Shown here: positions 1 to 64,000 of the stretch, piece after piece
Layout: every line of letters begins with the position of its first letter
Position numbering within the stretch: the stretch's first letter is position 1
Source: Flavobacterium limi
GTDB lineage: Bacteria > Bacteroidota > Bacteroidia > Flavobacteriales > Flavobacteriaceae
Direction of reading: 5' to 3'
Length of the DNA: 64,000 nucleotides
NCBI RefSeq assembly: GCF_010645075.1
Contig: NZ_JAADZV010000004.1
Coordinates: 310,001 to 374,000 of the forward strand
Notes under the pieces: generated by a model
What the model saw: only the letters and a program-made list of their open reading frames with translations
What the model was told of the DNA's origin: nothing
Database searches by the model: none
Position numbers and translations under genes: made by a program

Positions 1-3000
1 AATACTGATATTAACGCAATAATGCTTGGACCTGAGAAAATCCTCTCTTCATCATTTAACACTGATTATGAACCCTCTTTTTTATATGATAATTTAAGAT
101 TAAATACTGCTGAGAATTTTGGTGTTACTATCGTTCAAAGTGGCAGTTTCTGTAATAATGATTTAATGTTGACTGCTAACCTGACTAAAACCATAAATTT
201 AGCAACAACTTTTCAATGGTACAGAAATGGTATAGCAATAAATGGAGCAACCAATAAATCTTATTCAATTCCTTCAGATAAAACAAATCTGGGAGAATAT
301 ACTGTAAAAGTTACAGATGGAAGTGATTGTTTCATAAGTTCAAAATTAACTATAAACAATTCAATTCCTAATCCTTCGGTGACAATAATTCAGCCTACTT
401 GTCAGGATCCTAATGGTTATATTAACGTTAACGACCCAGGAATAGAATATAGTTTTTATAAAAGTTTGCCTTTATTTTCGGATGACTATTATGTTTCAAA
501 AGATTTAGTATGGCAAACAGATGGTAACTTTGCCACAACAGAATATGGCAAATATTATGTTCAAACAAGAACTACTTCGGGATGCGTTTCTACACCTACG
601 ATTGTAACACTTGATCCTCCAACATTACTTGACCGGCCCACATATTCAATTATCCAGCCAGTTTGCAATTCTGGTGGAACTATTACTATAACAACGCCAG
701 GATCACAATTTAGTTTTGATGATGGTTTGACTTGGGATAACGGCCCTACGAAAACAAATTTACCTGCTGGAAATTATTTACTTAAAATAAAAAACAGCAG
801 CGGATGCGAATCCTATTCACAAAATGTATTGCTTTTTCCTCCTTACATTGATTCTCCAGCCTATACTTTAACCCAGCCAATCTGTAATCAGGGAGGCAGC
901 ATTACTATTACCAGCCCCGCATCCGAATATAGTTTTGATAATGGAGTGACATGGACAACAAATCCAACAGCTACTAATTTACCTGCTGGTCATTATAATG
1001 TTAGAATAAAAAACGAATTCGGATGTGAATCGAAACCTTATATATATCAAATTTATTTGAATCCATTTTCTAAATCACCCCCTGATTTTGTAGTTAACCA
1101 ACCTAATACGTGTAGTAATACCGGGAGTATTGTCTTTTTAAATTCTACATATAAATATAGTATTGACAACGGAGAAACATGGCAGGAAACATCTGTCTTC
1201 AATAATTTACAACCTGGTAACTACCTATTAAAAACACAAAACGAACTAGGTTGTGAATCACAAGTCAGTCAGGTTAAAATAAATTTTTATTTATCCAATC
1301 CGACTTATACCATAATAAATCCAACATGCACATCAAAGGGCAGTATTACTATTACTAGTCCCGCATCCGAATATAGTTTTGATAATGGAGAAACATGGAG
1401 TACAAATCCAACGGCAACTAATTTACCTCCTGGTTATTATTACATTAGAATTAAAAATGAAATTGGATGTGAATCAGATATTGAATATGCCTATTTACCA
1501 GTTTTTCATCTGGATGAGCCTACATTCAAAATAACAAACCCTAATTGTGAAACGGAATCAAAATGGAGTATTTCAATTACAACTCCAGCTGCATCTTATA
1601 GTTTTGACGGAGGGCTAACATGGGGTTCAAGCCCTAATATTTCTAATTTAGATTATGGATTTCACTTCCTGAAAATAAAAAATTCTTTAGGTTGTGAATC
1701 AAATTATGCGGTTGCCAATATAGGCAATGCCTATTATTTAGAAGCTCCTGAATTTTTAACTATACAACCTACTTGTACAACTCCGGCAAGTGTTACCATA
1801 ACCACTCCTGCTGCATTTTATAGTTTTGATGATGGAGGGACATGGAGTACAAATCCAAATCTTACCAAATATCCTAATGGTGGCGCAAGTGGCTCTCTTA
1901 GAATTAAAAATAAATCAGGTTGTGTAAGTGAAGCTGCCTGGTTTAATCTTAACGATAATTACCTACATACTCTTGCTTACACAATAGTACAACCAACAAC
2001 TTGTGACACTAATGCTAACGGAAGTATTACCATTACAACACCAGCTGACTTTTATAGTTTTGATGGTGGTTTAAACTGGAGCACTAACCCTACAGCTTCA
2101 AATCTTCCGGCAGGCTTTAAATATCATTTAAAAATTAAGAATAAAGAAGGATGTGAGTCAGGAAACCATACAATTGAATTAACTAAGGTTCAAATAAAAG
2201 CGGCCGAGTATAAGGCTATTTATCCAACTTGTGGTAAAGGAGGCACTATTACAATTACTACACCGGCACCTTTTTACAGTTTCGATGGTGGTGAAACCTG
2301 GGGTATAAATCCAACGGCTACAAATTTACCCGCGGGTTTTTATTATCCTAAAATTAAAAATGAATTAGGGTGTGAATCTCAATTTGGTTATTCTATTAAC
2401 TTTAATGTTTTAAACACTGTACCTCAATTAGGCATACAAGTAACTCAACCAACTTGTGAATCCAAAAACAAAGGAAGTATTACAATAAACACAGTTGCTG
2501 AACAATATAGTTTTGATGGTGGCAGTACCTGGAGTCAACACAACACAGCAATAAATTTATCACCTGGAAATTATTCTATCCTTACCAAAAACAATTTGGG
2601 ATGCGGAACTGGAGTTGGACATGTTCAACTTTATCCTTTCTATTTACCTCGTCCTGATTACACAACAACAGCCCCTACTTGTCAAACAACAGGAAGTATT
2701 ACTGTAACTACTCCCGCAGCAGCATATAGTTTTGATTATGGAAAAACATGGGGTTCAAATCCAACAAAATCGAATTTGCCCCAAGGAAGTTATAACATTA
2801 TAATTAAAAATGAATTAGGGTGCGAATCAGAACCTTACTCATTTTATCTTTACAATACAAACCCTCCTGCTCAGAGACCTACTATTTCTATCCAACAGCC
2901 AAGTAGCTGCACTAGTTCTACAGGAAAAATAACCGTAACTACGAATGCTAATTTATATAGTTTTGACGATGGTCTTACATGGTCACCTAATCCTGTTGTA

Positions 3001-4989
3001 ACCCATTTAACAACAGGTGATTACTTTATCAGAATCAAAAACAGCCTAAATGGTTGTCCATCTCCATCTGTTAAAGTGACTATAAATCCTCCCCTTGATG
3101 CAATAATAACACCAAATTATACGATTTCTCAACCAATAAGTTGTACAAATCCTTTTGGAATAATTAATATTACAACAGTTGCTTATGCTTATAGTTTTGA
3201 TGATGGATTGAGTTGGACTACAACATCAAATTCCGGTAATTTACCCGTTGGTCAATACAAAATCAGAATTAAAAATTCGGCTGGTTGCGAATCTGAAACA
3301 GTAACAATTCAAATAAATGCTCCGACAGATTATCCAGCCAATCCTGAATTTACAACTATTCAGCCCGATTGTAATAATCTGAAAGGCAGTATTACAATTA
3401 CCAGCGCTGCAGCAGAATATAGTTTCGATGATGGTACTAGCTGGACTACAAATGCAACTCAATCCAGTCTTGACCCAAAAACCTATTTTATTAAAGTAAA
3501 AAACAACAAAGTATGCATTTCAAATGCGACCACTGCTGTTATAACCCCTTTTACAAATTTCACTCCAAAACCTGCTCTAATAAGCCCTCAGGCTTTCTGT
3601 TTTCAGCTAAATGCGACTTTAAATTCAATTAGCATCACAGGCCAAAACATAAAATGGTATGATTCCCAAACCACAGGGAGATTGTTGGCAAATACAACTT
3701 TGCTTCAAAACAACACAGTCTATTATGCAACTCAAACCATAAACGGTTGTGAAAGCGAAAGAGCTCCGGTAACTATCAATATTCAAAATACCCCAGCACC
3801 TACAGGCAGTGGAAATCAATCGTTTTGTACCAGTCAAAATCCAACAATTGCTACTATTCAGATTAACGGAGCCTTAGTAAAATGGTACGATGCCTTAGCA
3901 AATGGTAATTTATTAGCAGAAACAACAAATCTTCAAAATGGCAAAGCCTATTATGCCTCGCAAACTGTAAATGGCTGTGAAAGCGAAAGATTCAGAGTTA
4001 CAGTTTCGATTGTAAATACACCTTCTGATCCAACAGGGAATTCAAATCAATTCTTTTGTAAAAATGAAAATGCAACGCTAAGCAACATTCAAATATCAGG
4101 ACAAAATATAAAATGGTATGATACCAATACTGCAACTGCTGCCTTACCTAATACAACTTTACTGGAAAACAACAGAACCTATTACGCTTCGCAAACTGTT
4201 GGTTGCGAAAGCGACAGAACAGCTATTATGGTTAAAGTTTACGACACAGCATTACCAACCGGAAATCGTAACCAGCAATTTTGTATGGATCAAAATGCAG
4301 CTATTGCTAATCTTACTATTTCTGGAACAGCACTAAAATGGTACGATTCTACAATGAATGGAACTATTTTAGCGCCAACAACTTTACTTCAAAATGGTGT
4401 ATATTATGTTACCCAGACATTAAACAACTGCGAAAGCGAAAGACTCGCTGTCAATGTAAAAATTCAGGATACCCAAGCTCCAATTGCTGATTCTCCACAA
4501 GCATTCTGCATCCAGAAAAACGCAAAAATTAGCAATATTAAAATAGAAGGCCAAAACATACAATGGTTTGAAAGTGCTTCATCTACTGTCCCTTTATCGG
4601 AATCAGTTTTACTTGAAAACGGAATTACCTATTACGCTTCCCAAACAGTAAGTAATTGCGAAGGTGAAAGAATTCCTGTAGCCATTACTATCATAGAAGC
4701 GACAATGGGCGACTGCATTAATTATGTTGAAGAACTTCCCTTCCCGAAATTTTTCACCCCTAATAATGATGGCTCTAATGACTTCTGGACAATTGATTTT
4801 ACTTATTTAAAACCTAACACCGGAATACGAATTTTTGACCGATATGGCAAATTCATTAAAGAATTAACTCCCAATACAGCCTGGGACGGAACTTATATGG
4901 GGCAAAACTTACCGGCTTCAGATTATTGGTTTGTTGTAACCCGATTTAATGGTACTGAATTCAGAGGGCATTTTAGCCTTAAACGATAA
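1..4989 (+). CDS. giant repeat adhesin with T9SS type B sorting domain (5' partial)
   Basis: The reading frame is open from base 1 and the first ATG (22) has no signal peptide, so the start lies outside the window. About 13-14 repeats of 75-80 residues follow; each has a Gln-Pro-x-Cys entry, a YSFDxGxTW core, an asparagine-leucine-proline turn and an IKNxxGCES end. From about base 3580 come five Ig-like repeats of about 85 residues with a KWYD core and a YYASQT..GCESER end. The last roughly 80 residues (FTPNNDGSNDFW, IFDRYGK, WDGTYMGQNLPASDYWF) form a gliding-motility-associated type B C-terminal domain, so the product should be exported by the type IX system and act at the cell surface. The paired cysteines suggest disulfides. 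Adhesin function is inferred from architecture; no catalytic domain is visible. Confidence 0.9.
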   Translation, partial: NTDINAIMLGPEKILSSSFNTDYEPSFLYDNLRLNTAENFGVTIVQSGSFCNNDLMLTANLTKTINLATTFQWYRNGIAINGATNKSYSIPSDKTNLGEYTVKVTDGSDCFISSKLTINNSIPNPSVTIIQPTCQDPNGYINVNDPGIEYSFYKSLPLFSDDYYVSKDLVWQTDGNFATTEYGKYYVQTRTTSGCVSTPTIVTLDPPTLLDRPTYSIIQPVCNSGGTITITTPGSQFSFDDGLTWDNGPTKTNLPAGNYLLKIKNSSGCESYSQNVLLFPPYIDSPAYTLTQPICNQGGSITITSPASEYSFDNGVTWTTNPTATNLPAGHYNVRIKNEFGCESKPYIYQIYLNPFSKSPPDFVVNQPNTCSNTGSIVFLNSTYKYSIDNGETWQETSVFNNLQPGNYLLKTQNELGCESQVSQVKINFYLSNPTYTIINPTCTSKGSITITSPASEYSFDNGETWSTNPTATNLPPGYYYIRIKNEIGCESDIEYAYLPVFHLDEPTFKITNPNCETESKWSISITTPAASYSFDGGLTWGSSPNISNLDYGFHFLKIKNSLGCESNYAVANIGNAYYLEAPEFLTIQPTCTTPASVTITTPAAFYSFDDGGTWSTNPNLTKYPNGGASGSLRIKNKSGCVSEAAWFNLNDNYLHTLAYTIVQPTTCDTNANGSITITTPADFYSFDGGLNWSTNPTASNLPAGFKYHLKIKNKEGCESGNHTIELTKVQIKAAEYKAIYPTCGKGGTITITTPAPFYSFDGGETWGINPTATNLPAGFYYPKIKNELGCESQFGYSINFNVLNTVPQLGIQVTQPTCESKNKGSITINTVAEQYSFDGGSTWSQHNTAINLSPGNYSILTKNNLGCGTGVGHVQLYPFYLPRPDYTTTAPTCQTTGSITVTTPAAAYSFDYGKTWGSNPTKSNLPQGSYNIIIKNELGCESEPYSFYLYNTNPPAQRPTISIQQPSSCTSSTGKITVTTNANLYSFDDGLTWSPNPVVTHLTTGDYFIRIKNSLNGCPSPSVKVTINPPLDAIITPNYTISQPISCTNPFGIINITTVAYAYSFDDGLSWTTTSNSGNLPVGQYKIRIKNSAGCESETVTIQINAPTDYPANPEFTTIQPDCNNLKGSITITSAAAEYSFDDGTSWTTNATQSSLDPKTYFIKVKNNKVCISNATTAVITPFTNFTPKPALISPQAFCFQLNATLNSISITGQNIKWYDSQTTGRLLANTTLLQNNTVYYATQTINGCESERAPVTINIQNTPAPTGSGNQSFCTSQNPTIATIQINGALVKWYDALANGNLLAETTNLQNGKAYYASQTVNGCESERFRVTVSIVNTPSDPTGNSNQFFCKNENATLSNIQISGQNIKWYDTNTATAALPNTTLLENNRTYYASQTVGCESDRTAIMVKVYDTALPTGNRNQQFCMDQNAAIANLTISGTALKWYDSTMNGTILAPTTLLQNGVYYVTQTLNNCESERLAVNVKIQDTQAPIADSPQAFCIQKNAKISNIKIEGQNIQWFESASSTVPLSESVLLENGITYYASQTVSNCEGERIPVAITIIEATMGDCINYVEELPFPKFFTPNNDGSNDFWTIDFTYLKPNTGIRIFDRYGKFIKELTPNTAWDGTYMGQNLPASDYWFVVTRFNGTEFRGHFSLKR

Positions 4990-5002
4990 AATTTAAAAGC
5001 AG

Positions 5003-5037
5003 GAAAGGATGTCAAACTGAGACATCCTTTCTTTTTT
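5003..5037 (+). terminator. intrinsic terminator after the T9SS adhesin
   Basis: An 11-bp perfect stem (GAAAGGATGTC / GACATCCTTTC) with a 7-nt loop is followed by six T. It lies 14 bases after the adhesin stop and touches the stop of the convergent TPR gene. Confidence 0.85.
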
Positions 5038-5560
5038 ACTTGTTTTTCTTTTTCTTCTTGGCCGGCTTGTCTTTTTTCGAATCACCATTCAATTTTTTGT
5101 TCAGCCTTTTTTCAGATTCTTCAATTGTATAATCATAGCAAGTATTTATTATGGTAAGTTTTACCTTTTTAATCATTTTCAATGCTTTCTTAAATTCTTG
5201 CTGACGCTCTAAAAGTATGATTTTCTTCAAAAGAATTTCTGTTTTATTCATTCCCTTGACAGTCAATGCGAAATCAATCAGTTTCATTGCTTCTTCGTAA
5301 TCTTCATTCAAAATCAAAGTATGAATATAAAAAGGATACACCTCCAAAGCATAAATATTAATCGAAAGCGCCTTTTGAAAATACTCTTTAGCTTCTTCAT
5401 ATTTCAATAATTGATCTGCGAAAACCTGACCGTATAAACACAATGCCATGGTGTTTTTATCATCATAAGACAACGCATAATCCAACGATTCAATCGTTCC
5501 TTCCAACCAATACGGATAATTGTCTAATGCCTGAAAAAGATATTTATCTACTGTTTTCAT
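5036..5560 (-). CDS. TPR-like helical repeat protein, third gene of the rtcB-prfH unit
   Basis: About 174 residues, all alpha-helical in character. Segments resembling tetratricopeptide repeats (ALCLYGQVFADQLLKYEEA, EEAKEYFQKALSINI) span residues 30-120, and the tail is very lysine-rich. No signal peptide, so probably cytoplasmic. I chose the ATG at 5560 because MKTVDKYLF looks like a natural N-terminus. An in-frame ATG at 5596 would overlap the prfH stop as ATGA and add 12 residues, so translational coupling remains possible. Its place directly after prfH suggests co-transcription with the RNA-repair pair. A role as scaffold or RNA/ribosome-binding partner is only inference. Confidence 0.75.
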   Translation of the reverse strand: MKTVDKYLFQALDNYPYWLEGTIESLDYALSYDDKNTMALCLYGQVFADQLLKYEEAKEYFQKALSINIYALEVYPFYIHTLILNEDYEEAMKLIDFALTVKGMNKTEILLKKIILLERQQEFKKALKMIKKVKLTIINTCYDYTIEESEKRLNKKLNGDSKKDKPAKKKKKNK

Positions 5561-5592
5561 AATTTTTCTATTTGGAATGCAAGAATCAAATC

Positions 5593-6282
5593 TCATTCAC
5601 GATCGAAATAATCTTCCCGTTTTAATCTTTGCCGTTCCTGTTTGTAATTTTTAACTTGTTTTTGTTTTTTAAAATCTGAACCCTGAAAAACCCGAATCGG
5701 ATTTCCACGCTGAATTTGCAATTGATTCATCCATTGTGTCTGAAATTCGGCTTTGAATTGTTTTACGGTTTCGTCCTTAAATTTCTGAAGCAATCTTTCG
5801 GTTGCCAGTTTTTTATTCTGATGCTGCGATCTTGAATCCATCGCCACTACACTAATTCCTGTTGAAACGTGAGTTGCCCGTACTGCTGAACTTACCTTAT
5901 TTACATGTTGTCCTCCCGCACCGGAACTGCGCATCGCCTGATACTGAATATCTTTTTCTGAAATTTCGGTCGTAGTCGTTTTATCAACTTCAAAAATTCC
6001 GATAAACCAATTTTTACGTTTATGAAATTTCCTAAACTGGCTCTGCCCAATCCATTGAATAGTTCCAACCCATGAGTTTATAAAATCATTTAGAGTATCA
6101 CTTTCGAGTAAAATTGTAGCTGTTTCTACGGTTCCGTTTTCGATTCCTTTTTCCCGCTGAAGCAAAGTTGTTTTTATTTTATTATCATTTGCTTCTTCCA
6201 AAAAAGTTTTCAGCACCTGAGCCACAACCCAGCTGCATTCAGCCGGACCGCGCCCTGATGTTATTTGAATTATTTTTTCCAT
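5593..6282 (-). CDS. prfH: PrfH, release-factor-like ribosome rescue protein
   Basis: A 229-residue protein with the class I release factor catalytic motif GGQ at residues 123-125 (SSGAGGQHVNKV). It lacks the stop-codon-reading domain of RF1/RF2, and its tail is basic (KQKQVKNYKQERQRLKRED). This is the layout of PrfH, a peptidyl-tRNA hydrolase family usually encoded beside RtcB. In the literature PrfH is linked to rescue of ribosomes whose 16S decoding centre has been cut, so that RtcB can religate the RNA. Here it follows rtcB with a 14-bp gap on the same strand. The GGQ and the gene pairing are seen directly; the substrate is inferred from the family. Confidence 0.92.
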   Translation of the reverse strand: MEKIIQITSGRGPAECSWVVAQVLKTFLEEANDNKIKTTLLQREKGIENGTVETATILLESDTLNDFINSWVGTIQWIGQSQFRKFHKRKNWFIGIFEVDKTTTTEISEKDIQYQAMRSSGAGGQHVNKVSSAVRATHVSTGISVVAMDSRSQHQNKKLATERLLQKFKDETVKQFKAEFQTQWMNQLQIQRGNPIRVFQGSDFKKQKQVKNYKQERQRLKREDYFDRE

Positions 6283-6296
6283 AATTTCTGTATTTT

Positions 6297-7688
6297 CTAG
6301 CGATCCATTCGAACGATTTTTGGAGTGAATGTACCGAGTACATCTACCAATTCGTTTTGGTTTGCCATTACTTTATTAATGTCTTTGTACGCCATTGGCG
6401 CTTCGTCAATATTACCGCCAATCAAAGTCACACCATTTGTTTTGAGCACTTTTTTAATTTCACTTTGCGTAAAAGTTTCTTTGCATTTCTTTCTCGAAAA
6501 CAATCTTCCTGCACCGTGAGAAGCCGAATTTAAGCTTTCGGGATTTCCTTTTCCCTGAACGATAAAGCCCGGAGCAGTCATCGAACCCGGAATAATACCC
6601 AATTCACCAACGTTTGCAGGAGTAGCTCCTTTTCGATGCACAATTGCTTCTTTGCCATTTACGATTTCTTTCCATGCAAAGTTGTGATGGTTTTCAATGG
6701 TTACAACCACTCGCTTTCCTATCGCTTTTGCAATTCGGCGATGAATATCGTCATGACAGGCTTTGGCATAATCACCTGCTAAATTCATAGCCAGCCAGTA
6801 TTCCTGTCCGTCGTGTGTATTCAAATCCAGCCACGCCAGATGCTGAACATTTTTAGGCAACGGACATTGTTTGGTTGCCAGATACGTGTAATGTTTTGCA
6901 ATATTAGCACCAAGCCCACGGGAACCACTATGCGAAAGCACTGCAAAATATTCACCAACTCCAATCTTCCATTCGTTGAGAGGATTAGTGATTTTTGCAA
7001 TTCCGAATTCAACAAAGTGATTTCCTCCACCGGATGTTCCCAATTGCTTGTAAGCTTTACCCAAAAGATTTTTCAAAAGTGGAATATCCTGAAATTCACT
7101 TCGGCTAAACACTTCGTGATCTGGGCGAATGGTGTGGGTTTCATACATCCCAAATTTGGTATTATCTTTTAAAATAGCCTCTAGCTGATGTTCTTTTCCT
7201 TTGAAAAAAGAAGCCGGAATATCAAAAATTGATAAGCTCATTCGGCAGCCGATATCTACTCCAACTCCATAAGGAATTACAGCATTATCTGTCGCAAGAA
7301 CTCCGCCAATTGGCAATCCGTAACCGGAATGTGCGTCTGGCATTAAAGCTCCTGCTACGGAAATTGGTAGTTTTAAGGCATCATACAACTGATACTTTGC
7401 CTGTTCATCAATTTCATTTTCTCCGAAAATAGAGAAAGGTGCTCTGGTGTTGTTAAGCTGATGCATTCTGACTTGTACCGGATTTACTAATCCTTCAGCA
7501 ACTTTACCCCAGGTACCGTGTCCGGTAAATTTTTCCGGAAACAGTAAAACTTCTTTGGCTTCGGTTAATATACTTTCTTTTTTTTCTCGTTTTCTGTATC
7601 GGTTGATTTGCCCCAGGGCAATATTGATACTATTATTTTTTGGAAAGCCTATTTTAATCAGGTCTTTTCCGGATAATTTATTTCCCAT
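6297..7688 (-). CDS. rtcB: RtcB-type RNA 3'-phosphate ligase
   Basis: A 463-residue RtcB. Expected active-site residues are visible: Asp145 and Cys148 in GVDIGCR, His224 in SGGGNHFVEFG, His253 in LSHSGSRG, and His391 in SASHGAGR, the histidine expected to carry GMP. The enzyme joins 2',3'-cyclic-phosphate or 3'-phosphate RNA ends to 5'-OH ends using GTP and manganese. It is about 55 residues longer than E. coli RtcB, with extra sequence at the N-terminus before the conserved core. No rtcA archease or rtcR regulator gene is nearby. It is the first gene of the rtcB-prfH-TPR unit. Confidence 0.95.
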   Translation of the reverse strand: MGNKLSGKDLIKIGFPKNNSINIALGQINRYRKREKKESILTEAKEVLLFPEKFTGHGTWGKVAEGLVNPVQVRMHQLNNTRAPFSIFGENEIDEQAKYQLYDALKLPISVAGALMPDAHSGYGLPIGGVLATDNAVIPYGVGVDIGCRMSLSIFDIPASFFKGKEHQLEAILKDNTKFGMYETHTIRPDHEVFSRSEFQDIPLLKNLLGKAYKQLGTSGGGNHFVEFGIAKITNPLNEWKIGVGEYFAVLSHSGSRGLGANIAKHYTYLATKQCPLPKNVQHLAWLDLNTHDGQEYWLAMNLAGDYAKACHDDIHRRIAKAIGKRVVVTIENHHNFAWKEIVNGKEAIVHRKGATPANVGELGIIPGSMTAPGFIVQGKGNPESLNSASHGAGRLFSRKKCKETFTQSEIKKVLKTNGVTLIGGNIDEAPMAYKDINKVMANQNELVDVLGTFTPKIVRMDR

Positions 7689-7800
7689 TTGTTTTTTACT
7701 ATTGAAATTCTTCCAAAATCAATATTGCCTGTTTCTTTTTACAAAATGAAATGCTTTACATCAAACTATTTAAGGCGTAAGAATATAGCGCAAAACATTA

Positions 7801-7853
7801 TGCAAAATCCGGGCAAGAGATTTTGATCAACATTTTATCTGCTAACAGATAAA
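7801..7853 (-). promoter_or_regulatory. palindrome and possible sigma-54-like promoter upstream of rtcB
   Basis: Bases 7834-7853 form a perfect inverted repeat, TTTATCTG-CTAA-CAGATAAA, with no following T-run, so it looks like an operator rather than a terminator. Reading toward rtcB, TTGCCCGGATTTTGCA follows about 20 bases later. That matches the -24/-12 pattern TGGCACG-N4-TTGCA except at two positions, one of them in the normally invariant GG. An alternative is a Bacteroidota-type promoter nearer the gene (TTTG, about 22 bases, TAGTTTG). The palindrome is certain; its function is inference. Confidence 0.4.
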
Positions 7854-7898
7854 TTCAGTTCGGATATTCGGGAATTTTTGAAGTGTCTAGAATAAAAA

Positions 7899-7927
7899 AA
7901 GCCCGAAAGTTATTTTCCTTCGGGCTT
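7899..7927 (-). terminator. intrinsic terminator ending the small 8-kb element
   Basis: On the minus strand a 9-bp perfect stem (AAGCCCGAA / TTCGGGCTT) is followed by a run of T. It cannot serve the MFS gene, which has its own terminator upstream at 8232-8256, so it must end a separate short transcript or act as an attenuator ahead of rtcB. Confidence 0.85.
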
Positions 7928-8060
7928 GTTCATATATCTAAAATTGATTTGCTATGATTGAGAAAAGCCACGAAGACACATGCCAACAGAATCTGATCCT
8001 GATGCGATGTTTTGTGAGGTAAGGTTTAATACAAACATTGTCTTCGTTTATTAATAGTTA
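7928..8060 (-). ncRNA. candidate structured small RNA or leader
   Basis: On the minus strand ACGAAGACA (8047-8039) pairs perfectly with TGTCTTCGT (7978-7970), about 60 nt apart. After a one-base bulge three more pairs are possible. Inside are a hairpin CAGGAT-CAG-ATTCTG (8001-7987) and a possible ATGTTT/AAACAT hairpin (8038-8007). Together with the terminator at 7899-7927 this gives a junction-like fold of about 150-190 nt. A possible promoter lies near 8070-8105 (TTTG, 21 bases, AAAATTTG). I recognise no known riboswitch or sRNA family. It could be a free sRNA or a leader controlling rtcB-prfH. Confidence 0.45.
7952..8038 (-). CDS. possible 28-residue peptide inside the structured element
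   Basis: ATG at 8038 opens a 28-codon frame ending in TAG at 7952, 25 bases before the terminator stem. The peptide begins MFVLNLTSQNIASG and ends GMCLRGFSQS, with one cysteine and no membrane segment. No Shine-Dalgarno site is visible, which is normal in this phylum. The start codon is next to the long-range stem, so either the peptide is the product and the stem controls its translation, or the frame is accidental in a structured RNA. I recognise no family. Confidence 0.3.
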   Translation of the reverse strand: MFVLNLTSQNIASGSDSVGMCLRGFSQS

Positions 8061-8231
8061 ATTACTTATTTTCTGATGCAAATTTTGTGAATTATTTTTC
8101 TAATAAACAAATTAAATGATAAAATTTTCTTAAAATAATTTCAAAATACTGAATAACAATAAATTAAAATACAAATAAATATTTCAGAAAGTGTATAAAA
8201 TACAAGAATCTTTAAGATTATTCCAAAAAAA

Positions 8232-8256
8232 GAGGTAATGAATGACTCATTACCTC
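8232..8256 (-). terminator. intrinsic terminator of the MFS transporter gene
   Basis: A perfect 10-bp stem (GAGGTAATGA / TCATTACCTC) with a 5-nt loop. On the minus strand it is followed by seven T, about 25 bases after the transporter stop. Confidence 0.88.
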
Positions 8257-8280
8257 CATATAAATTAATTTTCAGGAATA

Positions 8281-9558
8281 TTAAAACTGATGTACTTTTT
8301 TAGAAATCACTAAAAAGGAAACTAAAGAAACAAAAGCCGCAATTGTGAGATAAAAACCAACATAATTCAAACCATACGTACTTGCCAGCCAAATGGCAAT
8401 CATCGGTGCAAAAGCGGCACCTAAAATCCCTGCCAGATTAAACGTCAAGGAAGCACCGGAATAACGAACAGTCGTAGGAAACAACTCTGATAAAAATGTT
8501 CCTAGTGGTCCATAAGTAAAGCCCATCAAAGACATTCCGATACATACAAAAGCTGTTACCAAAAACGGACTTCCGGAATTAAGAAACAACGAAAAGAAAA
8601 ATCCGAAAATGGCAATAGTAATTGTTGTAAAAATTAATATTTTTCTGCGTCCAATTTTATCTGCAACCAAAGCTGAAATCGGAATAAAAATAGCAAAAAA
8701 CAGTACCGAAAACAGTTGGATCAATAAAGCATCTCTTTTGACATAACCTAAATCTGAAGTAACCCAGCTCAAAGTAAATACTGTCATAAGATAAAATACC
8801 AAAAATGTAGTTACTGCTGCCAATGTTCCAAAAATCAATTGATTTTTATAAGATTTAATCAAAGTTAAAAATGGTACTTTGACTTCTTCGTGCGCGTTTT
8901 TAGAATTTTCAAAGGATGGCGTTTCTGAGATTTTAGTCCGGATATAAAAACCAACTATAACCAATAGCGAACTAGCGATAAAAGGAATTCTCCAGCCATA
9001 ATTCATGAAATCTTCATTGCTCATTGAATCCGTCAGCAACAAGAAAGTCCCTCCTGAAAGCAGTAATCCAATTGGCGCTCCCAATTGCGGAAACATTCCG
9101 TACCAGGCACGTTTATGTGGTGGTGCATTTTCAATGGCTAATAAAACAGCTCCTCCCCACTCTCCTCCTAAACCAACACCTTGTCCGAATCTACAAAGCA
9201 TCAATAATAGTGGTGCGGCAACTCCAATACTGGCATAACCAGGCAAAAATCCTATTGTAACGGTAGAAATGCCCATAGTTAATAAGGCTGCAACTAAGGT
9301 AAATTTTCGACCGATTTTATCTCCATAATGTCCAAAAAAAGCAGAACCTAACGGACGTGATAAAAAGGCTATTGAAAAAGTAGCTAATGATTCTAAAGTT
9401 GCCATGGTAGCATCTGAACCGGGAAAAAATAATTGAGGAAAAACCAATACTGCTGCATTGGCATAAATATAAAAATCAAAAAATTCAATTGTGGTACCAA
9501 TAAGGCTTCCAAACAGAACATGTTTTAAGGAGTTCTTTTGATTGGGGTTACTTTTCAT
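8281..9558 (-). CDS. MFS metabolite:H+ symporter (ProP/ShiA type)
   Basis: A 425-residue integral membrane protein with about 12 hydrophobic segments. It carries the family signatures GDKIGRKFTLV after helix 2 and GGEWGGAVLLAIENAP, followed by a basic loop, in the first half; a second DKIGRRKIL copy starts the C-terminal half. These mark the metabolite:H+ symporter branch of the major facilitator family, whose substrates include proline/betaine, shikimate, citrate and alpha-ketoglutarate. The substrate here cannot be told. I took the ATG at 9558 (MKSNPNQKN); a non-ATG start 10 codons upstream would add a sequence unlike the family. It is a single-gene unit with its own terminator. Confidence 0.85.
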   Translation of the reverse strand: MKSNPNQKNSLKHVLFGSLIGTTIEFFDFYIYANAAVLVFPQLFFPGSDATMATLESLATFSIAFLSRPLGSAFFGHYGDKIGRKFTLVAALLTMGISTVTIGFLPGYASIGVAAPLLLMLCRFGQGVGLGGEWGGAVLLAIENAPPHKRAWYGMFPQLGAPIGLLLSGGTFLLLTDSMSNEDFMNYGWRIPFIASSLLVIVGFYIRTKISETPSFENSKNAHEEVKVPFLTLIKSYKNQLIFGTLAAVTTFLVFYLMTVFTLSWVTSDLGYVKRDALLIQLFSVLFFAIFIPISALVADKIGRRKILIFTTITIAIFGFFFSLFLNSGSPFLVTAFVCIGMSLMGFTYGPLGTFLSELFPTTVRYSGASLTFNLAGILGAAFAPMIAIWLASTYGLNYVGFYLTIAAFVSLVSFLVISKKVHQF

Positions 9559-9820
9559 ATGACTGTAATATAACTTTTTTACCTGCAAAAATAAAGTTTC
9601 ATTGTCAATAATTCAGTTTTAGAAAAATTAGTTTCACAACACTCGCATTTTTTAACAAATTTTATAAATTTTCAATGTTACACAACTTCTCAAAAACTAA
9701 AAACCTGATTACAAAGTTTTTAAACCAAAAAATAAAAATCAAATCATAAGCAATCGTTAAAACCATTTTTAACTGTATATTTTCATTAAATTTACAGCTG
9801 TCAAAAATAAATTCAAAATT

Positions 9821-11410
9821 ATGCCAACCGACTGTATCAGCTATCAAAACTCAGGGTATTTCTCTAAATTGATGCAAGACTATTTAGATCAGAAACCAGA
9901 ATTAAAATCGCTGTACAATCACTTTCCGTCACTTGAAAATTTCGAAAAACAAATCATTGAAAAGCAATCAAATTTTAATAATGTCAACCGGGTTCCTTTA
10001 GTTAAAACCTTGAAAAAACAATATCAGAATATTGAAATTTCTGATTTGACCAGACAAAATCTTGAACTTTTAGCACTCGAAAATACATTTACAATTACCA
10101 CCGGACATCAATTAAATTTATTCAGCGGTCCATTATATTTCCTTTATAAAATTATTTCAGCCATTAATCTTACCAAAGAATTAAAATCGAAATATCCATC
10201 GAATAATTTTGTTCCGATTTACTGGATGGCCACGGAAGATCATGATTTTGAAGAGATCAATTATTTTAATTTTAAAGGAAAAAAATTTCGTTGGAACAAA
10301 GAAAGTACAGGTCCTGTTGGAAGACTTTCAACGGAAGGTTTAGCCGAATTTCTGGAAATTTATGCTTTGGAATTAGGATCAAGCACCAACGCAAATACAC
10401 TAAAAAAACTTTTTGAAGATGCTTACCTAAAACATGATAATCTTGCTAATGCGACACGTTTTTTAGCCAATAGTCTATTTGCTTCTCAAGGCTTGGTTAT
10501 CATTGATGCAGATGATGCCGACCTGAAACAAGCTTTTATTCCGTATGCAAAAGAAGAATTAGTAAAGCAGACTTCGTTTAAAACGGTACAGGAAACAATC
10601 GAAAAACTGACCGATTATAGTGTTCAGGTAAATCCGCGTGAGATTAATTTGTTTTATATTGAAGACAACTTGCGTGAGAGAATCATATTTGAGAAAGAAC
10701 GATACTTTATAAACAATACGAAAATTTCATTTTCTAAAGAAGAAATTTTCTCTGAACTGGAAAACAATCCTGAAAAATTCAGTCCAAATGTAATTATGCG
10801 TCCGTTGTATCAGGAAATTATCTTACCTAATTTATGCTACATTGGCGGAGGCGGAGAAATTGCGTACTGGCTGGAATTGAAATCATTTTTTGATGCCGTA
10901 AATATAACTTTCCCAATACTTTTAGTTCGTAATTCGGTACTTCTGGCAACCGAAAAGCAGGTTAAAAAAGCAGATCAGCTGCATTTAAACTGGAAAGACC
11001 TATTTACAAAACAGGAAGATTTATTAAACACTGTAACACATAAAATCTCAGCTTTTCCGATTGATTTATCGGCTCAAAAAGAAATTCTGAAAACCCAGTT
11101 CCAATATATCTATGAATTAGCAGATCAAACCGATAAATCTTTTTCAGGTGCAGTAAAAGCACAAGAAATTAAACAGACAAAAGGTCTTGAAAACCTTGAA
11201 AAACGCCTGCTTAAAGCACAAAAAAGAAAACTGCAGGATCAATTAGAAAGAGTTACTGATTTGCAGTGTGAATTGTTTCCAAATAACAGTTTGCAGGAAC
11301 GTCAGGCAAATTTCTCTGAATTTTATTTAGAAAAAGGCGAACAATTAATTCCATTATTAACTCAAAAATTAAGACCTTTAGAAACTAATTTTTCAATTAT
11401 TACAATATAA
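9821..11410 (+). CDS. bshC: BshC, putative cysteine-adding enzyme of bacillithiol synthesis
   Basis: A 529-residue protein of full BshC length. A Rossmann-like core holds TTGHQLNLFSGPLYFLYK at residues 93-110 and ATEDHDFEEINYF near 135-147. A long helical, probably coiled-coil section (about residues 445-490, QTKGLENLEKRLLKAQKRKL) precedes the end. BshC is thought to add cysteine to glucosaminyl-malate in the last step of bacillithiol synthesis. No bshA or bshB is in the window, so the rest of the pathway must be elsewhere. The gene stands alone, followed at 116 bp by an unrelated membrane-protein gene. Confidence 0.93.
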   Translation: MPTDCISYQNSGYFSKLMQDYLDQKPELKSLYNHFPSLENFEKQIIEKQSNFNNVNRVPLVKTLKKQYQNIEISDLTRQNLELLALENTFTITTGHQLNLFSGPLYFLYKIISAINLTKELKSKYPSNNFVPIYWMATEDHDFEEINYFNFKGKKFRWNKESTGPVGRLSTEGLAEFLEIYALELGSSTNANTLKKLFEDAYLKHDNLANATRFLANSLFASQGLVIIDADDADLKQAFIPYAKEELVKQTSFKTVQETIEKLTDYSVQVNPREINLFYIEDNLRERIIFEKERYFINNTKISFSKEEIFSELENNPEKFSPNVIMRPLYQEIILPNLCYIGGGGEIAYWLELKSFFDAVNITFPILLVRNSVLLATEKQVKKADQLHLNWKDLFTKQEDLLNTVTHKISAFPIDLSAQKEILKTQFQYIYELADQTDKSFSGAVKAQEIKQTKGLENLEKRLLKAQKRKLQDQLERVTDLQCELFPNNSLQERQANFSEFYLEKGEQLIPLLTQKLRPLETNFSIITI

Positions 11411-11526
11411 TTACGTACGAAATACAACAATAATTCAGAATAAAATAACCACTCCGTTCTCGATTATTGTTTTCAAACCAAATAGCGATTTTTAAAATAA
11501 TTAATTAACCAATTTACCCAAAACAA

Positions 11527-12798
11527 ATGGTAAAAGAACGCTTAATTTCGCTAGATGTCTTTCGTGGACTCACTATTTTATTAATGACTATTGTCAACAA
11601 TCCCGGAGACTGGGGCAACGTTTATCCATCACTACTGCACGCCGACTGGCACGGATGCACACCAACCGATTTGGTATTTCCTTTTTTTGTTTTTATTATG
11701 GGAGTTGCAGTTCCGCTTGCAATGCCTGAGAAATTTTATGACGGAACAACGTTCAATAAAATTTTAGTCCGCTCGCTTCGAATGTTATGTCTGGGAATTT
11801 TCTTCAATTTTTTTAGCAAAATTCAATTATTTGGGCTCGACGGGATTCCGCTTCTTATTGGAAGATTAGCCATTACAATTGCTGTTGGCTATGCTTTAAT
11901 GGGAAGTTTTAGTTCTAAAGTCAAAAACATTTTAGCTTTTTCGATTCTGTTCATTTATCTGGTTCTGGCTTACAGTGGTATCGAAGCATATCATGATGTA
12001 AGGCTTCCTGGAGTTTTACAACGAATTGCCATTGTATATTTCGTAGTCTCACTTTTATATTTAAAAACGACTCAAAAAACGCAAATTATAACCGGAGCAG
12101 TTTTACTATTAGGATATTGGGGGATAATGACACTGATTCCCGTTCCAGGCATAGGAGAAGCAAATCTTGAAAAAGGAACCAATCTGGCTTCCTGGCTTGA
12201 CAGTATTTTGCTAAAAGATCATATGTACAGCGGAACTGTCACATGGGATCCGGAAGGAATTTTAAGCACTATTCCATCTATCGTAAACGGAATTATCGGA
12301 TTGTTAATCGGCCAGTTTTTACAAAGTGACAACCCTAAAACAAAAAAAGGGCTAAAAATGGGCCAGATTGGCGCTTTATTAATCGTTTCAGGATTAATTT
12401 GGGATTTGGTTTTTCCAATCAACAAATCGCTTTGGACAAGCAGTTATGTTCTATTTACAACAGGATTAGCAACCGTATTTTTCACCATCTTATATTATCT
12501 GATTGATATTGCAGGTTATAAAAAAGGGTTTAAACCCTTCCTGATCTGGGGAGTAAACCCAATGATTGTATTTTTCAGCTCTCAGATTATCCCGCAGGCT
12601 TTAGTAATGATTCAGTTTCAAAATCCAAAAAATCCCGAAGAGCAGACCAACCTTTTAGACTTTTTATATCGTTTTTGGATTGCGCCGTTTTTCAACGACC
12701 CTAAAGCAGCTTCATTGGGAGGTGCATTAGTGTACGTTTGTATCTGGACATTTATTTTGTGGATATTCTACAGAAATAAATTAATATTTAAAGTTTAA
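11527..12798 (+). CDS. HGSNAT/NagX-like membrane acyltransferase (DUF5009-type)
   Basis: A 423-residue polytopic membrane protein with about ten hydrophobic helices. The N-terminus RLISLDVFRGLTILLM, the loop LHADWHGCTPTDLVFPFFVFIMG (His38 and His42) and PGVLQRIAIVYF are typical of the family related to heparan-alpha-glucosaminide N-acetyltransferase. That family passes acetyl groups across a membrane to an amino sugar through a conserved histidine. In bacteria it is often tied to glycan degradation, but no such cluster is present here. A strong terminator follows directly. The transferase function is inferred from family resemblance. Confidence 0.8.
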   Translation: MVKERLISLDVFRGLTILLMTIVNNPGDWGNVYPSLLHADWHGCTPTDLVFPFFVFIMGVAVPLAMPEKFYDGTTFNKILVRSLRMLCLGIFFNFFSKIQLFGLDGIPLLIGRLAITIAVGYALMGSFSSKVKNILAFSILFIYLVLAYSGIEAYHDVRLPGVLQRIAIVYFVVSLLYLKTTQKTQIITGAVLLLGYWGIMTLIPVPGIGEANLEKGTNLASWLDSILLKDHMYSGTVTWDPEGILSTIPSIVNGIIGLLIGQFLQSDNPKTKKGLKMGQIGALLIVSGLIWDLVFPINKSLWTSSYVLFTTGLATVFFTILYYLIDIAGYKKGFKPFLIWGVNPMIVFFSSQIIPQALVMIQFQNPKNPEEQTNLLDFLYRFWIAPFFNDPKAASLGGALVYVCIWTFILWIFYRNKLIFKV

Positions 12799-12816
12799 AA
12801 ATTTCTACGTATTTAT

Positions 12817-12847
12817 AGAGACGCACTATTGTGCGTCTCTTTTTTTG
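12817..12847 (+). terminator. intrinsic terminator
   Basis: A perfect 10-bp stem AGAGACGCAC / GTGCGTCTCT with a TATT loop, followed by a T-run, ends the acyltransferase-like gene. Confidence 0.92.
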
Positions 12848-12941
12848 CATCAACAATCATGATTTATATTTTCATTATTCAAAACACCATTCTAACCTAT
12901 TTTAATTATGAATTTATTAAAATCAATTCGCAAAAAAGTTC

Positions 12942-12949
12942 TATTTTTG
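12942..12949 (+). promoter_or_regulatory. ndk promoter -7 box
   Basis: TATTTTTG fits the Bacteroidota -7 consensus TAnnTTTG exactly and lies 24 bases before the ndk ATG. No clear TTTG -33 box is seen at the right spacing. Confidence 0.6.
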
Positions 12950-12973
12950 CACCAAATTTAAAAAACACAAAAA

Positions 12974-13393
12974 ATGGCTACAAATAGAACTTTTACCATG
13001 ATTAAGCCTGATGCAGTTGCAAACGGACATATCGGAAATATCCTGGCAATGATTACAAACGGGGGTTTCAAAATCGTTTCATTAAAATTAACTCAACTGA
13101 CTGTAGCTGATGCAAAAGCATTTTATGCAGTTCACGCAGAAAGACCTTTCTACGGAGAATTGGTAGAATTCATGTCACGCGGACCAATCGTTGCTGCTAT
13201 TTTAGAAAAAGACAACGCTGTAGAAGATTTCAGAACATTAATTGGAGCTACAAACCCTGCTGAAGCTGCTGAAGGAACTATCCGTAAAGCATACGCAACT
13301 TCTATCGGAGAAAATGCAGTTCACGGATCTGACAGTGACGAAAACGCTGCAATCGAAGGTGCGTTTCACTTTGCAGGAAGAGAGCAGTTTTAA
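12974..13393 (+). CDS. ndk: nucleoside diphosphate kinase
   Basis: A 139-residue protein with the standard Ndk fold. It starts [11 protein letters not shown], and the catalytic, transiently phosphorylated histidine is His117 in ENAVHGSDS. It transfers the gamma-phosphate of ATP to nucleoside diphosphates and balances NTP and dNTP pools in the cytoplasm. Length and all visible motifs are normal. The gene is a single unit with a clear -7 box upstream. A very strong hairpin terminator nested in a 28-bp inverted repeat follows the stop. Confidence 0.97.
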
Positions 13394-13534
13394 TTTTAGA
13401 CAACTTAGATTATTGGATTTTCAGACATGTTTAGATTCCTTAAAATCTTACAAAAGGAAACCCACTTCAATGAAGTGGGTTTCCTTTTTTTAACCACTAT
13501 TTTTTCAATCCAATAATCTAAGTTGTCTAAAATT
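13392..13534. repeat. perfect 28-bp inverted repeat flanking the ndk terminator
   Basis: Bases 13392-13419 are the exact reverse complement of 13507-13534, starting directly before the ndk stop region. The 87-bp interior contains a second, independent perfect hairpin (13452-13488). The arms are ordinary AT-rich sequence with no target-site duplication that I can see. Confidence 0.85.
13452..13490. terminator. bidirectional terminator between ndk and the DciA-like gene
   Basis: A near-continuous 17-18-bp stem (AAAAGGAAACCCACTTCA / TGAAGTGGGTTTCCTTTT) has T-runs in both directions and lies between two convergent genes. Confidence 0.9.
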
Positions 13535-13543
13535 CCAAGAAGT

Positions 13544-13840
13544 CTATCGTAAAACTACATCCTTCACCACCTCACGTCCCAACTCTTCATTAATCATTTT
13601 AACGATTTTAGACTTTCCATGGCTCAATTCTTCACGTAAAACAGCTGATCCCAGTTCAACGTACAGTGTACTGCCTTTTAAAACAACATTCTTAGTGTAC
13701 GTATTCACACCGCTTCCCATTAATTCTTTCCAGGCATCACGAACATCAATCTGATCCATTCCGGGCTGTAACTTATTCACCTGAATGATCTGTTGTAAAA
13801 CAGCCCCAATCGTACTTTCGCTATTTAACCTCTTTGCCAT
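13544..13840 (-). CDS. DUF721 / DciA-like protein
   Basis: A 98-residue cytoplasmic protein of the DUF721 family (LQQIIQVNKLQPGMDQIDVRDAWKEL, then SALRE-like VGSAVLREEL; the C-terminus is basic and KH-like). In other bacteria DciA loads the replicative helicase, and this short form is the usual Bacteroidota version. Its start overlaps the end of the upstream lipoprotein gene by 20 bp, so the two are co-transcribed. A helicase-loading role is known for the family, not shown here. Confidence 0.8.
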   Translation of the reverse strand: MAKRLNSESTIGAVLQQIIQVNKLQPGMDQIDVRDAWKELMGSGVNTYTKNVVLKGSTLYVELGSAVLREELSHGKSKIVKMINEELGREVVKDVVLR

Positions 13841-14261
13841 CTTTTAATAAATTTACTGGTCCTGATTTTTTATAATGATACTCTTTATCCTGATTATTTT
13901 TCACGACAAAAGTCTCTTCCGAAAGCGAAATCAATTCCTCACTCCACTTTGCATAATCCGTTTTATAGTCCAGAAACGTTCCTTTGTCTGTAATTCGAAC
14001 CGAAACATTTTCAAAAGTATCAGTTGTTAAAAAAGTACCGTCCAGCTGCGCCATTACTTTTGTCCGGGTACCTTTTAAGCCTTTAAACTGAAAATAATCA
14101 AAATTCTCATTCATTCCGTAAGCCTTTTCTTCTCCTTTATCAAAAACCACTTTTTCAATTTCCCAATAACCATTCAGTTTTGCAATATCTGCCGGTTTTA
14201 TTTCCTGTTTGCAGCTCACAAAAAAAAGCGATAAAACCAAAATCATAAAGGTGTTTTTCAT
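13821..14261 (-). CDS. small lipoprotein, lipocalin-like
   Basis: A 146-residue protein with a signal peptide and lipobox (FFVSC, Cys17), so it should be lipid-anchored in an envelope membrane. The mature part starts with ADIAKLNGYWEIEKVVF and alternates short beta strands (FDYFQFKGLKGTRTKV, GTFLTTDTF, EETFVVKNN), as in small lipocalin-like or copper-resistance-like barrels common in flavobacteria. I do not recognise a specific function. It overlaps the start of the DciA-like gene, and the REP-like element at 14279-14353 lies just upstream. Confidence 0.7.
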   Translation of the reverse strand: MKNTFMILVLSLFFVSCKQEIKPADIAKLNGYWEIEKVVFDKGEEKAYGMNENFDYFQFKGLKGTRTKVMAQLDGTFLTTDTFENVSVRITDKGTFLDYKTDYAKWSEELISLSEETFVVKNNQDKEYHYKKSGPVNLLKDGKEVK

Positions 14262-14278
14262 ATTGTATTATTTATAAG

Positions 14279-14353
14279 AAGCTGTTTCCTGCTGTACGCT
14301 GTATCTTTTATGGCAAACCCTGCCATAAAAGGATGCCGCTTCCATCAGGGCTA
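14279..14353 (+). repeat. REP-like hairpin element, copy A
   Basis: A 75-bp intergenic element whose inner stem is perfect over 11 bp (CTTTTATGGCA 14305-14315 / TGCCATAAAAG 14321-14331). It is flanked by TTCCTGCTGTACGCTGTAT on the left and GGATGCCGCTTCCATC then AGGGCTA on the right. It shares this frame with copies B (17433-17505) and C (59813-59888). Confidence 0.8.
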
Positions 14354-14487
14354 GGACTTCGGTATTCAAAAGAAATTTTATTGGCTACAAAGATAATCTT
14401 ATAAGATGAAAAAGAAATTAAAATCAGGAAAACACATTAAACTATTTTACATATTTTTGGTCAAATCCCAAACCAAAAACATAAACC

Positions 14488-15552
14488 ATGACCAAAACAA
14501 TTTTCAAAATCCTGATTCTGCTATCCTTCGTTAGTTGCAGTAAAGAAGACAACAATTCTCAGACCACTCCAACACAAACCATGTACTTTCCTCCCATAAC
14601 CGGAAATACCTGGGAGACAACATCAATTTCAGACCTAAAATGGAATCAGAATGCTGTTCAGCCTCTTTTAGATTATTTAGAACTCAAAAATTCTAAATCA
14701 TTCATCATATTAGTAAATGGCCGGATCGCTTTAGAAAATTACTTCGGCGACCATTCTGCAACTAAGCCCTGGTATTGGGCAAGTGCAGGAAAAACGCTAA
14801 CTGCTACCGTTACTGGAATTGCTCAGCAGGAAGGCTTACTCAGCATCAATGACAAAGTTTCTAAATATCTTGGTACCAACTGGACAAGCGAAACACTTGC
14901 CAAAGAGAATTTAATTACCTGCAAACATCTGCTAACAATGACATCAGGTCTTGATGACAGCACAGACGATGTTGATCCGGCCGATCTAATTTACAAAGCC
15001 GATGCAGGTACACGCTGGGCGTATCATAATGTATATGTAAAACTGCAGGATGTTGTTGCAGCCGCTAGCGGACAAAACTGGTCAACCTATTTCAATACAA
15101 AATTAAGAGATAAAATCGGAATGACTGGCACCTGGGTTCAGATAGACGTAAACAGCGTTTATACAAGCAACACCAGAAGCATGGCACGCTTTGGCCTATT
15201 GATGTTAAACAAAGGAAAATGGGAAAATACTACAATTTTGAATGAAACTTATTTCAATGAAGCAACTACAACATCTCAAAACATTAATTTGGGATATGGG
15301 TATCTATGGTGGCTAAACGGAAAAGCAAATTATCATTTACCTCAATCACAGCTTATCTTTCAGGGAAGTATAATTCCAACAGCGCCAAACGATATGTTTA
15401 TGGCCTTAGGAAAGAACGATCAAAAAATATATGTAATTCCAAGCAAAAAAATGGTTGTCATCAGAATGGGAGATGCGGCAGATAATGTAAATCTGGCCTT
15501 ATCTGATTTTGACAAGGTTTTGTGGGAGAAGATCAGTGCCTTGTATCAATAA
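14488..15552 (+). CDS. serine hydrolase, class C beta-lactamase-like lipoprotein
   Basis: A 354-residue protein with a lipobox (LSFVSC, Cys17). The nucleophile motif SxxK is Ser99-Ala-Gly-Lys102, and the second motif is Tyr-His-Asn in RWAYHNVYVKL, in place of the usual YSN. These mark the beta-lactamase/D-aminopeptidase/esterase fold. Such lipoproteins are usually periplasmic peptidases or esterases, and resistance cannot be assumed. It is a single-gene unit with no clear terminator before the convergent protease gene 15 bp away. Confidence 0.85.
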   Translation: MTKTIFKILILLSFVSCSKEDNNSQTTPTQTMYFPPITGNTWETTSISDLKWNQNAVQPLLDYLELKNSKSFIILVNGRIALENYFGDHSATKPWYWASAGKTLTATVTGIAQQEGLLSINDKVSKYLGTNWTSETLAKENLITCKHLLTMTSGLDDSTDDVDPADLIYKADAGTRWAYHNVYVKLQDVVAAASGQNWSTYFNTKLRDKIGMTGTWVQIDVNSVYTSNTRSMARFGLLMLNKGKWENTTILNETYFNEATTTSQNINLGYGYLWWLNGKANYHLPQSQLIFQGSIIPTAPNDMFMALGKNDQKIYVIPSKKMVVIRMGDAADNVNLALSDFDKVLWEKISALYQ

Positions 15553-15567
15553 ACACAGAAAAGCAAT

Positions 15568-16179
15568 TTATAGTAATTGCCAGCCTTTACTTTTCAAAAA
15601 GCTTTTGCAATCTCTGCAGAAGCTTTTTTCCTGATCAATAGGATTACCACCCTCAGCATCACGCATCAGACAAGTTTTGATTTTACAATGAGGCAGACCT
15701 GCAGTATGTCCTAATTCATGCAAAACTAATTTATAAAATTGTTCGTTTTTATTTTTACGGGATAATCTAAAATCAGAAACTACACAAGCTTTTCCGGGTT
15801 TATAGCCTAACCCCATTACACCCCAGTCTTTAATTCCGTTTTTGGTTGTACTGATATCAGCATGTGACAATCCCACAATTACAGAATCTACTCCGATATT
15901 ATTTTTAAGATTTTTAATAATGCTATCAGCACGATATCTGTTTCTGGGTTTGTAAAAAGAATTTTCAGGAAAAGAAATATTTTGTCTTAAAACCACATTA
16001 GAATTGATAGCTTTGATTTGTTTAAAAACTTTTTCTGCCTGATTTAGTTTAAAATTACCCAAAGGCTGAATAACAATTACCTTTTGATGATCTGTTCGAA
16101 ATTCTTTATCATCTCTATCGTTTTTCTTGTTTGTACAGGAAAGCAGAATAAACAGCAAGATGACACCATAATATTTCAT
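15568..16179 (-). CDS. archaemetzincin-like metalloprotease lipoprotein
   Basis: A 203-residue protein with a lipobox (FILLSC, Cys15). Its zinc site is HELGHTAGLPHC (His154, Glu155, His158, His164, Cys165), followed by CLM (Cys170, Met172) and CRDC (Cys188, Cys191). That is the archaemetzincin signature (HExxHxxGxxHCx4CxM ... CxxC), a zincin family best known from archaea and vertebrates. Here 15 residues lie between the Met and the CxxC pair. The lipid anchor would place it in the envelope. The substrate is unknown. It lies between a serine hydrolase and a small membrane protein without obvious functional linkage. Confidence 0.85.
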   Translation of the reverse strand: MKYYGVILLFILLSCTNKKNDRDDKEFRTDHQKVIVIQPLGNFKLNQAEKVFKQIKAINSNVVLRQNISFPENSFYKPRNRYRADSIIKNLKNNIGVDSVIVGLSHADISTTKNGIKDWGVMGLGYKPGKACVVSDFRLSRKNKNEQFYKLVLHELGHTAGLPHCKIKTCLMRDAEGGNPIDQEKSFCRDCKSFLKSKGWQLL

Positions 16180-16211
16180 AAAAATATAGAGAAAAGTAAC
16201 TAAAAAAGAGG

Positions 16212-16376
16212 CTATCTTTTTGTCCGGATTCTTTTTAACATACCTGCGAAAAAGAAAGCAAGTCCCAACACTAACAGAACATAATAAAAAGACAAACTTT
16301 TATCTTTTGAAACATTTGCAAAAACAAAACACAGAACACTTGCAAAATAAAATGCAATAGGAGGTATATTTTTCAT
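16212..16376 (-). CDS. 54-residue two-helix membrane protein downstream of ftsY
   Basis: ATG at 16376 opens a 54-codon frame ending in TAG. The peptide has two hydrophobic segments (about residues 7-21 and 30-46) with a short charged loop NVSKDKS between them and a basic tail KRIRTKR, as expected for a small inner-membrane protein. It starts 15 bp after the ftsY stop on the same strand, so it is probably in the same transcript. I recognise no family. Confidence 0.65.
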   Translation of the reverse strand: MKNIPPIAFYFASVLCFVFANVSKDKSLSFYYVLLVLGLAFFFAGMLKRIRTKR

Positions 16377-16391
16377 TTTACATTTAAGAAA

Positions 16392-17345
16392 TTATTTAAA
16401 GAAACTGTCTACAAATTCATATTTATTAAAGACTTGCAAATCTTCAATTCCTTCGCCGACACCAATGTATTTTACCGGAATTTGAAACTGATCTGAAATA
16501 CCAATTACAACACCGCCTTTTGCAGTTCCGTCTAGTTTCGTAACAGCCAGAGAAGTTACTTCAGTCGCTGCTGTAAACTGTTTTGCCTGTTCAAAAGCAT
16601 TTTGACCTGTAGAACCATCTAAAACCAAAAGTACATCATGAGGAGCATCAGTAACAACTTTTTGCATTACACGTTTCACTTTTGAAAGCTCGTTCATCAG
16701 ATTGATTTTATTATGCAGACGTCCTGCAGTGTCAATAATAACTACATCAGCATCCTGGGCAACTGCAGACTGCAAAGTATCGAACGCTACAGAAGCAGGA
16801 TCACTTCCCATATTTTGTCTCACAATTGGAACATCAACACGGTCTGCCCAAACCTGCAGTTGATCGATTGCTGCGGCACGAAACGTATCTGCAGCTCCCA
16901 GAACTACTTTATGTCCGGCTTTTTTAAATTGATAGGCAAGCTTACCAATCGTAGTTGTTTTACCAACTCCGTTTACCCCGACAACCATTAGAACATAAGG
17001 TTTTTTATCTCTCGGTATCTCGAATTCTGTTGCTTCACCTGTATTGGTTTCAGACAATAAAGCCCCGATTTCATCACGAAGAATCTGGTTTAATTCGTCT
17101 GTACCCAGATATTTATCTTCGGCAACACGTTTCTCGATTCTTTCAATGATTTTCAAAGTGGTATTTACTCCAACATCAGAAGCAACAAGAATTTCTTCCA
17201 GATTATCTAATACATCATCATCAACTTTGGATTTTCCGGCTACAGCCTTGCTTAATTTCGAGAAAAAAGATGTTTTAGATTTTTCAAGACCTTTGTCTAA
17301 AGTCTCTTTTTTATCGGTAGAGAATAATTTTTTAAAAAAACTCAT
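16392..17345 (-). CDS. ftsY: FtsY, signal recognition particle receptor
   Basis: A 317-residue SRP GTPase with a short charged N-terminal region and an NG domain. Visible motifs are G1 GVNGVGKTTTIGKLA, then DTFRAAAIDQL, DTAGRLHN and TKLDGTAKGG. It docks ribosome-SRP complexes at the membrane for cotranslational insertion. The acidic A domain of E. coli FtsY is nearly absent, as usual in this phylum. Copy B of the REP-like element lies upstream at 17433-17505. The small membrane protein follows directly. Confidence 0.97.
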   Translation of the reverse strand: MSFFKKLFSTDKKETLDKGLEKSKTSFFSKLSKAVAGKSKVDDDVLDNLEEILVASDVGVNTTLKIIERIEKRVAEDKYLGTDELNQILRDEIGALLSETNTGEATEFEIPRDKKPYVLMVVGVNGVGKTTTIGKLAYQFKKAGHKVVLGAADTFRAAAIDQLQVWADRVDVPIVRQNMGSDPASVAFDTLQSAVAQDADVVIIDTAGRLHNKINLMNELSKVKRVMQKVVTDAPHDVLLVLDGSTGQNAFEQAKQFTAATEVTSLAVTKLDGTAKGGVVIGISDQFQIPVKYIGVGEGIEDLQVFNKYEFVDSFFK

Positions 17346-17432
17346 TTGTTTTGTAGGTTTTAAGATGTTAGGATATCTGATTTTTAGATGATCTGAAATC
17401 CAAATCTTTAAAGAAGACCAATTGATTGTATT

Positions 17433-17505
17433 TAGCCCCGACAGAAACGGTATCCTTTATCTGCCTTCTTTAGGCGGGTAAAGATATAGTGAATGGCGGG
17501 AAACC
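17433..17505 (-). repeat. REP-like hairpin element, copy B
   Basis: Reads on the minus strand as TTTCCCGCCATTCACTATAT, an inner hairpin, then GGATACCGTTTCTGTC and GGGGCTA. The inner stem (17455-17465 with 17473-17483) has a different sequence from copies A and C but still pairs, with two G-U-type wobbles. It lies between ftsY and the DUF4295 terminator. Confidence 0.75.
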
Positions 17506-17566
17506 ATAATTAAAACAAAGATAAATGTTTGGCTTCTGTAAAAATTCACACAAATATAAAAAATAA

Positions 17567-17597
17567 AAAAGCTACTTCCCGAATGAAAGTAGCTTTT
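17567..17597 (-). terminator. terminator of the rpmB-rpmG-DUF4295 unit
   Basis: On the minus strand an 11-bp stem (AAAAGCTACTT / AAGTAGCTTTT) is followed by a T-rich run, 20 bases after the DUF4295 stop. Confidence 0.85.
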
Positions 17598-17616
17598 CTA
17601 TATAATGTAGTTGTAA

Positions 17617-17769
17617 TTATTTCTTTTTCAAGAATTCATCAACTTCTTCAGGAGCCATAATAGATTCTACGAATGTATATGCACCAGTTTTAGGAGATTT
17701 TACCATTTTGATGGCTTTTGACAATCTCTTAGAAGCTGTTTGTAACGATGCTACGGTTTTCTTTGCCAT
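17617..17769 (-). CDS. DUF4295 small basic protein
   Basis: A 50-residue basic protein (starts MAKKTVASLQTASKRL, ends DEFLKKK). It matches the DUF4295 family that in Bacteroidota always sits after rpmB and rpmG and may be a ribosome-associated protein. It lies 72 bp after rpmG on the same strand and before a terminator. Start and stop are unambiguous. The ribosomal role is inferred from context and composition. Confidence 0.9.
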   Translation of the reverse strand: MAKKTVASLQTASKRLSKAIKMVKSPKTGAYTFVESIMAPEEVDEFLKKK

Positions 17770-17841
17770 GATTCAAATGTTATTTGAAATTCAATAAATC
17801 ATCAAACGAATTCATTTGAGATTTAAAAAAATCTCTAATTA

Positions 17842-18024
17842 TTATTTAATTTCTTTATGAACAGTTACTCTTTTCAGGATTGGATTAAATTTTTTAATCT
17901 CTAATCTGTCCGGAGTATTTTTTTTGTTCTTTGTTGTGATATATCTTGAAGTCCCTGCAACACCAGAAGTTTTGTGTTCAGTACATTCTAAAATTACCTG
18001 GATTCTATTACCTTTCTTTGCCAT
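17842..18024 (-). CDS. rpmG: 50S ribosomal protein L33
   Basis: A 60-residue basic protein with the L33 pattern ([15 protein letters not shown], then [27 protein letters not shown] split over strands). Only one cysteine of the zinc-binding pairs remains, so it is the zinc-independent C-minus type. It lies between rpmB and DUF4295 in one unit. Confidence 0.95.
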
Positions 18025-18051
18025 CTTGCTATATATTTATTTAGGAAAAGA

Positions 18052-18288
18052 TTATTTGATAAATCCTTCTGACTGTGCTTTTTTCAAAACAGCAGAAATT
18101 CCATTTTTATTAATTGTTTTTATCGTAGATGCTGCTACTCTAAGAGTAATCCATCTATCTTCTTCTGGAAGATAAAAACGCTTTTTAACTAAGTTTACAG
18201 AAAACTTTCTCTTAGTTTTGTTCATAGCGTGAGAAACGTTATTTCCTACCATCGCTCTTTTACCTGTAAGGTCACAAACTCTTGACAT
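18052..18288 (-). CDS. rpmB: 50S ribosomal protein L28
   Basis: A 78-residue ribosomal protein starting [29 protein letters not shown], the L28 signature, with [21 protein letters not shown] in the middle. It is first in the rpmB-rpmG-DUF4295 unit and has a good promoter upstream. Confidence 0.96.
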
Positions 18289-18324
18289 TATACTTATCTT
18301 TTATCGTTATTCAAAATCAGGGTG

Positions 18325-18356
18325 CAAAGAAAAGAAAAATAAACGATTGTAGCAAA
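18325..18356 (-). promoter_or_regulatory. candidate promoter of rpmB
   Basis: On the minus strand TTTG (18356-18353) and TTTCTTTG (18332-18325) are 20 bases apart. This matches the Bacteroidota TTTG / TAnnTTTG layout with one mismatch, about 37 bases before the rpmB start. Confidence 0.5.
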
Positions 18357-18362
18357 AAAATA

Positions 18363-19613
18363 TTACACATTTTTTAAAATTTCTTTCTGCAATATCTCCA
18401 GACTCTTAATGGTGCCTCTATCTATCACTTTTTCACGAGGTTGCCCAAAGTTAAATTCTTCTGTAATGACTCCATTTGGCGTTGCTAATGCTATAAAAAC
18501 AGTGCCAATTTCAGCATCTGAATCACCTTTGGAAGGGCCTGCATTTCCGGTTGTAGCAATGGCGTAGTCAGTTTTAAGTATCTCTTTTACATTCAAAGCC
18601 ATAGCCGATGCCACCTCTGCACTGACTACCGAAAATTGATCCACTAAACCCTGAGACACCCCAAGAACATTAACTTTCGCTTCTGTTGCATATGAAACAA
18701 CACTGCCTTTAAAGTAACTAGACGCTCCCGGAACAGCAGATAATAATGAAGCTATTTTCCCCCCAGTAAAACTTTCAGCAGTCGAAATAGTTTTATTTTG
18801 CTGAACCAACAATTTTCCTACAGCAACTTCGATAGTTTCATTGTCATCAAAACCTACTATAATATCATGAATTATAGCATCTAACGATTTTACATTTTCT
18901 TCTATTGCCGTCTCTAAAACCTCTTTATCCGTACCTCTTGCAGTCAGCCTTAAACGAACGCGACCTGGATTTGGAAGATATGCCAGTTTAATAAAATCAG
19001 GTAAATTATTCTCCCAATGTTCAATACGTTCCGCAACTAAACTCTCGCCTTGCCCATATGTTAAAATCGTTTTATGAATAATGTAAGGACGTTTATATTC
19101 ACGGACAATTTTTGGAATTATTTCTTCTTCAACCAGATATTTCATTTCATATGGCACGCCAGGAAGCGAAATAAAAACAGTATTTTCCTTTTTCATCCAC
19201 ATTCCGGGTGCGGTACCAACTTTATTATGAAGTATTGTACAGCCAGAAGGAACCAGAGCCTGATCTTTATTCATTTGCGTAATTGGACGTTTAAAATAAC
19301 CTTCGATCAGCTGCGTTACATGCGCCAGAACTTCCTTATTTACAACTAATTCATCATCAAAATACTCACAAAATGTTTTTTTCGTAACATCATCTTTTGT
19401 CGGCCCTAATCCTCCGGTTACAATCACGACATCTACTTTATTCTGAAGTTGCGAAAAAGTATTTAAAATATGCTTTTTATCATCACTTATAGAAATCATC
19501 TCACTAACCTCTACTCCAATTCGATCTAATGCTTTGGCAATAAATCCCGAATTAGTATCAATAATCTGACCTATTAAAATTTCGTCACCAATAGTAATGA
19601 TAGTAGCTTTCAT
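18363..19613 (-). CDS. cinA: CinA-family NMN deamidase-related protein
   Basis: A 416-residue protein with two domains. The N-terminal molybdopterin-binding-like COG1058 domain (residues 1-170, [32 protein letters not shown]) acts on ADP-ribose-type substrates in relatives. The C-terminal PncC-type domain (from about 255, [20 protein letters not shown]) carries the serine of nicotinamide-nucleotide amidase. Together they serve NAD-cycle salvage. The start ATG at 19613 gives the normal N-terminus [11 protein letters not shown]. Confidence 0.93.
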
Positions 19614-19813
19614 TTTGATTTTTTCTATTCAACTTTATGAGTTGCTTATGGAAACAGGATTATAAATAAACGAATTGAGCGAGACCAGGAAACAGTATCC
19701 TTTTGATATTAAAAAATGACTCGTTAAATAAAATTTCCGAAACAAAAGATATATAACCTGACCTGATTTCAACTCTCCTCTTTTAAAGGACCGAAATCAG
19801 TTCACACAACAAT

Positions 19814-20158
19814 TTAGATATCGAAGTCTTTTTTAATTTCTTTAATAGCATCATTGACCTGTTTTTTGATACTTTTAAAAGTCTCTATAATTTCTTTCTT
19901 TTTACCTTCAGCCTTAGTCCAGGCCTCAACCTGCAAAATTTCTTCAAAAGCCACATTCAAACCCATTAAATCCAGAGTCGGTTTTATTTTATGAGCATAA
20001 GAATAAGCATGTTTATGATCTTTCTTCTTAATACCCTCTTTTATCTGCTTTAAATCTTCCGGTACTTCAGTAACAAATAGCCTTAGAATCTCGTTTACAA
20101 ATTCCGAATCATTGTCTGAAAGCGCATATACTTTTGATAAATTATATTTTAATGCCAT
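19814..20158 (-). CDS. Hpt-domain protein
   Basis: A 114-residue single-domain histidine phosphotransfer protein. The phosphorylated histidine lies in YSYAHKIKPTLDLMGL (about residue 56), within a four-helix pattern (FVNEILRLFVTEVPEDLKQI before, AFEEILQVEAW after). It would pass phosphate between a hybrid kinase and a response regulator encoded elsewhere. Its start overlaps the upstream FAH gene stop as TAATG, suggesting coupled translation with a metabolic enzyme, which is unusual but may be chance. Confidence 0.85.
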   Translation of the reverse strand: MALKYNLSKVYALSDNDSEFVNEILRLFVTEVPEDLKQIKEGIKKKDHKHAYSYAHKIKPTLDLMGLNVAFEEILQVEAWTKAEGKKKEIIETFKSIKKQVNDAIKEIKKDFDI

Positions 20159-20769
20159 TATTTTACTTGTATTCTGAATAATTTTTTATCTTCTAAAAAT
20201 CCTTCTAAAACATCATTTGGCTTAACTGCCGCAACTCCCGCAGGCGTTCCAGTAAATATAACATCACCAATTTTTAGCGTGAAATACCGGGACACATACG
20301 AAATAAGCTCATCTATTTTCCACAACATGAGACTTGTATTGCCTTTTTGAACTGTTTCATTATTATTTGTGAGTTCAAAATTAATATTTTCAACAGAATT
20401 AAAAAGTGTCTTTGACAAAAAATCCCCAATTACTGCAGATCCGTCAAAAGCTTTAGCTTTTTCCCACGGCAACCCCTTCTCTTTTAGCTTTGCCTGTAAA
20501 TCACGGGCTGTAAAATCAATACCTACACTTATGTCATCGTAATATTTATGTGCAAATTTAGGTTCAATATATTTTCCGACCTTATTAATTTTCACAACAA
20601 TCTCGATTTCATGATGAACATCTTCTGAAAATTCAGGAATTACAAACGGATGCTGCTTTAATAAGACCGCCGAGTCCGGCTTCATAAAGACAACAGGCTC
20701 AGCAGGTCTTTCATTTTTTAATTCTTCTATATGATTGGTATAATTTCTACCGATGCAGATTATTTTCAT
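20158..20769 (-). CDS. fumarylacetoacetate hydrolase family protein (acylpyruvase-like)
   Basis: A 203-residue protein of the short FAH/FAHD1 class. It starts MKIICIGRNYTNHIEEL, with metal-binding acidic residues in HHEIEIVVKI and GIDFTARDLQ and the late motif GDVIFTGTPAGVAAV. The family hydrolyses C-C bonds of acylpyruvates or decarboxylates oxaloacetate, with Mg in the active site; the substrate here is not determined. It is followed by the Hpt gene with a 1-bp overlap. Confidence 0.88.
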   Translation of the reverse strand: MKIICIGRNYTNHIEELKNERPAEPVVFMKPDSAVLLKQHPFVIPEFSEDVHHEIEIVVKINKVGKYIEPKFAHKYYDDISVGIDFTARDLQAKLKEKGLPWEKAKAFDGSAVIGDFLSKTLFNSVENINFELTNNNETVQKGNTSLMLWKIDELISYVSRYFTLKIGDVIFTGTPAGVAAVKPNDVLEGFLEDKKLFRIQVK

Positions 20770-20851
20770 TTCTTTTAAGTACTTGAGCCCCTAATTACTG
20801 ATTCTCTTAGAAATTGAGCACAAAAATTACAGCTCCTTTGATATCGTAATC

Positions 20852-21622
20852 CTATTTCGTATTTAACTTTCTTAATTTTATTGCTGTCAATACCTTTTTC
20901 GTGTATAAAGGAAAGTCCGCATTTTGAATCCAGCTGAAATATCCTGGCTCAGCTTCCAAAACTTTTTCAACTTTAGCTCCTTTATGTTTTCCGAAGGTAA
21001 AAATTTCTTCATTGTCTTTATCAAAAGCAATCATTCCAGCAAAGTCAGCAATTTTTTTCCGTGTTGTAAACTCCGACAATGCTTTAATGTCGTTTTCCAA
21101 TTCGGGATAACGGTCTAACTGTGCTTTTAAAATCTCATAAGTTGCTGTTGTATCCGCTTCTGCAGAATGGGCATTTTCCAGATTTTTCCCACAATAAAAT
21201 TTTAATGCAGCACTTAAGGTACGCTCTTCCATTTTATGAAAAATCGTCTGAACATCTACTGATACTTTATTTTTCATATCAAAATCCACACCCGCCCGAA
21301 GCAATTCTTCCGCCAATAAAGGAATATCAAAACGATCCGAATTAAAACCTCCCAAATCACTGTCTTTAATCATATTATAGATTTGTGGCGCCAATTCATT
21401 AAACGTTGGCTCATCTGCGACTTTTTCATCTGTGATACCATGCACCTCCGTCGTATGAGGAGGAATTGGGATTGTTGGATTCACTAACCAGGTTTTACTT
21501 TCTTTATTTCCGTTTGGAAAAACTTTCAATATTGAAATTTCTACGATCCTGTCTTTTCCGATATCAATTCCAGTCGTTTCTAAATCGAAAAAGCAGATTG
21601 GTCTGCTGAGTTTGAGTTCCAT
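20852..21622 (-). CDS. DEDDh 3'-5' exonuclease with C-terminal DUF3820-like domain
   Basis: A 256-residue protein with a DnaQ-type exonuclease domain (residues 1-180): ExoI FFDLETTGIDIGKDRIVEIS, ExoII GGFNSDRFDIPLLAEE, ExoIII AHSAEADTTATYEIL. The last 60 residues (FTFGKHKGAKVEKV, EPGYFSWIQNADFP) resemble the DUF3820 module often fused to such nucleases. Probable roles are DNA or RNA end trimming or proofreading; a polymerase partner is not encoded nearby. Confidence 0.9.
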   Translation of the reverse strand: MELKLSRPICFFDLETTGIDIGKDRIVEISILKVFPNGNKESKTWLVNPTIPIPPHTTEVHGITDEKVADEPTFNELAPQIYNMIKDSDLGGFNSDRFDIPLLAEELLRAGVDFDMKNKVSVDVQTIFHKMEERTLSAALKFYCGKNLENAHSAEADTTATYEILKAQLDRYPELENDIKALSEFTTRKKIADFAGMIAFDKDNEEIFTFGKHKGAKVEKVLEAEPGYFSWIQNADFPLYTKKVLTAIKLRKLNTK

Positions 21623-21734
21623 TTTTTTGTTTTTGAATGTTACAAAAGTAATTTTTAAAGCCGAATTATCACTAATTTATTACTGTAAACAACTGTTAAA
21701 ATTATTTTTAAAAAATTGACGTTTATAAAAATAA

Positions 21735-21767
21735 AAAATCCGGCAAAATTCGAAATTCTGCCGGATT
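21735..21767 (-). terminator. terminator of the E2 gene
   Basis: On the minus strand the stem AATCCGGCA / TGCCGGATT is followed by six T, 20 bases after the E2 stop. Confidence 0.88.
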
Positions 21768-21786
21768 AATATTTTAATATATTATT

Positions 21787-23100
21787 TTAGAAATCCCTAT
21801 CGACATCAAAAGCTTCTAAATACTCAGCCACGCGTTTTACAAAACTGCCTCCTAACGCTCCGTCTACCACTCTGTGGTCATAAGAATGAGATAAAAACAT
21901 CTTTTGACGGATTCCGATAAAATCACCTTCCGGGGTTTCTATAACGGCAGGCACTTTTCGAATAGCCCCTAAGGCCAGAATCCCAACCTGCGGCTGATTG
22001 ATAATTGGAGTTCCAAAAACACTACCAAAACTCCCCACATTAGTGACAGTGTATGTTCCTCCCTGAGTATCATCAGGTTTTAGCTTTCCGGTTTTAGCAC
22101 GGTTTGCCAAATCATTTACCGCTTTTGCCATTCCAACAAGATTTAACTGATCTGCATTTTTAATAACAGGTACAATCAGATTTCCGTTTGACAAAGCAGC
22201 TGCCATTCCTAAATTTATATTCTTTTTCCTGATGATGTAATCTCCCTCAACTGAGATATTGATTCCCGGAAAATCTTTTATTGCTTTCGCAACAGCTTCC
22301 ATAAAAATTGGTGTATAGGTTAGCTTCTCACCTTCCCTTTTTTCAAAAGCTGCTTTAACCTTGTCTCTCCATTTTACAATATTCGTTACATCTACCTCAA
22401 TGAAAGACTGAACATGTGCAGAAGTTTGAAGTGAAGCTACCATATAACCAGAAATCAACTTACGCATTCTGTCCATCTCAACAATTTCGTCATCTCCATT
22501 TACAGAAACCGGAACTGCTTGTTGAATTTTTTGAGGTGCCAATTCTTCTGTTTTTGGAGAAAGCACAACTTCTTTTACTTCTTCAACATCAGATTTACGG
22601 TTTTCAATATATTTTAAAATATCTTCTTTTGTAACCCTTCCTTCTTTTCCTGAACCTGTGATGTTTTCTAACTCAGAAAGAGAAACCCCTTCTTCTTTGG
22701 CAATATTTTTCACTAATGGAGAAAAGAATTTATCTGAACCCGAAAAATCCTGAGGAACAGAAACAGCTTCTCTGGCAACTTCGATTGTTTTTTCAATTTC
22801 AATTGCTTCTACAGGAACTTCAGTTTCTTCAATCGATTTTACCTCTGCCGCACTATTCCCTTCTATTTCAATAATCGCTATAACTTGCCCAACCTGAACC
22901 AAATCATCTTTGCCAAATAACTGTTCAACTAAAATTCCTGATACTTCACTTGGCACTTCACTATCAACCTTGTCAGTCGCAATTTCCAGTACCGCTTCGT
23001 CAGCTTCAATTTTGTCTCCCACTTCTTTCAACCAGCTTGTAATAGTTGCTTCAGCGACACTTTCTCCCATTTTCGGAAGTCTCAATTCAAATCTTGCCAT
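21787..23100 (-). CDS. dihydrolipoamide acyltransferase (2-oxo acid dehydrogenase E2)
   Basis: A 437-residue E2 subunit. The lipoyl domain (residues 1-77) carries the modified lysine Lys44 in EIATDKVDSE. A Glu/Val-rich linker leads to a peripheral subunit-binding domain (about 125-165, FFSPLVKNIAKEEGVSLSEL). The catalytic domain ends with SHSYDHRVVDGALGG, holding the active-site histidine. It is probably the E2 of a branched-chain or 2-oxoglutarate complex, but the specificity cannot be read. E1 and E3 are not next to it; a single-gene unit is usual in flavobacteria. Confidence 0.9.
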   Translation of the reverse strand: MARFELRLPKMGESVAEATITSWLKEVGDKIEADEAVLEIATDKVDSEVPSEVSGILVEQLFGKDDLVQVGQVIAIIEIEGNSAAEVKSIEETEVPVEAIEIEKTIEVAREAVSVPQDFSGSDKFFSPLVKNIAKEEGVSLSELENITGSGKEGRVTKEDILKYIENRKSDVEEVKEVVLSPKTEELAPQKIQQAVPVSVNGDDEIVEMDRMRKLISGYMVASLQTSAHVQSFIEVDVTNIVKWRDKVKAAFEKREGEKLTYTPIFMEAVAKAIKDFPGINISVEGDYIIRKKNINLGMAAALSNGNLIVPVIKNADQLNLVGMAKAVNDLANRAKTGKLKPDDTQGGTYTVTNVGSFGSVFGTPIINQPQVGILALGAIRKVPAVIETPEGDFIGIRQKMFLSHSYDHRVVDGALGGSFVKRVAEYLEAFDVDRDF

Positions 23101-23183
23101 ATTATTAACCTAAAAGGTGATTTTGATTTTCAGATTGCGAAATTACTAAATATTTTAAATATAAATTATACAAAATATAATTT

Positions 23184-24347
23184 TTACTCAATTTTCATCA
23201 TTTCACCCCGTTCATTTTTAGAATTACTTCCAATAATAAAATTAGCCTTTTTGGGTAAAATTTTAAAAGTAATACTCTTATGCTTCAGAGTTTCTAAGAT
23301 TTCAATACATTTTTTAAAAGAAACGTATTGATTATCCAAAATAACTTCAATTCTTTTACCCTTTGAAACGAGGCACGAATTTACCATTTTTTCCTTTTTG
23401 AAATCTAAAAAAACAACTTTATTTTTTAAAACCGAAGACAGTCGACCGCACAAAATTTCATTTGAAGAAAAGAAAACATAGCTTTCCGGCAATGGATTTA
23501 ACTTAGGCTTTCCCAAAAACATTTTTACAAATGAAAAAAGAAAAATTCCAACTTTGATAAAAACCGAAAAAAACAAAGATCTTCTAAAATGCTTTCGGTA
23601 GAAAAACTCCATTGCTTCCTGAAATCTTCTCATATATTTTTCGTCTTTTACAGTACTTTCCCCTTTGTAATGTATGACAGATGTTTCATGAAAATAGTAA
23701 TTTTTTCTTTGTTTTTGCAAAACAGAATACGACAAATCTATATCATCGGCATACATGAAGCAATCTTCATCAAATCCTCCCGTTTCCAAATATAATTCCC
23801 GTTCCATTACCATAAAAGCCCCTACTAAAATATCAACATTTCCTGTTTCATTTTCTGACAAATGCTGTGCATAATACTGATTAAAAAGCTTTTGATTTGA
23901 AAAAATTTTATACAATCCGAAAATCTTGGTAAAAGCTACCCAGGGAGTTGGAGTTCCACGTTTGCTTTCAGGCAGAAAATTTCCTGTTCCGTCAATTAAT
24001 TTACACCCAATAATTCCGAGGTCTTTTTTTTCTTCGGCGAAAGCCAAAATTTTCACAAATGTGTCTTCAGCTACTACTGTGTCGGGATTTAGAATACAAA
24101 TATATTTTCCTTTAGCTTTTGCTACTCCAATATTATTTCCTTTTGGAAATCCTGAATTTTCCTTGTTTTCAATTAATAATACATCCGGAAATCTGCTTTT
24201 CATCATTAAACAGCTCCCATCATCAGAATCATTATCAACTACAATGATTTCCCCATCGATTGCAGAAAGGGCTTCCTGAACACTCAGCACACACAGTTCC
24301 AGAAAATAGCGCACATTATAATTAAGAATAATAACCGATAACTCCAT
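23184..24347 (-). CDS. GT2-family glycosyltransferase with C-terminal membrane segment
   Basis: About 387 residues. The N-terminal GT-A domain starts LSVIILNYNVRYFLELCVLSVQ, with VDNDSDDGS and the acidic NPDTVVAEDTF region. A hydrophobic stretch (SVFIKVGIFLFSFVKMF) near residue 260 anchors it in the membrane. It resembles rhamnosyl-type transferases of the WbbL group. The ATG at 24347 is preferred over an in-frame TTG one codon earlier. It lies next to the polysaccharide locus but is separated from it by the plus-strand phosphatase gene, so it may act on another glycan. Confidence 0.85.
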   Translation of the reverse strand: MELSVIILNYNVRYFLELCVLSVQEALSAIDGEIIVVDNDSDDGSCLMMKSRFPDVLLIENKENSGFPKGNNIGVAKAKGKYICILNPDTVVAEDTFVKILAFAEEKKDLGIIGCKLIDGTGNFLPESKRGTPTPWVAFTKIFGLYKIFSNQKLFNQYYAQHLSENETGNVDILVGAFMVMERELYLETGGFDEDCFMYADDIDLSYSVLQKQRKNYYFHETSVIHYKGESTVKDEKYMRRFQEAMEFFYRKHFRRSLFFSVFIKVGIFLFSFVKMFLGKPKLNPLPESYVFFSSNEILCGRLSSVLKNKVVFLDFKKEKMVNSCLVSKGKRIEVILDNQYVSFKKCIEILETLKHKSITFKILPKKANFIIGSNSKNERGEMMKIE

Positions 24348-24658
24348 CAAAATATTTATTTGAAAAATTGAGGTAAGTTAAAAATTTTCAACCAAATCCA
24401 AATGCAAAGAACAGTCGTTTTTTACTAATACCGTAATACAATATCATATTACTGTTGCTTTTTTTATTACATTTAACACGCTAACGGATTCTAATGGCTG
24501 AATTCCATCGATAAACTTACAAGTTTCAATCTTTGAAAATAACTAAATAATTACCATCAAAAAAATGGTTGTTTCTAAACTCATATTGTTTATAATATGG
24601 ATAATTAATCTTTTCTAATTTAATCTTTATTTCTTTCAATTTTTCTATTTTTGTCTTT
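24348..24658. other. intergenic region between divergent genes
   Basis: About 310 bases between the GT2 gene and the CpsB-like gene, AT-rich. I see a weak AT hairpin around CGTAATA / TATTACTG near 24450-24470 and the CpsB-side -7 box at 24646. No gene or strong terminator. Confidence 0.5.
24646..24653 (+). promoter_or_regulatory. -7 box of the CpsB-like gene, likely leaderless
   Basis: TATTTTTG (consensus TAnnTTTG) ends only 5 bases before the ATG at 24659, so the transcript would start at or within a base or two of the start codon. Confidence 0.5.
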
Positions 24659-25399
24659 ATGTTATCATTCTTCAAACAAAAACACTACTTAAAAGACCTT
24701 TTATCAGGTGATTATATTGATATCCATTCGCATTTATTGCCAGGCATAGACGATGGGGCTAAAACAATTTCTGATACTGAGAGATTAATTAAATCATTCC
24801 AAAATATTGGGGTTTCGCAATTCATAACAACGCCCCATATTAGTCACTATATCTGGAATAATTCCCCTCAGGCCATTCAGGATAATCATGCAGAAACAAG
24901 CAAACTATTAACCGAAACTTATAATATTTCCAAACCTTTTCTTGCTGCAGCAGAATACTTTATGGATGACTGGTTTGAAAGGCATTTTCAAAATGAAAAG
25001 CTTCTTGCTTTAAAAGATAATTATGTATTGGTAGAAATGTCATATATAAATGCTCCAATACAGCTATATAAAATTTTATTTGATTTACAGGTTGCAGGAT
25101 ACATACCTGTTTTAGCACATCCGGAACGATATTTATTTTATCATAAAAATTTTATCGAATACGAAAGACTAAAAAAAGCAGGCTGTTTGTTTCAATTGAA
25201 TTTACTGGCGGTAGTAGGTTATTACGGTGAAGAAATTACAAAAATTGCTGAACAATTGCTGAAGAACGGAATGTATGACTTTGCAGGTACAGATGTACAT
25301 CATAACAATCATATAGCTGCATTTGAACAAAGAATAAAAATAAATTCAATCGATGGATTAAAAGAAATCATATCTAATAATCAGTTTTTTAAATTCTAA
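24659..25399 (+). CDS. CpsB/YwqE-type tyrosine-protein phosphatase (PHP domain)
   Basis: A 246-residue PHP-fold phosphatase. Metal-binding motifs are DIHSHLLPGIDDGAK near residue 21, TTPHISH near 59, LAHPERY near 150 and GTDVHHNNH near 215. In capsule loci this family dephosphorylates the tyrosine-rich tail of the Wzc-type kinase, here the gene at 25478-27871 that ends facing it. It is the only plus-strand gene inside the polysaccharide region and shares a bidirectional terminator with the kinase operon. Opposed, separately promoted phosphatase and kinase genes fit a control switch. Confidence 0.9.
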   Translation: MLSFFKQKHYLKDLLSGDYIDIHSHLLPGIDDGAKTISDTERLIKSFQNIGVSQFITTPHISHYIWNNSPQAIQDNHAETSKLLTETYNISKPFLAAAEYFMDDWFERHFQNEKLLALKDNYVLVEMSYINAPIQLYKILFDLQVAGYIPVLAHPERYLFYHKNFIEYERLKKAGCLFQLNLLAVVGYYGEEITKIAEQLLKNGMYDFAGTDVHHNNHIAAFEQRIKINSIDGLKEIISNNQFFKF

Positions 25400-25432
25400 T
25401 ACTTATTTTCTACAAATAATAATTTCACAAAA

Positions 25433-25462
25433 AAGGTCCAAATAAATTTGGACCTTCTTTTA
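25433..25462. terminator. bidirectional terminator between CpsB and Wzc genes
   Basis: A perfect 11-bp stem AAGGTCCAAAT / ATTTGGACCTT with A and T runs on either side, between convergent genes. Confidence 0.88.
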
Positions 25463-25477
25463 TATAAAACTCATTAA

Positions 25478-27871
25478 TTAGCTTATATCTTTTTTGAATT
25501 TATTAAACCATGATTTTTTCTCAGCTTTTACGCCATAACCATATCCGTATCCATATCCTTTAGTAGAATCAGTGTCATTAAGTACTATACACATATTTGG
25601 CAATTTCTTTTCTCTGTAAAAAGTATTTGCAATAGACAACATCCTTTTTTCTAAAACATTCGCACGCATTACATATACGAAAGTATCTGCATTTTTTGCT
25701 ATTAATAAAGTATCCGCTACCAAACTTACAGGTGCTGTGTCTACTATAATATAATCGTATTCTTTCTTTAATATTTCAAAAAGCTTATCCACGTTTTTAC
25801 CCATCAACAACTCTGCAGGGTTAGGAGGAATTACCCCAGAAGGCAGTATGTAGAAATTGTCATAATCATTATGCTTAATAATATATTTGTTTATATCTGC
25901 ATCATTTGAGGATAAATAATTTGTTAATCCAAAATTTGGCATTGCAAAATAATCCATAAATTTAGGATTTCTAATATCCATTCCGACAAGTAAAACTTTT
26001 CTTCCCGATAATGCAAATGTAGCGGCAAGATTCACTGAAACGAGAGTTTTACCCTCTGCAGGAAAAGTAGAGGTTACAAAAATAGTTTTTGCCAAACCTT
26101 CAGGAACATTTGTCAGCATAAATTCAAGATTCGTTCTGACAATCCTTATAGCTTCCGCTGAACTTGTTCTGCTCTCGGTTTTAATCAACTCATTAGCATC
26201 TTCAGAAGTCGGAATATCACCAATAAAAGGAATTTGTGTTTTTCCCTCCAAATCCAATCTGCTTTTAATTTTGGTATCCAATAAATCATGTCCGTATATT
26301 ATCCCAAAAGGGATTAAAAGACCTATTAACAATCCGGCGAGATAAATAACATTTTTTTTAGGACTTACCGGAATTTTATTCGATTTTGCAGCGTCTATTA
26401 CCCTCGCATTTGGTTCGGTAGCGGCTAATGAAATAGCTGTTTCTTCACGCTTTTGTAATAAATACAAATATAACTCTTCCTTTACTTTTTGCTGTCGTGC
26501 AATTACTCTGAATTGACGTTCCTGCACTGGTATTTTACCAATTTTATTATTTAAAATATTCTCCTGGCTTTTTAAATCACGATTTTGTATTTGTAAATTA
26601 GACTGCATTCTTCTTAAACTTGTCGCTACATTAGATTTTAAAGATGTAATTTGCTGGTCTAATTTAATTACAGATGGATTTTCAGTTGTAGCCGATTTTA
26701 AAATCCTGTTACGATCTAAAACCAATTGATTATAAGATGCAATCAACCCTCCTGTATCTCCATTATCCGTTATAATATTGGTTGGCAGTAAATCTTCATT
26801 GGTACTTTTTTTTATAAAATCCAACAATGAAGACACTACATTTAATTGAATTTCAGTTTCTACACCTTTCTTATCATATTCACTTGATCCTTCAATAAAT
26901 AGTTTGGCTTCAGATTCTATATCTGTCAATCTGTTTGACTTCTTAAAGCTTTCGACATCCTGCTCTACTCCATCTAATTCCTGAGTAATTAATGCCAGAC
27001 GCTCAGAAATAAATTTAGATGTATTTTCTGAAATAAAATTTTTATCCTGCGCCGCATCTTCATTATATATTTGAATCATACTATTTAGAAAATCCTCAGC
27101 TTTTTTTTGTACAGGATCAGTTACAGATACATTAACAACACTACTTGTTTTGCTTATTGGTTCTACTTTTAGTCTATTTTTAAAACTTGCTGTTACATTA
27201 TCCAATGGACTAACTATAATTCGAATCGATTTATCTTTTCCAATGTTACTTAGTTTATAGAATGCTGTTTTCCCAATTATCAATGTTCCTATTTTTGTGG
27301 GTATTTTTTCTCCAAACTCAAATTGCTTTTTTTTAGATAAAATTACCTTCACAGCGGGTTGATTAACTATTGTATTTTCTAAAGAAAAACTATTATTAGA
27401 CAATAAATCTAATTTTAAAACTACATTAGCCTCATCAAATGATTCTGTTTTATTAATAAAATAAACATTTACAGGGGCTTCACCATAAATATCACGATCT
27501 ACAACATTTCCCTCCACAAATAAACTTACATTAAGATCAAGTTCTTTGATAGTACTCTCAACTAATGTTCTCGATTTTAAAATTTCAATCTCATTATCAA
27601 CATTACTTTTTAAACTTCCACTCAACCCTCCTAAATCTGTAAAGGCAGATAATTCCGAAAGCATCCCCCCTTTTTTCTCATCCTTTACCAATATAGAAGT
27701 AGTTGCTTCGTAGCTAGGCGTTGTATATCTTAGATACAAAAACGCCAAAACCAAACAAAGGAAGGCACTTAATATAAACCATTTCCAGTGAATTAAATAT
27801 TTATCCAGTTGTTCACGAAGATTCACTTCATTGATTTCATCTTCTACACCTTCATTATAAAAATCTTGCAT
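25478..27871 (-). CDS. wzc: Wzc-type polysaccharide co-polymerase / tyrosine autokinase
   Basis: A 797-residue inner-membrane protein. A Wzz-like chain-length domain lies between two membrane helices (about residues 33-53 and 510-530). It holds a long periplasmic coiled-coil section and a GNVR-like stretch, followed by a BY-kinase domain with Walker A (TFPAEGKTLVSVNLA, near 600), A' (LLVGMDIRNPK) and Walker B (DYIIVDTAPV). The tail has four tyrosines in YGYGYGYG plus flanking residues, the autophosphorylation cluster. It controls chain length and export with Wza and is opposed by the CpsB phosphatase. Confidence 0.95.
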   Translation of the reverse strand: MQDFYNEGVEDEINEVNLREQLDKYLIHWKWFILSAFLCLVLAFLYLRYTTPSYEATTSILVKDEKKGGMLSELSAFTDLGGLSGSLKSNVDNEIEILKSRTLVESTIKELDLNVSLFVEGNVVDRDIYGEAPVNVYFINKTESFDEANVVLKLDLLSNNSFSLENTIVNQPAVKVILSKKKQFEFGEKIPTKIGTLIIGKTAFYKLSNIGKDKSIRIIVSPLDNVTASFKNRLKVEPISKTSSVVNVSVTDPVQKKAEDFLNSMIQIYNEDAAQDKNFISENTSKFISERLALITQELDGVEQDVESFKKSNRLTDIESEAKLFIEGSSEYDKKGVETEIQLNVVSSLLDFIKKSTNEDLLPTNIITDNGDTGGLIASYNQLVLDRNRILKSATTENPSVIKLDQQITSLKSNVATSLRRMQSNLQIQNRDLKSQENILNNKIGKIPVQERQFRVIARQQKVKEELYLYLLQKREETAISLAATEPNARVIDAAKSNKIPVSPKKNVIYLAGLLIGLLIPFGIIYGHDLLDTKIKSRLDLEGKTQIPFIGDIPTSEDANELIKTESRTSSAEAIRIVRTNLEFMLTNVPEGLAKTIFVTSTFPAEGKTLVSVNLAATFALSGRKVLLVGMDIRNPKFMDYFAMPNFGLTNYLSSNDADINKYIIKHNDYDNFYILPSGVIPPNPAELLMGKNVDKLFEILKKEYDYIIVDTAPVSLVADTLLIAKNADTFVYVMRANVLEKRMLSIANTFYREKKLPNMCIVLNDTDSTKGYGYGYGYGVKAEKKSWFNKFKKDIS

Positions 27872-27891
27872 TGTTTTTTGTTTATTCAGTT

Positions 27892-28683
27892 TTATTTAAA
27901 AAGTAGAACAGAGAGCGATATTAAAATAGAAATTGCCGATATGATAACAGAAGTATTAGGGCCAACTGCTGCTGCATTAATCTTAGTATTATTAGGCTCA
28001 ACATACACCACGTCATTCTGTGCCAGATAATAAAAAGGTGAATTGATAAAATCTGCTTTCGTAATATCAACTCTGTTATATGATTTTACACCATTAATTT
28101 CACGTATAATTAAAATATTATTTCTTTTGCCATAAATAGTTAAATCTTTTGCCATGCTTAAAGCTTCAATTAGGGTAACCCTTTCTGAGTTTATAGAATA
28201 AGTTCCGGGTAAAGTTACCTCTCCTTGTAATGAAATTTTAAAATTAACTATTCTGAGGTTAATGATTGGATTTTTAATATAAACCGCAATTTTATCTTTT
28301 AAAGATTGTAACACTTCTGTTCTGGTTAAGCCTCCAACCTGCAATTTCCCTATAACAGGAAACTCAATATTACCATTTCGATCTACTAAATAAGACTGGA
28401 CAGTTTGTTGATTTGTAGCAAGCTGTATATTATTTGGATTTGGTATTGATACTACTGCTAAATTAAATGGACTCGCTATTTCTGGATCCTCAGCAGATAC
28501 GATGATCATTAATAAATCGTCTGGCTGGATTTTAACTTCATAAGAAACAGTATTTTGTGACACATTTGCTCCATCGATGTTTTGATAGTAAACAATATCT
28601 TTTTTAGAGGCGCAGGAAAAAAATAAGAATAAAAGCAAAAAAAATATACTTTTATTGAAAAGATTGGAAAGATTGAAATTCAT
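27892..28683 (-). CDS. wza: Wza-type outer-membrane polysaccharide export lipoprotein
   Basis: About 263 residues with a signal peptide and lipobox (FLFFSC). The polysaccharide export domain (YEVKIQPDDLLMIIVSAEDPE) is followed by one SLBB-like domain (KISLQGEVTLPGTYSINSERVTLIEAL). It ends in a hydrophobic helix (TSVIISAISILISLSVLLF), as in Wza, where C-terminal helices form the outer-membrane pore. The ATG at 28683 is chosen; an upstream TTG would precede the signal peptide without reason. It lies 20 bp before wzc. Confidence 0.92.
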   Translation of the reverse strand: MNFNLSNLFNKSIFFLLLFLFFSCASKKDIVYYQNIDGANVSQNTVSYEVKIQPDDLLMIIVSAEDPEIASPFNLAVVSIPNPNNIQLATNQQTVQSYLVDRNGNIEFPVIGKLQVGGLTRTEVLQSLKDKIAVYIKNPIINLRIVNFKISLQGEVTLPGTYSINSERVTLIEALSMAKDLTIYGKRNNILIIREINGVKSYNRVDITKADFINSPFYYLAQNDVVYVEPNNTKINAAAVGPNTSVIISAISILISLSVLLFK

Positions 28684-28829
28684 TAGAATTGTGGATTTAT
28701 GTAACAAATATAAGGCAATAGCTTTAATTTTTATTTATTAATTGATTTAGATTAGAAAAGTAATCTAACTTTAATTATTTGTAACATTAAATTACTACTT
28801 TAAAATGATATTACAAACTAAAAACAAAC

Positions 28830-30248
28830 TTAATAAGCATTTTCTTCACCTTTAAATACATTGATAACAGTTTTAATAATGATTTTGATATCTAATAAAA
28901 TACTCCAGTTTTCAATATACCATATATCATATTCTACTCTGTTTTCCATATCTATCAATTCTTTAGTCTCACCACGATAGCCATTTACCTGAGCCCAGCC
29001 TGTAATGCCTGGCTTTGTATATTGACGTACCAGATAATTACCAATTAAATCAGTATATTGTTTTGTATGGTTAACCATATGTGGACGTGGACCTACCACG
29101 GACATATCACCTAAAAAAACATTAAAAAACTGAGGCAATTCATCTATGCTTGTTTTACGCATAAATGCCCCAAATTTAGTAATACGTGCATCTCCTTTTC
29201 CAGCTTGTAATTTATCAGCTTGTTTGTTAACTCTCATACTTCTAAACTTCCAGCAAAAAAATGATTCATTATCACGCCCAGACCTCTCTTGTCTAAAAAA
29301 AACTGGCCCCGGCGATTCCATTTTGATCAAAATCATTACTATCGGAAAAAGCCACGGAAAAATCAATAGTATTACTGCCAGAGAAAAAACGATATCAAAT
29401 GCTTTCTTCAATAATCTGTTGACAGTATACTCTAAAGGCTCTGTCCTAAACATCAATACAGGTGTATTATCATAAAATGAAATTTCAACCTTGCTTGATT
29501 TAGTATACAATTGAAAGTCCGGAATAAACTTAATACGTACCATGTGATGTTCACAGATTTTTATCAATTTGCTTATTACATCTACATTATCAATATGCAA
29601 TGCTACATACATCTCATCCACCTGATTAGTAATTATATACTTCTCAACATCATCAAATCCGCCTAATACCGGTGAGGAAATAAAAGCAAAAGGATCTACT
29701 TTTTCATCAAAAAAACCTAAAAAACGATAACCGTAAGTTAAATCTCTTGACAATGTTTTACGAATTCGTTCTCCTGCGTCGTTAGCTCCTATTATAATTA
29801 TATTCTTAAAATTGTACCCTTTTGCACGAATAAATTTTAAAAGCTCCATCGATAAAAATCTGGAAAGCATTAAAAGACAAAAGAAAAAGGCGTAAAAATA
29901 AAGTAGCCGAAGCCTGGAAATCTGTGTATACTTTAAAAAAAGTACAAAAAATGCAATAATTGCAATATGGAATATAAATTTTTTAGTCGTTCTTTTTAAA
30001 ATAGATTCCAAAGGCTCGATTCGTACAATACGATAGGAATCATTACGCAACAATAAAGCTATCCAGATTAAATTGGATAAAAAAGACACCGTTTGTACCT
30101 CCTTGAGAAAGAGTTTATCTAAATTCCCAAAACGTGCCCATGCAGACAATACAATAGCTGTATTTAGCAATATTACGTCCCAAATTACAAACAAAAGCTT
30201 AAAGTAACGAGAAAAACGAAAATTAGAAAGTTTTTGTAAAATTTCCAT
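28830..30248 (-). CDS. polyprenyl glycosylphosphotransferase (initiating enzyme)
   Basis: A 472-residue WbaP/WcaJ-type protein. Four or five N-terminal membrane helices (residues 10-125) lead to a nucleotide-binding-like central domain (IIIGANDAGERIRKTLSR). The C-terminal sugar transferase domain has FFRQERSGRDNESFFCWKFRSM and DELPQFFNVFLGDMSVVGPRPH. It moves a sugar-1-phosphate, probably glucose or galactose, onto undecaprenyl phosphate, the first step of each repeat unit. It ends 122 bp upstream of wza. Confidence 0.93.
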   Translation of the reverse strand: MEILQKLSNFRFSRYFKLLFVIWDVILLNTAIVLSAWARFGNLDKLFLKEVQTVSFLSNLIWIALLLRNDSYRIVRIEPLESILKRTTKKFIFHIAIIAFFVLFLKYTQISRLRLLYFYAFFFCLLMLSRFLSMELLKFIRAKGYNFKNIIIIGANDAGERIRKTLSRDLTYGYRFLGFFDEKVDPFAFISSPVLGGFDDVEKYIITNQVDEMYVALHIDNVDVISKLIKICEHHMVRIKFIPDFQLYTKSSKVEISFYDNTPVLMFRTEPLEYTVNRLLKKAFDIVFSLAVILLIFPWLFPIVMILIKMESPGPVFFRQERSGRDNESFFCWKFRSMRVNKQADKLQAGKGDARITKFGAFMRKTSIDELPQFFNVFLGDMSVVGPRPHMVNHTKQYTDLIGNYLVRQYTKPGITGWAQVNGYRGETKELIDMENRVEYDIWYIENWSILLDIKIIIKTVINVFKGEENAY

Positions 30249-30251
30249 ATT

Positions 30252-31364
30252 TTAATTAGTATTAACTTTTATCTCTATTATATCTCTAAAATGATTTGCA
30301 TACTGATCTATAATAAGTTCCCAGTCGTAAATATTGGTAATTTTTTTTCTATTTTCACTTAACATCATTTGAAAAGACTCATCCACGTAATTTACATTTT
30401 TCAGGTGATCTGCAACATCATTCTGATCCTTAAAATATAAAGCATCTGTGCCTAAAATATAGCGGTTAAAATCATTATCATTCGCACAGATTAAACTATT
30501 TGAAGCCATTGCTTCTAACAAGGATGGATTAGTCCCCCCAACCGTGTGTCCGTGAAAGTATAAGTTTGAGTAAAACCGTAAATTATTCAACACTTCAATA
30601 TTATATATTCCTCCAATAAACTGAATTTGGGAAGATGAAGAAAATTTATTTTTTAAATAATCCCCATAAGAAGTTTTATGATTGCCAATTACTAAAAAAG
30701 GACGTGAAAGATTTGCCTTTGCTACTCCGTCCAAAATAATTTCAATACTATTTTCTGGTTCTAATCTTGCAATTAACATGTCATATTTATAGGCTGATAA
30801 ATTATAGTCATTAAGGACCTTATCATCATTATTTTCAAAAAGAGTTGCCCCATATGCTATATAAGTAGAATCCGCCTTATATGTTTCTTTTAAATAATTT
30901 TGAATTCCAATAGAATCTGAAATAAGAAAATCACTGTATTTTACTCCCAAAGATTCTGCCCATTTCAAAAATTTCTTGACTTTTTCAGAATACTTGGTTC
31001 TTCTCCATTCCAAACCATCCATATTGGTTGTTACTATTGCTTTCTTAGGCATTAGCCATCCCCAAATGGAACTGCTGGTATATCCCAATTGCAGAATTAT
31101 ATCGCAATTTTGTTTCCTGACATCTAAAATACAGTTCAAATCATAAATGAATTGTCCTGCCGTTCCTAGTTTATATTCAGGATCGTAGCAGTGTATAATC
31201 TGAATACCATTCCATACTTTTTCCTGATAAGGATGATTATGAGAGTTGTAAACAATGACTTCAAAGCCTCTTTTTACCAAACCAACAGCCAAATACTCAG
31301 CACATTGTTCAAAACCTCCATAATAATTAGGAATTCCCCTTGTTCCTAGTATTGCAATTTTCAT
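30252..31364 (-). CDS. DUF1972/GT4-type glycosyltransferase
   Basis: A 370-residue GT-B transferase. It starts with the DUF1972 signature KIAILGTRGIPNYYGGFEQ and includes QLGYTSSSIWGWLMPKKAIVTTNMDGLEWRRTKYS and, in the C-terminal half, FHGHTVGGTNPSLLEAMA as the acidic donor-binding loop. Relatives often act as second or rhamnosyl transferases in capsule synthesis. It ends 4 bp before the initiating enzyme gene. Confidence 0.88.
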   Translation of the reverse strand: MKIAILGTRGIPNYYGGFEQCAEYLAVGLVKRGFEVIVYNSHNHPYQEKVWNGIQIIHCYDPEYKLGTAGQFIYDLNCILDVRKQNCDIILQLGYTSSSIWGWLMPKKAIVTTNMDGLEWRRTKYSEKVKKFLKWAESLGVKYSDFLISDSIGIQNYLKETYKADSTYIAYGATLFENNDDKVLNDYNLSAYKYDMLIARLEPENSIEIILDGVAKANLSRPFLVIGNHKTSYGDYLKNKFSSSSQIQFIGGIYNIEVLNNLRFYSNLYFHGHTVGGTNPSLLEAMASNSLICANDNDFNRYILGTDALYFKDQNDVADHLKNVNYVDESFQMMLSENRKKITNIYDWELIIDQYANHFRDIIEIKVNTN

Positions 31365-31367
31365 AGA

Positions 31368-32303
31368 CTAATTATAACTTTTGATGTAAAAAAACACTTT
31401 CACTTTTCGAATTAAAGCTTTGACAGGCGCAAATAAAGCTGTCCCAATCATTATATAATACATGAATGCAGAATAATGGATTTGGATGCTTTCTTTTATA
31501 TTATTTTTCTCAAAATTATCCATCCTTACAATTACTGTTTTAAAATATCTTACAGACAGATAATCTAAAAGCAGATCTTTTTTTATCTTGTTAAATGTTT
31601 CCTTTGAAATTTCTTCCCTGTTATGCACTTTTTCAATTAATGAAACGTAATCAACAGAAAAAACCTTAAATATGTTGTACCCTCCTTTTTTAGGAATATC
31701 CTGATTATCAAAAATCGGTATATCATTTATAATATAATTTGATTTCTGGGTTTGACTTACTAATAAAGAAGTCTGTGGAAAATAGTTATTAACTTCAATT
31801 GTATCACATACATTTTCGAAATCCTTTTTCCAAATGCCAAATCCTGAACTCCATGATGATAAATATGACAATCCATACATAAATGAATTATACGAATCAA
31901 ATCTTTTGATACCGCCAAATTGATTTAATCCATTGGTATAAAAAATAACAGGTCTGTCTATCGAATTTTCTTTTATTTCATTAATCATTTGCTTCAAAGA
32001 ACCCTTTCTAAACATAGTATAATTATTATGCAATTTCAGGAACATACCATTACCCAGCTTTAGCACATCAAAAGAATTTAGAAAACCAATGCTTTTGGAA
32101 GCATGATAATGCAAATTTTTAAAATTGAATTTATCAATAAGTTCTTTAGTCGAGTGATTGGGCTGATTATCAGATATTACGACTTCAAAATCTTCTATAT
32201 CAACATCATTTAAATCAGCATAAATACTATCCAAAGTATTGGCCAGGATTTCTAAACGATTATAAGTTGGAATACAAATAGATAAATAAGGCTTACTGTC
32301 CAT
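31368..32303 (-). CDS. GT2-family glycosyltransferase
   Basis: A 311-residue GT-A transferase starting LSICIPTYNRLEILANTLDSIY, with the acidic VVISDNQPNHST segment and a hydrophobic C-terminal part. Its acceptor and donor are unknown. It starts 1 bp into the stop of the epimerase gene (TAATG), so the two are translationally coupled. Confidence 0.85.
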   Translation of the reverse strand: MDSKPYLSICIPTYNRLEILANTLDSIYADLNDVDIEDFEVVISDNQPNHSTKELIDKFNFKNLHYHASKSIGFLNSFDVLKLGNGMFLKLHNNYTMFRKGSLKQMINEIKENSIDRPVIFYTNGLNQFGGIKRFDSYNSFMYGLSYLSSWSSGFGIWKKDFENVCDTIEVNNYFPQTSLLVSQTQKSNYIINDIPIFDNQDIPKKGGYNIFKVFSVDYVSLIEKVHNREEISKETFNKIKKDLLLDYLSVRYFKTVIVRMDNFEKNNIKESIQIHYSAFMYYIMIGTALFAPVKALIRKVKVFFYIKSYN

Positions 32304-33250
32304 TAAATTTTTAAAATTAATTTGACATCATTGTAGAACATTCTTATGCCATCCTCTAACGGCGTATTTTTGATTTCTATAAACGATTCAAGTTTTGAAA
32401 TATCTAATATAACGCTTGTTACGTCAACTGAACGAGATGTCTCGTATTTAACCATTAACTTGTCTCCTGCTATATTTCTTAAATGCAACAAAATATCATT
32501 TATTGAATGACCAATACCACTTCCGATATTTATTATTTCATTTTCGACATTTTTATTAATAAGTTCATACATTATACGTACAAGATCATCTATATAGATA
32601 TAATCTCTAATACTGCTTCCATCTCCCCATATAGTTATAGGTTCGTTTGCCATGATTTTGCCTATAGCCACAGCAATTAAACCCTGCACTCCATTTAACG
32701 ATTGCCCCGGTCCAAAAGGATTTGATGGTCTGACAATTAAGTATCTGAGATTAGCTCTTCTATGCTCAAACAAAATACTGTCTTCAATTATTTGCTTGGA
32801 AAGTCCGTAGTAAGAAATTGGCTCTCTAAGATCTGTCTCTAAAAACTTTCCTTGTGAATTATTGCCGTAAATGGTTCCCCCAGAAGAGAAATATATAAAC
32901 TTAATATTCTTTTCAGCACATAATCCCATTAAACGAACAGTCGGAAAAATTATATTTTCGAATTCTCTTTTGTAATCATCATAAGAGCTTCCCGGAACTA
33001 ATGTAGAAACTAAATGAATTACAACATTAATATTATGATCTAATATAATGGATTGCAGCAAATCATAATCTGCCAATACTCCCTTAAAAATTGTAATTTC
33101 TTTTTCTAAATGCTGCAGTTTGGAAATATTTGCAAATGGAGTTTCCAAAACAAACATATTATATGCATCATTATCAATAAAAGCGTTCAATAAATTTGTC
33201 CCTATAAAACCTGCACCACCGATTAGTAATATGTTCCTCTTTTTAGTCAT
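32303..33250 (-). CDS. NAD-dependent epimerase/dehydratase
   Basis: A 315-residue SDR-type enzyme: NAD-binding GGAGFIGTNLLNAF, the catalytic YGLSK (YxxxK) with the preceding SSGGTIYG, and a sugar-binding C-terminus. It probably interconverts a UDP- or GDP-hexose (for example as a 4-epimerase) for the polysaccharide. The exact product is not readable. Confidence 0.87.
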   Translation of the reverse strand: MTKKRNILLIGGAGFIGTNLLNAFIDNDAYNMFVLETPFANISKLQHLEKEITIFKGVLADYDLLQSIILDHNINVVIHLVSTLVPGSSYDDYKREFENIIFPTVRLMGLCAEKNIKFIYFSSGGTIYGNNSQGKFLETDLREPISYYGLSKQIIEDSILFEHRRANLRYLIVRPSNPFGPGQSLNGVQGLIAVAIGKIMANEPITIWGDGSSIRDYIYIDDLVRIMYELINKNVENEIINIGSGIGHSINDILLHLRNIAGDKLMVKYETSRSVDVTSVILDISKLESFIEIKNTPLEDGIRMFYNDVKLILKI

Positions 33251-33290
33251 TTTTATTTTAATATAATTTCTGTTATTATGTAGATAATAT

Positions 33291-34073
33291 TTAATAAGAC
33301 TTACGCAGATATAAATTTAAGCCAATTTTTCGAAAAGATTTTTTAATTTTAAATTTACAATATATGATAGCAATATTAATAAATGCCAAATATTTGGGCT
33401 GTTTTCCTGTGGAAACAACTGCTTTATATTGTTCTTTAATTGATTTCACACTGTCGCTGGCACCACCTTCGCTCATAATCACGCTTACCTTGTCCAGATA
33501 TAAAGTTTTTAAAGAATCTTTTCCCCTAAGAAGTAATTCGTAGTCACCAACAATTTTGTAATTGATATCATAATTACCATATTTTTCAAAAAGCTTTTTT
33601 GCATGTAAAGCTCCCGGATGCGCAATTGTCATTTCTTTTAAAAACATTGGCCATAAAAAAGGCCAGCCTTTGATTCTAATGGTTTTGCCATTTTCATCAA
33701 TCATTTGAACTTTCGATGATATTAAATCGATATCATTTGCGCCTCCATTATTATAAATAAACTGGCGGTAACTCTCTAAGGCATCAGGCACTAATTGATC
33801 ATCGGCCCCAATAAACATAACCCAGTTTCCTGATGCTTTTTCAATTCCCTTATTCCATGCATCGTAAATACCTTTATCTGGTTCTGAAACAAAATGTGAA
33901 ATATGGTTTTGATACTTTTTTATAATATCAATAGTATTATCTTTTGACCCTCCATCTATAATAATTAATTCCACTTCATTATTTAATTGAGGAATAATGC
34001 TGTTTAAACATTTTTCTAAATATTTACCTGCATTATAAGTTGCAGTTACGATAGTTATCACATTATTATTCAT
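33291..34073 (-). CDS. GT2-family glycosyltransferase
   Basis: A 260-residue GT-A enzyme of the WcaA-like group: VTIVTATYNAGKYLEKCLNSI, IDGGSKDNTIDIIKKYQ, the acidic FIGADDQLVPDAL, and SEPDKGIYDAWNKG. It lies 3 bp after the wzy-like gene on the minus strand. Donor unknown. Confidence 0.87.
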   Translation of the reverse strand: MNNNVITIVTATYNAGKYLEKCLNSIIPQLNNEVELIIIDGGSKDNTIDIIKKYQNHISHFVSEPDKGIYDAWNKGIEKASGNWVMFIGADDQLVPDALESYRQFIYNNGGANDIDLISSKVQMIDENGKTIRIKGWPFLWPMFLKEMTIAHPGALHAKKLFEKYGNYDINYKIVGDYELLLRGKDSLKTLYLDKVSVIMSEGGASDSVKSIKEQYKAVVSTGKQPKYLAFINIAIIYCKFKIKKSFRKIGLNLYLRKSY

Positions 34074-34076
34074 GAA

Positions 34077-35309
34077 TCAATAATCTATTTTTAATGAATT
34101 ATTTAAAATATTTTTTTTCTTTTTCTGAACGATTATAATTGATGCGAGCACAAAAAAGAAGAAAAAACCTGTACGGGAAATTGGTTCAGATAAAAGTGTC
34201 AGTATAATAATAGTAATAAATATATTTCTCAGTTTATTATTCGTAAACAAGTTAAAATTATACGTTTTCCATAGTAAATACCCGCCTACAATTAATCCGA
34301 AATCTAATAAAAAAATAAAAAATCCATTTACCATTTCTGCATCCAAATATCCCGTTTTATCTCCCTGTAATGAATCATCCCAATTTTGTTCTCTTACTTT
34401 TAGGATCATTTGATCAGAAGAATTCAGTGTACTTTTAGGATCTTCACCTATTATAGGGCTTCTTTCAAGCATTTTTAGTCCCAAGCTGAAATCTCCTAAC
34501 CTTACCATAGACGAAGTAGCTCCGCTTCCTTGAAATTTATCTGTAACATTACTAATTATTAGAGTTGATAAACTTAATAGTATTAGTATTGGAATAATTA
34601 TAGCCTTTACATTTTTTACTGATTTAATATATAGGAAATATGAAAGCACAACAAATAACATCAGAAGTATTCCAGTCGTTGAGAACGTAAATATAATTGC
34701 AAGTATTGACAAAAGAATTTCAACTAACCTTTTTTTCCAATAAAACATGAGCAAAAGATTCATATTTAAATACATTTGCCAAATACCCGGCTCCCAAGCT
34801 AATCCGCACAATCTGTAATTATTTAAAAAAGATGGCCCCCCAGAATCAATATACCATAAAACATAACCTATTTGACGATAATAAGAATTAACATAAGTTG
34901 GTTGAAACAATGATTGCCCAATAAATAAAAATACAACATGTACTAAAGTCCAGTACATATAAAATCTAAGAAGCAGTGTAATATCACTTATGAATTTATT
35001 TTGAAAATTAGCTGTACGATAATTTAGTAAAATAATATACGAAGAAACTATAGCAACAAAGATAAAATAGGGTATTTCATTACTTTTAAAAGAATAAAAT
35101 ATAAACAGAATAGAACATATGATTATTATAGCCAATAAATCATGCAACAAAACCTTACGTAAATTTTTAAAATTTAAAAGCAACAAAATCAATAGCCAGA
35201 TTATAAGACCACCGCTCATCTGGAGAATATTAAATCCTGTTCCTGAAAAAAAAAGGATTCCTAATGACAAGCATCTTTTAAATTGGACGTTATTTATTTT
35301 AAAAAACAT
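34077..35309 (-). CDS. Wzy-type O-antigen/capsule polymerase
   Basis: A 410-residue protein that is hydrophobic almost throughout, with about 10-12 membrane helices and one larger periplasmic loop (about residues 250-320). It has no strong sequence signature, as usual for Wzy. Membership is inferred from topology and from its position between transferases in a locus that also has a flippase and Wzc. It overlaps the fucosyltransferase gene by 11 bp. Confidence 0.75.
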   Translation of the reverse strand: MFFKINNVQFKRCLSLGILFFSGTGFNILQMSGGLIIWLLILLLLNFKNLRKVLLHDLLAIIIICSILFIFYSFKSNEIPYFIFVAIVSSYIILLNYRTANFQNKFISDITLLLRFYMYWTLVHVVFLFIGQSLFQPTYVNSYYRQIGYVLWYIDSGGPSFLNNYRLCGLAWEPGIWQMYLNMNLLLMFYWKKRLVEILLSILAIIFTFSTTGILLMLFVVLSYFLYIKSVKNVKAIIIPILILLSLSTLIISNVTDKFQGSGATSSMVRLGDFSLGLKMLERSPIIGEDPKSTLNSSDQMILKVREQNWDDSLQGDKTGYLDAEMVNGFFIFLLDFGLIVGGYLLWKTYNFNLFTNNKLRNIFITIIILTLLSEPISRTGFFFFFVLASIIIVQKKKKNILNNSLKIDY

Positions 35310-36144
35310 TTACTTTCTTTAAAAATATTTTTTTTTCGTTAATCACCTGAACTAATGATTTAAAAAACAAAATCAAACTATATCTATTTTTAATAACTAT
35401 GTATGAAGGCAAAATTAAATCTTTTACATCTACTTTAAACCGGTATCCAAACCACAAACTTGGCATAATAACTTTTTTATTATTGTTATTATTCAAATAT
35501 GCTCCCCACCAGCTAAAAGAACTGTTACTAAGGATATTGTTATCGCAAAACGATTGAATATACAAATCTATAATAGGAGACGTGTTCTCTACATATATAA
35601 CATTTCTTAATTTTATATTATTTTTACACCACCCGATATCATCGCTTACCACAATAAAATTCTCTTTTTTTCCTATTAGGTTAATTGCCTTTAAATAATA
35701 ATTTATTCCACAAAATGGATGTTTGTACAATACTTTAAGATAATCCCCTCTTCTTACATGAATACTTGTATATCCTCCATTTAAGATTTCTGGATAATTT
35801 TGCTGAATAAACTCAAAGGTAGATTTGTCAACGGCATACTGATCCAACACTTTATCTCTATTTAAGTACTTATAAGACTGAAAATATCCTTTAATAATCA
35901 AATCATTACCCGCAGAATAAGGTATCTCACTATAATGATAAAAAGGTTCTTCATAGATATCAATACCATTAGGAATATAATCTAAAATGGGAAATCCCTT
36001 GAAAAAAGTATCCTTATATTTAAGAGTTAATTGATATTCGTTTTCTAAAGGTACACATATTGTAATTTCAGAACTTAGAGACAATGCTGCTCCTAACTGA
36101 AAAAGATTATTACCAAGTCTATCGCAAAAAACTACGTATATCAT
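35299..36144 (-). CDS. GT11-family fucosyltransferase (alpha-1,2 type)
   Basis: A 281-residue protein with the GT11 motifs GNNLFQLGAALSLS at the N-terminus, SIHVRRGDYLK near residue 128 (HxRRGDY, GDP-fucose binding) and SNSSFSWWGAYLN near 208. With gmd and fcl in the same locus it would add L-fucose to the repeat unit. It starts as ATGA overlap with the acetyltransferase stop. Confidence 0.9.
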   Translation of the reverse strand: MIYVVFCDRLGNNLFQLGAALSLSSEITICVPLENEYQLTLKYKDTFFKGFPILDYIPNGIDIYEEPFYHYSEIPYSAGNDLIIKGYFQSYKYLNRDKVLDQYAVDKSTFEFIQQNYPEILNGGYTSIHVRRGDYLKVLYKHPFCGINYYLKAINLIGKKENFIVVSDDIGWCKNNIKLRNVIYVENTSPIIDLYIQSFCDNNILSNSSFSWWGAYLNNNNNKKVIMPSLWFGYRFKVDVKDLILPSYIVIKNRYSLILFFKSLVQVINEKKIFLKKVNVF

Positions 36145-36767
36145 CCTATAACTTCATTAATTCGTCTTATCACTTTTGCTGGATTTCCTGCAGCAATACA
36201 GTCTTCGGGTATATCATGCAAAACAATACTTCCACTTCCAACTATTGAGCGCGCTCCAATTGTTACCCCCTTAAGAATTATACATCTGGTTCCTATAAGC
36301 ACATCATCACCGATTATAATAGCCTTACTTACTTTGTTCTTTTGATCCAATTCGTCAACACGTCTATCAAGAAATGACAAAGAATGCGCATCTGAATCAA
36401 GAATAATAGTATCAGCCCCAATGTTCACATTATTGCCTATCCATATAGATTTATGTGACCATAAGCAAACTGAGCTGAATCCACAATGATCGCCGATAAC
36501 TAATGACGCACCATCTTCAATATGAATGGAAGTCCTTATATTTCTACTTAAGGGGTTGAGTCCTCTTCCACTTTTAAAGAAGCAATTATCTCCTATCTCT
36601 GCTTTAAAATTAACTCCTGTTTTTAGGTATAAATCACCTTGGACTATGAGGTTTTTTCCATATGTAATACCATACGACTTCATTTTAAAGCGCCCCCAAC
36701 GCCAATTAAAGGAGTTAATTATGTTATTAAGAAACTTACTACCTATTCTATGAATTTTGACTATCAT
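36141..36767 (-). CDS. left-handed beta-helix acyltransferase
   Basis: A 208-residue hexapeptide-repeat enzyme: WIGNNVNIGADTIILDSDAHSLSF and GDDVLIGTRCIILKGVTIGARSIVGSGSIV, with a C-terminal GNPAKVIRRI. The histidine in DSDAHS is the usual base. It probably O-acetylates a sugar of the polysaccharide using acetyl-CoA. Its start overlaps the end of the upstream GT4 gene by 20 bp. Confidence 0.88.
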   Translation of the reverse strand: MIVKIHRIGSKFLNNIINSFNWRWGRFKMKSYGITYGKNLIVQGDLYLKTGVNFKAEIGDNCFFKSGRGLNPLSRNIRTSIHIEDGASLVIGDHCGFSSVCLWSHKSIWIGNNVNIGADTIILDSDAHSLSFLDRRVDELDQKNKVSKAIIIGDDVLIGTRCIILKGVTIGARSIVGSGSIVLHDIPEDCIAAGNPAKVIRRINEVIG

Positions 36768-38013
36768 AAAGTATTTTGTATATAGAAATTAAATTCATTA
36801 CAATTTCATCACGATTATGCCTTTTATTTGCCGCCTTTACGGCTTCTGTAGAAATTTTTTCTGCAATAGCGTCCTTTGTACATATTTCTTTAATGCTATA
36901 AGCCATTGTATACGGGTCATTAGCCGGCACAACAACTCCAGTTACATTATTTTTAATCAATGTTGACATACCACCTACATTACAAGCGACTACAGGTACT
37001 CCACAAATTTGAGCCTCACATACACTATTAGGGGAGTTGTCAATATAAGAAGGATGAACAAAAACATTTGCTGTTTGCAATGCTAAACGTATTTGTTCTG
37101 AAGTTCCCATTCCTTTTAAAACCAAATTTACATCAGAGGTATTAATCCCTATTAATTTTTCCTGAACTTGGAGATTATCGATTCCGTAAACTTCCCATTC
37201 AAAATCTAAATCTAATTCTTTCTTCAATAAATTCGCAACTTTCAACAATAAATCACCTCCTTTATACAAGGGACCAGATATTGTTGTCACAATTTTAGCT
37301 TTATTGGATTTTTGCGGTTTCCATTTTAAAGCTGTATAAAATTCATCTCTTAATGCTTCTTCACAATGAAAATAAGTCGCATCTTTCGAATAAATTTCAG
37401 TTAAAATCCTATCCCAATCTGTGCGGCCCATAAAATATTTACAGTTCCTGAATATTTTTTTTTCTCTATCTGCAATATATTTCCAGCCATTATATTCTTT
37501 TCTGTTTTTACTGATAGAAAATGGATTTAAACCATCTTTAATAATAAAATCTTTAAGAGAAATGTTTGGTGGAAAAAAAGCATTCAAATAAGGATTAATT
37601 ATTCCTTGTAAATGAATAATTACAGGAATCTTAGTGTGTTCACATATTAAACCAAAATTTTTTTCAGTTCCCCAGATATGAATAACGGAAGGTTTAAAAT
37701 CGTTAATCACATCCACAAATTTCTTCACATATTGCTCATCCGAATTCCTGAAACGTTTATTTAAATTATTTCCATATTTAAGTTTAGAAATAACTTTATC
37801 TAAAATGCCTGATTGGTGAGAAACAGGATAGTATGTCGTACCATTAATTTTTTTTTTAAATTCAGTATCTTCAAGCAAAAACGAAATCCCTAATTCGATA
37901 TCTTTTTCTTTGTCTAAGACGTTCTTTAATGAAGTCATCCAGCCACCACCATTATAGCCAGTTATATGCTCTTGGTAATCGACCGACGAATTTGTAAACC
38001 AAAGAACCCTCAT
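36748..38013 (-). CDS. GT4-family glycosyltransferase
   Basis: A 421-residue GT-B enzyme. An N-terminal acceptor half contains IHIWGTEKNFGLICEHTKIPVIIHLQG. The C-terminal donor half has the classic loop VFVHPSYIDNSPNSVCEAQICGVPVVACNVGGM. It is coupled by ATGA overlap to the upstream GT2 gene (38010) and overlaps the acetyltransferase gene by 20 bp. Confidence 0.9.
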   Translation of the reverse strand: MRVLWFTNSSVDYQEHITGYNGGGWMTSLKNVLDKEKDIELGISFLLEDTEFKKKINGTTYYPVSHQSGILDKVISKLKYGNNLNKRFRNSDEQYVKKFVDVINDFKPSVIHIWGTEKNFGLICEHTKIPVIIHLQGIINPYLNAFFPPNISLKDFIIKDGLNPFSISKNRKEYNGWKYIADREKKIFRNCKYFMGRTDWDRILTEIYSKDATYFHCEEALRDEFYTALKWKPQKSNKAKIVTTISGPLYKGGDLLLKVANLLKKELDLDFEWEVYGIDNLQVQEKLIGINTSDVNLVLKGMGTSEQIRLALQTANVFVHPSYIDNSPNSVCEAQICGVPVVACNVGGMSTLIKNNVTGVVVPANDPYTMAYSIKEICTKDAIAEKISTEAVKAANKRHNRDEIVMNLISIYKILYDSQNS

Positions 38014-39038
38014 ACCCGCTTAATTTTATGATAGAGCTTAACTAAAAGCATATTAATTCTAAAAGGTAATACTTTAACTGCTAAAAGAAGCATCAAACTT
38101 GTTTTTTTGGACTTTAATACCTTAAAAAAATTTGTCAATGGTATCTCTGGTGTTATAAATGCCGATTTGCAGAGTTTTATTTTATCCTGATATGGAATAC
38201 TTACACTTTTATAAGAATTTCTGACCGTCGAAATATAACTAAAAACAAAAGCATCAAGATTGCTACAATTAGTTATTAAGTCATTTTTACCCATATTTGA
38301 TGAATATATAAAATCACGAATATCCAAAAAATTATTCGCTGTAGCTATTGACACATCTTTATACATAACCGCATTAGTTATTGACGAACTGCGTATAAGA
38401 TAGTTAAGTGTAATTTCAGGCAATAGAACAATTTTATTATTATTTTTAATGACTGAAAAAGAAAATGCAGCATCATCAATAATATTATGAATACATCTAA
38501 TATTATTTTCTTTCAAAAAAGAAGATTTATAGAGTTTGTTCCAGGCATATACTGAATAATAACCATTTTCAACATAAATATAATGCCTCAGCATCACATT
38601 ATCAAATATTCTTTTGCGGTCATATTGAAATAAAGTGATTATGTTTCCATTTTCATCTACACTCCTGTGTGAGGCTCCAACTACATCTGCGTCATTTGCA
38701 ATCGCTTCTTTAACTAATAAACTAATTGTAAGTGGTTCTATATAATCATCACAATCTAGAAAGAAAAGATAATCCCCTTGAAAATTATCAATAATAATAT
38801 TTCTAGCCTTACCAAGACCTTTATCTTCTTCTTTTTTTTCAATTATTCTATAAGGGAAGGTACTGTTTTTTAAGACATCAATAGTTGTCTGCAAACTATT
38901 ATCACTACTAATGTCATATGTAATCAAGATTTCTATATTATTATAGTCTTGATTAAAAACAGAATTTAAACATTTAGCCACATAAGGTTCTGTATTGTAA
39001 ACAGGGATGGCAACTGTGACCTTTGGATTAGAATGCAT
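38010..39038 (-). CDS. GT2-family glycosyltransferase
   Basis: A 342-residue GT-A enzyme: VTVAIPVYNTEPYVAKCLNSVFNQ, SDNSLQTTIDVL, the DXD-like FLDCDDYIEPL, then a less conserved helical tail. Donor unknown. A 127-bp gap separates it from the pyruvyl-transferase-like gene. Confidence 0.88.
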   Translation of the reverse strand: MHSNPKVTVAIPVYNTEPYVAKCLNSVFNQDYNNIEILITYDISSDNSLQTTIDVLKNSTFPYRIIEKKEEDKGLGKARNIIIDNFQGDYLFFLDCDDYIEPLTISLLVKEAIANDADVVGASHRSVDENGNIITLFQYDRKRIFDNVMLRHYIYVENGYYSVYAWNKLYKSSFLKENNIRCIHNIIDDAAFSFSVIKNNNKIVLLPEITLNYLIRSSSITNAVMYKDVSIATANNFLDIRDFIYSSNMGKNDLITNCSNLDAFVFSYISTVRNSYKSVSIPYQDKIKLCKSAFITPEIPLTNFFKVLKSKKTSLMLLLAVKVLPFRINMLLVKLYHKIKRV

Positions 39039-39165
39039 AATTTTTATATTAGTAGTAAATCGAAATTAATCATATTGCAGTTTATTTCCATTCATACATT
39101 TGATTAGTATTTTTAAACACAACATTGCTTAATTTAACTAAACTATCCTGGAAAATAGTTAAAAA

Positions 39166-40209
39166 TTAAAGTTTACTCAACAACTTAGAGTAATAATTTT
39201 CATCGAAATAAGGATCCAACTTATAAGTTGTTTCTGAGGACAATACATGCGTCGCAAATTCGTATGCTTGATCAAGATTTCGGGCAAAAAACACATGCTT
39301 ATTAAAAGTTTCTGGAAACCATTTAACACCACTACTCAACTTATGATCAGAAGAGTCTAAAACAATTACTGGTGTAGAAGTAATTAAAGAGAAAATAGTC
39401 CCGTGATATCTATCTGTTATAATCACCTTAAAATGAGAAAATTTATCCAGCATATCGTTTAGTAGCTTTTCTCTATTTTTTTTCATCTCATAGTTAGATA
39501 AGTTAATTGAGGTATCCATTATTTCAGTTTTTGAAACTCCATTAAAACGATTTCTCAATTCCATAATTTGATCCGAACTGTAAAACTTTTCAAGATCATC
39601 ACGCAAAACAAAGAGAATTCCATCTCTTTTATTTGAATAAACTCTCTTACCAATCAAAGAGGTGACAATATCCGGATATAGAAGTAACTTACAATTAGGA
39701 AAATCTTTTTTTGCATTTTCATAAGAAATTTCATCTCTGCAAAGAAGTGTTATATTTGGATGTCCATTTAAAGATTTAATAGTTTTTTGTAAAATTACAT
39801 TATCCTGTATATTTATTGTCTGAGGCATAATAACAAATTTATAATCTGGAAATAAATCTGCTACTTCACGATAAACTCTTAGCTCAAGATGATGATCATA
39901 AAAAAAATACCCACTATGTCCAAAAAGCAAATCATCTTTTCCAATTTTTTTTCTTAGTAATTTATAAGAAAGAGAATATGAAGTTTTCCAATTAAATGTA
40001 AAAACCTTATAATCAGGATAATTCTGATTTAACCATTTTAAAGTACAATAAGCCTGAGCCTGATCACCCATATTTGCATGGATTGGAAATCCAAAAAGAA
40101 ATATAGTTTTTCCATTTACCTGCATTAACTCAAATAATATTTTAGTTTTTGCTAAAAATGAATCTAGCCTTAGAGACAATCTATGAATTTTGTGTGTTAT
40201 ATAGTTCAT
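39166..40209 (-). CDS. polysaccharide pyruvyl transferase family protein
   Basis: A 347-residue protein of the CsaB-like family: FGFPIHANMGDQAQAYCTLKWLNQ near the start, VIMPQTINIQDN in the middle and TDRYHGTIFSLITSTPVIVLDSSDHKL in the C-terminal half, with the conserved RYHG. Members add ketal pyruvate from phosphoenolpyruvate to exopolysaccharide sugars and give the polymer acidic groups. Gaps on both sides (127 and 73 bp) are larger than elsewhere in the cluster. Confidence 0.85.
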   Translation of the reverse strand: MNYITHKIHRLSLRLDSFLAKTKILFELMQVNGKTIFLFGFPIHANMGDQAQAYCTLKWLNQNYPDYKVFTFNWKTSYSLSYKLLRKKIGKDDLLFGHSGYFFYDHHLELRVYREVADLFPDYKFVIMPQTINIQDNVILQKTIKSLNGHPNITLLCRDEISYENAKKDFPNCKLLLYPDIVTSLIGKRVYSNKRDGILFVLRDDLEKFYSSDQIMELRNRFNGVSKTEIMDTSINLSNYEMKKNREKLLNDMLDKFSHFKVIITDRYHGTIFSLITSTPVIVLDSSDHKLSSGVKWFPETFNKHVFFARNLDQAYEFATHVLSSETTYKLDPYFDENYYSKLLSKL

Positions 40210-40282
40210 TAATTTGTTTTATTAAAATTTGTTTTATGTACTTTATATAATTATTAAGCATTCTATTGGTCAATGGATCTTT

Positions 40283-41047
40283 CTACACTACAGAATATAA
40301 ATGCGGTTTTTCAACAAGAAGATCAATATTACTACTACTTTCGAGGCTATCATCCCAAAAAATTAATGCAATTCCTCCATCGTTTAAAAGCCTTGCTGTG
40401 TCTTCAATTGTCATAACTACTTTGTCATTGACGATAAAACTGTAGAAATAATTTTTTACTAAAAGTTTTATATTATAACTTTTTCCTAATTCAAAACTAA
40501 ATGGAACACTATGAATTTCATTCAAAAAATAGCCACCATGAATTGTCTCGAATACTAACTTTTGATTATCTATAACTCTAAATCTATATCGCTCTGCTAT
40601 AGATGTATGTTTAAAAGCTATTTGAAATTCTGTGAATTTAGTATTAATTAACGAATTAAACTCCAACACAAAATTGCCCTCAATAGATTTATTTAAATAA
40701 TAATATATCCAATCATCTCTTAATCCTTTTGATTTGAAAGCTAATTTATTTTCGGATAATTTTTCTACTTTATAATCAGCACAAATGTTATCAGTTAGTT
40801 TAATATTAATTCCAATTGATCTATACATAAACATACGATGGATATTCATTATATAGTTCCAATTTTCGTCTTTATAAATTAAATTTTTAATTAATTCATC
40901 AGACGACAAAATTTCACTATCTCGCCTAAATGAGATTTCTTGTGTACTAAAATTATATAGTTTAAAATATTTATTCTTATAAAATTTATATTTTAAATTA
41001 CTCAAAGATGCTATTAAACCTAATTTTTCTTCTATTTTTTTTAACAT
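40283..41047 (-). CDS. LamG/concanavalin-like protein of unknown function
   Basis: A 254-residue protein with no signal peptide or membrane helix. After a helical N-terminus (1-80, basic, YKFYKNKYFKLY) the rest is rich in beta strands typical of a lectin-like sandwich (NFVLEFNSLINTKFTEFQIAFKHT, YRFRVIDNQKLVFE, YNIKLLVKNYFYSFIVNDKVVMTIED, GGIALIFWDD), like the DUF1080/LamG fold. It may bind a glycan or glycosylated intermediate in the cytoplasm, or help a transferase. No catalytic residues can be assigned. Confidence 0.6.
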   Translation of the reverse strand: MLKKIEEKLGLIASLSNLKYKFYKNKYFKLYNFSTQEISFRRDSEILSSDELIKNLIYKDENWNYIMNIHRMFMYRSIGINIKLTDNICADYKVEKLSENKLAFKSKGLRDDWIYYYLNKSIEGNFVLEFNSLINTKFTEFQIAFKHTSIAERYRFRVIDNQKLVFETIHGGYFLNEIHSVPFSFELGKSYNIKLLVKNYFYSFIVNDKVVMTIEDTARLLNDGGIALIFWDDSLESSSNIDLLVEKPHLYSVV

Positions 41048-41167
41048 GGTTATAATTGTTCTGTTTTTAACAGAATTACATTTAATTCATATCTTAAATA
41101 TACTATTTTATCGACTTAACTTATTTCTGATTTTAAACTTGTAAAATATAACTTAGAATCCTAAATT

Positions 41168-42694
41168 TTATTTTTTACTTTTAATCTTATATCGTATCCA
41201 ACCGTCAATTTGAATTTTCTCATTTTTATCTATTCCGAAATTATAGAGTGAAATAATAAATACTACTGCAGAAAAAAAACTTAACGCAATTAATCTTAAA
41301 AATCCTTGTTCTAAGAAATAGTATGGAACAAATGATCCCAAAATTGTTATTGTTAGCACTATGATAATTTTAACAATTACACTATTAATATATTCTACAA
41401 CTGAAAGACCTGCTTTTAAATGTAAGAAAAATATTCTGAAACTCCCAGCTATTAGTTCGATTATAATTAATGAAATTAATATTGAATAAGGTGGATTTCC
41501 GAACTTAAGTAATAACCAGCCAACAGGAAGATTTAGTAACAAAAGACTTCCCATCACAGTTTGGTATAATTTTATATTACCTACGGATTGTATTGCAGTC
41601 TGCAAACCGACAGTAATCATGTTTGCCATAGTAGCGAGAAGTACCAGCCTACAAAAAATAATGGTATTATTTGGTACTTTATTTAGCCACAACTTTATAA
41701 CAAAAGGCATTTCAAAAATAAGTGGTATCGCAAAAAATGCTAAAAGATAAAACCCATATTTACTAGCTAACATTGACAAATGTAGCATTCCTTTTCTGTC
41801 TCCACTTCCTTCGCTTTTCATAATTTGAGGTCCAAGTGCTTTTAACATATTTGCTGCAAAAGCATAAAGCTGTCCATTCACCTGATTTGCAATGGCATAT
41901 GCCGCATTAATCAAAGTACCAAAGAAAAAGTTTAAAATAATGGCTATTCCCTGACTAGTCCCAATATTACATAAAGCCCCAAAGAGATTCCAACCAGCAA
42001 AAGAAAACATTTCCTTTAACAAATTTGGGTCAAAGGGTCTTTTTAAAAAAAGTTTGCATTCTTCATAGTTTGCAGAACAATATAGACTTTTAATTACTCG
42101 AATTGTAATCGTAAGGATTACCATTAAGAGACCATAAAGAATTAATTTATCAAAACCACTATATAGTAATGAAAATGCAATTCCTAATTTCAGAAATGAT
42201 TCTAAAATTCCAGTTAATGCATCAAAAAGCATATTTTCATGTGCATTAATTACAGCATCATATGGTACAGCATTAATTGTAAAAAATGTACTAGCTACCA
42301 TAAAATGGTAAATTGTTTTTGCTGTATCTAATCTATCTAAAGGGATTTTAAGAAAACCCTCAAATAAAAAAACACTAGCTATTTCCAACAATATAACCAC
42401 TAAAAGTCCAATTACAAAATGCAGTAAAAAGCTTGATCTAAAAATCTCATTTAATTTACCACCATCCCCTGCACCTAAATAAAAAGACATAAATCTTTGC
42501 GTAGATGTCGTCATAGCTAAATTAAGAAAAGACAACATGGCTATAACACCTCCTATAAGATTGAAAATACCAAAATCAGCAACACCAAGTGCCGTTAAAA
42601 CTATACGAGTGGAATATAAAGCTATAAATATTGAAATCACCATTTTCCCATACAGGAACCCGGTATTTAGTATAACTTTTTTTGCATTTTGCAT
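41168..42694 (-). CDS. wzx: Wzx-type oligosaccharide flippase
   Basis: A 508-residue polytopic membrane protein of the MATE-like MOP superfamily, with about 12-14 helices (TRIVLTALGVADFGIFNLIGGVIAML, STQRFMSFYLGAGDGGKL, FFGTLINAAYAIANQVNGQL). It would flip undecaprenyl-linked repeat units across the inner membrane. The start ATG at 42694 gives the normal N-terminus. It is 224 bp downstream of gmd, beyond an AT-rich hairpin. Confidence 0.9.
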   Translation of the reverse strand: MQNAKKVILNTGFLYGKMVISIFIALYSTRIVLTALGVADFGIFNLIGGVIAMLSFLNLAMTTSTQRFMSFYLGAGDGGKLNEIFRSSFLLHFVIGLLVVILLEIASVFLFEGFLKIPLDRLDTAKTIYHFMVASTFFTINAVPYDAVINAHENMLFDALTGILESFLKLGIAFSLLYSGFDKLILYGLLMVILTITIRVIKSLYCSANYEECKLFLKRPFDPNLLKEMFSFAGWNLFGALCNIGTSQGIAIILNFFFGTLINAAYAIANQVNGQLYAFAANMLKALGPQIMKSEGSGDRKGMLHLSMLASKYGFYLLAFFAIPLIFEMPFVIKLWLNKVPNNTIIFCRLVLLATMANMITVGLQTAIQSVGNIKLYQTVMGSLLLLNLPVGWLLLKFGNPPYSILISLIIIELIAGSFRIFFLHLKAGLSVVEYINSVIVKIIIVLTITILGSFVPYYFLEQGFLRLIALSFFSAVVFIISLYNFGIDKNEKIQIDGWIRYKIKSKK

Positions 42695-42855
42695 TTATTG
42701 TAGATAGCTTTTGAATGTTATGACCAATTCACTTAGGGCGATAAATTTCAACATTCTAATTATTTAATTATTTAAGTAAAGAACCGTATACATCTGATTT
42801 TTTGAAATAAAATTATTCTTAACTTCTTAATGAATCAGTAATTAATTAAAATAGA

Positions 42856-42887
42856 TAAAGATGTAAAAAAGTTTTTTCACATCTTTA
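42856..42887 (-). terminator. AT-rich hairpin between gmd and wzx
   Basis: TAAAGATGTAAAAAA and TTTTTTCACATCTTTA pair over about 15 bp with one bulge, 30-60 bases after the gmd stop. It is low in GC, so it is a weak terminator or an attenuation point in the cluster. Confidence 0.45.
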
Positions 42888-42918
42888 TTATAACCACATC
42901 TTCTAATAATAATTGTAG

Positions 42919-44001
42919 TTAATACAACTTCAAATCACTTTCCACCATCTCTTTAACCAAAGCTGCTAAATCATATTGTGGTTTCCAGCCTAGTTTAGTT
43001 TTAGATTTTGTAGGGTCACCAATTAGAAGATCTACCTCTGTAGGGCGATAATATTCAGGATCAACACGTACCACTACTTTTCCTGTTTCTAATTGATATA
43101 AAGGGTTATTGCAAGAGGCTACTTTAGCTACTTCATTTTCATTTTCTCCTTCAAAAGTTAATGTAACTCCGACCTCTGCAAAAGCCATAATAACAAAATC
43201 TCTAATATAGGTAGTCACACCTGTAGCTATTACATAATCTTCAGGAGTATCTTGCTGTAAAATTCTCCACATTGCTTCCACATAATCTTTCGCATGTCCC
43301 CAATCTCTTTGTGAATTTAGATTCCCAAGATAAAGACATTCTTGTTTTCCTTTTGCAATAGCAGCAGTAGCCATAGTAATTTTACGGGTTACAAAAGTTT
43401 CACCACGTCTTGGAGACTCATGATTAAACAAAATACCATTACATGCAAACATATTATACGCCTCACGATAATTTTTTGTTATCCAAAAACCGTAAATCTT
43501 GGCTGCACCATACGGAGAACGCGGATAAAATGGTGAGTTTTCATCATAAAAACCTCGTTCATTTTTATTTTCTGCCATACCGCCGTAAAGTTCAGAAGTA
43601 GAAGCCTGATAAATTCTGGTTTTGTCGCATAATCCCAAAATCCTTACTGCTTCTAATATTCTTAAAGTTCCTATTCCGTCCACATTAGCCACATACTCCG
43701 GAGAATCAAAAGATACTTTTACATGGGACATTGCGCCTAGATTATAAATTTCATCTGGTTGAACTTCCTGAATTATTCTAATAATATTAGTTGAATCAGT
43801 TAAATCTCCATAATGTAATTTAAAGTTAACATGTACCTCATGCTGATCCTGATAAATATGATCAATTCGCTGTGTGTTAAAAGAAGATGCCCGTCTTTTA
43901 ACTCCATGTACCTGATATCCTTTTTCTAATAATAATTCGGCTAAATACGATCCGTCCTGACCTGTGATTCCTGTTATAAGGGCTACTTTTTGTGTACTCA
44001 T
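42919..44001 (-). CDS. gmd: GDP-mannose 4,6-dehydratase
   Basis: A 360-residue SDR enzyme starting [43 protein letters not shown], the Gmd signature, with a YGAAK-type YxxxK ([13 protein letters not shown]) and [22 protein letters not shown]. It makes GDP-4-keto-6-deoxymannose, the precursor of GDP-L-fucose, together with fcl, which lies 77 bp upstream. Confidence 0.97.
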
Positions 44002-44078
44002 TGATTTTTTTTTAGTTTACATTTCATGTTCAAGTTAAGATATTACATTATTAATTCCTAACTTTTATTAACCTGAAA

Positions 44079-45029
44079 CTATATTTTTACTTGTTTAAAA
44101 ACATCTTTATTTTCCAGAAACCAATTATATGTCTTTTGAATTCCTTCTTCAAGTTCTATTTTATGTTTCCAGCCCAAATCATGCATTTTGGTAACATCCA
44201 TTAATTTTCTTGGAGTGCCATCCGGCTTAGTAGAATCCCAAATAATTTCTCCCTGATGTCCTGTAATTTTCTGAATGGTTTCTGCCAGATGTTTAATGGT
44301 TAAATCTTCACCAGTTCCTACGTTATATAAGTAATCTGGCAATTTATTTTCTAAAGCAAAGACCACCGCCTCAGCCATATCATCCACAAATAAAAATTCT
44401 CTCATTGGCGTTCCACTGCCCCATAGTATTACAGGAGCATTATTATTTTCTTTCGCTTCATGAAATTTCCGTATCATCGCCGGTAAGACGTGTGATGTAT
44501 TTAAATCAAAATTATCATGTGTCCCATATAAGTTTGTTGGCATCAGGCTCACATAATCCTTACCGAATTGTTTTCTAATGGCCTGACAAGTTTTTACTCC
44601 GGTAATTTTGGCAATTGCATACCATTCATTCGTAGGCTCTAAAGTATCAGTCAACAGATAATCTTCTTTTAATGGCTGTGGAGCTAATTTTGGATAAATA
44701 CATGAGCTTCCTAAAAATATAAATTTTTCTATGCTGTTCTGTAAAGCTGCATCAATCAGATTATTCTGAATCTGCATATTCTCCATAATAAACTGATACG
44801 GATAATCGTTGTTGGCCAATATTCCACCAACTCTTGCAGCAGCATCAATAATAACTTCAGGTTTTTCTTCTGCTATGAAATCACGAACGGCTTGTTGATT
44901 TCGAAGATCAAGTTCTTTACTCGAAGCTCCAATTAAATTTGAAAATCCTTTATTAGAAAGTGTCCTCCAAATAGCGCTACCAACCATTCCTTTATGACCT
45001 GCAATGTAAATTTTTGTATTATTTTTCAT
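44079..45029 (-). CDS. fcl: GDP-L-fucose synthase
   Basis: A 316-residue SDR epimerase/reductase: IYIAGHKGMVGSAIWR, FLGSSCIYPKLAPQPLKEDYLLT, WYAIAKITG (YxxxK) and NLYGTHDNFDLNTSHVLPAMIRKFHEAK. It converts GDP-4-keto-6-deoxymannose to GDP-L-fucose with NADPH. It is followed by gmd, and preceded by the nucleotidyltransferase gene with a 5-bp gap. Confidence 0.97.
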   Translation of the reverse strand: MKNNTKIYIAGHKGMVGSAIWRTLSNKGFSNLIGASSKELDLRNQQAVRDFIAEEKPEVIIDAAARVGGILANNDYPYQFIMENMQIQNNLIDAALQNSIEKFIFLGSSCIYPKLAPQPLKEDYLLTDTLEPTNEWYAIAKITGVKTCQAIRKQFGKDYVSLMPTNLYGTHDNFDLNTSHVLPAMIRKFHEAKENNNAPVILWGSGTPMREFLFVDDMAEAVVFALENKLPDYLYNVGTGEDLTIKHLAETIQKITGHQGEIIWDSTKPDGTPRKLMDVTKMHDLGWKHKIELEEGIQKTYNWFLENKDVFKQVKI

Positions 45030-45034
45030 TTTAC

Positions 45035-45460
45035 TTAAATTATCTTTAATGCTTCTTTTTCTGCTACTACTTTCCTTAAACCGCTGCTTGAAAAACGATG
45101 ATCTCTGGTATTAAAATAGAGTTCTATCCCTTTAGATTCACAATATTCACGTCCTGTAAAGTTTTTATCCCGGTATTCATCTCCAATAATACGTACATCA
45201 ATTTTAAACGAACGCAAAATATCTTCCAGATCCTGCTCAGTAGCGTATGGTACAATCTCATCTACGAACTTACAGCCTTTCAATTGAATATAACGTTCTA
45301 CAACAGTTTGTGTAGGCCTGTTTTTCTCAGGCCGATCTAATGTTGGATCCGTTTGTAATGCACAAATTAAATAATCACATTGACGTTTTGCCTCCTCTAA
45401 CATAGTAATATGTCCTGCATGAAGCAAATCAAAGGCACTAAAAGTAATTCCTATTTTCAT
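45035..45460 (-). CDS. adenylyl/cytidylyltransferase-like protein (TagD-like)
   Basis: A 141-residue small nucleotidyltransferase: FDLLHAGHITMLEEAK (HxGH) and RFSSSGLRKVV as the second signature. It resembles glycerol-3-phosphate cytidylyltransferase but also other sugar-phosphate nucleotidyltransferases. In this place it could make CDP-glycerol or an activated sugar or alditol for a side group on the polysaccharide. No CDP-glycerol transferase is obvious nearby, so the product is open. Confidence 0.85.
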   Translation of the reverse strand: MKIGITFSAFDLLHAGHITMLEEAKRQCDYLICALQTDPTLDRPEKNRPTQTVVERYIQLKGCKFVDEIVPYATEQDLEDILRSFKIDVRIIGDEYRDKNFTGREYCESKGIELYFNTRDHRFSSSGLRKVVAEKEALKII

Positions 45461-45503
45461 GATTAATTTAATTATGGGAAATTGGCATTAATAAAATATT
45501 CGT

Positions 45504-46136
45504 TTAATATGCTGAATCTGCGTGGAAACGATTTTGTCCTAAAGCCACAATAATCCCAAACGTAAGTGCTAATTGACTACTTGACAAAGCATTCGAAGAC
45601 GAATATGGCGTTTTCAATCCGTTATAATATACATTCTGCTCTACGATTGCTTTATAACTAAGATCTGCGAAAAAAGAAACTTTCTCATTTATTGCAATGT
45701 AAGGTTTAGCACCAACTATAAAAGCTCCTACAAGATCACTATAATCATCATCACTTGACATTTGACCAATACCTCCACCTGCATGAACAAGCAACCCAAA
45801 TTGCCCTCCTGAACTTCTGGATAAATCAATAGCATTACCTAAATTATAACAAAGTTCTAAGGTGGCTAATTTCTGCTCACTTTGCCTTTCAAGTTTGTTA
45901 GAAAACTGATCGAAACTTAAAGACCCTAATAACCCAACATTTTCAGAAAGCATATAACGTAAAGACCCCTGAGCATGTGTTATTGATAATGAATTACCTT
46001 CGCCTTCAGGTGAAATATTAGACAAAGGAACAGCAAGGCCTACTCCTGCTTCTATAAAAAGCTTATCATATCTAAATCTATATTGTGCTTGAGAAACTGT
46101 AGAAATTAGCAATAAAGCAAAAAACATTTTTTTCAT
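45504..46136 (-). CDS. outer-membrane beta-barrel protein at the head of the polysaccharide locus
   Basis: A 210-residue protein with a signal peptide (MKKMFFALLLISTVSQAQ, cleaved near Ala-Gln) and alternating beta strands (FIEAGVGLAVPL, LRYMLSENVGLLGSLSFDQ, QFGLLVHAGGGIG, VSFFADLSYKAIVEQ, LALTFGIIVALGQNRF). It is an 8-10-stranded barrel like OmpW/OmpA-type proteins. It is the first gene of the minus-strand cluster, 43 bp upstream of the TagD-like gene, and may take part in export or in anchoring the polymer. Confidence 0.75.
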   Translation of the reverse strand: MKKMFFALLLISTVSQAQYRFRYDKLFIEAGVGLAVPLSNISPEGEGNSLSITHAQGSLRYMLSENVGLLGSLSFDQFSNKLERQSEQKLATLELCYNLGNAIDLSRSSGGQFGLLVHAGGGIGQMSSDDDYSDLVGAFIVGAKPYIAINEKVSFFADLSYKAIVEQNVYYNGLKTPYSSSNALSSSQLALTFGIIVALGQNRFHADSAY

Positions 46137-46613
46137 AAATAGGTATTTTTGGGATTGTTATATATTTATATTAATTTAAATAATTTGTAATAGTATTTTT
46201 CTTGTAAATTTTTCTAATCTCTAGTAACAAAACACAGCTACGCGTTTCTAACTCCCATTTTTGGATAAAATTAGAATAAAATAAAATTTGCGCAAATGTA
46301 TTGACAATTTTTATATTATATACTTAAAAAGATTACATGAGCAATAATAAAAGTTAAGTAAAAATACATCAATCTCATTATCAAACACATATGTTTAAGG
46401 CAAATTATTATAACTTTTGTATTTTTAACAAAAAAATAATTTTAATTAAATTTAACAGTGTTAAAAAAACCATAATCGTTTTTTTAGTGTTAAATTTCTG
46501 ACTTAAAAAACATTTTCACAAAGCTTTTTTACATTGTTATTTATTTCTGCAACTACAATTTTCAATAAATGTCTAAACATAACTTTTAAAATTTTAGTTT
46601 ATTGTTTCTAATT
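46137..46613. other. intergenic region between divergent genes
   Basis: About 477 AT-rich bases between the barrel gene and the plus-strand secreted protein. It holds a minus-strand -7 box TACATTTG (46300-46293), a possible start of the polysaccharide operon about 160 bases upstream of the barrel ATG, without a clear TTTG -33 box. It also holds an AT-only hairpin (TAAAAAAAC 46462-46470 / GTTTTTTTA 46478-46486). No gene is visible. Confidence 0.5.
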
Positions 46614-47579
46614 ATGAAAGAATATTTATTTATTTTCTTTTTTTCCATTACTGTCACTTACAGCCAAATTTCAGGATGTACTGATCCCTTATCAAAAAAT
46701 TACAATTCGAAGGCCACTATGAATGATGGAAACTGCCAGTATCAAACATTTAAAATCAAACCTGAATATTCAAAGCCTTTAAATGACTCTATTAAAGAAA
46801 CATCAGGGCTCATTTCTTTCGACAATTTATTATGGACACATAATGATGACCATGATAGAACCATTTACGGATTAGACTCTTTGGGTAAAATCAAAAAAAA
46901 AATAACTCTGAAAAATACTGTTAATCATGACTGGGAAGAAATTTCACAAGACAGTTCCCATTTATATATAGGTGATTTTGGAAATAACTATGCCGGAAAC
47001 AGAACTGATTTAAGAATCTTAAAAATCGGAAAAGAAACATTCTTAAAAGAAAAACCAATTATTGAGACTATTTCTTTCACTTATTCCGATCAAAACGATT
47101 TTTCTCAAAACAGAACAAATACAACCAATTTTGATTGTGAAGCTTTCATTGTTACAAAAGACAGTATTTATCTCTTTACAAAAAAATGGAAATCATTGCA
47201 TACCAGTATTTATAGTTTACCAAACAAACCTGGAAACTATATTGCTCAATTAAAAAACACTCTTGACACAAAAGGCCTGGTTACGGGTGCTATTTATTTA
47301 GAGTCTAAAAAATTAATTGCTATTTGTGGCTATTCAACAAAAGGAAAACCTTTCATATATCTTTTATATGATTTTAAAAATTACGATTTCCTATCAGGGA
47401 ACAAACGAAAAATCAACCTCAAACTTCCTTTCCATCAAATCGAAGGGATTACAACCGAAGATGGCCTGCATTATTATTTGACTAATGAGGCTTTGATCAG
47501 GAAACCTATTCTAAATGTCCGACAGCAAATACATTATTTTGACCTAAGTTCAATCTTGAATTCCTATCTTCACAAATAA
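46614..47579 (+). CDS. secreted protein, GCTD-motif N-terminus with beta-propeller-like body
   Basis: About 321 residues with a signal peptide (MKEYLFIFFFSITVTYS). The mature N-terminus carries the Bacteroidota motif GCTDPLSKNYNSKATMNDGNC. The body has repeated strand-turn patterns (ETSGLISFDNLLWTHNDDHDRTIYGLD, DWEEISQDSSHLYIGDFGNN, FDCEAFIVTKDSIYLFTKKW, IEGITTEDGLHYYLTNE) like an SdiA-regulated or NHL-type propeller. The ATG at 46614 is preferred over TTG at 46602. Function unknown; an envelope-binding role is inferred. Confidence 0.65.
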   Translation: MKEYLFIFFFSITVTYSQISGCTDPLSKNYNSKATMNDGNCQYQTFKIKPEYSKPLNDSIKETSGLISFDNLLWTHNDDHDRTIYGLDSLGKIKKKITLKNTVNHDWEEISQDSSHLYIGDFGNNYAGNRTDLRILKIGKETFLKEKPIIETISFTYSDQNDFSQNRTNTTNFDCEAFIVTKDSIYLFTKKWKSLHTSIYSLPNKPGNYIAQLKNTLDTKGLVTGAIYLESKKLIAICGYSTKGKPFIYLLYDFKNYDFLSGNKRKINLKLPFHQIEGITTEDGLHYYLTNEALIRKPILNVRQQIHYFDLSSILNSYLHK

Positions 47580-47603
47580 TTCGCAAATCGTAATATAATA
47601 GTT

Positions 47604-47611
47604 TACTTTTG
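47604..47611 (+). promoter_or_regulatory. candidate -7 box of the ABC-F gene
   Basis: TACTTTTG fits TAnnTTTG and lies 62 bases before the GTG start. No clear -33 box. Confidence 0.45.
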
Positions 47612-47672
47612 CAACAGTTATGTTTTAGCAAACAATTCATAACTTATTAATTTATAACTCATAATTTACAAA

Positions 47673-49535
47673 GTGAATTACCTTTCTGTAGAAAACATAT
47701 CTAAGTCATTTGGTGAAAGAACCTTATTTGACAACATCTCATTCGGAATCAACAAAGATCAAAAAATTGCTTTTATTGCTAAAAATGGCTCCGGAAAAAC
47801 AACCATAATGAGCATTATTAATGGTTTGGATGAGCCTGATACAGGGCAAGTTGTTTTAAGAAAAGGTATCAGAATGGCATTTCTTTCTCAGGATAATAAT
47901 CTTCAGGACGAACTCACTATTGAAGAAAGTATTTTTGCTTCTGACAATGAAACGCTTAAAATAATTGAGGCTTACGAAAAAGCACTTGAAAATCCGGAAG
48001 ATGAAGAAGCTTACCAGAAAGCTTTTGACGGAATGGACCAGCATAATGCCTGGGATTTTGAAACGCAATACAAACAAATTTTATTCAAATTAAAACTGGA
48101 AGATTTCAAACTTAAAGTAAAAAATCTTTCAGGAGGGCAAAAAAAACGCCTTTCATTAGCCATCATATTGATCAATCGCCCGGATCTATTGATTTTAGAT
48201 GAGCCAACCAACCACTTAGACCTGGAAATGATCGAATGGCTTGAAAGTTATTTTGCCAAAGAAAACATTACGTTATTTATGGTAACTCACGACCGTTTCT
48301 TTTTAGAGCGTGTCTGCAACGAGATTTTAGAACTAGATAACGGAAAATTATATCAGTATAAAGGAAATTATTCTTATTATTTAGAAAAAAAAGAAGAACG
48401 CATCACTTCTGAAAATGCCAGTATTGACAAAGCAAAAAACTTATTTGTAAAAGAGTTAGAATGGATGCGCCGCCAGCCAAAAGCAAGAACAACCAAATCG
48501 AAATCACGTCAGGATGATTTCTATATTATCAAAGAAAAAGCCCAAAGCCGACGAAAAGAAAACAAAGTCGAGCTTGAAATCAATATGGAAAGAATGGGAA
48601 GTAAAATTATTGAGCTCCATAAACTTTCTAAAAAATTCAAGGACAAAACTATTCTGGATAATTTTAGTTTTGATTTTCAGCGTGGTGAGAGAATCGGGAT
48701 TATCGGTAAAAATGGAACAGGGAAATCTACATTTTTAAATCTTCTTACAGGAACAATTCCGCCGGACAGCGGGCGTGTAGTAAAAGGTGACACCATAAAA
48801 GTTGGATATTACACGCAATCGGGAATTAATCCAAAACCCGGACAGCGTGTTATTGATATTATAAAAGAATACGGAGAATATATTCCTCTTGCCAAAGGCA
48901 GAATGATTTCGGCTTCACAATTATTAGAACGTTTTCTTTTTGATGCTAAAAAGCAGTACGACTATGTTGAAAAATTAAGCGGCGGCGAATTAAAACGTCT
49001 GTATTTATGTACTGTTTTGATTCAGAATCCAAACTTTTTAATTTTGGATGAACCTACAAATGACCTTGACATTGTTACGCTAAATGTGCTGGAAAGCTTT
49101 CTTTTAGACTATCCCGGATGTTTACTGGTAGTTTCACACGACCGTTATTTCATGGACAAAATTGTCGATCATTTATTTGTTTTCAGAGGAAACGGTGAAA
49201 TCGAAAATTTCCCAGGAAACTATTCCGATTTCAGGGCTTACGAAGACAGTGCAGATGTAGCCCAAAAAGAAGAGAACAAAGCCGAAAAGAAAGACTGGAA
49301 ACAAAATAATCCAACCGGAAATTTAACTTTCAACGAGCAAAAAGAATATCAAAAAATCGAAAGGGAAATCAAAGATTTAGAGATGGAGAAAACTAAAATC
49401 GAAGAATTATTCTCCGACGGTAAAGTTGCTGATACTGATATAGAGAAAAAAGCAAACGAATTACAAAATATCATTAACAAAATAGCTCAGAAAGAAGAAC
49501 GTTGGTTTGAACTTTCGGCTAAAATTGAAGGATGA
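47673..49535 (+). CDS. ABC-F ATPase, Uup-like
   Basis: A 620-residue soluble protein with two ABC cassettes and no membrane domain. Walker A motifs are AKNGSGKTT (about residue 38) and GKNGTGKST (about 350), the signatures are LSGGQKKRLS and LSGGELKRL, and the Walker B motifs are LLILDEPTNHLD and LILDEPTNDLD. The linker between domains is rich in charge. The last 70 residues form a coiled coil (KEYQKIEREIKDLEMEKTKIEELF), as in Uup. Members act on ribosomes or on DNA intermediates. The start codon is GTG at 47673. Confidence 0.92.
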   Translation: MNYLSVENISKSFGERTLFDNISFGINKDQKIAFIAKNGSGKTTIMSIINGLDEPDTGQVVLRKGIRMAFLSQDNNLQDELTIEESIFASDNETLKIIEAYEKALENPEDEEAYQKAFDGMDQHNAWDFETQYKQILFKLKLEDFKLKVKNLSGGQKKRLSLAIILINRPDLLILDEPTNHLDLEMIEWLESYFAKENITLFMVTHDRFFLERVCNEILELDNGKLYQYKGNYSYYLEKKEERITSENASIDKAKNLFVKELEWMRRQPKARTTKSKSRQDDFYIIKEKAQSRRKENKVELEINMERMGSKIIELHKLSKKFKDKTILDNFSFDFQRGERIGIIGKNGTGKSTFLNLLTGTIPPDSGRVVKGDTIKVGYYTQSGINPKPGQRVIDIIKEYGEYIPLAKGRMISASQLLERFLFDAKKQYDYVEKLSGGELKRLYLCTVLIQNPNFLILDEPTNDLDIVTLNVLESFLLDYPGCLLVVSHDRYFMDKIVDHLFVFRGNGEIENFPGNYSDFRAYEDSADVAQKEENKAEKKDWKQNNPTGNLTFNEQKEYQKIEREIKDLEMEKTKIEELFSDGKVADTDIEKKANELQNIINKIAQKEERWFELSAKIEG

Positions 49536-49587
49536 TTCAGTAATCATCCTTCAAAGCAAAATTGTAACATTAATAAACACATATCAA

Positions 49588-50058
49588 ATGAAAAAACTTT
49601 TATCTACCCTATTGGTTTTCACACTTTTTTCATGCCTAAGCCCTGAAAATGAACCATACACACCACCCAAAGACTTTACAGCAGAAAACGATAAAGAAAT
49701 TACTGAGTATATTGCCAAAAATAATTTAACAGCTCAAAAAACCAGTTCAGGTTTGTATTATGTTATCAACCAGCCTGGCGAAGGAACGCAACCAACAGCT
49801 TCTTCTAATGTTACAGTAATTTACAAAGGATATTACACTAACGGAACTGTCTTCGATCCGGGAAAACCTGAAGGAGTTTCTTTTGGATTAAACCAGGTTA
49901 TAAAAGGCTGGACAGAAGGCATTCCTTATTTTAAAGCAGGAGGAAGCGGTATTCTTTTGATTCCATCACATTTAGCATACGGACCTTATGATTACAGAGG
50001 GATCCCAGGAGGATCTGTACTTGTTTTTGATGTAAAATTAATTTCAGTAAATAACTAA
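49588..50058 (+). CDS. FKBP-type peptidyl-prolyl isomerase lipoprotein
   Basis: About 156 residues. The signal peptide with lipobox (LVFTLFSC) is read from the ATG at 49588. The frame extends upstream into the ABC-F gene, but such a start would put 27 residues before the lipobox. The FKBP fold shows VTVIYKGYYTNGTVFD, VIKGWTEGIPYFKAGGSGILLIPSHLAYG and GGSVLVFDVKLI. It would speed folding of envelope proteins, like gliding-associated GldI-type PPIases of the phylum. Confidence 0.9.
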   Translation: MKKLLSTLLVFTLFSCLSPENEPYTPPKDFTAENDKEITEYIAKNNLTAQKTSSGLYYVINQPGEGTQPTASSNVTVIYKGYYTNGTVFDPGKPEGVSFGLNQVIKGWTEGIPYFKAGGSGILLIPSHLAYGPYDYRGIPGGSVLVFDVKLISVNN

Positions 50059-50112
50059 ATTATCAAATCAATATTGACTCTATTACGATGGGGTCAATAT
50101 TGAAAATTTAAA

Positions 50113-50892
50113 ATGCTCTTTCAAATAAAATCATATTTAAAATTCCTTTGGAACTCCAAGAACGAACACGGAGTTCATTCTCCATTTGTATTTAATTTAC
50201 TAACGAAATGCTTTTACGATAAAAAATCAAAACCTGAATATTTGATTCTTAATAACTATAGGAAATCACTTTTAGAAAACAAAAACTTTATTGAGGTAAC
50301 GGATTTTGGAGCAGGTTCAAAAGTCTTCAAATCCAACAAAAGACAGATAGCAAAAATTGCAAAAACTGCAGGAATTTCTAAAAAACATGCTGAATTATTA
50401 TTTCGTTTAACACATTATTTTCAGCCAGAAAACATTTTAGAAATAGGAACTTCATTAGGATTAGCTACCTCTGCCCTTGCTTTAGGTAATCCTAAAGCAA
50501 AAATCACTACTTTAGAAGGATGTCCGGAAACAAGTTCAATTGCAAAAACTCAATTTCAAAAATTCAATTTCGATACTATTGAAAGTATAGTTTCAGAATT
50601 TCAGGAGTATTTTAAGAACCTGAAGGTGGAAACTGTAACCTTTCAACTTATTTACTTTGACGGCAATCATTCTAAAAAAGCTACTTTAGATTATTTCGAA
50701 CATTTATTATCTACAATTGATAACGATTCTGTTTGGATTTTTGATGACATCCATTGGTCTTCAGATATGGAAGAAGCCTGGGAAACTATAAAAAAACACC
50801 CAAAAGTAAAAGTAACAATTGATACCTTTCAATGGGGATTCGTATTTTTCAGGCGCGAGCAGGAAAAAGAACATTTTATTCTTAGGGCATAA
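50113..50892 (+). CDS. class I SAM-dependent methyltransferase
   Basis: A 259-residue protein. SAM motif I is ILEIGTSLGLATSALALGNPKAKITTLEGCPE, followed by IYFDGNHSKKATLDYFEHLL and WIFDDIHWSSDMEEAW, an O-methyltransferase-like layout with DDIHW as acidic motif. The N-terminal 90 residues (NSKNEHGVHSPFVFNLLTKCFYD) are a conserved helical part. Substrate unknown. It sits between the FKBP gene and a minus-strand lipoprotein gene. Confidence 0.85.
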   Translation: MLFQIKSYLKFLWNSKNEHGVHSPFVFNLLTKCFYDKKSKPEYLILNNYRKSLLENKNFIEVTDFGAGSKVFKSNKRQIAKIAKTAGISKKHAELLFRLTHYFQPENILEIGTSLGLATSALALGNPKAKITTLEGCPETSSIAKTQFQKFNFDTIESIVSEFQEYFKNLKVETVTFQLIYFDGNHSKKATLDYFEHLLSTIDNDSVWIFDDIHWSSDMEEAWETIKKHPKVKVTIDTFQWGFVFFRREQEKEHFILRA

Positions 50893-50895
50893 AAA

Positions 50896-50921
50896 AATGA
50901 CAATCATTTCTGATTGTCATT
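50896..50921 (-). terminator. terminator of the minus-strand lipoprotein gene
   Basis: Minus-strand stem AATGACAATCA / TGATTGTCATT with a 4-nt loop, then seven T. It abuts the methyltransferase stop. Confidence 0.8.
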
Positions 50922-50947
50922 CTCAAAACTAAATAAACCTAACTAAC

Positions 50948-51604
50948 CTATTTTTTTGCTGCTGCGTTTTCTTCAGATTTTGCTCCCATTCTGTTTACAG
51001 TATACATAGGTGCAAATTTGATTTTCAAACCTGCAATTTTTCTGTTATCTTCTGCGGTAAGCCCTTCTTTTTCAACTGTATTTTTACGGCTGTCCAGTGC
51101 TTCATACAATAATTTTATTTCATCCCAATCTTCTCTTGAGTAACTGTCTTTGTTATTTTCTACAGTATGCACAAATTGTTGGTATACATTATGAATGTTT
51201 TGTGCATTTACCCAGGCAAAACTCATATCATCACCAATTTTTCCTTCTCCAAATAATGCATTACGTAATTTTTGTTTCGGAGTTACCTCAGGCGCAAGCT
51301 TAGCGGCCATTTGATTTTTAAACTCTTCGTATTTAATTTTACTTTCATTGATTTTTTCAGTTTCAGCAGTATTATCCTTAAGATCAGCAAGAGCTGCTTG
51401 TGCATTTTCTGCTCTTCTTTCATATTCAGCTTCAACATCTTTCCAGTCAGCTTTCAAATCCTCTTCTGCTACATTTTTTACTGAATCAACATATGCTACA
51501 TAAGAATCAATTTTCTTTTTTGCCTGTTCTTGTTTTTCGTCTTTGCATGATGTAAAACCTAATGCAATTAATACAATACCTGATAAAAGTTGTATGTTTT
51601 TCAT
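50948..51604 (-). CDS. helical lipoprotein of unknown function (DUF6565-like)
   Basis: A 218-residue protein with lipobox (IALGFTSC, Cys20). The mature part is charged and helical (KKKIDSYVAYVDSVKNVAEEDLKADWKDVEAEYERRAENAQAAL and later LYEALDSRKNTVEKEGLTAEDNRKIAGLK), with coiled-coil tendency. It resembles a flavobacterial DUF6565 protein; I know no function. It is an independent gene with terminator. Confidence 0.7.
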   Translation of the reverse strand: MKNIQLLSGIVLIALGFTSCKDEKQEQAKKKIDSYVAYVDSVKNVAEEDLKADWKDVEAEYERRAENAQAALADLKDNTAETEKINESKIKYEEFKNQMAAKLAPEVTPKQKLRNALFGEGKIGDDMSFAWVNAQNIHNVYQQFVHTVENNKDSYSREDWDEIKLLYEALDSRKNTVEKEGLTAEDNRKIAGLKIKFAPMYTVNRMGAKSEENAAAKK

Positions 51605-51882
51605 AATATTTGATTATTTAATTATTAGATATCCAAATTTACTCCACATTAAATCAAAATAAATTACATTATTATCATGTTTTTAAAATTAAATATCTTT
51701 TAAAAATATAAAACATCAGAAATAATGATAATTATATAAAATTTATTAAAAAATCTGTAATAATATTAAATCTAATAATTAGCTTATTAATACAGATGTT
51801 TTGTAACAAAATGCGATTATAACCTACTTATACTTTTTATTAAAAAAGTGTTTTGTACTTTTAAATCCAAATTATAAAACGA

Positions 51883-52587
51883 ATGGCAAATCCATTAATT
51901 AAAATAACTGACATTAAGCGAAATTTTGTTCTTGGAAATGAAATTGTATATGTCTTAAAAGGCGTTAATTTAGAAATTAATAAAGGAGAATATGTAGCTT
52001 TAATGGGGCCGTCAGGGTCAGGTAAATCTACTTTAATGAACTTACTGGGTTGCTTAGATACACCAACTTCAGGACGCTATATATTGAATGGAAAAGACGT
52101 TAGCCAGATGCGTGATGATGAATTGGCCGGAATTAGAAACAAAGAAATCGGATTCGTTTTTCAAACTTTTAACCTTTTGCCACGAACTACAGCATTAGAT
52201 AATGTTGCTTTGCCAATGATATATGCCGGATATCCTAAATCGGAACGGGTTGTACGCGCAACAGAAGTTTTGAAACAAGTAAATCTTGCAGACAGAATGG
52301 ACCATCAGCCCAATCAGCTTTCAGGAGGACAACGCCAGCGTGTTGCTATTGCCCGTGCATTAGTAAACAAACCTTCTATCATCCTAGCCGATGAACCAAC
52401 CGGAAACTTAGACAGTAAAACTTCTGTAGAAATCATGAAACTTTTTGGAGATATTCATGCGCAGGGAAATACTGTAATCCTTGTCACACACGAAGAAGAT
52501 ATTGCGGCTTACGCACATCGGATTATTCGTTTACGTGATGGCTTGATTGAAAGTGACACGAATAAAGAACTTCAGGAAAAAGCCTAG
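51883..52587 (+). CDS. LolD/MacB-type ABC transporter ATPase
   Basis: A 234-residue ATP-binding subunit: Walker [14 protein letters not shown]-loop [22 protein letters not shown], signature [15 protein letters not shown], Walker [14 protein letters not shown]-loop VTHEED. This is the MacB/LolD branch, which works with FtsX-type permeases. No permease gene is adjacent, so it must pair with one encoded elsewhere. It is followed by the adenosyltransferase gene 35 bp later. Confidence 0.9.
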
Positions 52588-52622
52588 TCCCTTTTTAACT
52601 TAGAATCTTAGTATCTTAAAAA

Positions 52623-53192
52623 ATGAAAGTATATACTAAAACCGGAGATAAGGGAACAACAGCACTCTTTGGAGGTACCCGTGTCCCGAAAGATCATATT
52701 AGAATTGACAGTTACGGAACTATTGATGAACTAAACTCGTATATCGGTTTAATCCGCGATCAGGAAATTGATTCACATTACAAAACTATTTTAATCGAAA
52801 TTCAGGACCGTCTTTTTACAGTTGGCGCCATTTTGGCAACTCCACAGGAAAAAGAAGTTTTAAAAAACGGCAAACTCAGATTAGAAAATCTTGGAATAAT
52901 TGATTCTGACATTGAATTACTGGAAAATGAAATAGATAACATGGAGAAAAGTCTCTCTCCAATGACTCATTTTGTTTTACCGGGTGGCCATCCCACCGTG
53001 TCACATTGTCATATTGCCCGCTGTATATGTCGTCGTGCAGAGCGTTTAGCAGTACATTTAAGCCATAATGAACACGTCCCGGAAATTACAATTCAATACT
53101 TAAACCGACTTTCTGACTATCTTTTTGTCTTGGCACGGAAGTTGTCGTCTGACCTTAAAGCGGAGGAAATAAAATGGATTCCAAGGAAATAA
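52623..53192 (+). CDS. PduO-type cob(I)alamin adenosyltransferase
   Basis: A 189-residue protein with the PduO-type start KVYTKTGDKGTTALFGGTRVPKDHIRIDSYGTIDELNSYIG and RCICRRAERLAVHLS near residue 140, both ATP-binding. It makes adenosylcobalamin from cob(I)alamin and ATP, the cofactor of methylmalonyl-CoA mutase and others. It is next to an ABC ATPase, but a functional link is not shown. Confidence 0.93.
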   Translation: MKVYTKTGDKGTTALFGGTRVPKDHIRIDSYGTIDELNSYIGLIRDQEIDSHYKTILIEIQDRLFTVGAILATPQEKEVLKNGKLRLENLGIIDSDIELLENEIDNMEKSLSPMTHFVLPGGHPTVSHCHIARCICRRAERLAVHLSHNEHVPEITIQYLNRLSDYLFVLARKLSSDLKAEEIKWIPRK

Positions 53193-53344
53193 ATTCTAAA
53201 AATTACAATTTATAAAATCCCAAATTCCTGAATTGAAACCCTGGCAAAAATCGCGTTTTTAGTTCCTTTTTGGAATTCGGAAATTAGTTTTTGGAATTTT
53301 AACAGGATACGTTCTTAAATTTTATTAAAATAAATCAAATTTTA

Positions 53345-53375
53345 CTTGTCTTTTTCAGTAAAAAATTTATTTTTG
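53345..53375 (+). promoter_or_regulatory. promoter of the DUF2795 gene
   Basis: -33-like CTTG (53345-53348), 19 bases, and the -7 box TATTTTTG (53368-53375), 22 bases before the ATG. It matches the Bacteroidota layout. Confidence 0.6.
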
Positions 53376-53396
53376 CACAAACTAAATCGACAAAAG

Positions 53397-53618
53397 ATGT
53401 ATTGGACATTAGAATTAGCATCCTATTTAAGTGATGCACCGTGGCCTGCTAACAAAGACGAACTTATTGACTACGCTATTAGAGCAGGAGCTCCTTTGGA
53501 AGTAGTAGAAAACCTACAGTCGATTGAAGACGAAGGGGAGATATATGAATCAATGGAAGAAATTTGGCCTGATTATCCAACAGACGAAGATTATCTTTGG
53601 AATGAGGATGAATATTAA
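53397..53618 (+). CDS. DUF2795 small protein upstream of secA
   Basis: A 73-residue acidic protein starting MYWTLELASYLSDAPWPANKDELIDYAIR, the DUF2795 pattern, with a tail rich in Asp and Glu. An in-frame TTG at 53346 would start inside the promoter, so the ATG at 53397 is chosen. In Bacteroidota it sits next to secA, from which a terminator separates it here. Function unknown. Confidence 0.88.
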   Translation: MYWTLELASYLSDAPWPANKDELIDYAIRAGAPLEVVENLQSIEDEGEIYESMEEIWPDYPTDEDYLWNEDEY

Positions 53619-53635
53619 AAAATAAACCAAATGAA

Positions 53636-53661
53636 AAAGTCTCATCACAGAGGCTTTTTTT
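53636..53661 (+). terminator. terminator after the DUF2795 gene
   Basis: A short stem AAGTCTC / GAGGCTT (one G-T pair) followed by nine T. Confidence 0.7.
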
Positions 53662-53705
53662 TTGGTTCAAATACACATTTACATAAAATAGAAATACAAT
53701 AAATC

Positions 53706-56700
53706 ATGAGTTTCATAAACAGTATTATTAAAGTCTTTGTAGGTGATAAATCACAGAAAGATGTTAAAGCTTTACAACCTTACTTAAACAAAATTAAAGC
53801 ATTTGAAGCTCCTTTAATGAGTCTTTCAAACGACGAATTAAGAGGCAGAACCGTTTACTTTAAGGATAAAATTAAAGAAGCAAGAGCTGAAAAAGATGCT
53901 AAAATTGCTTCGCTTAAAGCAGAAGTAGAAAAGATTGAAGACATCGATAAAAGAGAAGATATTTATGATGCAATAGATGCTCTTGAAAAAGAAGCTTATG
54001 AAATCTCGGAGAAAACTTTATTGGAATTACTTCCTGAAGCATTTTCTGTTGTAAAAGAAACAGCTCGTCGTTTCAAAGAAAACGCTCATATTGAAGTTAC
54101 TGCAACTGCAAAAGATCGTGAATTCTCAGCTGCAAAACCCTATATTACTATTGAAGGAGACAAAGCAGTTTGGGCTAACAAATGGAATGCGGCCGGAAAA
54201 GATATCACCTGGGACATGATTCATTACGATGTTCAGCTGATTGGTGGGATGGTATTGCACGAAGGTAAAGTTGCCGAAATGCAAACGGGAGAAGGTAAAA
54301 CTTTGGTAGCTACACTTCCTCTTTACTTAAACGCTTTGACAGGAAACGGAGTTCACTTAGTAACGGTGAATGACTACCTGGCGAAACGTGACAGCACATG
54401 GAAAGCTCCTTTATTCGAATTCCACGGTTTATCTGTAGACTGTATCGATAACCATCAGCCAAGTACCGAAGCCAGAAAAAAAGCATACGATGCCGATATC
54501 ACTTACGGAACCAACAACGAGTTTGGTTTTGACTACTTAAGAGACAACATGGCACACTCGCCTAGCGATTTAGTGCAAAGAAAACATAATTATGCCATTG
54601 TCGACGAGGTTGACTCTGTTTTAATTGATGACGCGAGAACGCCGCTTATTATTTCAGGACCGGTTCCCCAGGGAGACCGTCATGAATTTAATGAATTGAA
54701 ACCAAAAATCGAAAACTTAGTTGCACAACAACGTCAGCTAGCGAATGGTTTCTTAGCTGAGGCTAAAAAATTAATCAAAGAAGGAAATACTAAAGAAGGT
54801 GGTTTCTTACTATTAAGAGCATACAGAAGTTTACCTAAAAATAAAGCATTAATTAAATTTTTAAGTGAAGAAGGAATTAAACAATTACTTCAAAAAACTG
54901 AAAATCAATACATGCAGGATAACAATCGTGAGATGCACAAAGTAGATGAAGCTTTGTATTTCGTGATTGAAGAAAAAAACAATCAGGTAGAATTGACAGA
55001 TAATGGTATTAAATACCTTTCTGGCGATACTGATGCAGATTTCTTCGTCTTACCAGACATTGGAACCGAAATCGCCGCTATCGAAAAACAAAAATTAGAC
55101 AAAGATGCAGAAGCTGAAGCAAGAGAAAGATTATTTCAGGATTTTGGTGTAAAAAGCGAACGTATTCACACTCTTACTCAACTTTTAAAAGCATATGCTT
55201 TATTCGAAAAAGATGTAGAATATGTTATCATGGACAATAAAATTATGATTGTCGATGAACAAACAGGTCGTATCATGGACGGACGTCGTTACTCTGACGG
55301 TCTTCACCAGGCGATCGAAGCCAAAGAAAACGTAAAAATCGAAGCTGCAACTCAAACTTTTGCAACCGTTACATTACAGAATTATTTCAGAATGTACAGT
55401 AAATTAGGCGGTATGACGGGTACTGCTGTAACTGAAGCGGGTGAATTATGGCAGATATACAAACTGGATGTCGTTGAAATTCCAACCAACCGTCCAATTG
55501 CAAGACAAGACAAAGAAGACTATATCTACAAAACGACACGTGAGAAATTCAATGCTGTAATTGAAGACGTTACCGAATTATCAAAAGCAGGGAGACCGGT
55601 ATTGATTGGAACAACTTCTGTAGAGATTTCAGAGTTATTAAGCCGTATGCTTAAAATGAGAGGAATCACACACAATGTATTGAATGCTAAAATGCACAAG
55701 CAGGAGGCGCAAATCGTTGAAGAAGCCGGTAAAGCCGGAGTTGTAACTATTGCAACAAACATGGCGGGTCGTGGTACCGATATTAAATTATCTCCAGAGG
55801 TGAAAGCTGCAGGAGGTTTGGCAATCGTAGGTACAGAGCGTCATGATTCACGTCGTGTAGACAGACAGTTACGCGGTCGTTCCGGTCGCCAGGGAGATCC
55901 GGGAAGCTCGCAATTCTACGTTTCTCTTGAAGATAACCTAATGCGTTTATTTGGTTCTGAAAGAGTTGCAAAAGTAATGGACAGAATGGGATTAAAGGAA
56001 GGTGAAGTTATTCAGCATTCTATGATGACCAAATCAATCGAACGCGCTCAGAAAAAAGTAGAAGAAAACAACTTTGGTGTCCGTAAACGTTTATTAGAAT
56101 ATGATGACGTAATGAACTCGCAGCGTGAGGTAGTTTACAAACGTCGTCGCCACGCATTATTCGGAGAGCGTTTGAAGCTGGATATCGCCAATATGCTTTA
56201 TGATACCTGCGAATTAATTGTGGACCAAAACAAAGTAACTAACGATTTCAAAAATTTTGAATTTGATTTGATTCGTTACTTCGGAATCACATCTCCTATT
56301 GCTGAAGCTGATTTCTCTAAATTGTCTGAAATCGAAATCACCGGAAAAGTGTACAAAGAAGCTTTGGCTTTCTATACAGAAAAAACAGAAAGAAGTGCCA
56401 GAGAAGCTTTTCCGATTATCAAAGGAGTTTTTGAAGAGCCAAACAATCATTTTGAAAGAATTGTAGTTCCATTCACAGACGGAATCAAAACTTTGAATGT
56501 TGTTACAGATTTAAAGAAAGCTTACGAAACTGAAGGTGCTCAGTTGATTGCAGATTTCGAGAAAAACATCACACTTTCTATTGTGGATGAAGCCTGGAAA
56601 AAACATTTACGCAAAATGGACGAATTGAAACAATCTGTTCAATTAGCTGTTCACGAACAAAAAGACCCATTACTTATTTACAAACTTGAAGCTTTCAATT

Positions 56701-57047
56701 TGTTTAGAGGAATGCTGGACAACGTAAACAAAGAGGTAATTTCATTCTTATTCAAAGGTGATTTACCGGCTCAAAACGTTCCTGAAATTCACGAGGCAAG
56801 AGAAGTTCGTCAAAAAGAAAACTTACAATTAAGTAAAGACGAAATTCCAAACAGCGAAAGCATCAACCGTGAAGCAGGTGAAACTCAACAGCGTCAGGTT
56901 ACGGAAACTATCGTTAGAGATATGCCAAAAATCAACCGAAATGATACTGTAACAGTTCAGGAAGTTGCTACAGGAAAAACGGAAACAATGAAATTCAAAA
57001 AAGCGGAAACCCTAATTGCTAATGGCACATGGGTTCTTGTGAAATAA
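53706..57047 (+). CDS. secA: SecA preprotein translocase ATPase
   Basis: A 1113-residue SecA, long as in all Bacteroidota because of an insertion in the middle (about residues 340-430). Walker A MQTGEGKT (about 197), DEAD-like [16 protein letters not shown], the helicase motif [10 protein letters not shown] (about 687) and [13 protein letters not shown] are visible. It drives proteins through SecYEG. The C-terminus has no Cys-rich zinc motif; instead it ends with [19 protein letters not shown] strong terminator follows. Confidence 0.98.
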
Positions 57048-57070
57048 CAATTTTCTAAGTAATACATTCT

Positions 57071-57106
57071 AAATCCCCAATCACAAAGTAGTTGGGGATT
57101 TTTTAT
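57071..57106 (+). terminator. terminator after secA
   Basis: Stem AAATCCCCAA / TTGGGGATTT with an 11-nt loop, then a T-run. Confidence 0.92.
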
Positions 57107-57121
57107 GTAAAAAAATTAATA

Positions 57122-57156
57122 TTTGTTCTTTGTAAAACGAATAAAATGTATTTTTG
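57122..57156 (+). promoter_or_regulatory. promoter of the metal-uptake-like unit
   Basis: TTTG at 57122-57125 and again at 57129-57132, then the exact -7 box TATTTTTG at 57149-57156 (spacing 23 or 16). It lies 24 bases before the TTG start at 57181. Confidence 0.65.
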
Positions 57157-57180
57157 CATTCGAAAACAAAGAAACAACTT

Positions 57181-57558
57181 TTGAAAAAGTTATTGATCAT
57201 ATTTCTTTCCTGCATGCTATTAGTTCCTTCTTTTGGCAGTTTCTTTGTTTATACCTCATTCAAATTAAATCAGGAAGAAATTTCAAAAACGATCTGTGTT
57301 CAGCGAAAAATGATCTTTAATTCGTGTAACGGCCGATGTGAACTTCAAAAAAGTCTAAAGAAATATGCCGACAACGAAAAAAAGATGCAAAACAACCTGA
57401 AAGAAAAAGTTGAAGTCGTTTACATCCAAAATTCACCAACAGCTAATTTCAAATTAGTTACACCTATTGAATCAGCAGCAAAACTTTTTGCTTCTTTTGA
57501 TGCGAAACCTATTTCGGTTTCCAATAGTACTTTTCATCCTCCATCCTATTTTATATAA
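57181..57558 (+). CDS. small Cys-bearing membrane or periplasmic protein, likely metal-related
   Basis: A 125-residue protein with TTG start at 57181 (MKKLLIIFLSCMLLVPSFG, signal or membrane helix). A further upstream TTG lies inside the promoter and is rejected. The conserved spot is Cys39 ... Cys49-Asn-Gly-Arg-Cys53, a CNGxC pattern that I associate with a Bacteroidota family next to metal-related TonB receptors. The rest is polar. It is 88 bp upstream of the receptor gene; the unit suggests copper or iron handling, as an inference. Confidence 0.7.
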   Translation: MKKLLIIFLSCMLLVPSFGSFFVYTSFKLNQEEISKTICVQRKMIFNSCNGRCELQKSLKKYADNEKKMQNNLKEKVEVVYIQNSPTANFKLVTPIESAAKLFASFDAKPISVSNSTFHPPSYFI

Positions 57559-57646
57559 ATTTTGATGGCATTTTGCCAAAACTGAAAACCTTTTTTGGAC
57601 CTCATCCAAACAAATTGGTTATTCTTTAAAATTTATATAATCCAAA

Positions 57647-59812
57647 ATGAAAAAAATATACTTTACCCTATTAATCATAGGGCAATGTGTCTTTGCACAA
57701 AACAAAACGGAGCAGGACACAACGAAATTTCAGGAACTTGAAAACGTTTTTATAACAGCAAATCGTACCGCAACTTTAAGAAAAGAAACTCCAGTTACCA
57801 TCAGCAAATTGACTGCTAAAACTATTAACGAAGCTAAAGCAACTGCTGTCTATGAAATTATAAATAAAACACCAGGAGTTTTAATGGTCAACTTAGGAAA
57901 TGAACAGCATATGATGTCGATTCGCCAGCCGATGACTACTAATGCTTATTATTTGTATTTAGAAGATGGCCTGCCGATTCGACCAATGGGAATCTTCAAT
58001 CACAATGCTTTATTAGAAATCAATCAGTTTAATCTTCAAAGTATTGAAGTGGTAAAAGGCCCGGTTTCTTCTTTATATGGGCCCGAAGCTGTAGGTGGAA
58101 CTATCAATCTAATTTCGATAAAACCACCTGTTGATCCTGAATTTAAATTTGGAGTTCAGGCTGATAATTATGGCTACAGAAGATTTCAGGCTGCGGGTGG
58201 TGCTACAATCGGAAAAGTTGGTTTTCATGTTGCCGGAATATCCAGTTTACAGGAAAATGGCTGGATGACCTATTCTGATTATAATAAAGACAATCTAAAC
58301 GCCAGAATAGATTACAACATCTCTCCTTCTACCCGATTGATCAGCAATACGATGTACGGAAAATATTATTCTGACATGAGCGGAAGTGTGAATGAAGAAG
58401 CCTTTAACAACAGAACTTATAAAAGTACAACCGATTTTACATATCGAAAATCAGACGCTTTAAGAACACGTTTAACTCTTGAACATGACTGGAACAGTAA
58501 TTCGAGTAGTTATATTACGGGTTATTTACGTGACAACAAATTAGGTCAAAATCCTTCCTACGGAATAAAATGGAGTCCGACAGTAAATCCTACAACTGCA
58601 AAAGGCGAAGTAAATTCAAACAACTTTAAGAGTTATGGTGCCATCGGACAGCACACGCAGCAATTTAATTTCTTAAATACCAAACTTGTCTCAGGTGCTT
58701 TATATGATTACTCTCCTGTAACCTACTGGTCGTATGTAATTGATTTGAAAGCCAATCTAAATCCGGGAGAAGCAGGAAAACAAACCGTAAATTCGTATGA
58801 AATTATTGCAGAACGTCCGGAATCAAAATTAGCAGATTATTCGGCAGATATTTACAATTATGCTGAGTATGCTCAATTGAGTTTTAGTCTTTTTGAAAAT
58901 TTAGTTTTGACATTTGGCAGTAGATATGACAATATGAAAGTCAATTATGAAAATGCATTAGATAAATCTACCGGAAGTAAAGTCTATGATAAAATAACTC
59001 ATAAAGCAGGGGCAAATTACAATCCTTTTGAATTTGCAGGATTTTATGGCAACTATTCTCAGGGCTTTGCGCCTCCGGGAATTACTTCAATTTTCAGGGC
59101 TAAACCGGGAACTGGCGGTTCAACAGGTGTTCCTGCCGAATTTTATTATAACCTGAAACCGGCAGATTTCGACAACTATGAGATTGGCGGATGGGTTTCC
59201 TTCTTTCAAAATAAATTAAACTTTGACTACGCTTTATATTATATGGAAGGCAAAAACGAACTTTTAAGTATTAAACTTGCTGATAATTCAACCGATTATC
59301 GTTCTGCCGGAGAAACCCGTCATAAAGGAATTGAGTTTGGTGCTTCCTACCGACCTTCTAAACAATTGAATATTCGTCTTGGCGGAACTTACGCACAGCA
59401 CACTTATATCGATTTTAAACTTTCAGACAAACCATCAGATCCGGTTCAGAATTTAAACGGAAAAGAAATGCCGGCTGCTCCACGATGGTCCGGAAATTCA
59501 GAGGTAAGTTATTACCCAGAGTGGCTTCCAAACCTAAGAACTTCAATCGAATGGCAGCTGGTTGGCAGTTACTATCAGGATCAGATTAATACCGTAAAAT
59601 ATGATGGTTATAATTTGTTCAATGCGAGAATTGGCTACCAATGGAGAAAAATTGAGATTTACGGAAATGTCATGAACTTAACAGATAAATTATATGCTTA
59701 TAATGTTTCAAGAACGAATGTGACAAACGCACAGCCCACTTATACGGCAGCAGCGCCAAGAACTTTTGTATTCGGAATACAATATAATTTTTCATTAAAA
59801 AATAAGTATTAG
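57647..59812 (+). CDS. TonB-dependent outer-membrane receptor
   Basis: A 721-residue receptor with a signal peptide (MKKIYFTLLIIGQCVFAQ), a plug domain (residues 30-160, VFITANRT, EIINKTPGVLMVNLGNEQHMMSIRQP, VVKGPVSSLYGPEAVGGTINLIS) and a 22-strand barrel ending in FGIQYNFSL, with aromatic C-terminal strand. It has no N-terminal carboxypeptidase-like domain, so it is not of the SusC type. With the Cys protein upstream and the PepSY protein downstream it probably takes up a metal chelate. Confidence 0.93.
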   Translation: MKKIYFTLLIIGQCVFAQNKTEQDTTKFQELENVFITANRTATLRKETPVTISKLTAKTINEAKATAVYEIINKTPGVLMVNLGNEQHMMSIRQPMTTNAYYLYLEDGLPIRPMGIFNHNALLEINQFNLQSIEVVKGPVSSLYGPEAVGGTINLISIKPPVDPEFKFGVQADNYGYRRFQAAGGATIGKVGFHVAGISSLQENGWMTYSDYNKDNLNARIDYNISPSTRLISNTMYGKYYSDMSGSVNEEAFNNRTYKSTTDFTYRKSDALRTRLTLEHDWNSNSSSYITGYLRDNKLGQNPSYGIKWSPTVNPTTAKGEVNSNNFKSYGAIGQHTQQFNFLNTKLVSGALYDYSPVTYWSYVIDLKANLNPGEAGKQTVNSYEIIAERPESKLADYSADIYNYAEYAQLSFSLFENLVLTFGSRYDNMKVNYENALDKSTGSKVYDKITHKAGANYNPFEFAGFYGNYSQGFAPPGITSIFRAKPGTGGSTGVPAEFYYNLKPADFDNYEIGGWVSFFQNKLNFDYALYYMEGKNELLSIKLADNSTDYRSAGETRHKGIEFGASYRPSKQLNIRLGGTYAQHTYIDFKLSDKPSDPVQNLNGKEMPAAPRWSGNSEVSYYPEWLPNLRTSIEWQLVGSYYQDQINTVKYDGYNLFNARIGYQWRKIEIYGNVMNLTDKLYAYNVSRTNVTNAQPTYTAAAPRTFVFGIQYNFSLKNKY

Positions 59813-59888
59813 AAGCTAATCCCGCTTTCGCCTTTATCTTTTTATGGCAGAAAAAGCCATAAAAAGGATATCGGCTCTATCGGGGCTA
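59813..59888 (+). repeat. REP-like hairpin element, copy C
   Basis: A 76-bp element directly after the receptor stop: AATCCCGCTTTCGCCTTTAT, then the perfect inner stem CTTTTTATGGC / GCCATAAAAAG (59838-59848 / 59856-59866), then GGATATCGGCTCTATC and GGGGCTA. It fills nearly the whole gap to the PepSY gene. Confidence 0.8.
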
Positions 59889-59900
59889 AAAAAACTAACA

Positions 59901-61499
59901 ATGAGTAAAGAAATAACAGCCAAAAAATCCAAAAAGAAGGATTCTAAAATCGTAAAGAAAATCAAACAGCATATGTACAAATGGCATCGTGCTATTGGTT
60001 TAATTACAATTATTCCGGTAATTTTCTGGACATTATCAGGTTTGATGCATCCGTTTATGGCGCATTTTTTTAAACCTGAAATTGCTCATGAAAAACTGGA
60101 GCAGCAAACTATTGATCAAAATCAATTGCAATTTTCGATTCAGGAAGTACTGAAACAAAACTTTATCAATGATTTTAAAAACTTTCGGATAGTTCAATTC
60201 AACGACAGAACTTATTATCAGGTAAAAATGATTCCCGGGGATTTATTGTATTTTGACACATCGAATGCAAAAAAACTCGAAAACGGTGACCAGAAATATG
60301 CCGAATGGCTTTCAAGATATTTTCTGGACGATCAAAAAAGCACTGTCAAAAAAAGTGAAATCGTAACCGAATTCACTTCTCAGTACAAATACGTAAACCG
60401 ATATTTACCTGTTTACAAATTGAGTTTTGACCGACCTGACACAATGGAAGTGTACGTAGAAACCTCATCAGGCAAACTTGCCACTTTTAATCCGGCTTCC
60501 AGACAATGGTTCATCTGGTTTTTTGATGTATTTCATAACTGGTCGTTTATAGATGCGATTTCAAACAACAGCATTCGTATTATTACAATGATTTTCCTGT
60601 TATCAATCATTGGATTATCTGCCCTAAGCGGAATCTTAATATACGGTTTACTTTGGAAACAATTCAAAAAGACGGATAGTTTACAACCCAAAAAAGGACT
60701 TCGAAAATACCATCGCCAAATTGGGATCTGGGTTTCGCTTTTTACATTAACTTTTGCTTTTAGCGGTGCCTATCACGCTACCACAAAATGGGAGCCATAC
60801 ACCTTATCGCAAATGGTTTACGAACCCACTTTTGAAACTAAAGAAATTCCCGGAGCCAATAATAAGCTCAATTTAGATTGGAATCGTTTTCAAAACATGA
60901 GCATTATTACACTAAACGACACAACTTATTATCGTTGTCAGTTGGCTGAAAAAGAAACAAAAAGATTCAAAAAACCAAAATCAGATTCTAAATGGAACAA
61001 AAAAGATGATAAAAAATCTGAAGTCGTTTACATCAATGCAACTACAAATAAAATTGCGCCAAACCTGGATTTAGAATATGCCGAATTTCTAGCTTATTAT
61101 TTTACCGATGGGGCACCAAAAGCTTCGTGCTGCGAAATGATTGATACGTCAGAAGATGATTCTCAGCCTTCATTTGAAAATATAAAATTACTTGAATCAA
61201 AAGTTCTGAATGACTTTGAAAGCAGAGAATACGGCTTTGTCAATAAAAGACTTCCGGTCGTAAAATTAGCGTATGACACGCCCGAAAGAACAACTTACTT
61301 TATCGAAACTTCAACATCACGACTAGCCGCGGTTATCAATAACTCAGACCGGGTTGAAGGTTATTCTTTTGCCATCCTGCACAAATTTTTATTTATGGAC
61401 TGGGCAGGAAAAAACATCCGTGACCTGACGATGGTTTTGGCTGCATTGACGATTTTGATTGTGAGTATTCTTGGGGTTATTTTGTTTTTGAAGAAGTAA
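59901..61499 (+). CDS. PepSY-domain membrane protein (iron or metal uptake partner)
   Basis: About 532 residues. Membrane helices lie at about 25-47 (AIGLITIIPVIFWTLSGLMH), 210-235 and 270-290 and at the end. Two PepSY-like periplasmic regions follow, and the loop KASCCEM holds a Cys pair. The ATG at 59901 is chosen, since the earlier in-frame ATG at 59844 lies inside the REP-like element. Such proteins reduce ferric or cupric complexes or assist TonB receptors. It is encoded just after the receptor. Confidence 0.85.
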   Translation: MSKEITAKKSKKKDSKIVKKIKQHMYKWHRAIGLITIIPVIFWTLSGLMHPFMAHFFKPEIAHEKLEQQTIDQNQLQFSIQEVLKQNFINDFKNFRIVQFNDRTYYQVKMIPGDLLYFDTSNAKKLENGDQKYAEWLSRYFLDDQKSTVKKSEIVTEFTSQYKYVNRYLPVYKLSFDRPDTMEVYVETSSGKLATFNPASRQWFIWFFDVFHNWSFIDAISNNSIRIITMIFLLSIIGLSALSGILIYGLLWKQFKKTDSLQPKKGLRKYHRQIGIWVSLFTLTFAFSGAYHATTKWEPYTLSQMVYEPTFETKEIPGANNKLNLDWNRFQNMSIITLNDTTYYRCQLAEKETKRFKKPKSDSKWNKKDDKKSEVVYINATTNKIAPNLDLEYAEFLAYYFTDGAPKASCCEMIDTSEDDSQPSFENIKLLESKVLNDFESREYGFVNKRLPVVKLAYDTPERTTYFIETSTSRLAAVINNSDRVEGYSFAILHKFLFMDWAGKNIRDLTMVLAALTILIVSILGVILFLKK

Positions 61500-61573
61500 C
61501 ACAAAACACTGAGATTATCAGTACTAAAGTTTATACTTTACGCATAATAAATTTAAAAATATGATACTAAAGT

Positions 61574-61616
61574 AACACCTGCAATTTTCAAATAAATTGC
61601 GGGTGTTTGTGTTTTT
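61574..61616 (+). terminator. terminator of the metal-uptake-like unit
   Basis: Stem AACACCTGCAATTT / AAATTGCGGGTGTT with one G-T pair, then a T-rich run with a G (TTGTGTTTTT). Confidence 0.75.
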
Positions 61617-61707
61617 AATATTGGATTATCAACATTAAAAAAACATCAATAAAAATTAAAATGTATGAAAAAAGAACTTTTTAAGTATCTTTATTAAAAT
61701 AATTCAC

Positions 61708-62196
61708 ATGAAAAAAACAGTACTTCTTCTATTAATTATCTCTGCCTTTAGCTCTTGTTTACGTCCTACGAATGATGATTGGGAAGAAAAACAATACAAA
61801 CCTGTATTACTTCAAAGGAGTGTTTTTGAAAAATCAATTGTGTTAGAGAATCCTCAGCCTATCCTCAAGTCTGGAAAGATTTACATAAAAGGTGATTTGA
61901 TGTTTATTAATGATATCAACAAAGGCTTTCATGTTTACGATTATTCAGATCCTAAAAATCCTATTCTTTTGCAATTTATAAAAGCGCCGGGAGCAACAGA
62001 TTTGGCTATAATTGATGACATTATTTACATCAATCAGGCTGTAGATCTGGTCACAATAACATACAATTCTGCTACAAAAAAAATGGACATTACCAACAGG
62101 AACAAAAATGTTTTTCCGCAAAAAAGATCCCCAAATGGTTTTTATGGTAATCCCAAGGAAAATGAAATCATAATTGACTGGAAAGAAAACAAATAA
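61708..62196 (+). CDS. LVIVD-type lipoprotein (short)
   Basis: A 162-residue lipoprotein (lipobox AFSSC, Cys17). Its body has the LVIVD-like pattern KIYIKGDLMFINDINKGFHVYDYSDPKNPILLQFIKAPGATDLAI and IDDIIYINQAVDLVTI. It looks like two propeller blades, fewer than a full propeller, so it may be an incomplete copy. It is 69 bp upstream of the next lipoprotein, which has the same pattern. Confidence 0.75.
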   Translation: MKKTVLLLLIISAFSSCLRPTNDDWEEKQYKPVLLQRSVFEKSIVLENPQPILKSGKIYIKGDLMFINDINKGFHVYDYSDPKNPILLQFIKAPGATDLAIIDDIIYINQAVDLVTITYNSATKKMDITNRNKNVFPQKRSPNGFYGNPKENEIIIDWKENK

Positions 62197-62265
62197 CACA
62201 CTTCCAACTTTATTCAACACTATTCCTAGAATTTTAAATAACTGATTTTTTAAACTGACTCTAAA

Positions 62266-62994
62266 ATGAGAAAAATTATATCTTTATTAATTGTTTTATT
62301 TTTAATTGGATGCTCTGATTCGGATTCATCTGGAAGTGGTGAAATTGGTCAGGGCGGTTCACTTGCCGTTTTTGCTATAAAAGGCAATTATCTTTATAGT
62401 GTGGATGAAATGAAACTAAACGTTTTTTCTTTAATTGACAAAGAGAAACCAGTAAAGGTTAATGAAATCCAGATTGGATTTAACATTGAGACCTTGTTCT
62501 CTTATGGAGAAAATCTATATATTGGATCGAGAAACGGAATGTTTATTTATTCTGTTAAAAATCCTGAAAATCCCACTAAATTATCAGCAGTACAACATTT
62601 TACGGCATGTGATCCTGTAATTGCCAATGATACCCATTCTTTTGTAACCCTAAATTCAAATACTTTTTGTGGAAATAATATTAATGTCTTACAAGTTTAT
62701 GACTCAAAAGACCTTAAAAATCCAAAATTAATACATAGCAGAACACTAACAGCTCCCAAAGGAATTGGCTTTTTTAGCACCAATTATCTATTGGTTTGTG
62801 ATGATGTAATAAAAATATTTGATATTCAGAATCCTATTGAACCCGTATTAGTTCATTCAATAGATAAAAAGTGTTTTGATGTAATCGTTAGAGATAATAC
62901 TTTATTTGCAATTGGTGATAATGGAATTTATAATTACGAGTTAAACCCGGGAAACATAAAAGATTCAAAATTACTAAGCCAGGTAAATTTCTAA
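62266..62994 (+). CDS. LVIVD-repeat lipoprotein
   Basis: A 242-residue lipoprotein (LFLIGC). A Ser/Gly-rich linker (SDSDSSGSGEIGQGG) is followed by propeller repeats: VFAIKGNYLYSVDEMKLNVFSLIDKEKPVKVNEIQIG, NLYIGSRNGMFIYSVKNPENPTKLS, INVLQVYDSKDLKNPKLIHSR, VIKIFDIQNPIEPVLVHSIDKKC. Envelope protein of unknown ligand. Its stop overlaps the stop of the convergent trmH gene. Confidence 0.8.
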   Translation: MRKIISLLIVLFLIGCSDSDSSGSGEIGQGGSLAVFAIKGNYLYSVDEMKLNVFSLIDKEKPVKVNEIQIGFNIETLFSYGENLYIGSRNGMFIYSVKNPENPTKLSAVQHFTACDPVIANDTHSFVTLNSNTFCGNNINVLQVYDSKDLKNPKLIHSRTLTAPKGIGFFSTNYLLVCDDVIKIFDIQNPIEPVLVHSIDKKCFDVIVRDNTLFAIGDNGIYNYELNPGNIKDSKLLSQVNF

Positions 62995-63647
62995 TGTTCC
63001 TGATAATATCGAGCTTCAATCCGTTTAATATCTTTGATTGAGTTTTTCGCCCAATCCAAACGTTTTACTAAAATTTCTTCATCAGATAATTGCCATTTTA
63101 TATCAGATCTTCGTAGCCTGTTCGTCAGATTCTGAATGATAATTGCTGCCGAAACAGAAATATTTAAACTCTCCGTAAAACCAACCATTGGTATTTTCAG
63201 GAAACCATCGGCTTTGTCCATAATTTCTTTAGACAATCCTTCTTTTTCTGTTCCAAAAAATAATGCGCTCGGTTTTGAAATGTCAAAATCCTCCAGCATA
63301 CAGTCTTGTTCGTGAGGTGTTGTCGCTATAATTTTGTAACCTTTGCTTTTTAAATCTGAAAGACACCCCGCAACCGAATCAAATCTATTAATATCTACCC
63401 ATTTCTGAGCACCAAGTGCAATTTCTTTATCGATTCGTTTGCCAAAACGCTGTTCAATAACATTCAGTTCCTGAATTCCGAAAACCTCACAACTGCGCAT
63501 TACCGCACTTGTATTATGCATTTGGTAGACATCTTCTACTGCAACAGTAAAATGTTTGGTACGATTTTCCAAAACATGCAAAAATCTTTCTTTGCGATTG
63601 TCAGTCAGTATATTTTCAAGAAAAGCGAGGTAATCTAAATCAATCAT
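62991..63647 (-). CDS. trmH: TrmH-family tRNA/rRNA 2'-O-methyltransferase
   Basis: A 218-residue SPOUT enzyme: motif 1 HNTSAVMRSCEVFGIQELNVIE, motif 2 SALFFGTEKEGLSKEI, motif 3 FLKIPMVGFTESLNISVSAAIIIQNL. This pattern and length fit TrmH, which methylates the ribose of G18 in tRNA, though rRNA targets cannot be excluded. The last bases overlap the stop codon of the lipoprotein gene. Confidence 0.9.
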   Translation of the reverse strand: MIDLDYLAFLENILTDNRKERFLHVLENRTKHFTVAVEDVYQMHNTSAVMRSCEVFGIQELNVIEQRFGKRIDKEIALGAQKWVDINRFDSVAGCLSDLKSKGYKIIATTPHEQDCMLEDFDISKPSALFFGTEKEGLSKEIMDKADGFLKIPMVGFTESLNISVSAAIIIQNLTNRLRRSDIKWQLSDEEILVKRLDWAKNSIKDIKRIEARYYQEH

Positions 63648-63809
63648 TTTGGTTTTGTTTGCGGCAAAAATAATAATATTTTATCATATCGAAACAAAAT
63701 GACCAAAACCCAAAAAAAGCTTTCCAATCTAAAACTGGTATGTTTTGATCCGTACTATTTCTAAAAACATTTATTTTTACTGATTACTAACCACCTCAAA
63801 ACAGCCTTA

Positions 63810-64000
63810 ATGAATAACCTTTTTTGCAAAAGCCTTCTGTGTGCTTTATCCCTGACTTTTTTTGCCTGTGCAACAAAAATTCCCAAAGAAATTCCCGTTG
63901 GATATGGCTGGAGCAATAATTCAGTTAATACAGTTAAATTCAGAAAAAATGCGGTAACTACTTTTAAAGACCTTCAGTTTACTGCATATTATGATGAAAA
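63810..64000 (+). CDS. BNR-type lipoprotein (3' partial)
   Basis: ATG at 63810 opens a frame that runs off the window. It has a lipobox (LTFFACA) followed by GYGWSNNSVNTVKFRKN and TTFKDLQFTAYYDE, the start of the BNR_4-type propeller family, whose members include glycan lyases and glycosidases. The activity cannot be judged from 63 residues. Confidence 0.7.
   Translation, partial: MNNLFCKSLLCALSLTFFACATKIPKEIPVGYGWSNNSVNTVKFRKNAVTTFKDLQFTAYYDE

Follow-up and report, generated by a model that had tools for sequence, protein, structure and literature searches.

In Flavobacterium limi a short minus-strand unit of promoter, leader and terminator lies upstream of rtcB, and we interpret the leader, with a probability of roughly 0.8, as a ribosome-mediated transcription attenuator that controls the rtcB-prfH(-TPR) operon for RNA repair, working by the mechanism set out below. 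The unit occupies positions 8111-7893 of the window (the whole stretch of DNA analysed, 64,000 nucleotides) between an MFS transporter gene and rtcB. Judged from sequence comparisons, its architecture and its link to rtcB-prfH appear very well supported. We infer that the leader is transcribed and that it switches co-transcriptionally.

Architecture of the leader and the downstream operon

All parts of the unit are on the minus strand. The promoter (8111-8079) is composed of a -33 box, TTTG at 8111-8108, and a -7 box, AAAATTTG at 8086-8079, with a spacing of 21 nt, which is of the Bacteroidota type; the -7 box has a mismatch to TAnnTTTG at its first base. The assignment is based on the position and the 20-21 nt spacing, which are kept in most relatives, and transcription is expected to start near 8073. 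In 74 of 84 leaders a TTTG is found 15-45 nt ahead of segment 1 (7.4 expected), and in 72 of the 84 there is a TTG 16-24 nt upstream of it.

Segment 1 (ACGAAGACA, 8047-8039) is located directly 5' of the leader start codon. The leader reading frame of 28 codons (MFVLNLTSQNIASGSDSVGMCLRGFSQS) runs from the ATG at 8038 to the TAG at 7952 and contains segment 2 (7978-7965). The terminator is formed by segment 3 (5' arm, 7927-7917) and segment 4 (3' arm, 7909-7899), which covary, and is followed by a U run (7900-7893). Beyond it, segment 5 (CCCGAA, 7872-7867) is complementary to segment 4 and is present in 68 of 84 leaders, where 5.2 are expected. An inner hairpin, CAGGATCAGATTCTG, is present at 8001-7987. 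The folding of the leader RNA of the window has a z-score of -2.68 relative to shuffled sequences, with 4 of 200 shuffles folding equally well. The preliminary description had the frame, the terminator at 7927-7899 and both hairpin stems in the right place; its promoter, put at 8070-8105, was the sole coordinate that needed correction.

The first gene past the leader is rtcB (RNA ligase, 7688-6297; Pfam RtcB, 1.7e-81), and an intrinsic terminator stands between the leader frame and this gene. It is followed by prfH (6282-5593; Pfam RF-1, 8.1e-25), a release-factor homologue with the GGQ motif (GAGGQHVNK), and by a gene for a TPR-like protein (5596-5036). A further promoter may lie in the interval that separates the leader from rtcB.

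Association of the leader with rtcB

Across the Flavobacteriaceae, Weeksellaceae and Sphingobacteriaceae, rtcB or its operon has a homologous leader in front of it, whereas the gene upstream of the leader is not constant. These leaders have in common a Bacteroidota-type promoter, a segment 1 directly before the start codon, an open frame, a segment 2 and a 3:4 terminator. A nucleotide search of 120 relatives revealed 18 homologues in the genus, all 18 ahead of rtcB or its operon; the gene on the other side encodes an MFS protein, a response regulator or something else. Control of rtcB-prfH, which the preliminary description had raised as a possibility, is thereby well supported, and the conservation across Flavobacterium by which it was to be checked was found.

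Other genera and named genomes were reached by RtcB-guided searches and have leaders of matching layout but different sequence. In Tenacibaculum, Polaribacter and Zobellia the leaders have 26-28 codons and end in LRDF or LQDF, in Chryseobacterium the leader has 25 codons and contains LRGLVHS, and in Myroides and Sphingobacterium there are 26-28 codons with LRA or LRG. Of 80 named rtcB loci, 75 are matched at E<=0.05 by a covariance model built from 29 leaders, and 58 score at least 50 bits; some rtcB loci give a weak match or none (e.g. L099, L122 and L153). In whole-genome scans all inspected matches of at least 51.9 bits adjoin rtcB, normally one per genome, and at 47.9 bits or below the matches are ordinary terminators except for weaker copies of the leader located at rtcB. 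The weaker matches within the same genome were considered as further copies of the leader and turned out to be plain gene-end terminators.

A strict detector of the whole architecture fired upstream of rtcB in 47 of the 80 loci and in none of 158 shuffled upstream regions, which puts the unit well outside what chance would produce. Its background, measured on flanking DNA, was one match in 1.58 Mb of other strand-bases, and this match lay ahead of a gene of the same operon: an extra leader in Sediminicola precedes the TPR gene, elsewhere the third gene of the operon. This copy is read, from its genomic position, as a leader following its regulon. In some loci extra genes, including a PcfJ-like one, lie between the leader and rtcB, and the leader then heads the operon.

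Since the unit in the window is self-contained from promoter to terminator and is about 200 nt from rtcB, it could be an unrelated small RNA that merely neighbours the gene. This is extremely unlikely: the leader is found with rtcB in dozens of genera even though the gene on its other side differs, and it keeps to the operon after insertion of genes or separation of the TPR gene.

As stated in the preliminary description, the leader matches no known RNA family. In Rfam the window leader scored far below all cut-offs, with sub-threshold chance matches to MicC, trpB and His_leader driven by the terminator, and no match at gathering score was found at the leaders of eight related loci.

Mutually exclusive helices

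Segment 1 pairs perfectly over 9 bp with TGTCTTCGT (7978-7970) of segment 2. The overlapping stretch TCTTCGTGGCTT (7976-7965) is complementary to the terminator 5' arm AAGCCCGAAG(G) (7927-7917), with contacts at 7976-7971 and 7969-7965 and with T7970 bulged. Because segment 2 can pair with 1 or 3, and segment 3 with 2 or 4, the leader has the 1:2, 2:3 and 3:4 logic of a leader-peptide attenuator, in which 2:3 is an antiterminator that excludes the terminator and 1:2 excludes the antiterminator. The preliminary description had listed a 9-bp stem and a separate terminator; both exist, but the stem is half of a switch, as its segment 2 strand also pairs with the terminator 5' arm.

Both helices of segment 2 show compensatory changes. 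In an example from other genera, segment 1 is CTGAAG, segment 2 CTTCaGGACTT and segment 3 AAGTCCGAAG, such that the layout is kept and the sequence is different. The bases flanking the GAAG/CTTC core covary in segments 1 and 2, with A-T, C-G, T-A or T-G at one position in 84 of 84 leaders and A-T or C-G at a second. The distal pairs of 2:3 alternate between GGCTT/AAGCC, GACTT/AAGTC, GGTTT/AAACC and GATA/TATC. An Arg codon has the bulged base at its third position; this base is unpaired in 2:3 and often paired in 1:2. Over 38 distinct combinations, with relatedness left in, 248 of 266 cells are paired in helix 1:2 (permuted 221, sd 3.8) and 398 of 418 in helix 2:3 (permuted 363, sd 4.1), and none of 2000 permutations was as high for either helix. 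For a comparison of sequences, the recurrence of distinct pairing solutions in different genera is a stronger argument than these permutation tests.

Mean helix energies are -5.4 (1:2), -9.7 (2:3) and -15.5 kcal/mol (3:4). In the model, 2:3 has a probability of 0.97 of forming ahead of segment 4 synthesis if a ribosome occupies the start codon; with the ribosome on the stop codon this falls to 0.04 and the terminator forms with a probability of 0.96. At equilibrium 3:4 is the most stable helix of the window leader in the model, even with a ribosome at the start, and antitermination must therefore be kinetic, as in trp. In the modelled leader without a ribosome, 2:3 is favoured before segment 4 is made, which means that transcription may continue past the terminator, and not end there, when the leader is not translated.

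The conserved structure with its terminator, and the partial conservation of primary sequence, would also be expected of a sensing RNA, such as a ligand-binding riboswitch, that carries the open frame only incidentally. We consider this quite improbable, as every divergent leader has an open frame with a fixed distance from start to segment 2, the helices are bare stems that lack a conserved junction resembling a ligand pocket, and there is the absence of an Rfam match. Among the three options of the preliminary description (sensing RNA, leader peptide or small peptide gene), the leader peptide fits best, whereas a ligand-binding RNA is not needed and a peptide gene is unlikely in view of weak amino-acid constraint.

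The leader reading frame

The frame is 24-28 codons long across relatives, with segment 2 about 60 nt into it. It is open in all divergent leaders, and its translation is predicted. Ahead of segment 2, there are no stops in the leader frame of 63 aligned leaders as against 9-17 in the other two frames, and 22 leaders that are more than 40% different from one another would all have open frames by chance with a joint probability of about 10^-12.7. Loss of the stem or frame in relatives had been named, along with absence of a transcript, as what would refute the preliminary description; stem and frame are both kept, with compensatory changes in 1:2 and an uninterrupted frame. The pN/pS is 0.76 in the Flavobacterium set and 0.60 in Chryseobacterium, which suggests that the peptide is only weakly constrained. 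Selection appears to be for translation and not for the peptide product, because the frame is never interrupted and the amino-acid constraint is weak.

The recurrence of LR near the C-terminus (67 of 73 distinct leaders) and of an N-terminal MF would suit a small functional peptide, a regulator or toxin-like, with an ordinary terminator behind it. The conserved residues, however, are specified by the codons of segment 2, a stretch that has to pair; in leaders with LQD or LWI instead of LR the RNA pairing is still kept, and one leader (L102) reads the segment-2 part in another frame. Together with the weak constraint this makes a functional peptide very unlikely.

The layout of helices is also that of a classical amino-acid-specific attenuator, in which a ribosome short of a particular charged tRNA stalls at regulatory codons and the operon is thereby switched on. 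Of 73 distinct leaders, 54 have Phe as their second codon and 93% have Phe within codons 2-12. Against this, neither a run of regulatory codons nor a residue common to all was found in the 73 distinct leaders, the central part of the peptide is entirely different from genus to genus and the rtcB-prfH operon is not biosynthetic; such an attenuator is thus unlikely. The stop codons of 38 distinct leaders are TAG (25) and TAA (13), with no TGA. Autoregulation by PrfH at the leader stop codon was considered and set aside, the absence of TGA in these 38 leaders being weak given their relatedness.

Proposed mechanism and signal

For the preferred reading, a ribosome-mediated attenuator, the steps would be as follows. 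From its start near 8073, RNA polymerase would make segment 1, the 28-codon frame holding segment 2, and then arms 3 and 4. A ribosome translating the leader through to the stop would cover segment 2, allowing 3:4 to pair and transcription to terminate before rtcB. A ribosome held at or near the start codon would cover segment 1, the 2:3 antiterminator would form, 3:4 would come too late and rtcB-prfH would be transcribed. Helix 1:2, as the anti-antiterminator, would re-set the switch. In read-through RNA, segment 5, which occurs as CCCGAA(A) or TCCGAA(A) past the U run, could pair with segment 4 and may lock it.

The likely signal would be a general failure of elongation, because the leader is without a run of one codon; this would arise when ribosomes are inhibited or have suffered damage of the kind repaired by PrfH and RtcB. 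Ribosome impairment is a probable signal given the lack of regulatory codons, what the target genes do and the location of segment 1 inside the initiation footprint. In E. coli, RtcB2-PrfH confers protection against 16S rRNA cleavage by colicin E3 (PMC9223846), and in A. baumannii rtcB is one of the two genes induced most strongly under tigecycline (PMC7652931).

A published precedent for this attenuator logic, by analogy, is PA5471.1-armZ-prfH of P. aeruginosa. There the leader PA5471.1 precedes the RtcB-like armZ and prfH (PA5470), transcription attenuation with a 3:4 terminator has been proposed, and read-through results from drugs that target the ribosome or from a premature stop codon within the leader (PMC3516279, PMC12057347, PMC13041342). 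Like the Flavobacterium leader, it is a short leader frame (about 250 bp upstream) with an attenuator before an RtcB-family gene that is followed by prfH, a likeness based on published description and gene order and not on sequence. PA5471.1 differs in having 13 codons, compared with 24-28 in the Bacteroidota leaders, in belonging to another phylum and in that the armZ product acts on the MexZ repressor.

With the trp and his attenuators the Bacteroidota leader shares a leader frame that overlaps competing 1:2, 2:3 and terminator 3:4 helices, where the position of the ribosome decides. Unlike them, it has no run of regulatory codons, its segment 1 is upstream of the start codon and so masked by an initiating or early ribosome, its target is RNA repair and not biosynthesis, and a fifth segment follows the terminator. 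In antibiotic-inducible leaders of the erm, vmlR and Bacteroides tetQ type, inhibition of the ribosome on a short leader frame switches the downstream gene by means of drug-dependent arrest peptides or translational control; the rtcB leader, in contrast, has no conserved arrest motif ahead of segment 2. The rtcBA operon of E. coli resembles it in the damage-responsive induction of rtcB, which is exerted there by a protein activator, RtcR, with sigma-54 rather than by an RNA leader.

In the open-licence literature no paper on a leader at rtcB in the Bacteroidota was found; a transcriptome paper on F. psychrophilum mentions leader-peptide attenuation for amino-acid operons only (PMC9723704). How rtcB-prfH is switched on outside the RtcR-regulated bacteria is a question to which, for much of the Bacteroidota, the leader offers a concrete answer that can be tested. 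If the reading is true, the sensor for the cell's repair system would be whether a ribosome itself succeeds in translating a short leader, and the leader would be a natural reporter of ribosome damage. An attenuator would explain the absence of a dedicated regulator at rtcB-prfH operons and would link them to the armZ-prfH attenuator of Pseudomonas. The chances are about even that widespread five-segment attenuators of the Bacteroidota sense ribosomes that have initiated and are unable to elongate, as results from decoding-centre damage, and so switch on rescue and repair enzymes, by a logic that arose independently in Pseudomonas. The covariance model and the pattern can be used to mark the regulon in unannotated genomes.

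Further observations at rtcB loci

The genes inserted between leader and rtcB include one for a PcfJ-like protein (PF14284; L066:3636-4976) and one for a protein of about 255 residues with no Pfam match (MENYTVNEYALCSRF..; L009:677-1444). In Capnocytophaga felis (L147:807-952) the leader heads a gene group containing prfH, and rtcB lies later in the same direction.

Several marine genera have a second unit of promoter, short frame and terminator about 375 nt further upstream (at about -516 from rtcB in L057; also in L056, L058-L060, L064-L066, L103 and L117). It has 16-21 codons (e.g. MPDYLNHIPDAKKLGLHRIDG) and a GGACGC complementary to the terminator arm GCGTCC, and is without a segment 1; conserved patches, AACGGACAGGA among them, occur in the roughly 200 nt that come after it.

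A sister clade (RtcB about 63-67% identical; L068-L070, L130-L133 and L135) has a different leader of 28-31 codons (e.g. MRFIKSTYQL..) with a terminator of the CCGGGTT or CTCGGGT type, located about 1.5-3 kb upstream of rtcB before an inserted gene of about 430 aa. A distant second rtcB paralogue (about 27% identity) is nearby in L055, L056, L060 and L062, and in L055 and L060 it is accompanied by nucleotidyltransferase-like genes, which suggests an RNA-repair island. In L051, the RtcB homologue G177 (about 53% identity) has five in-frame stops and is likely a pseudogene.
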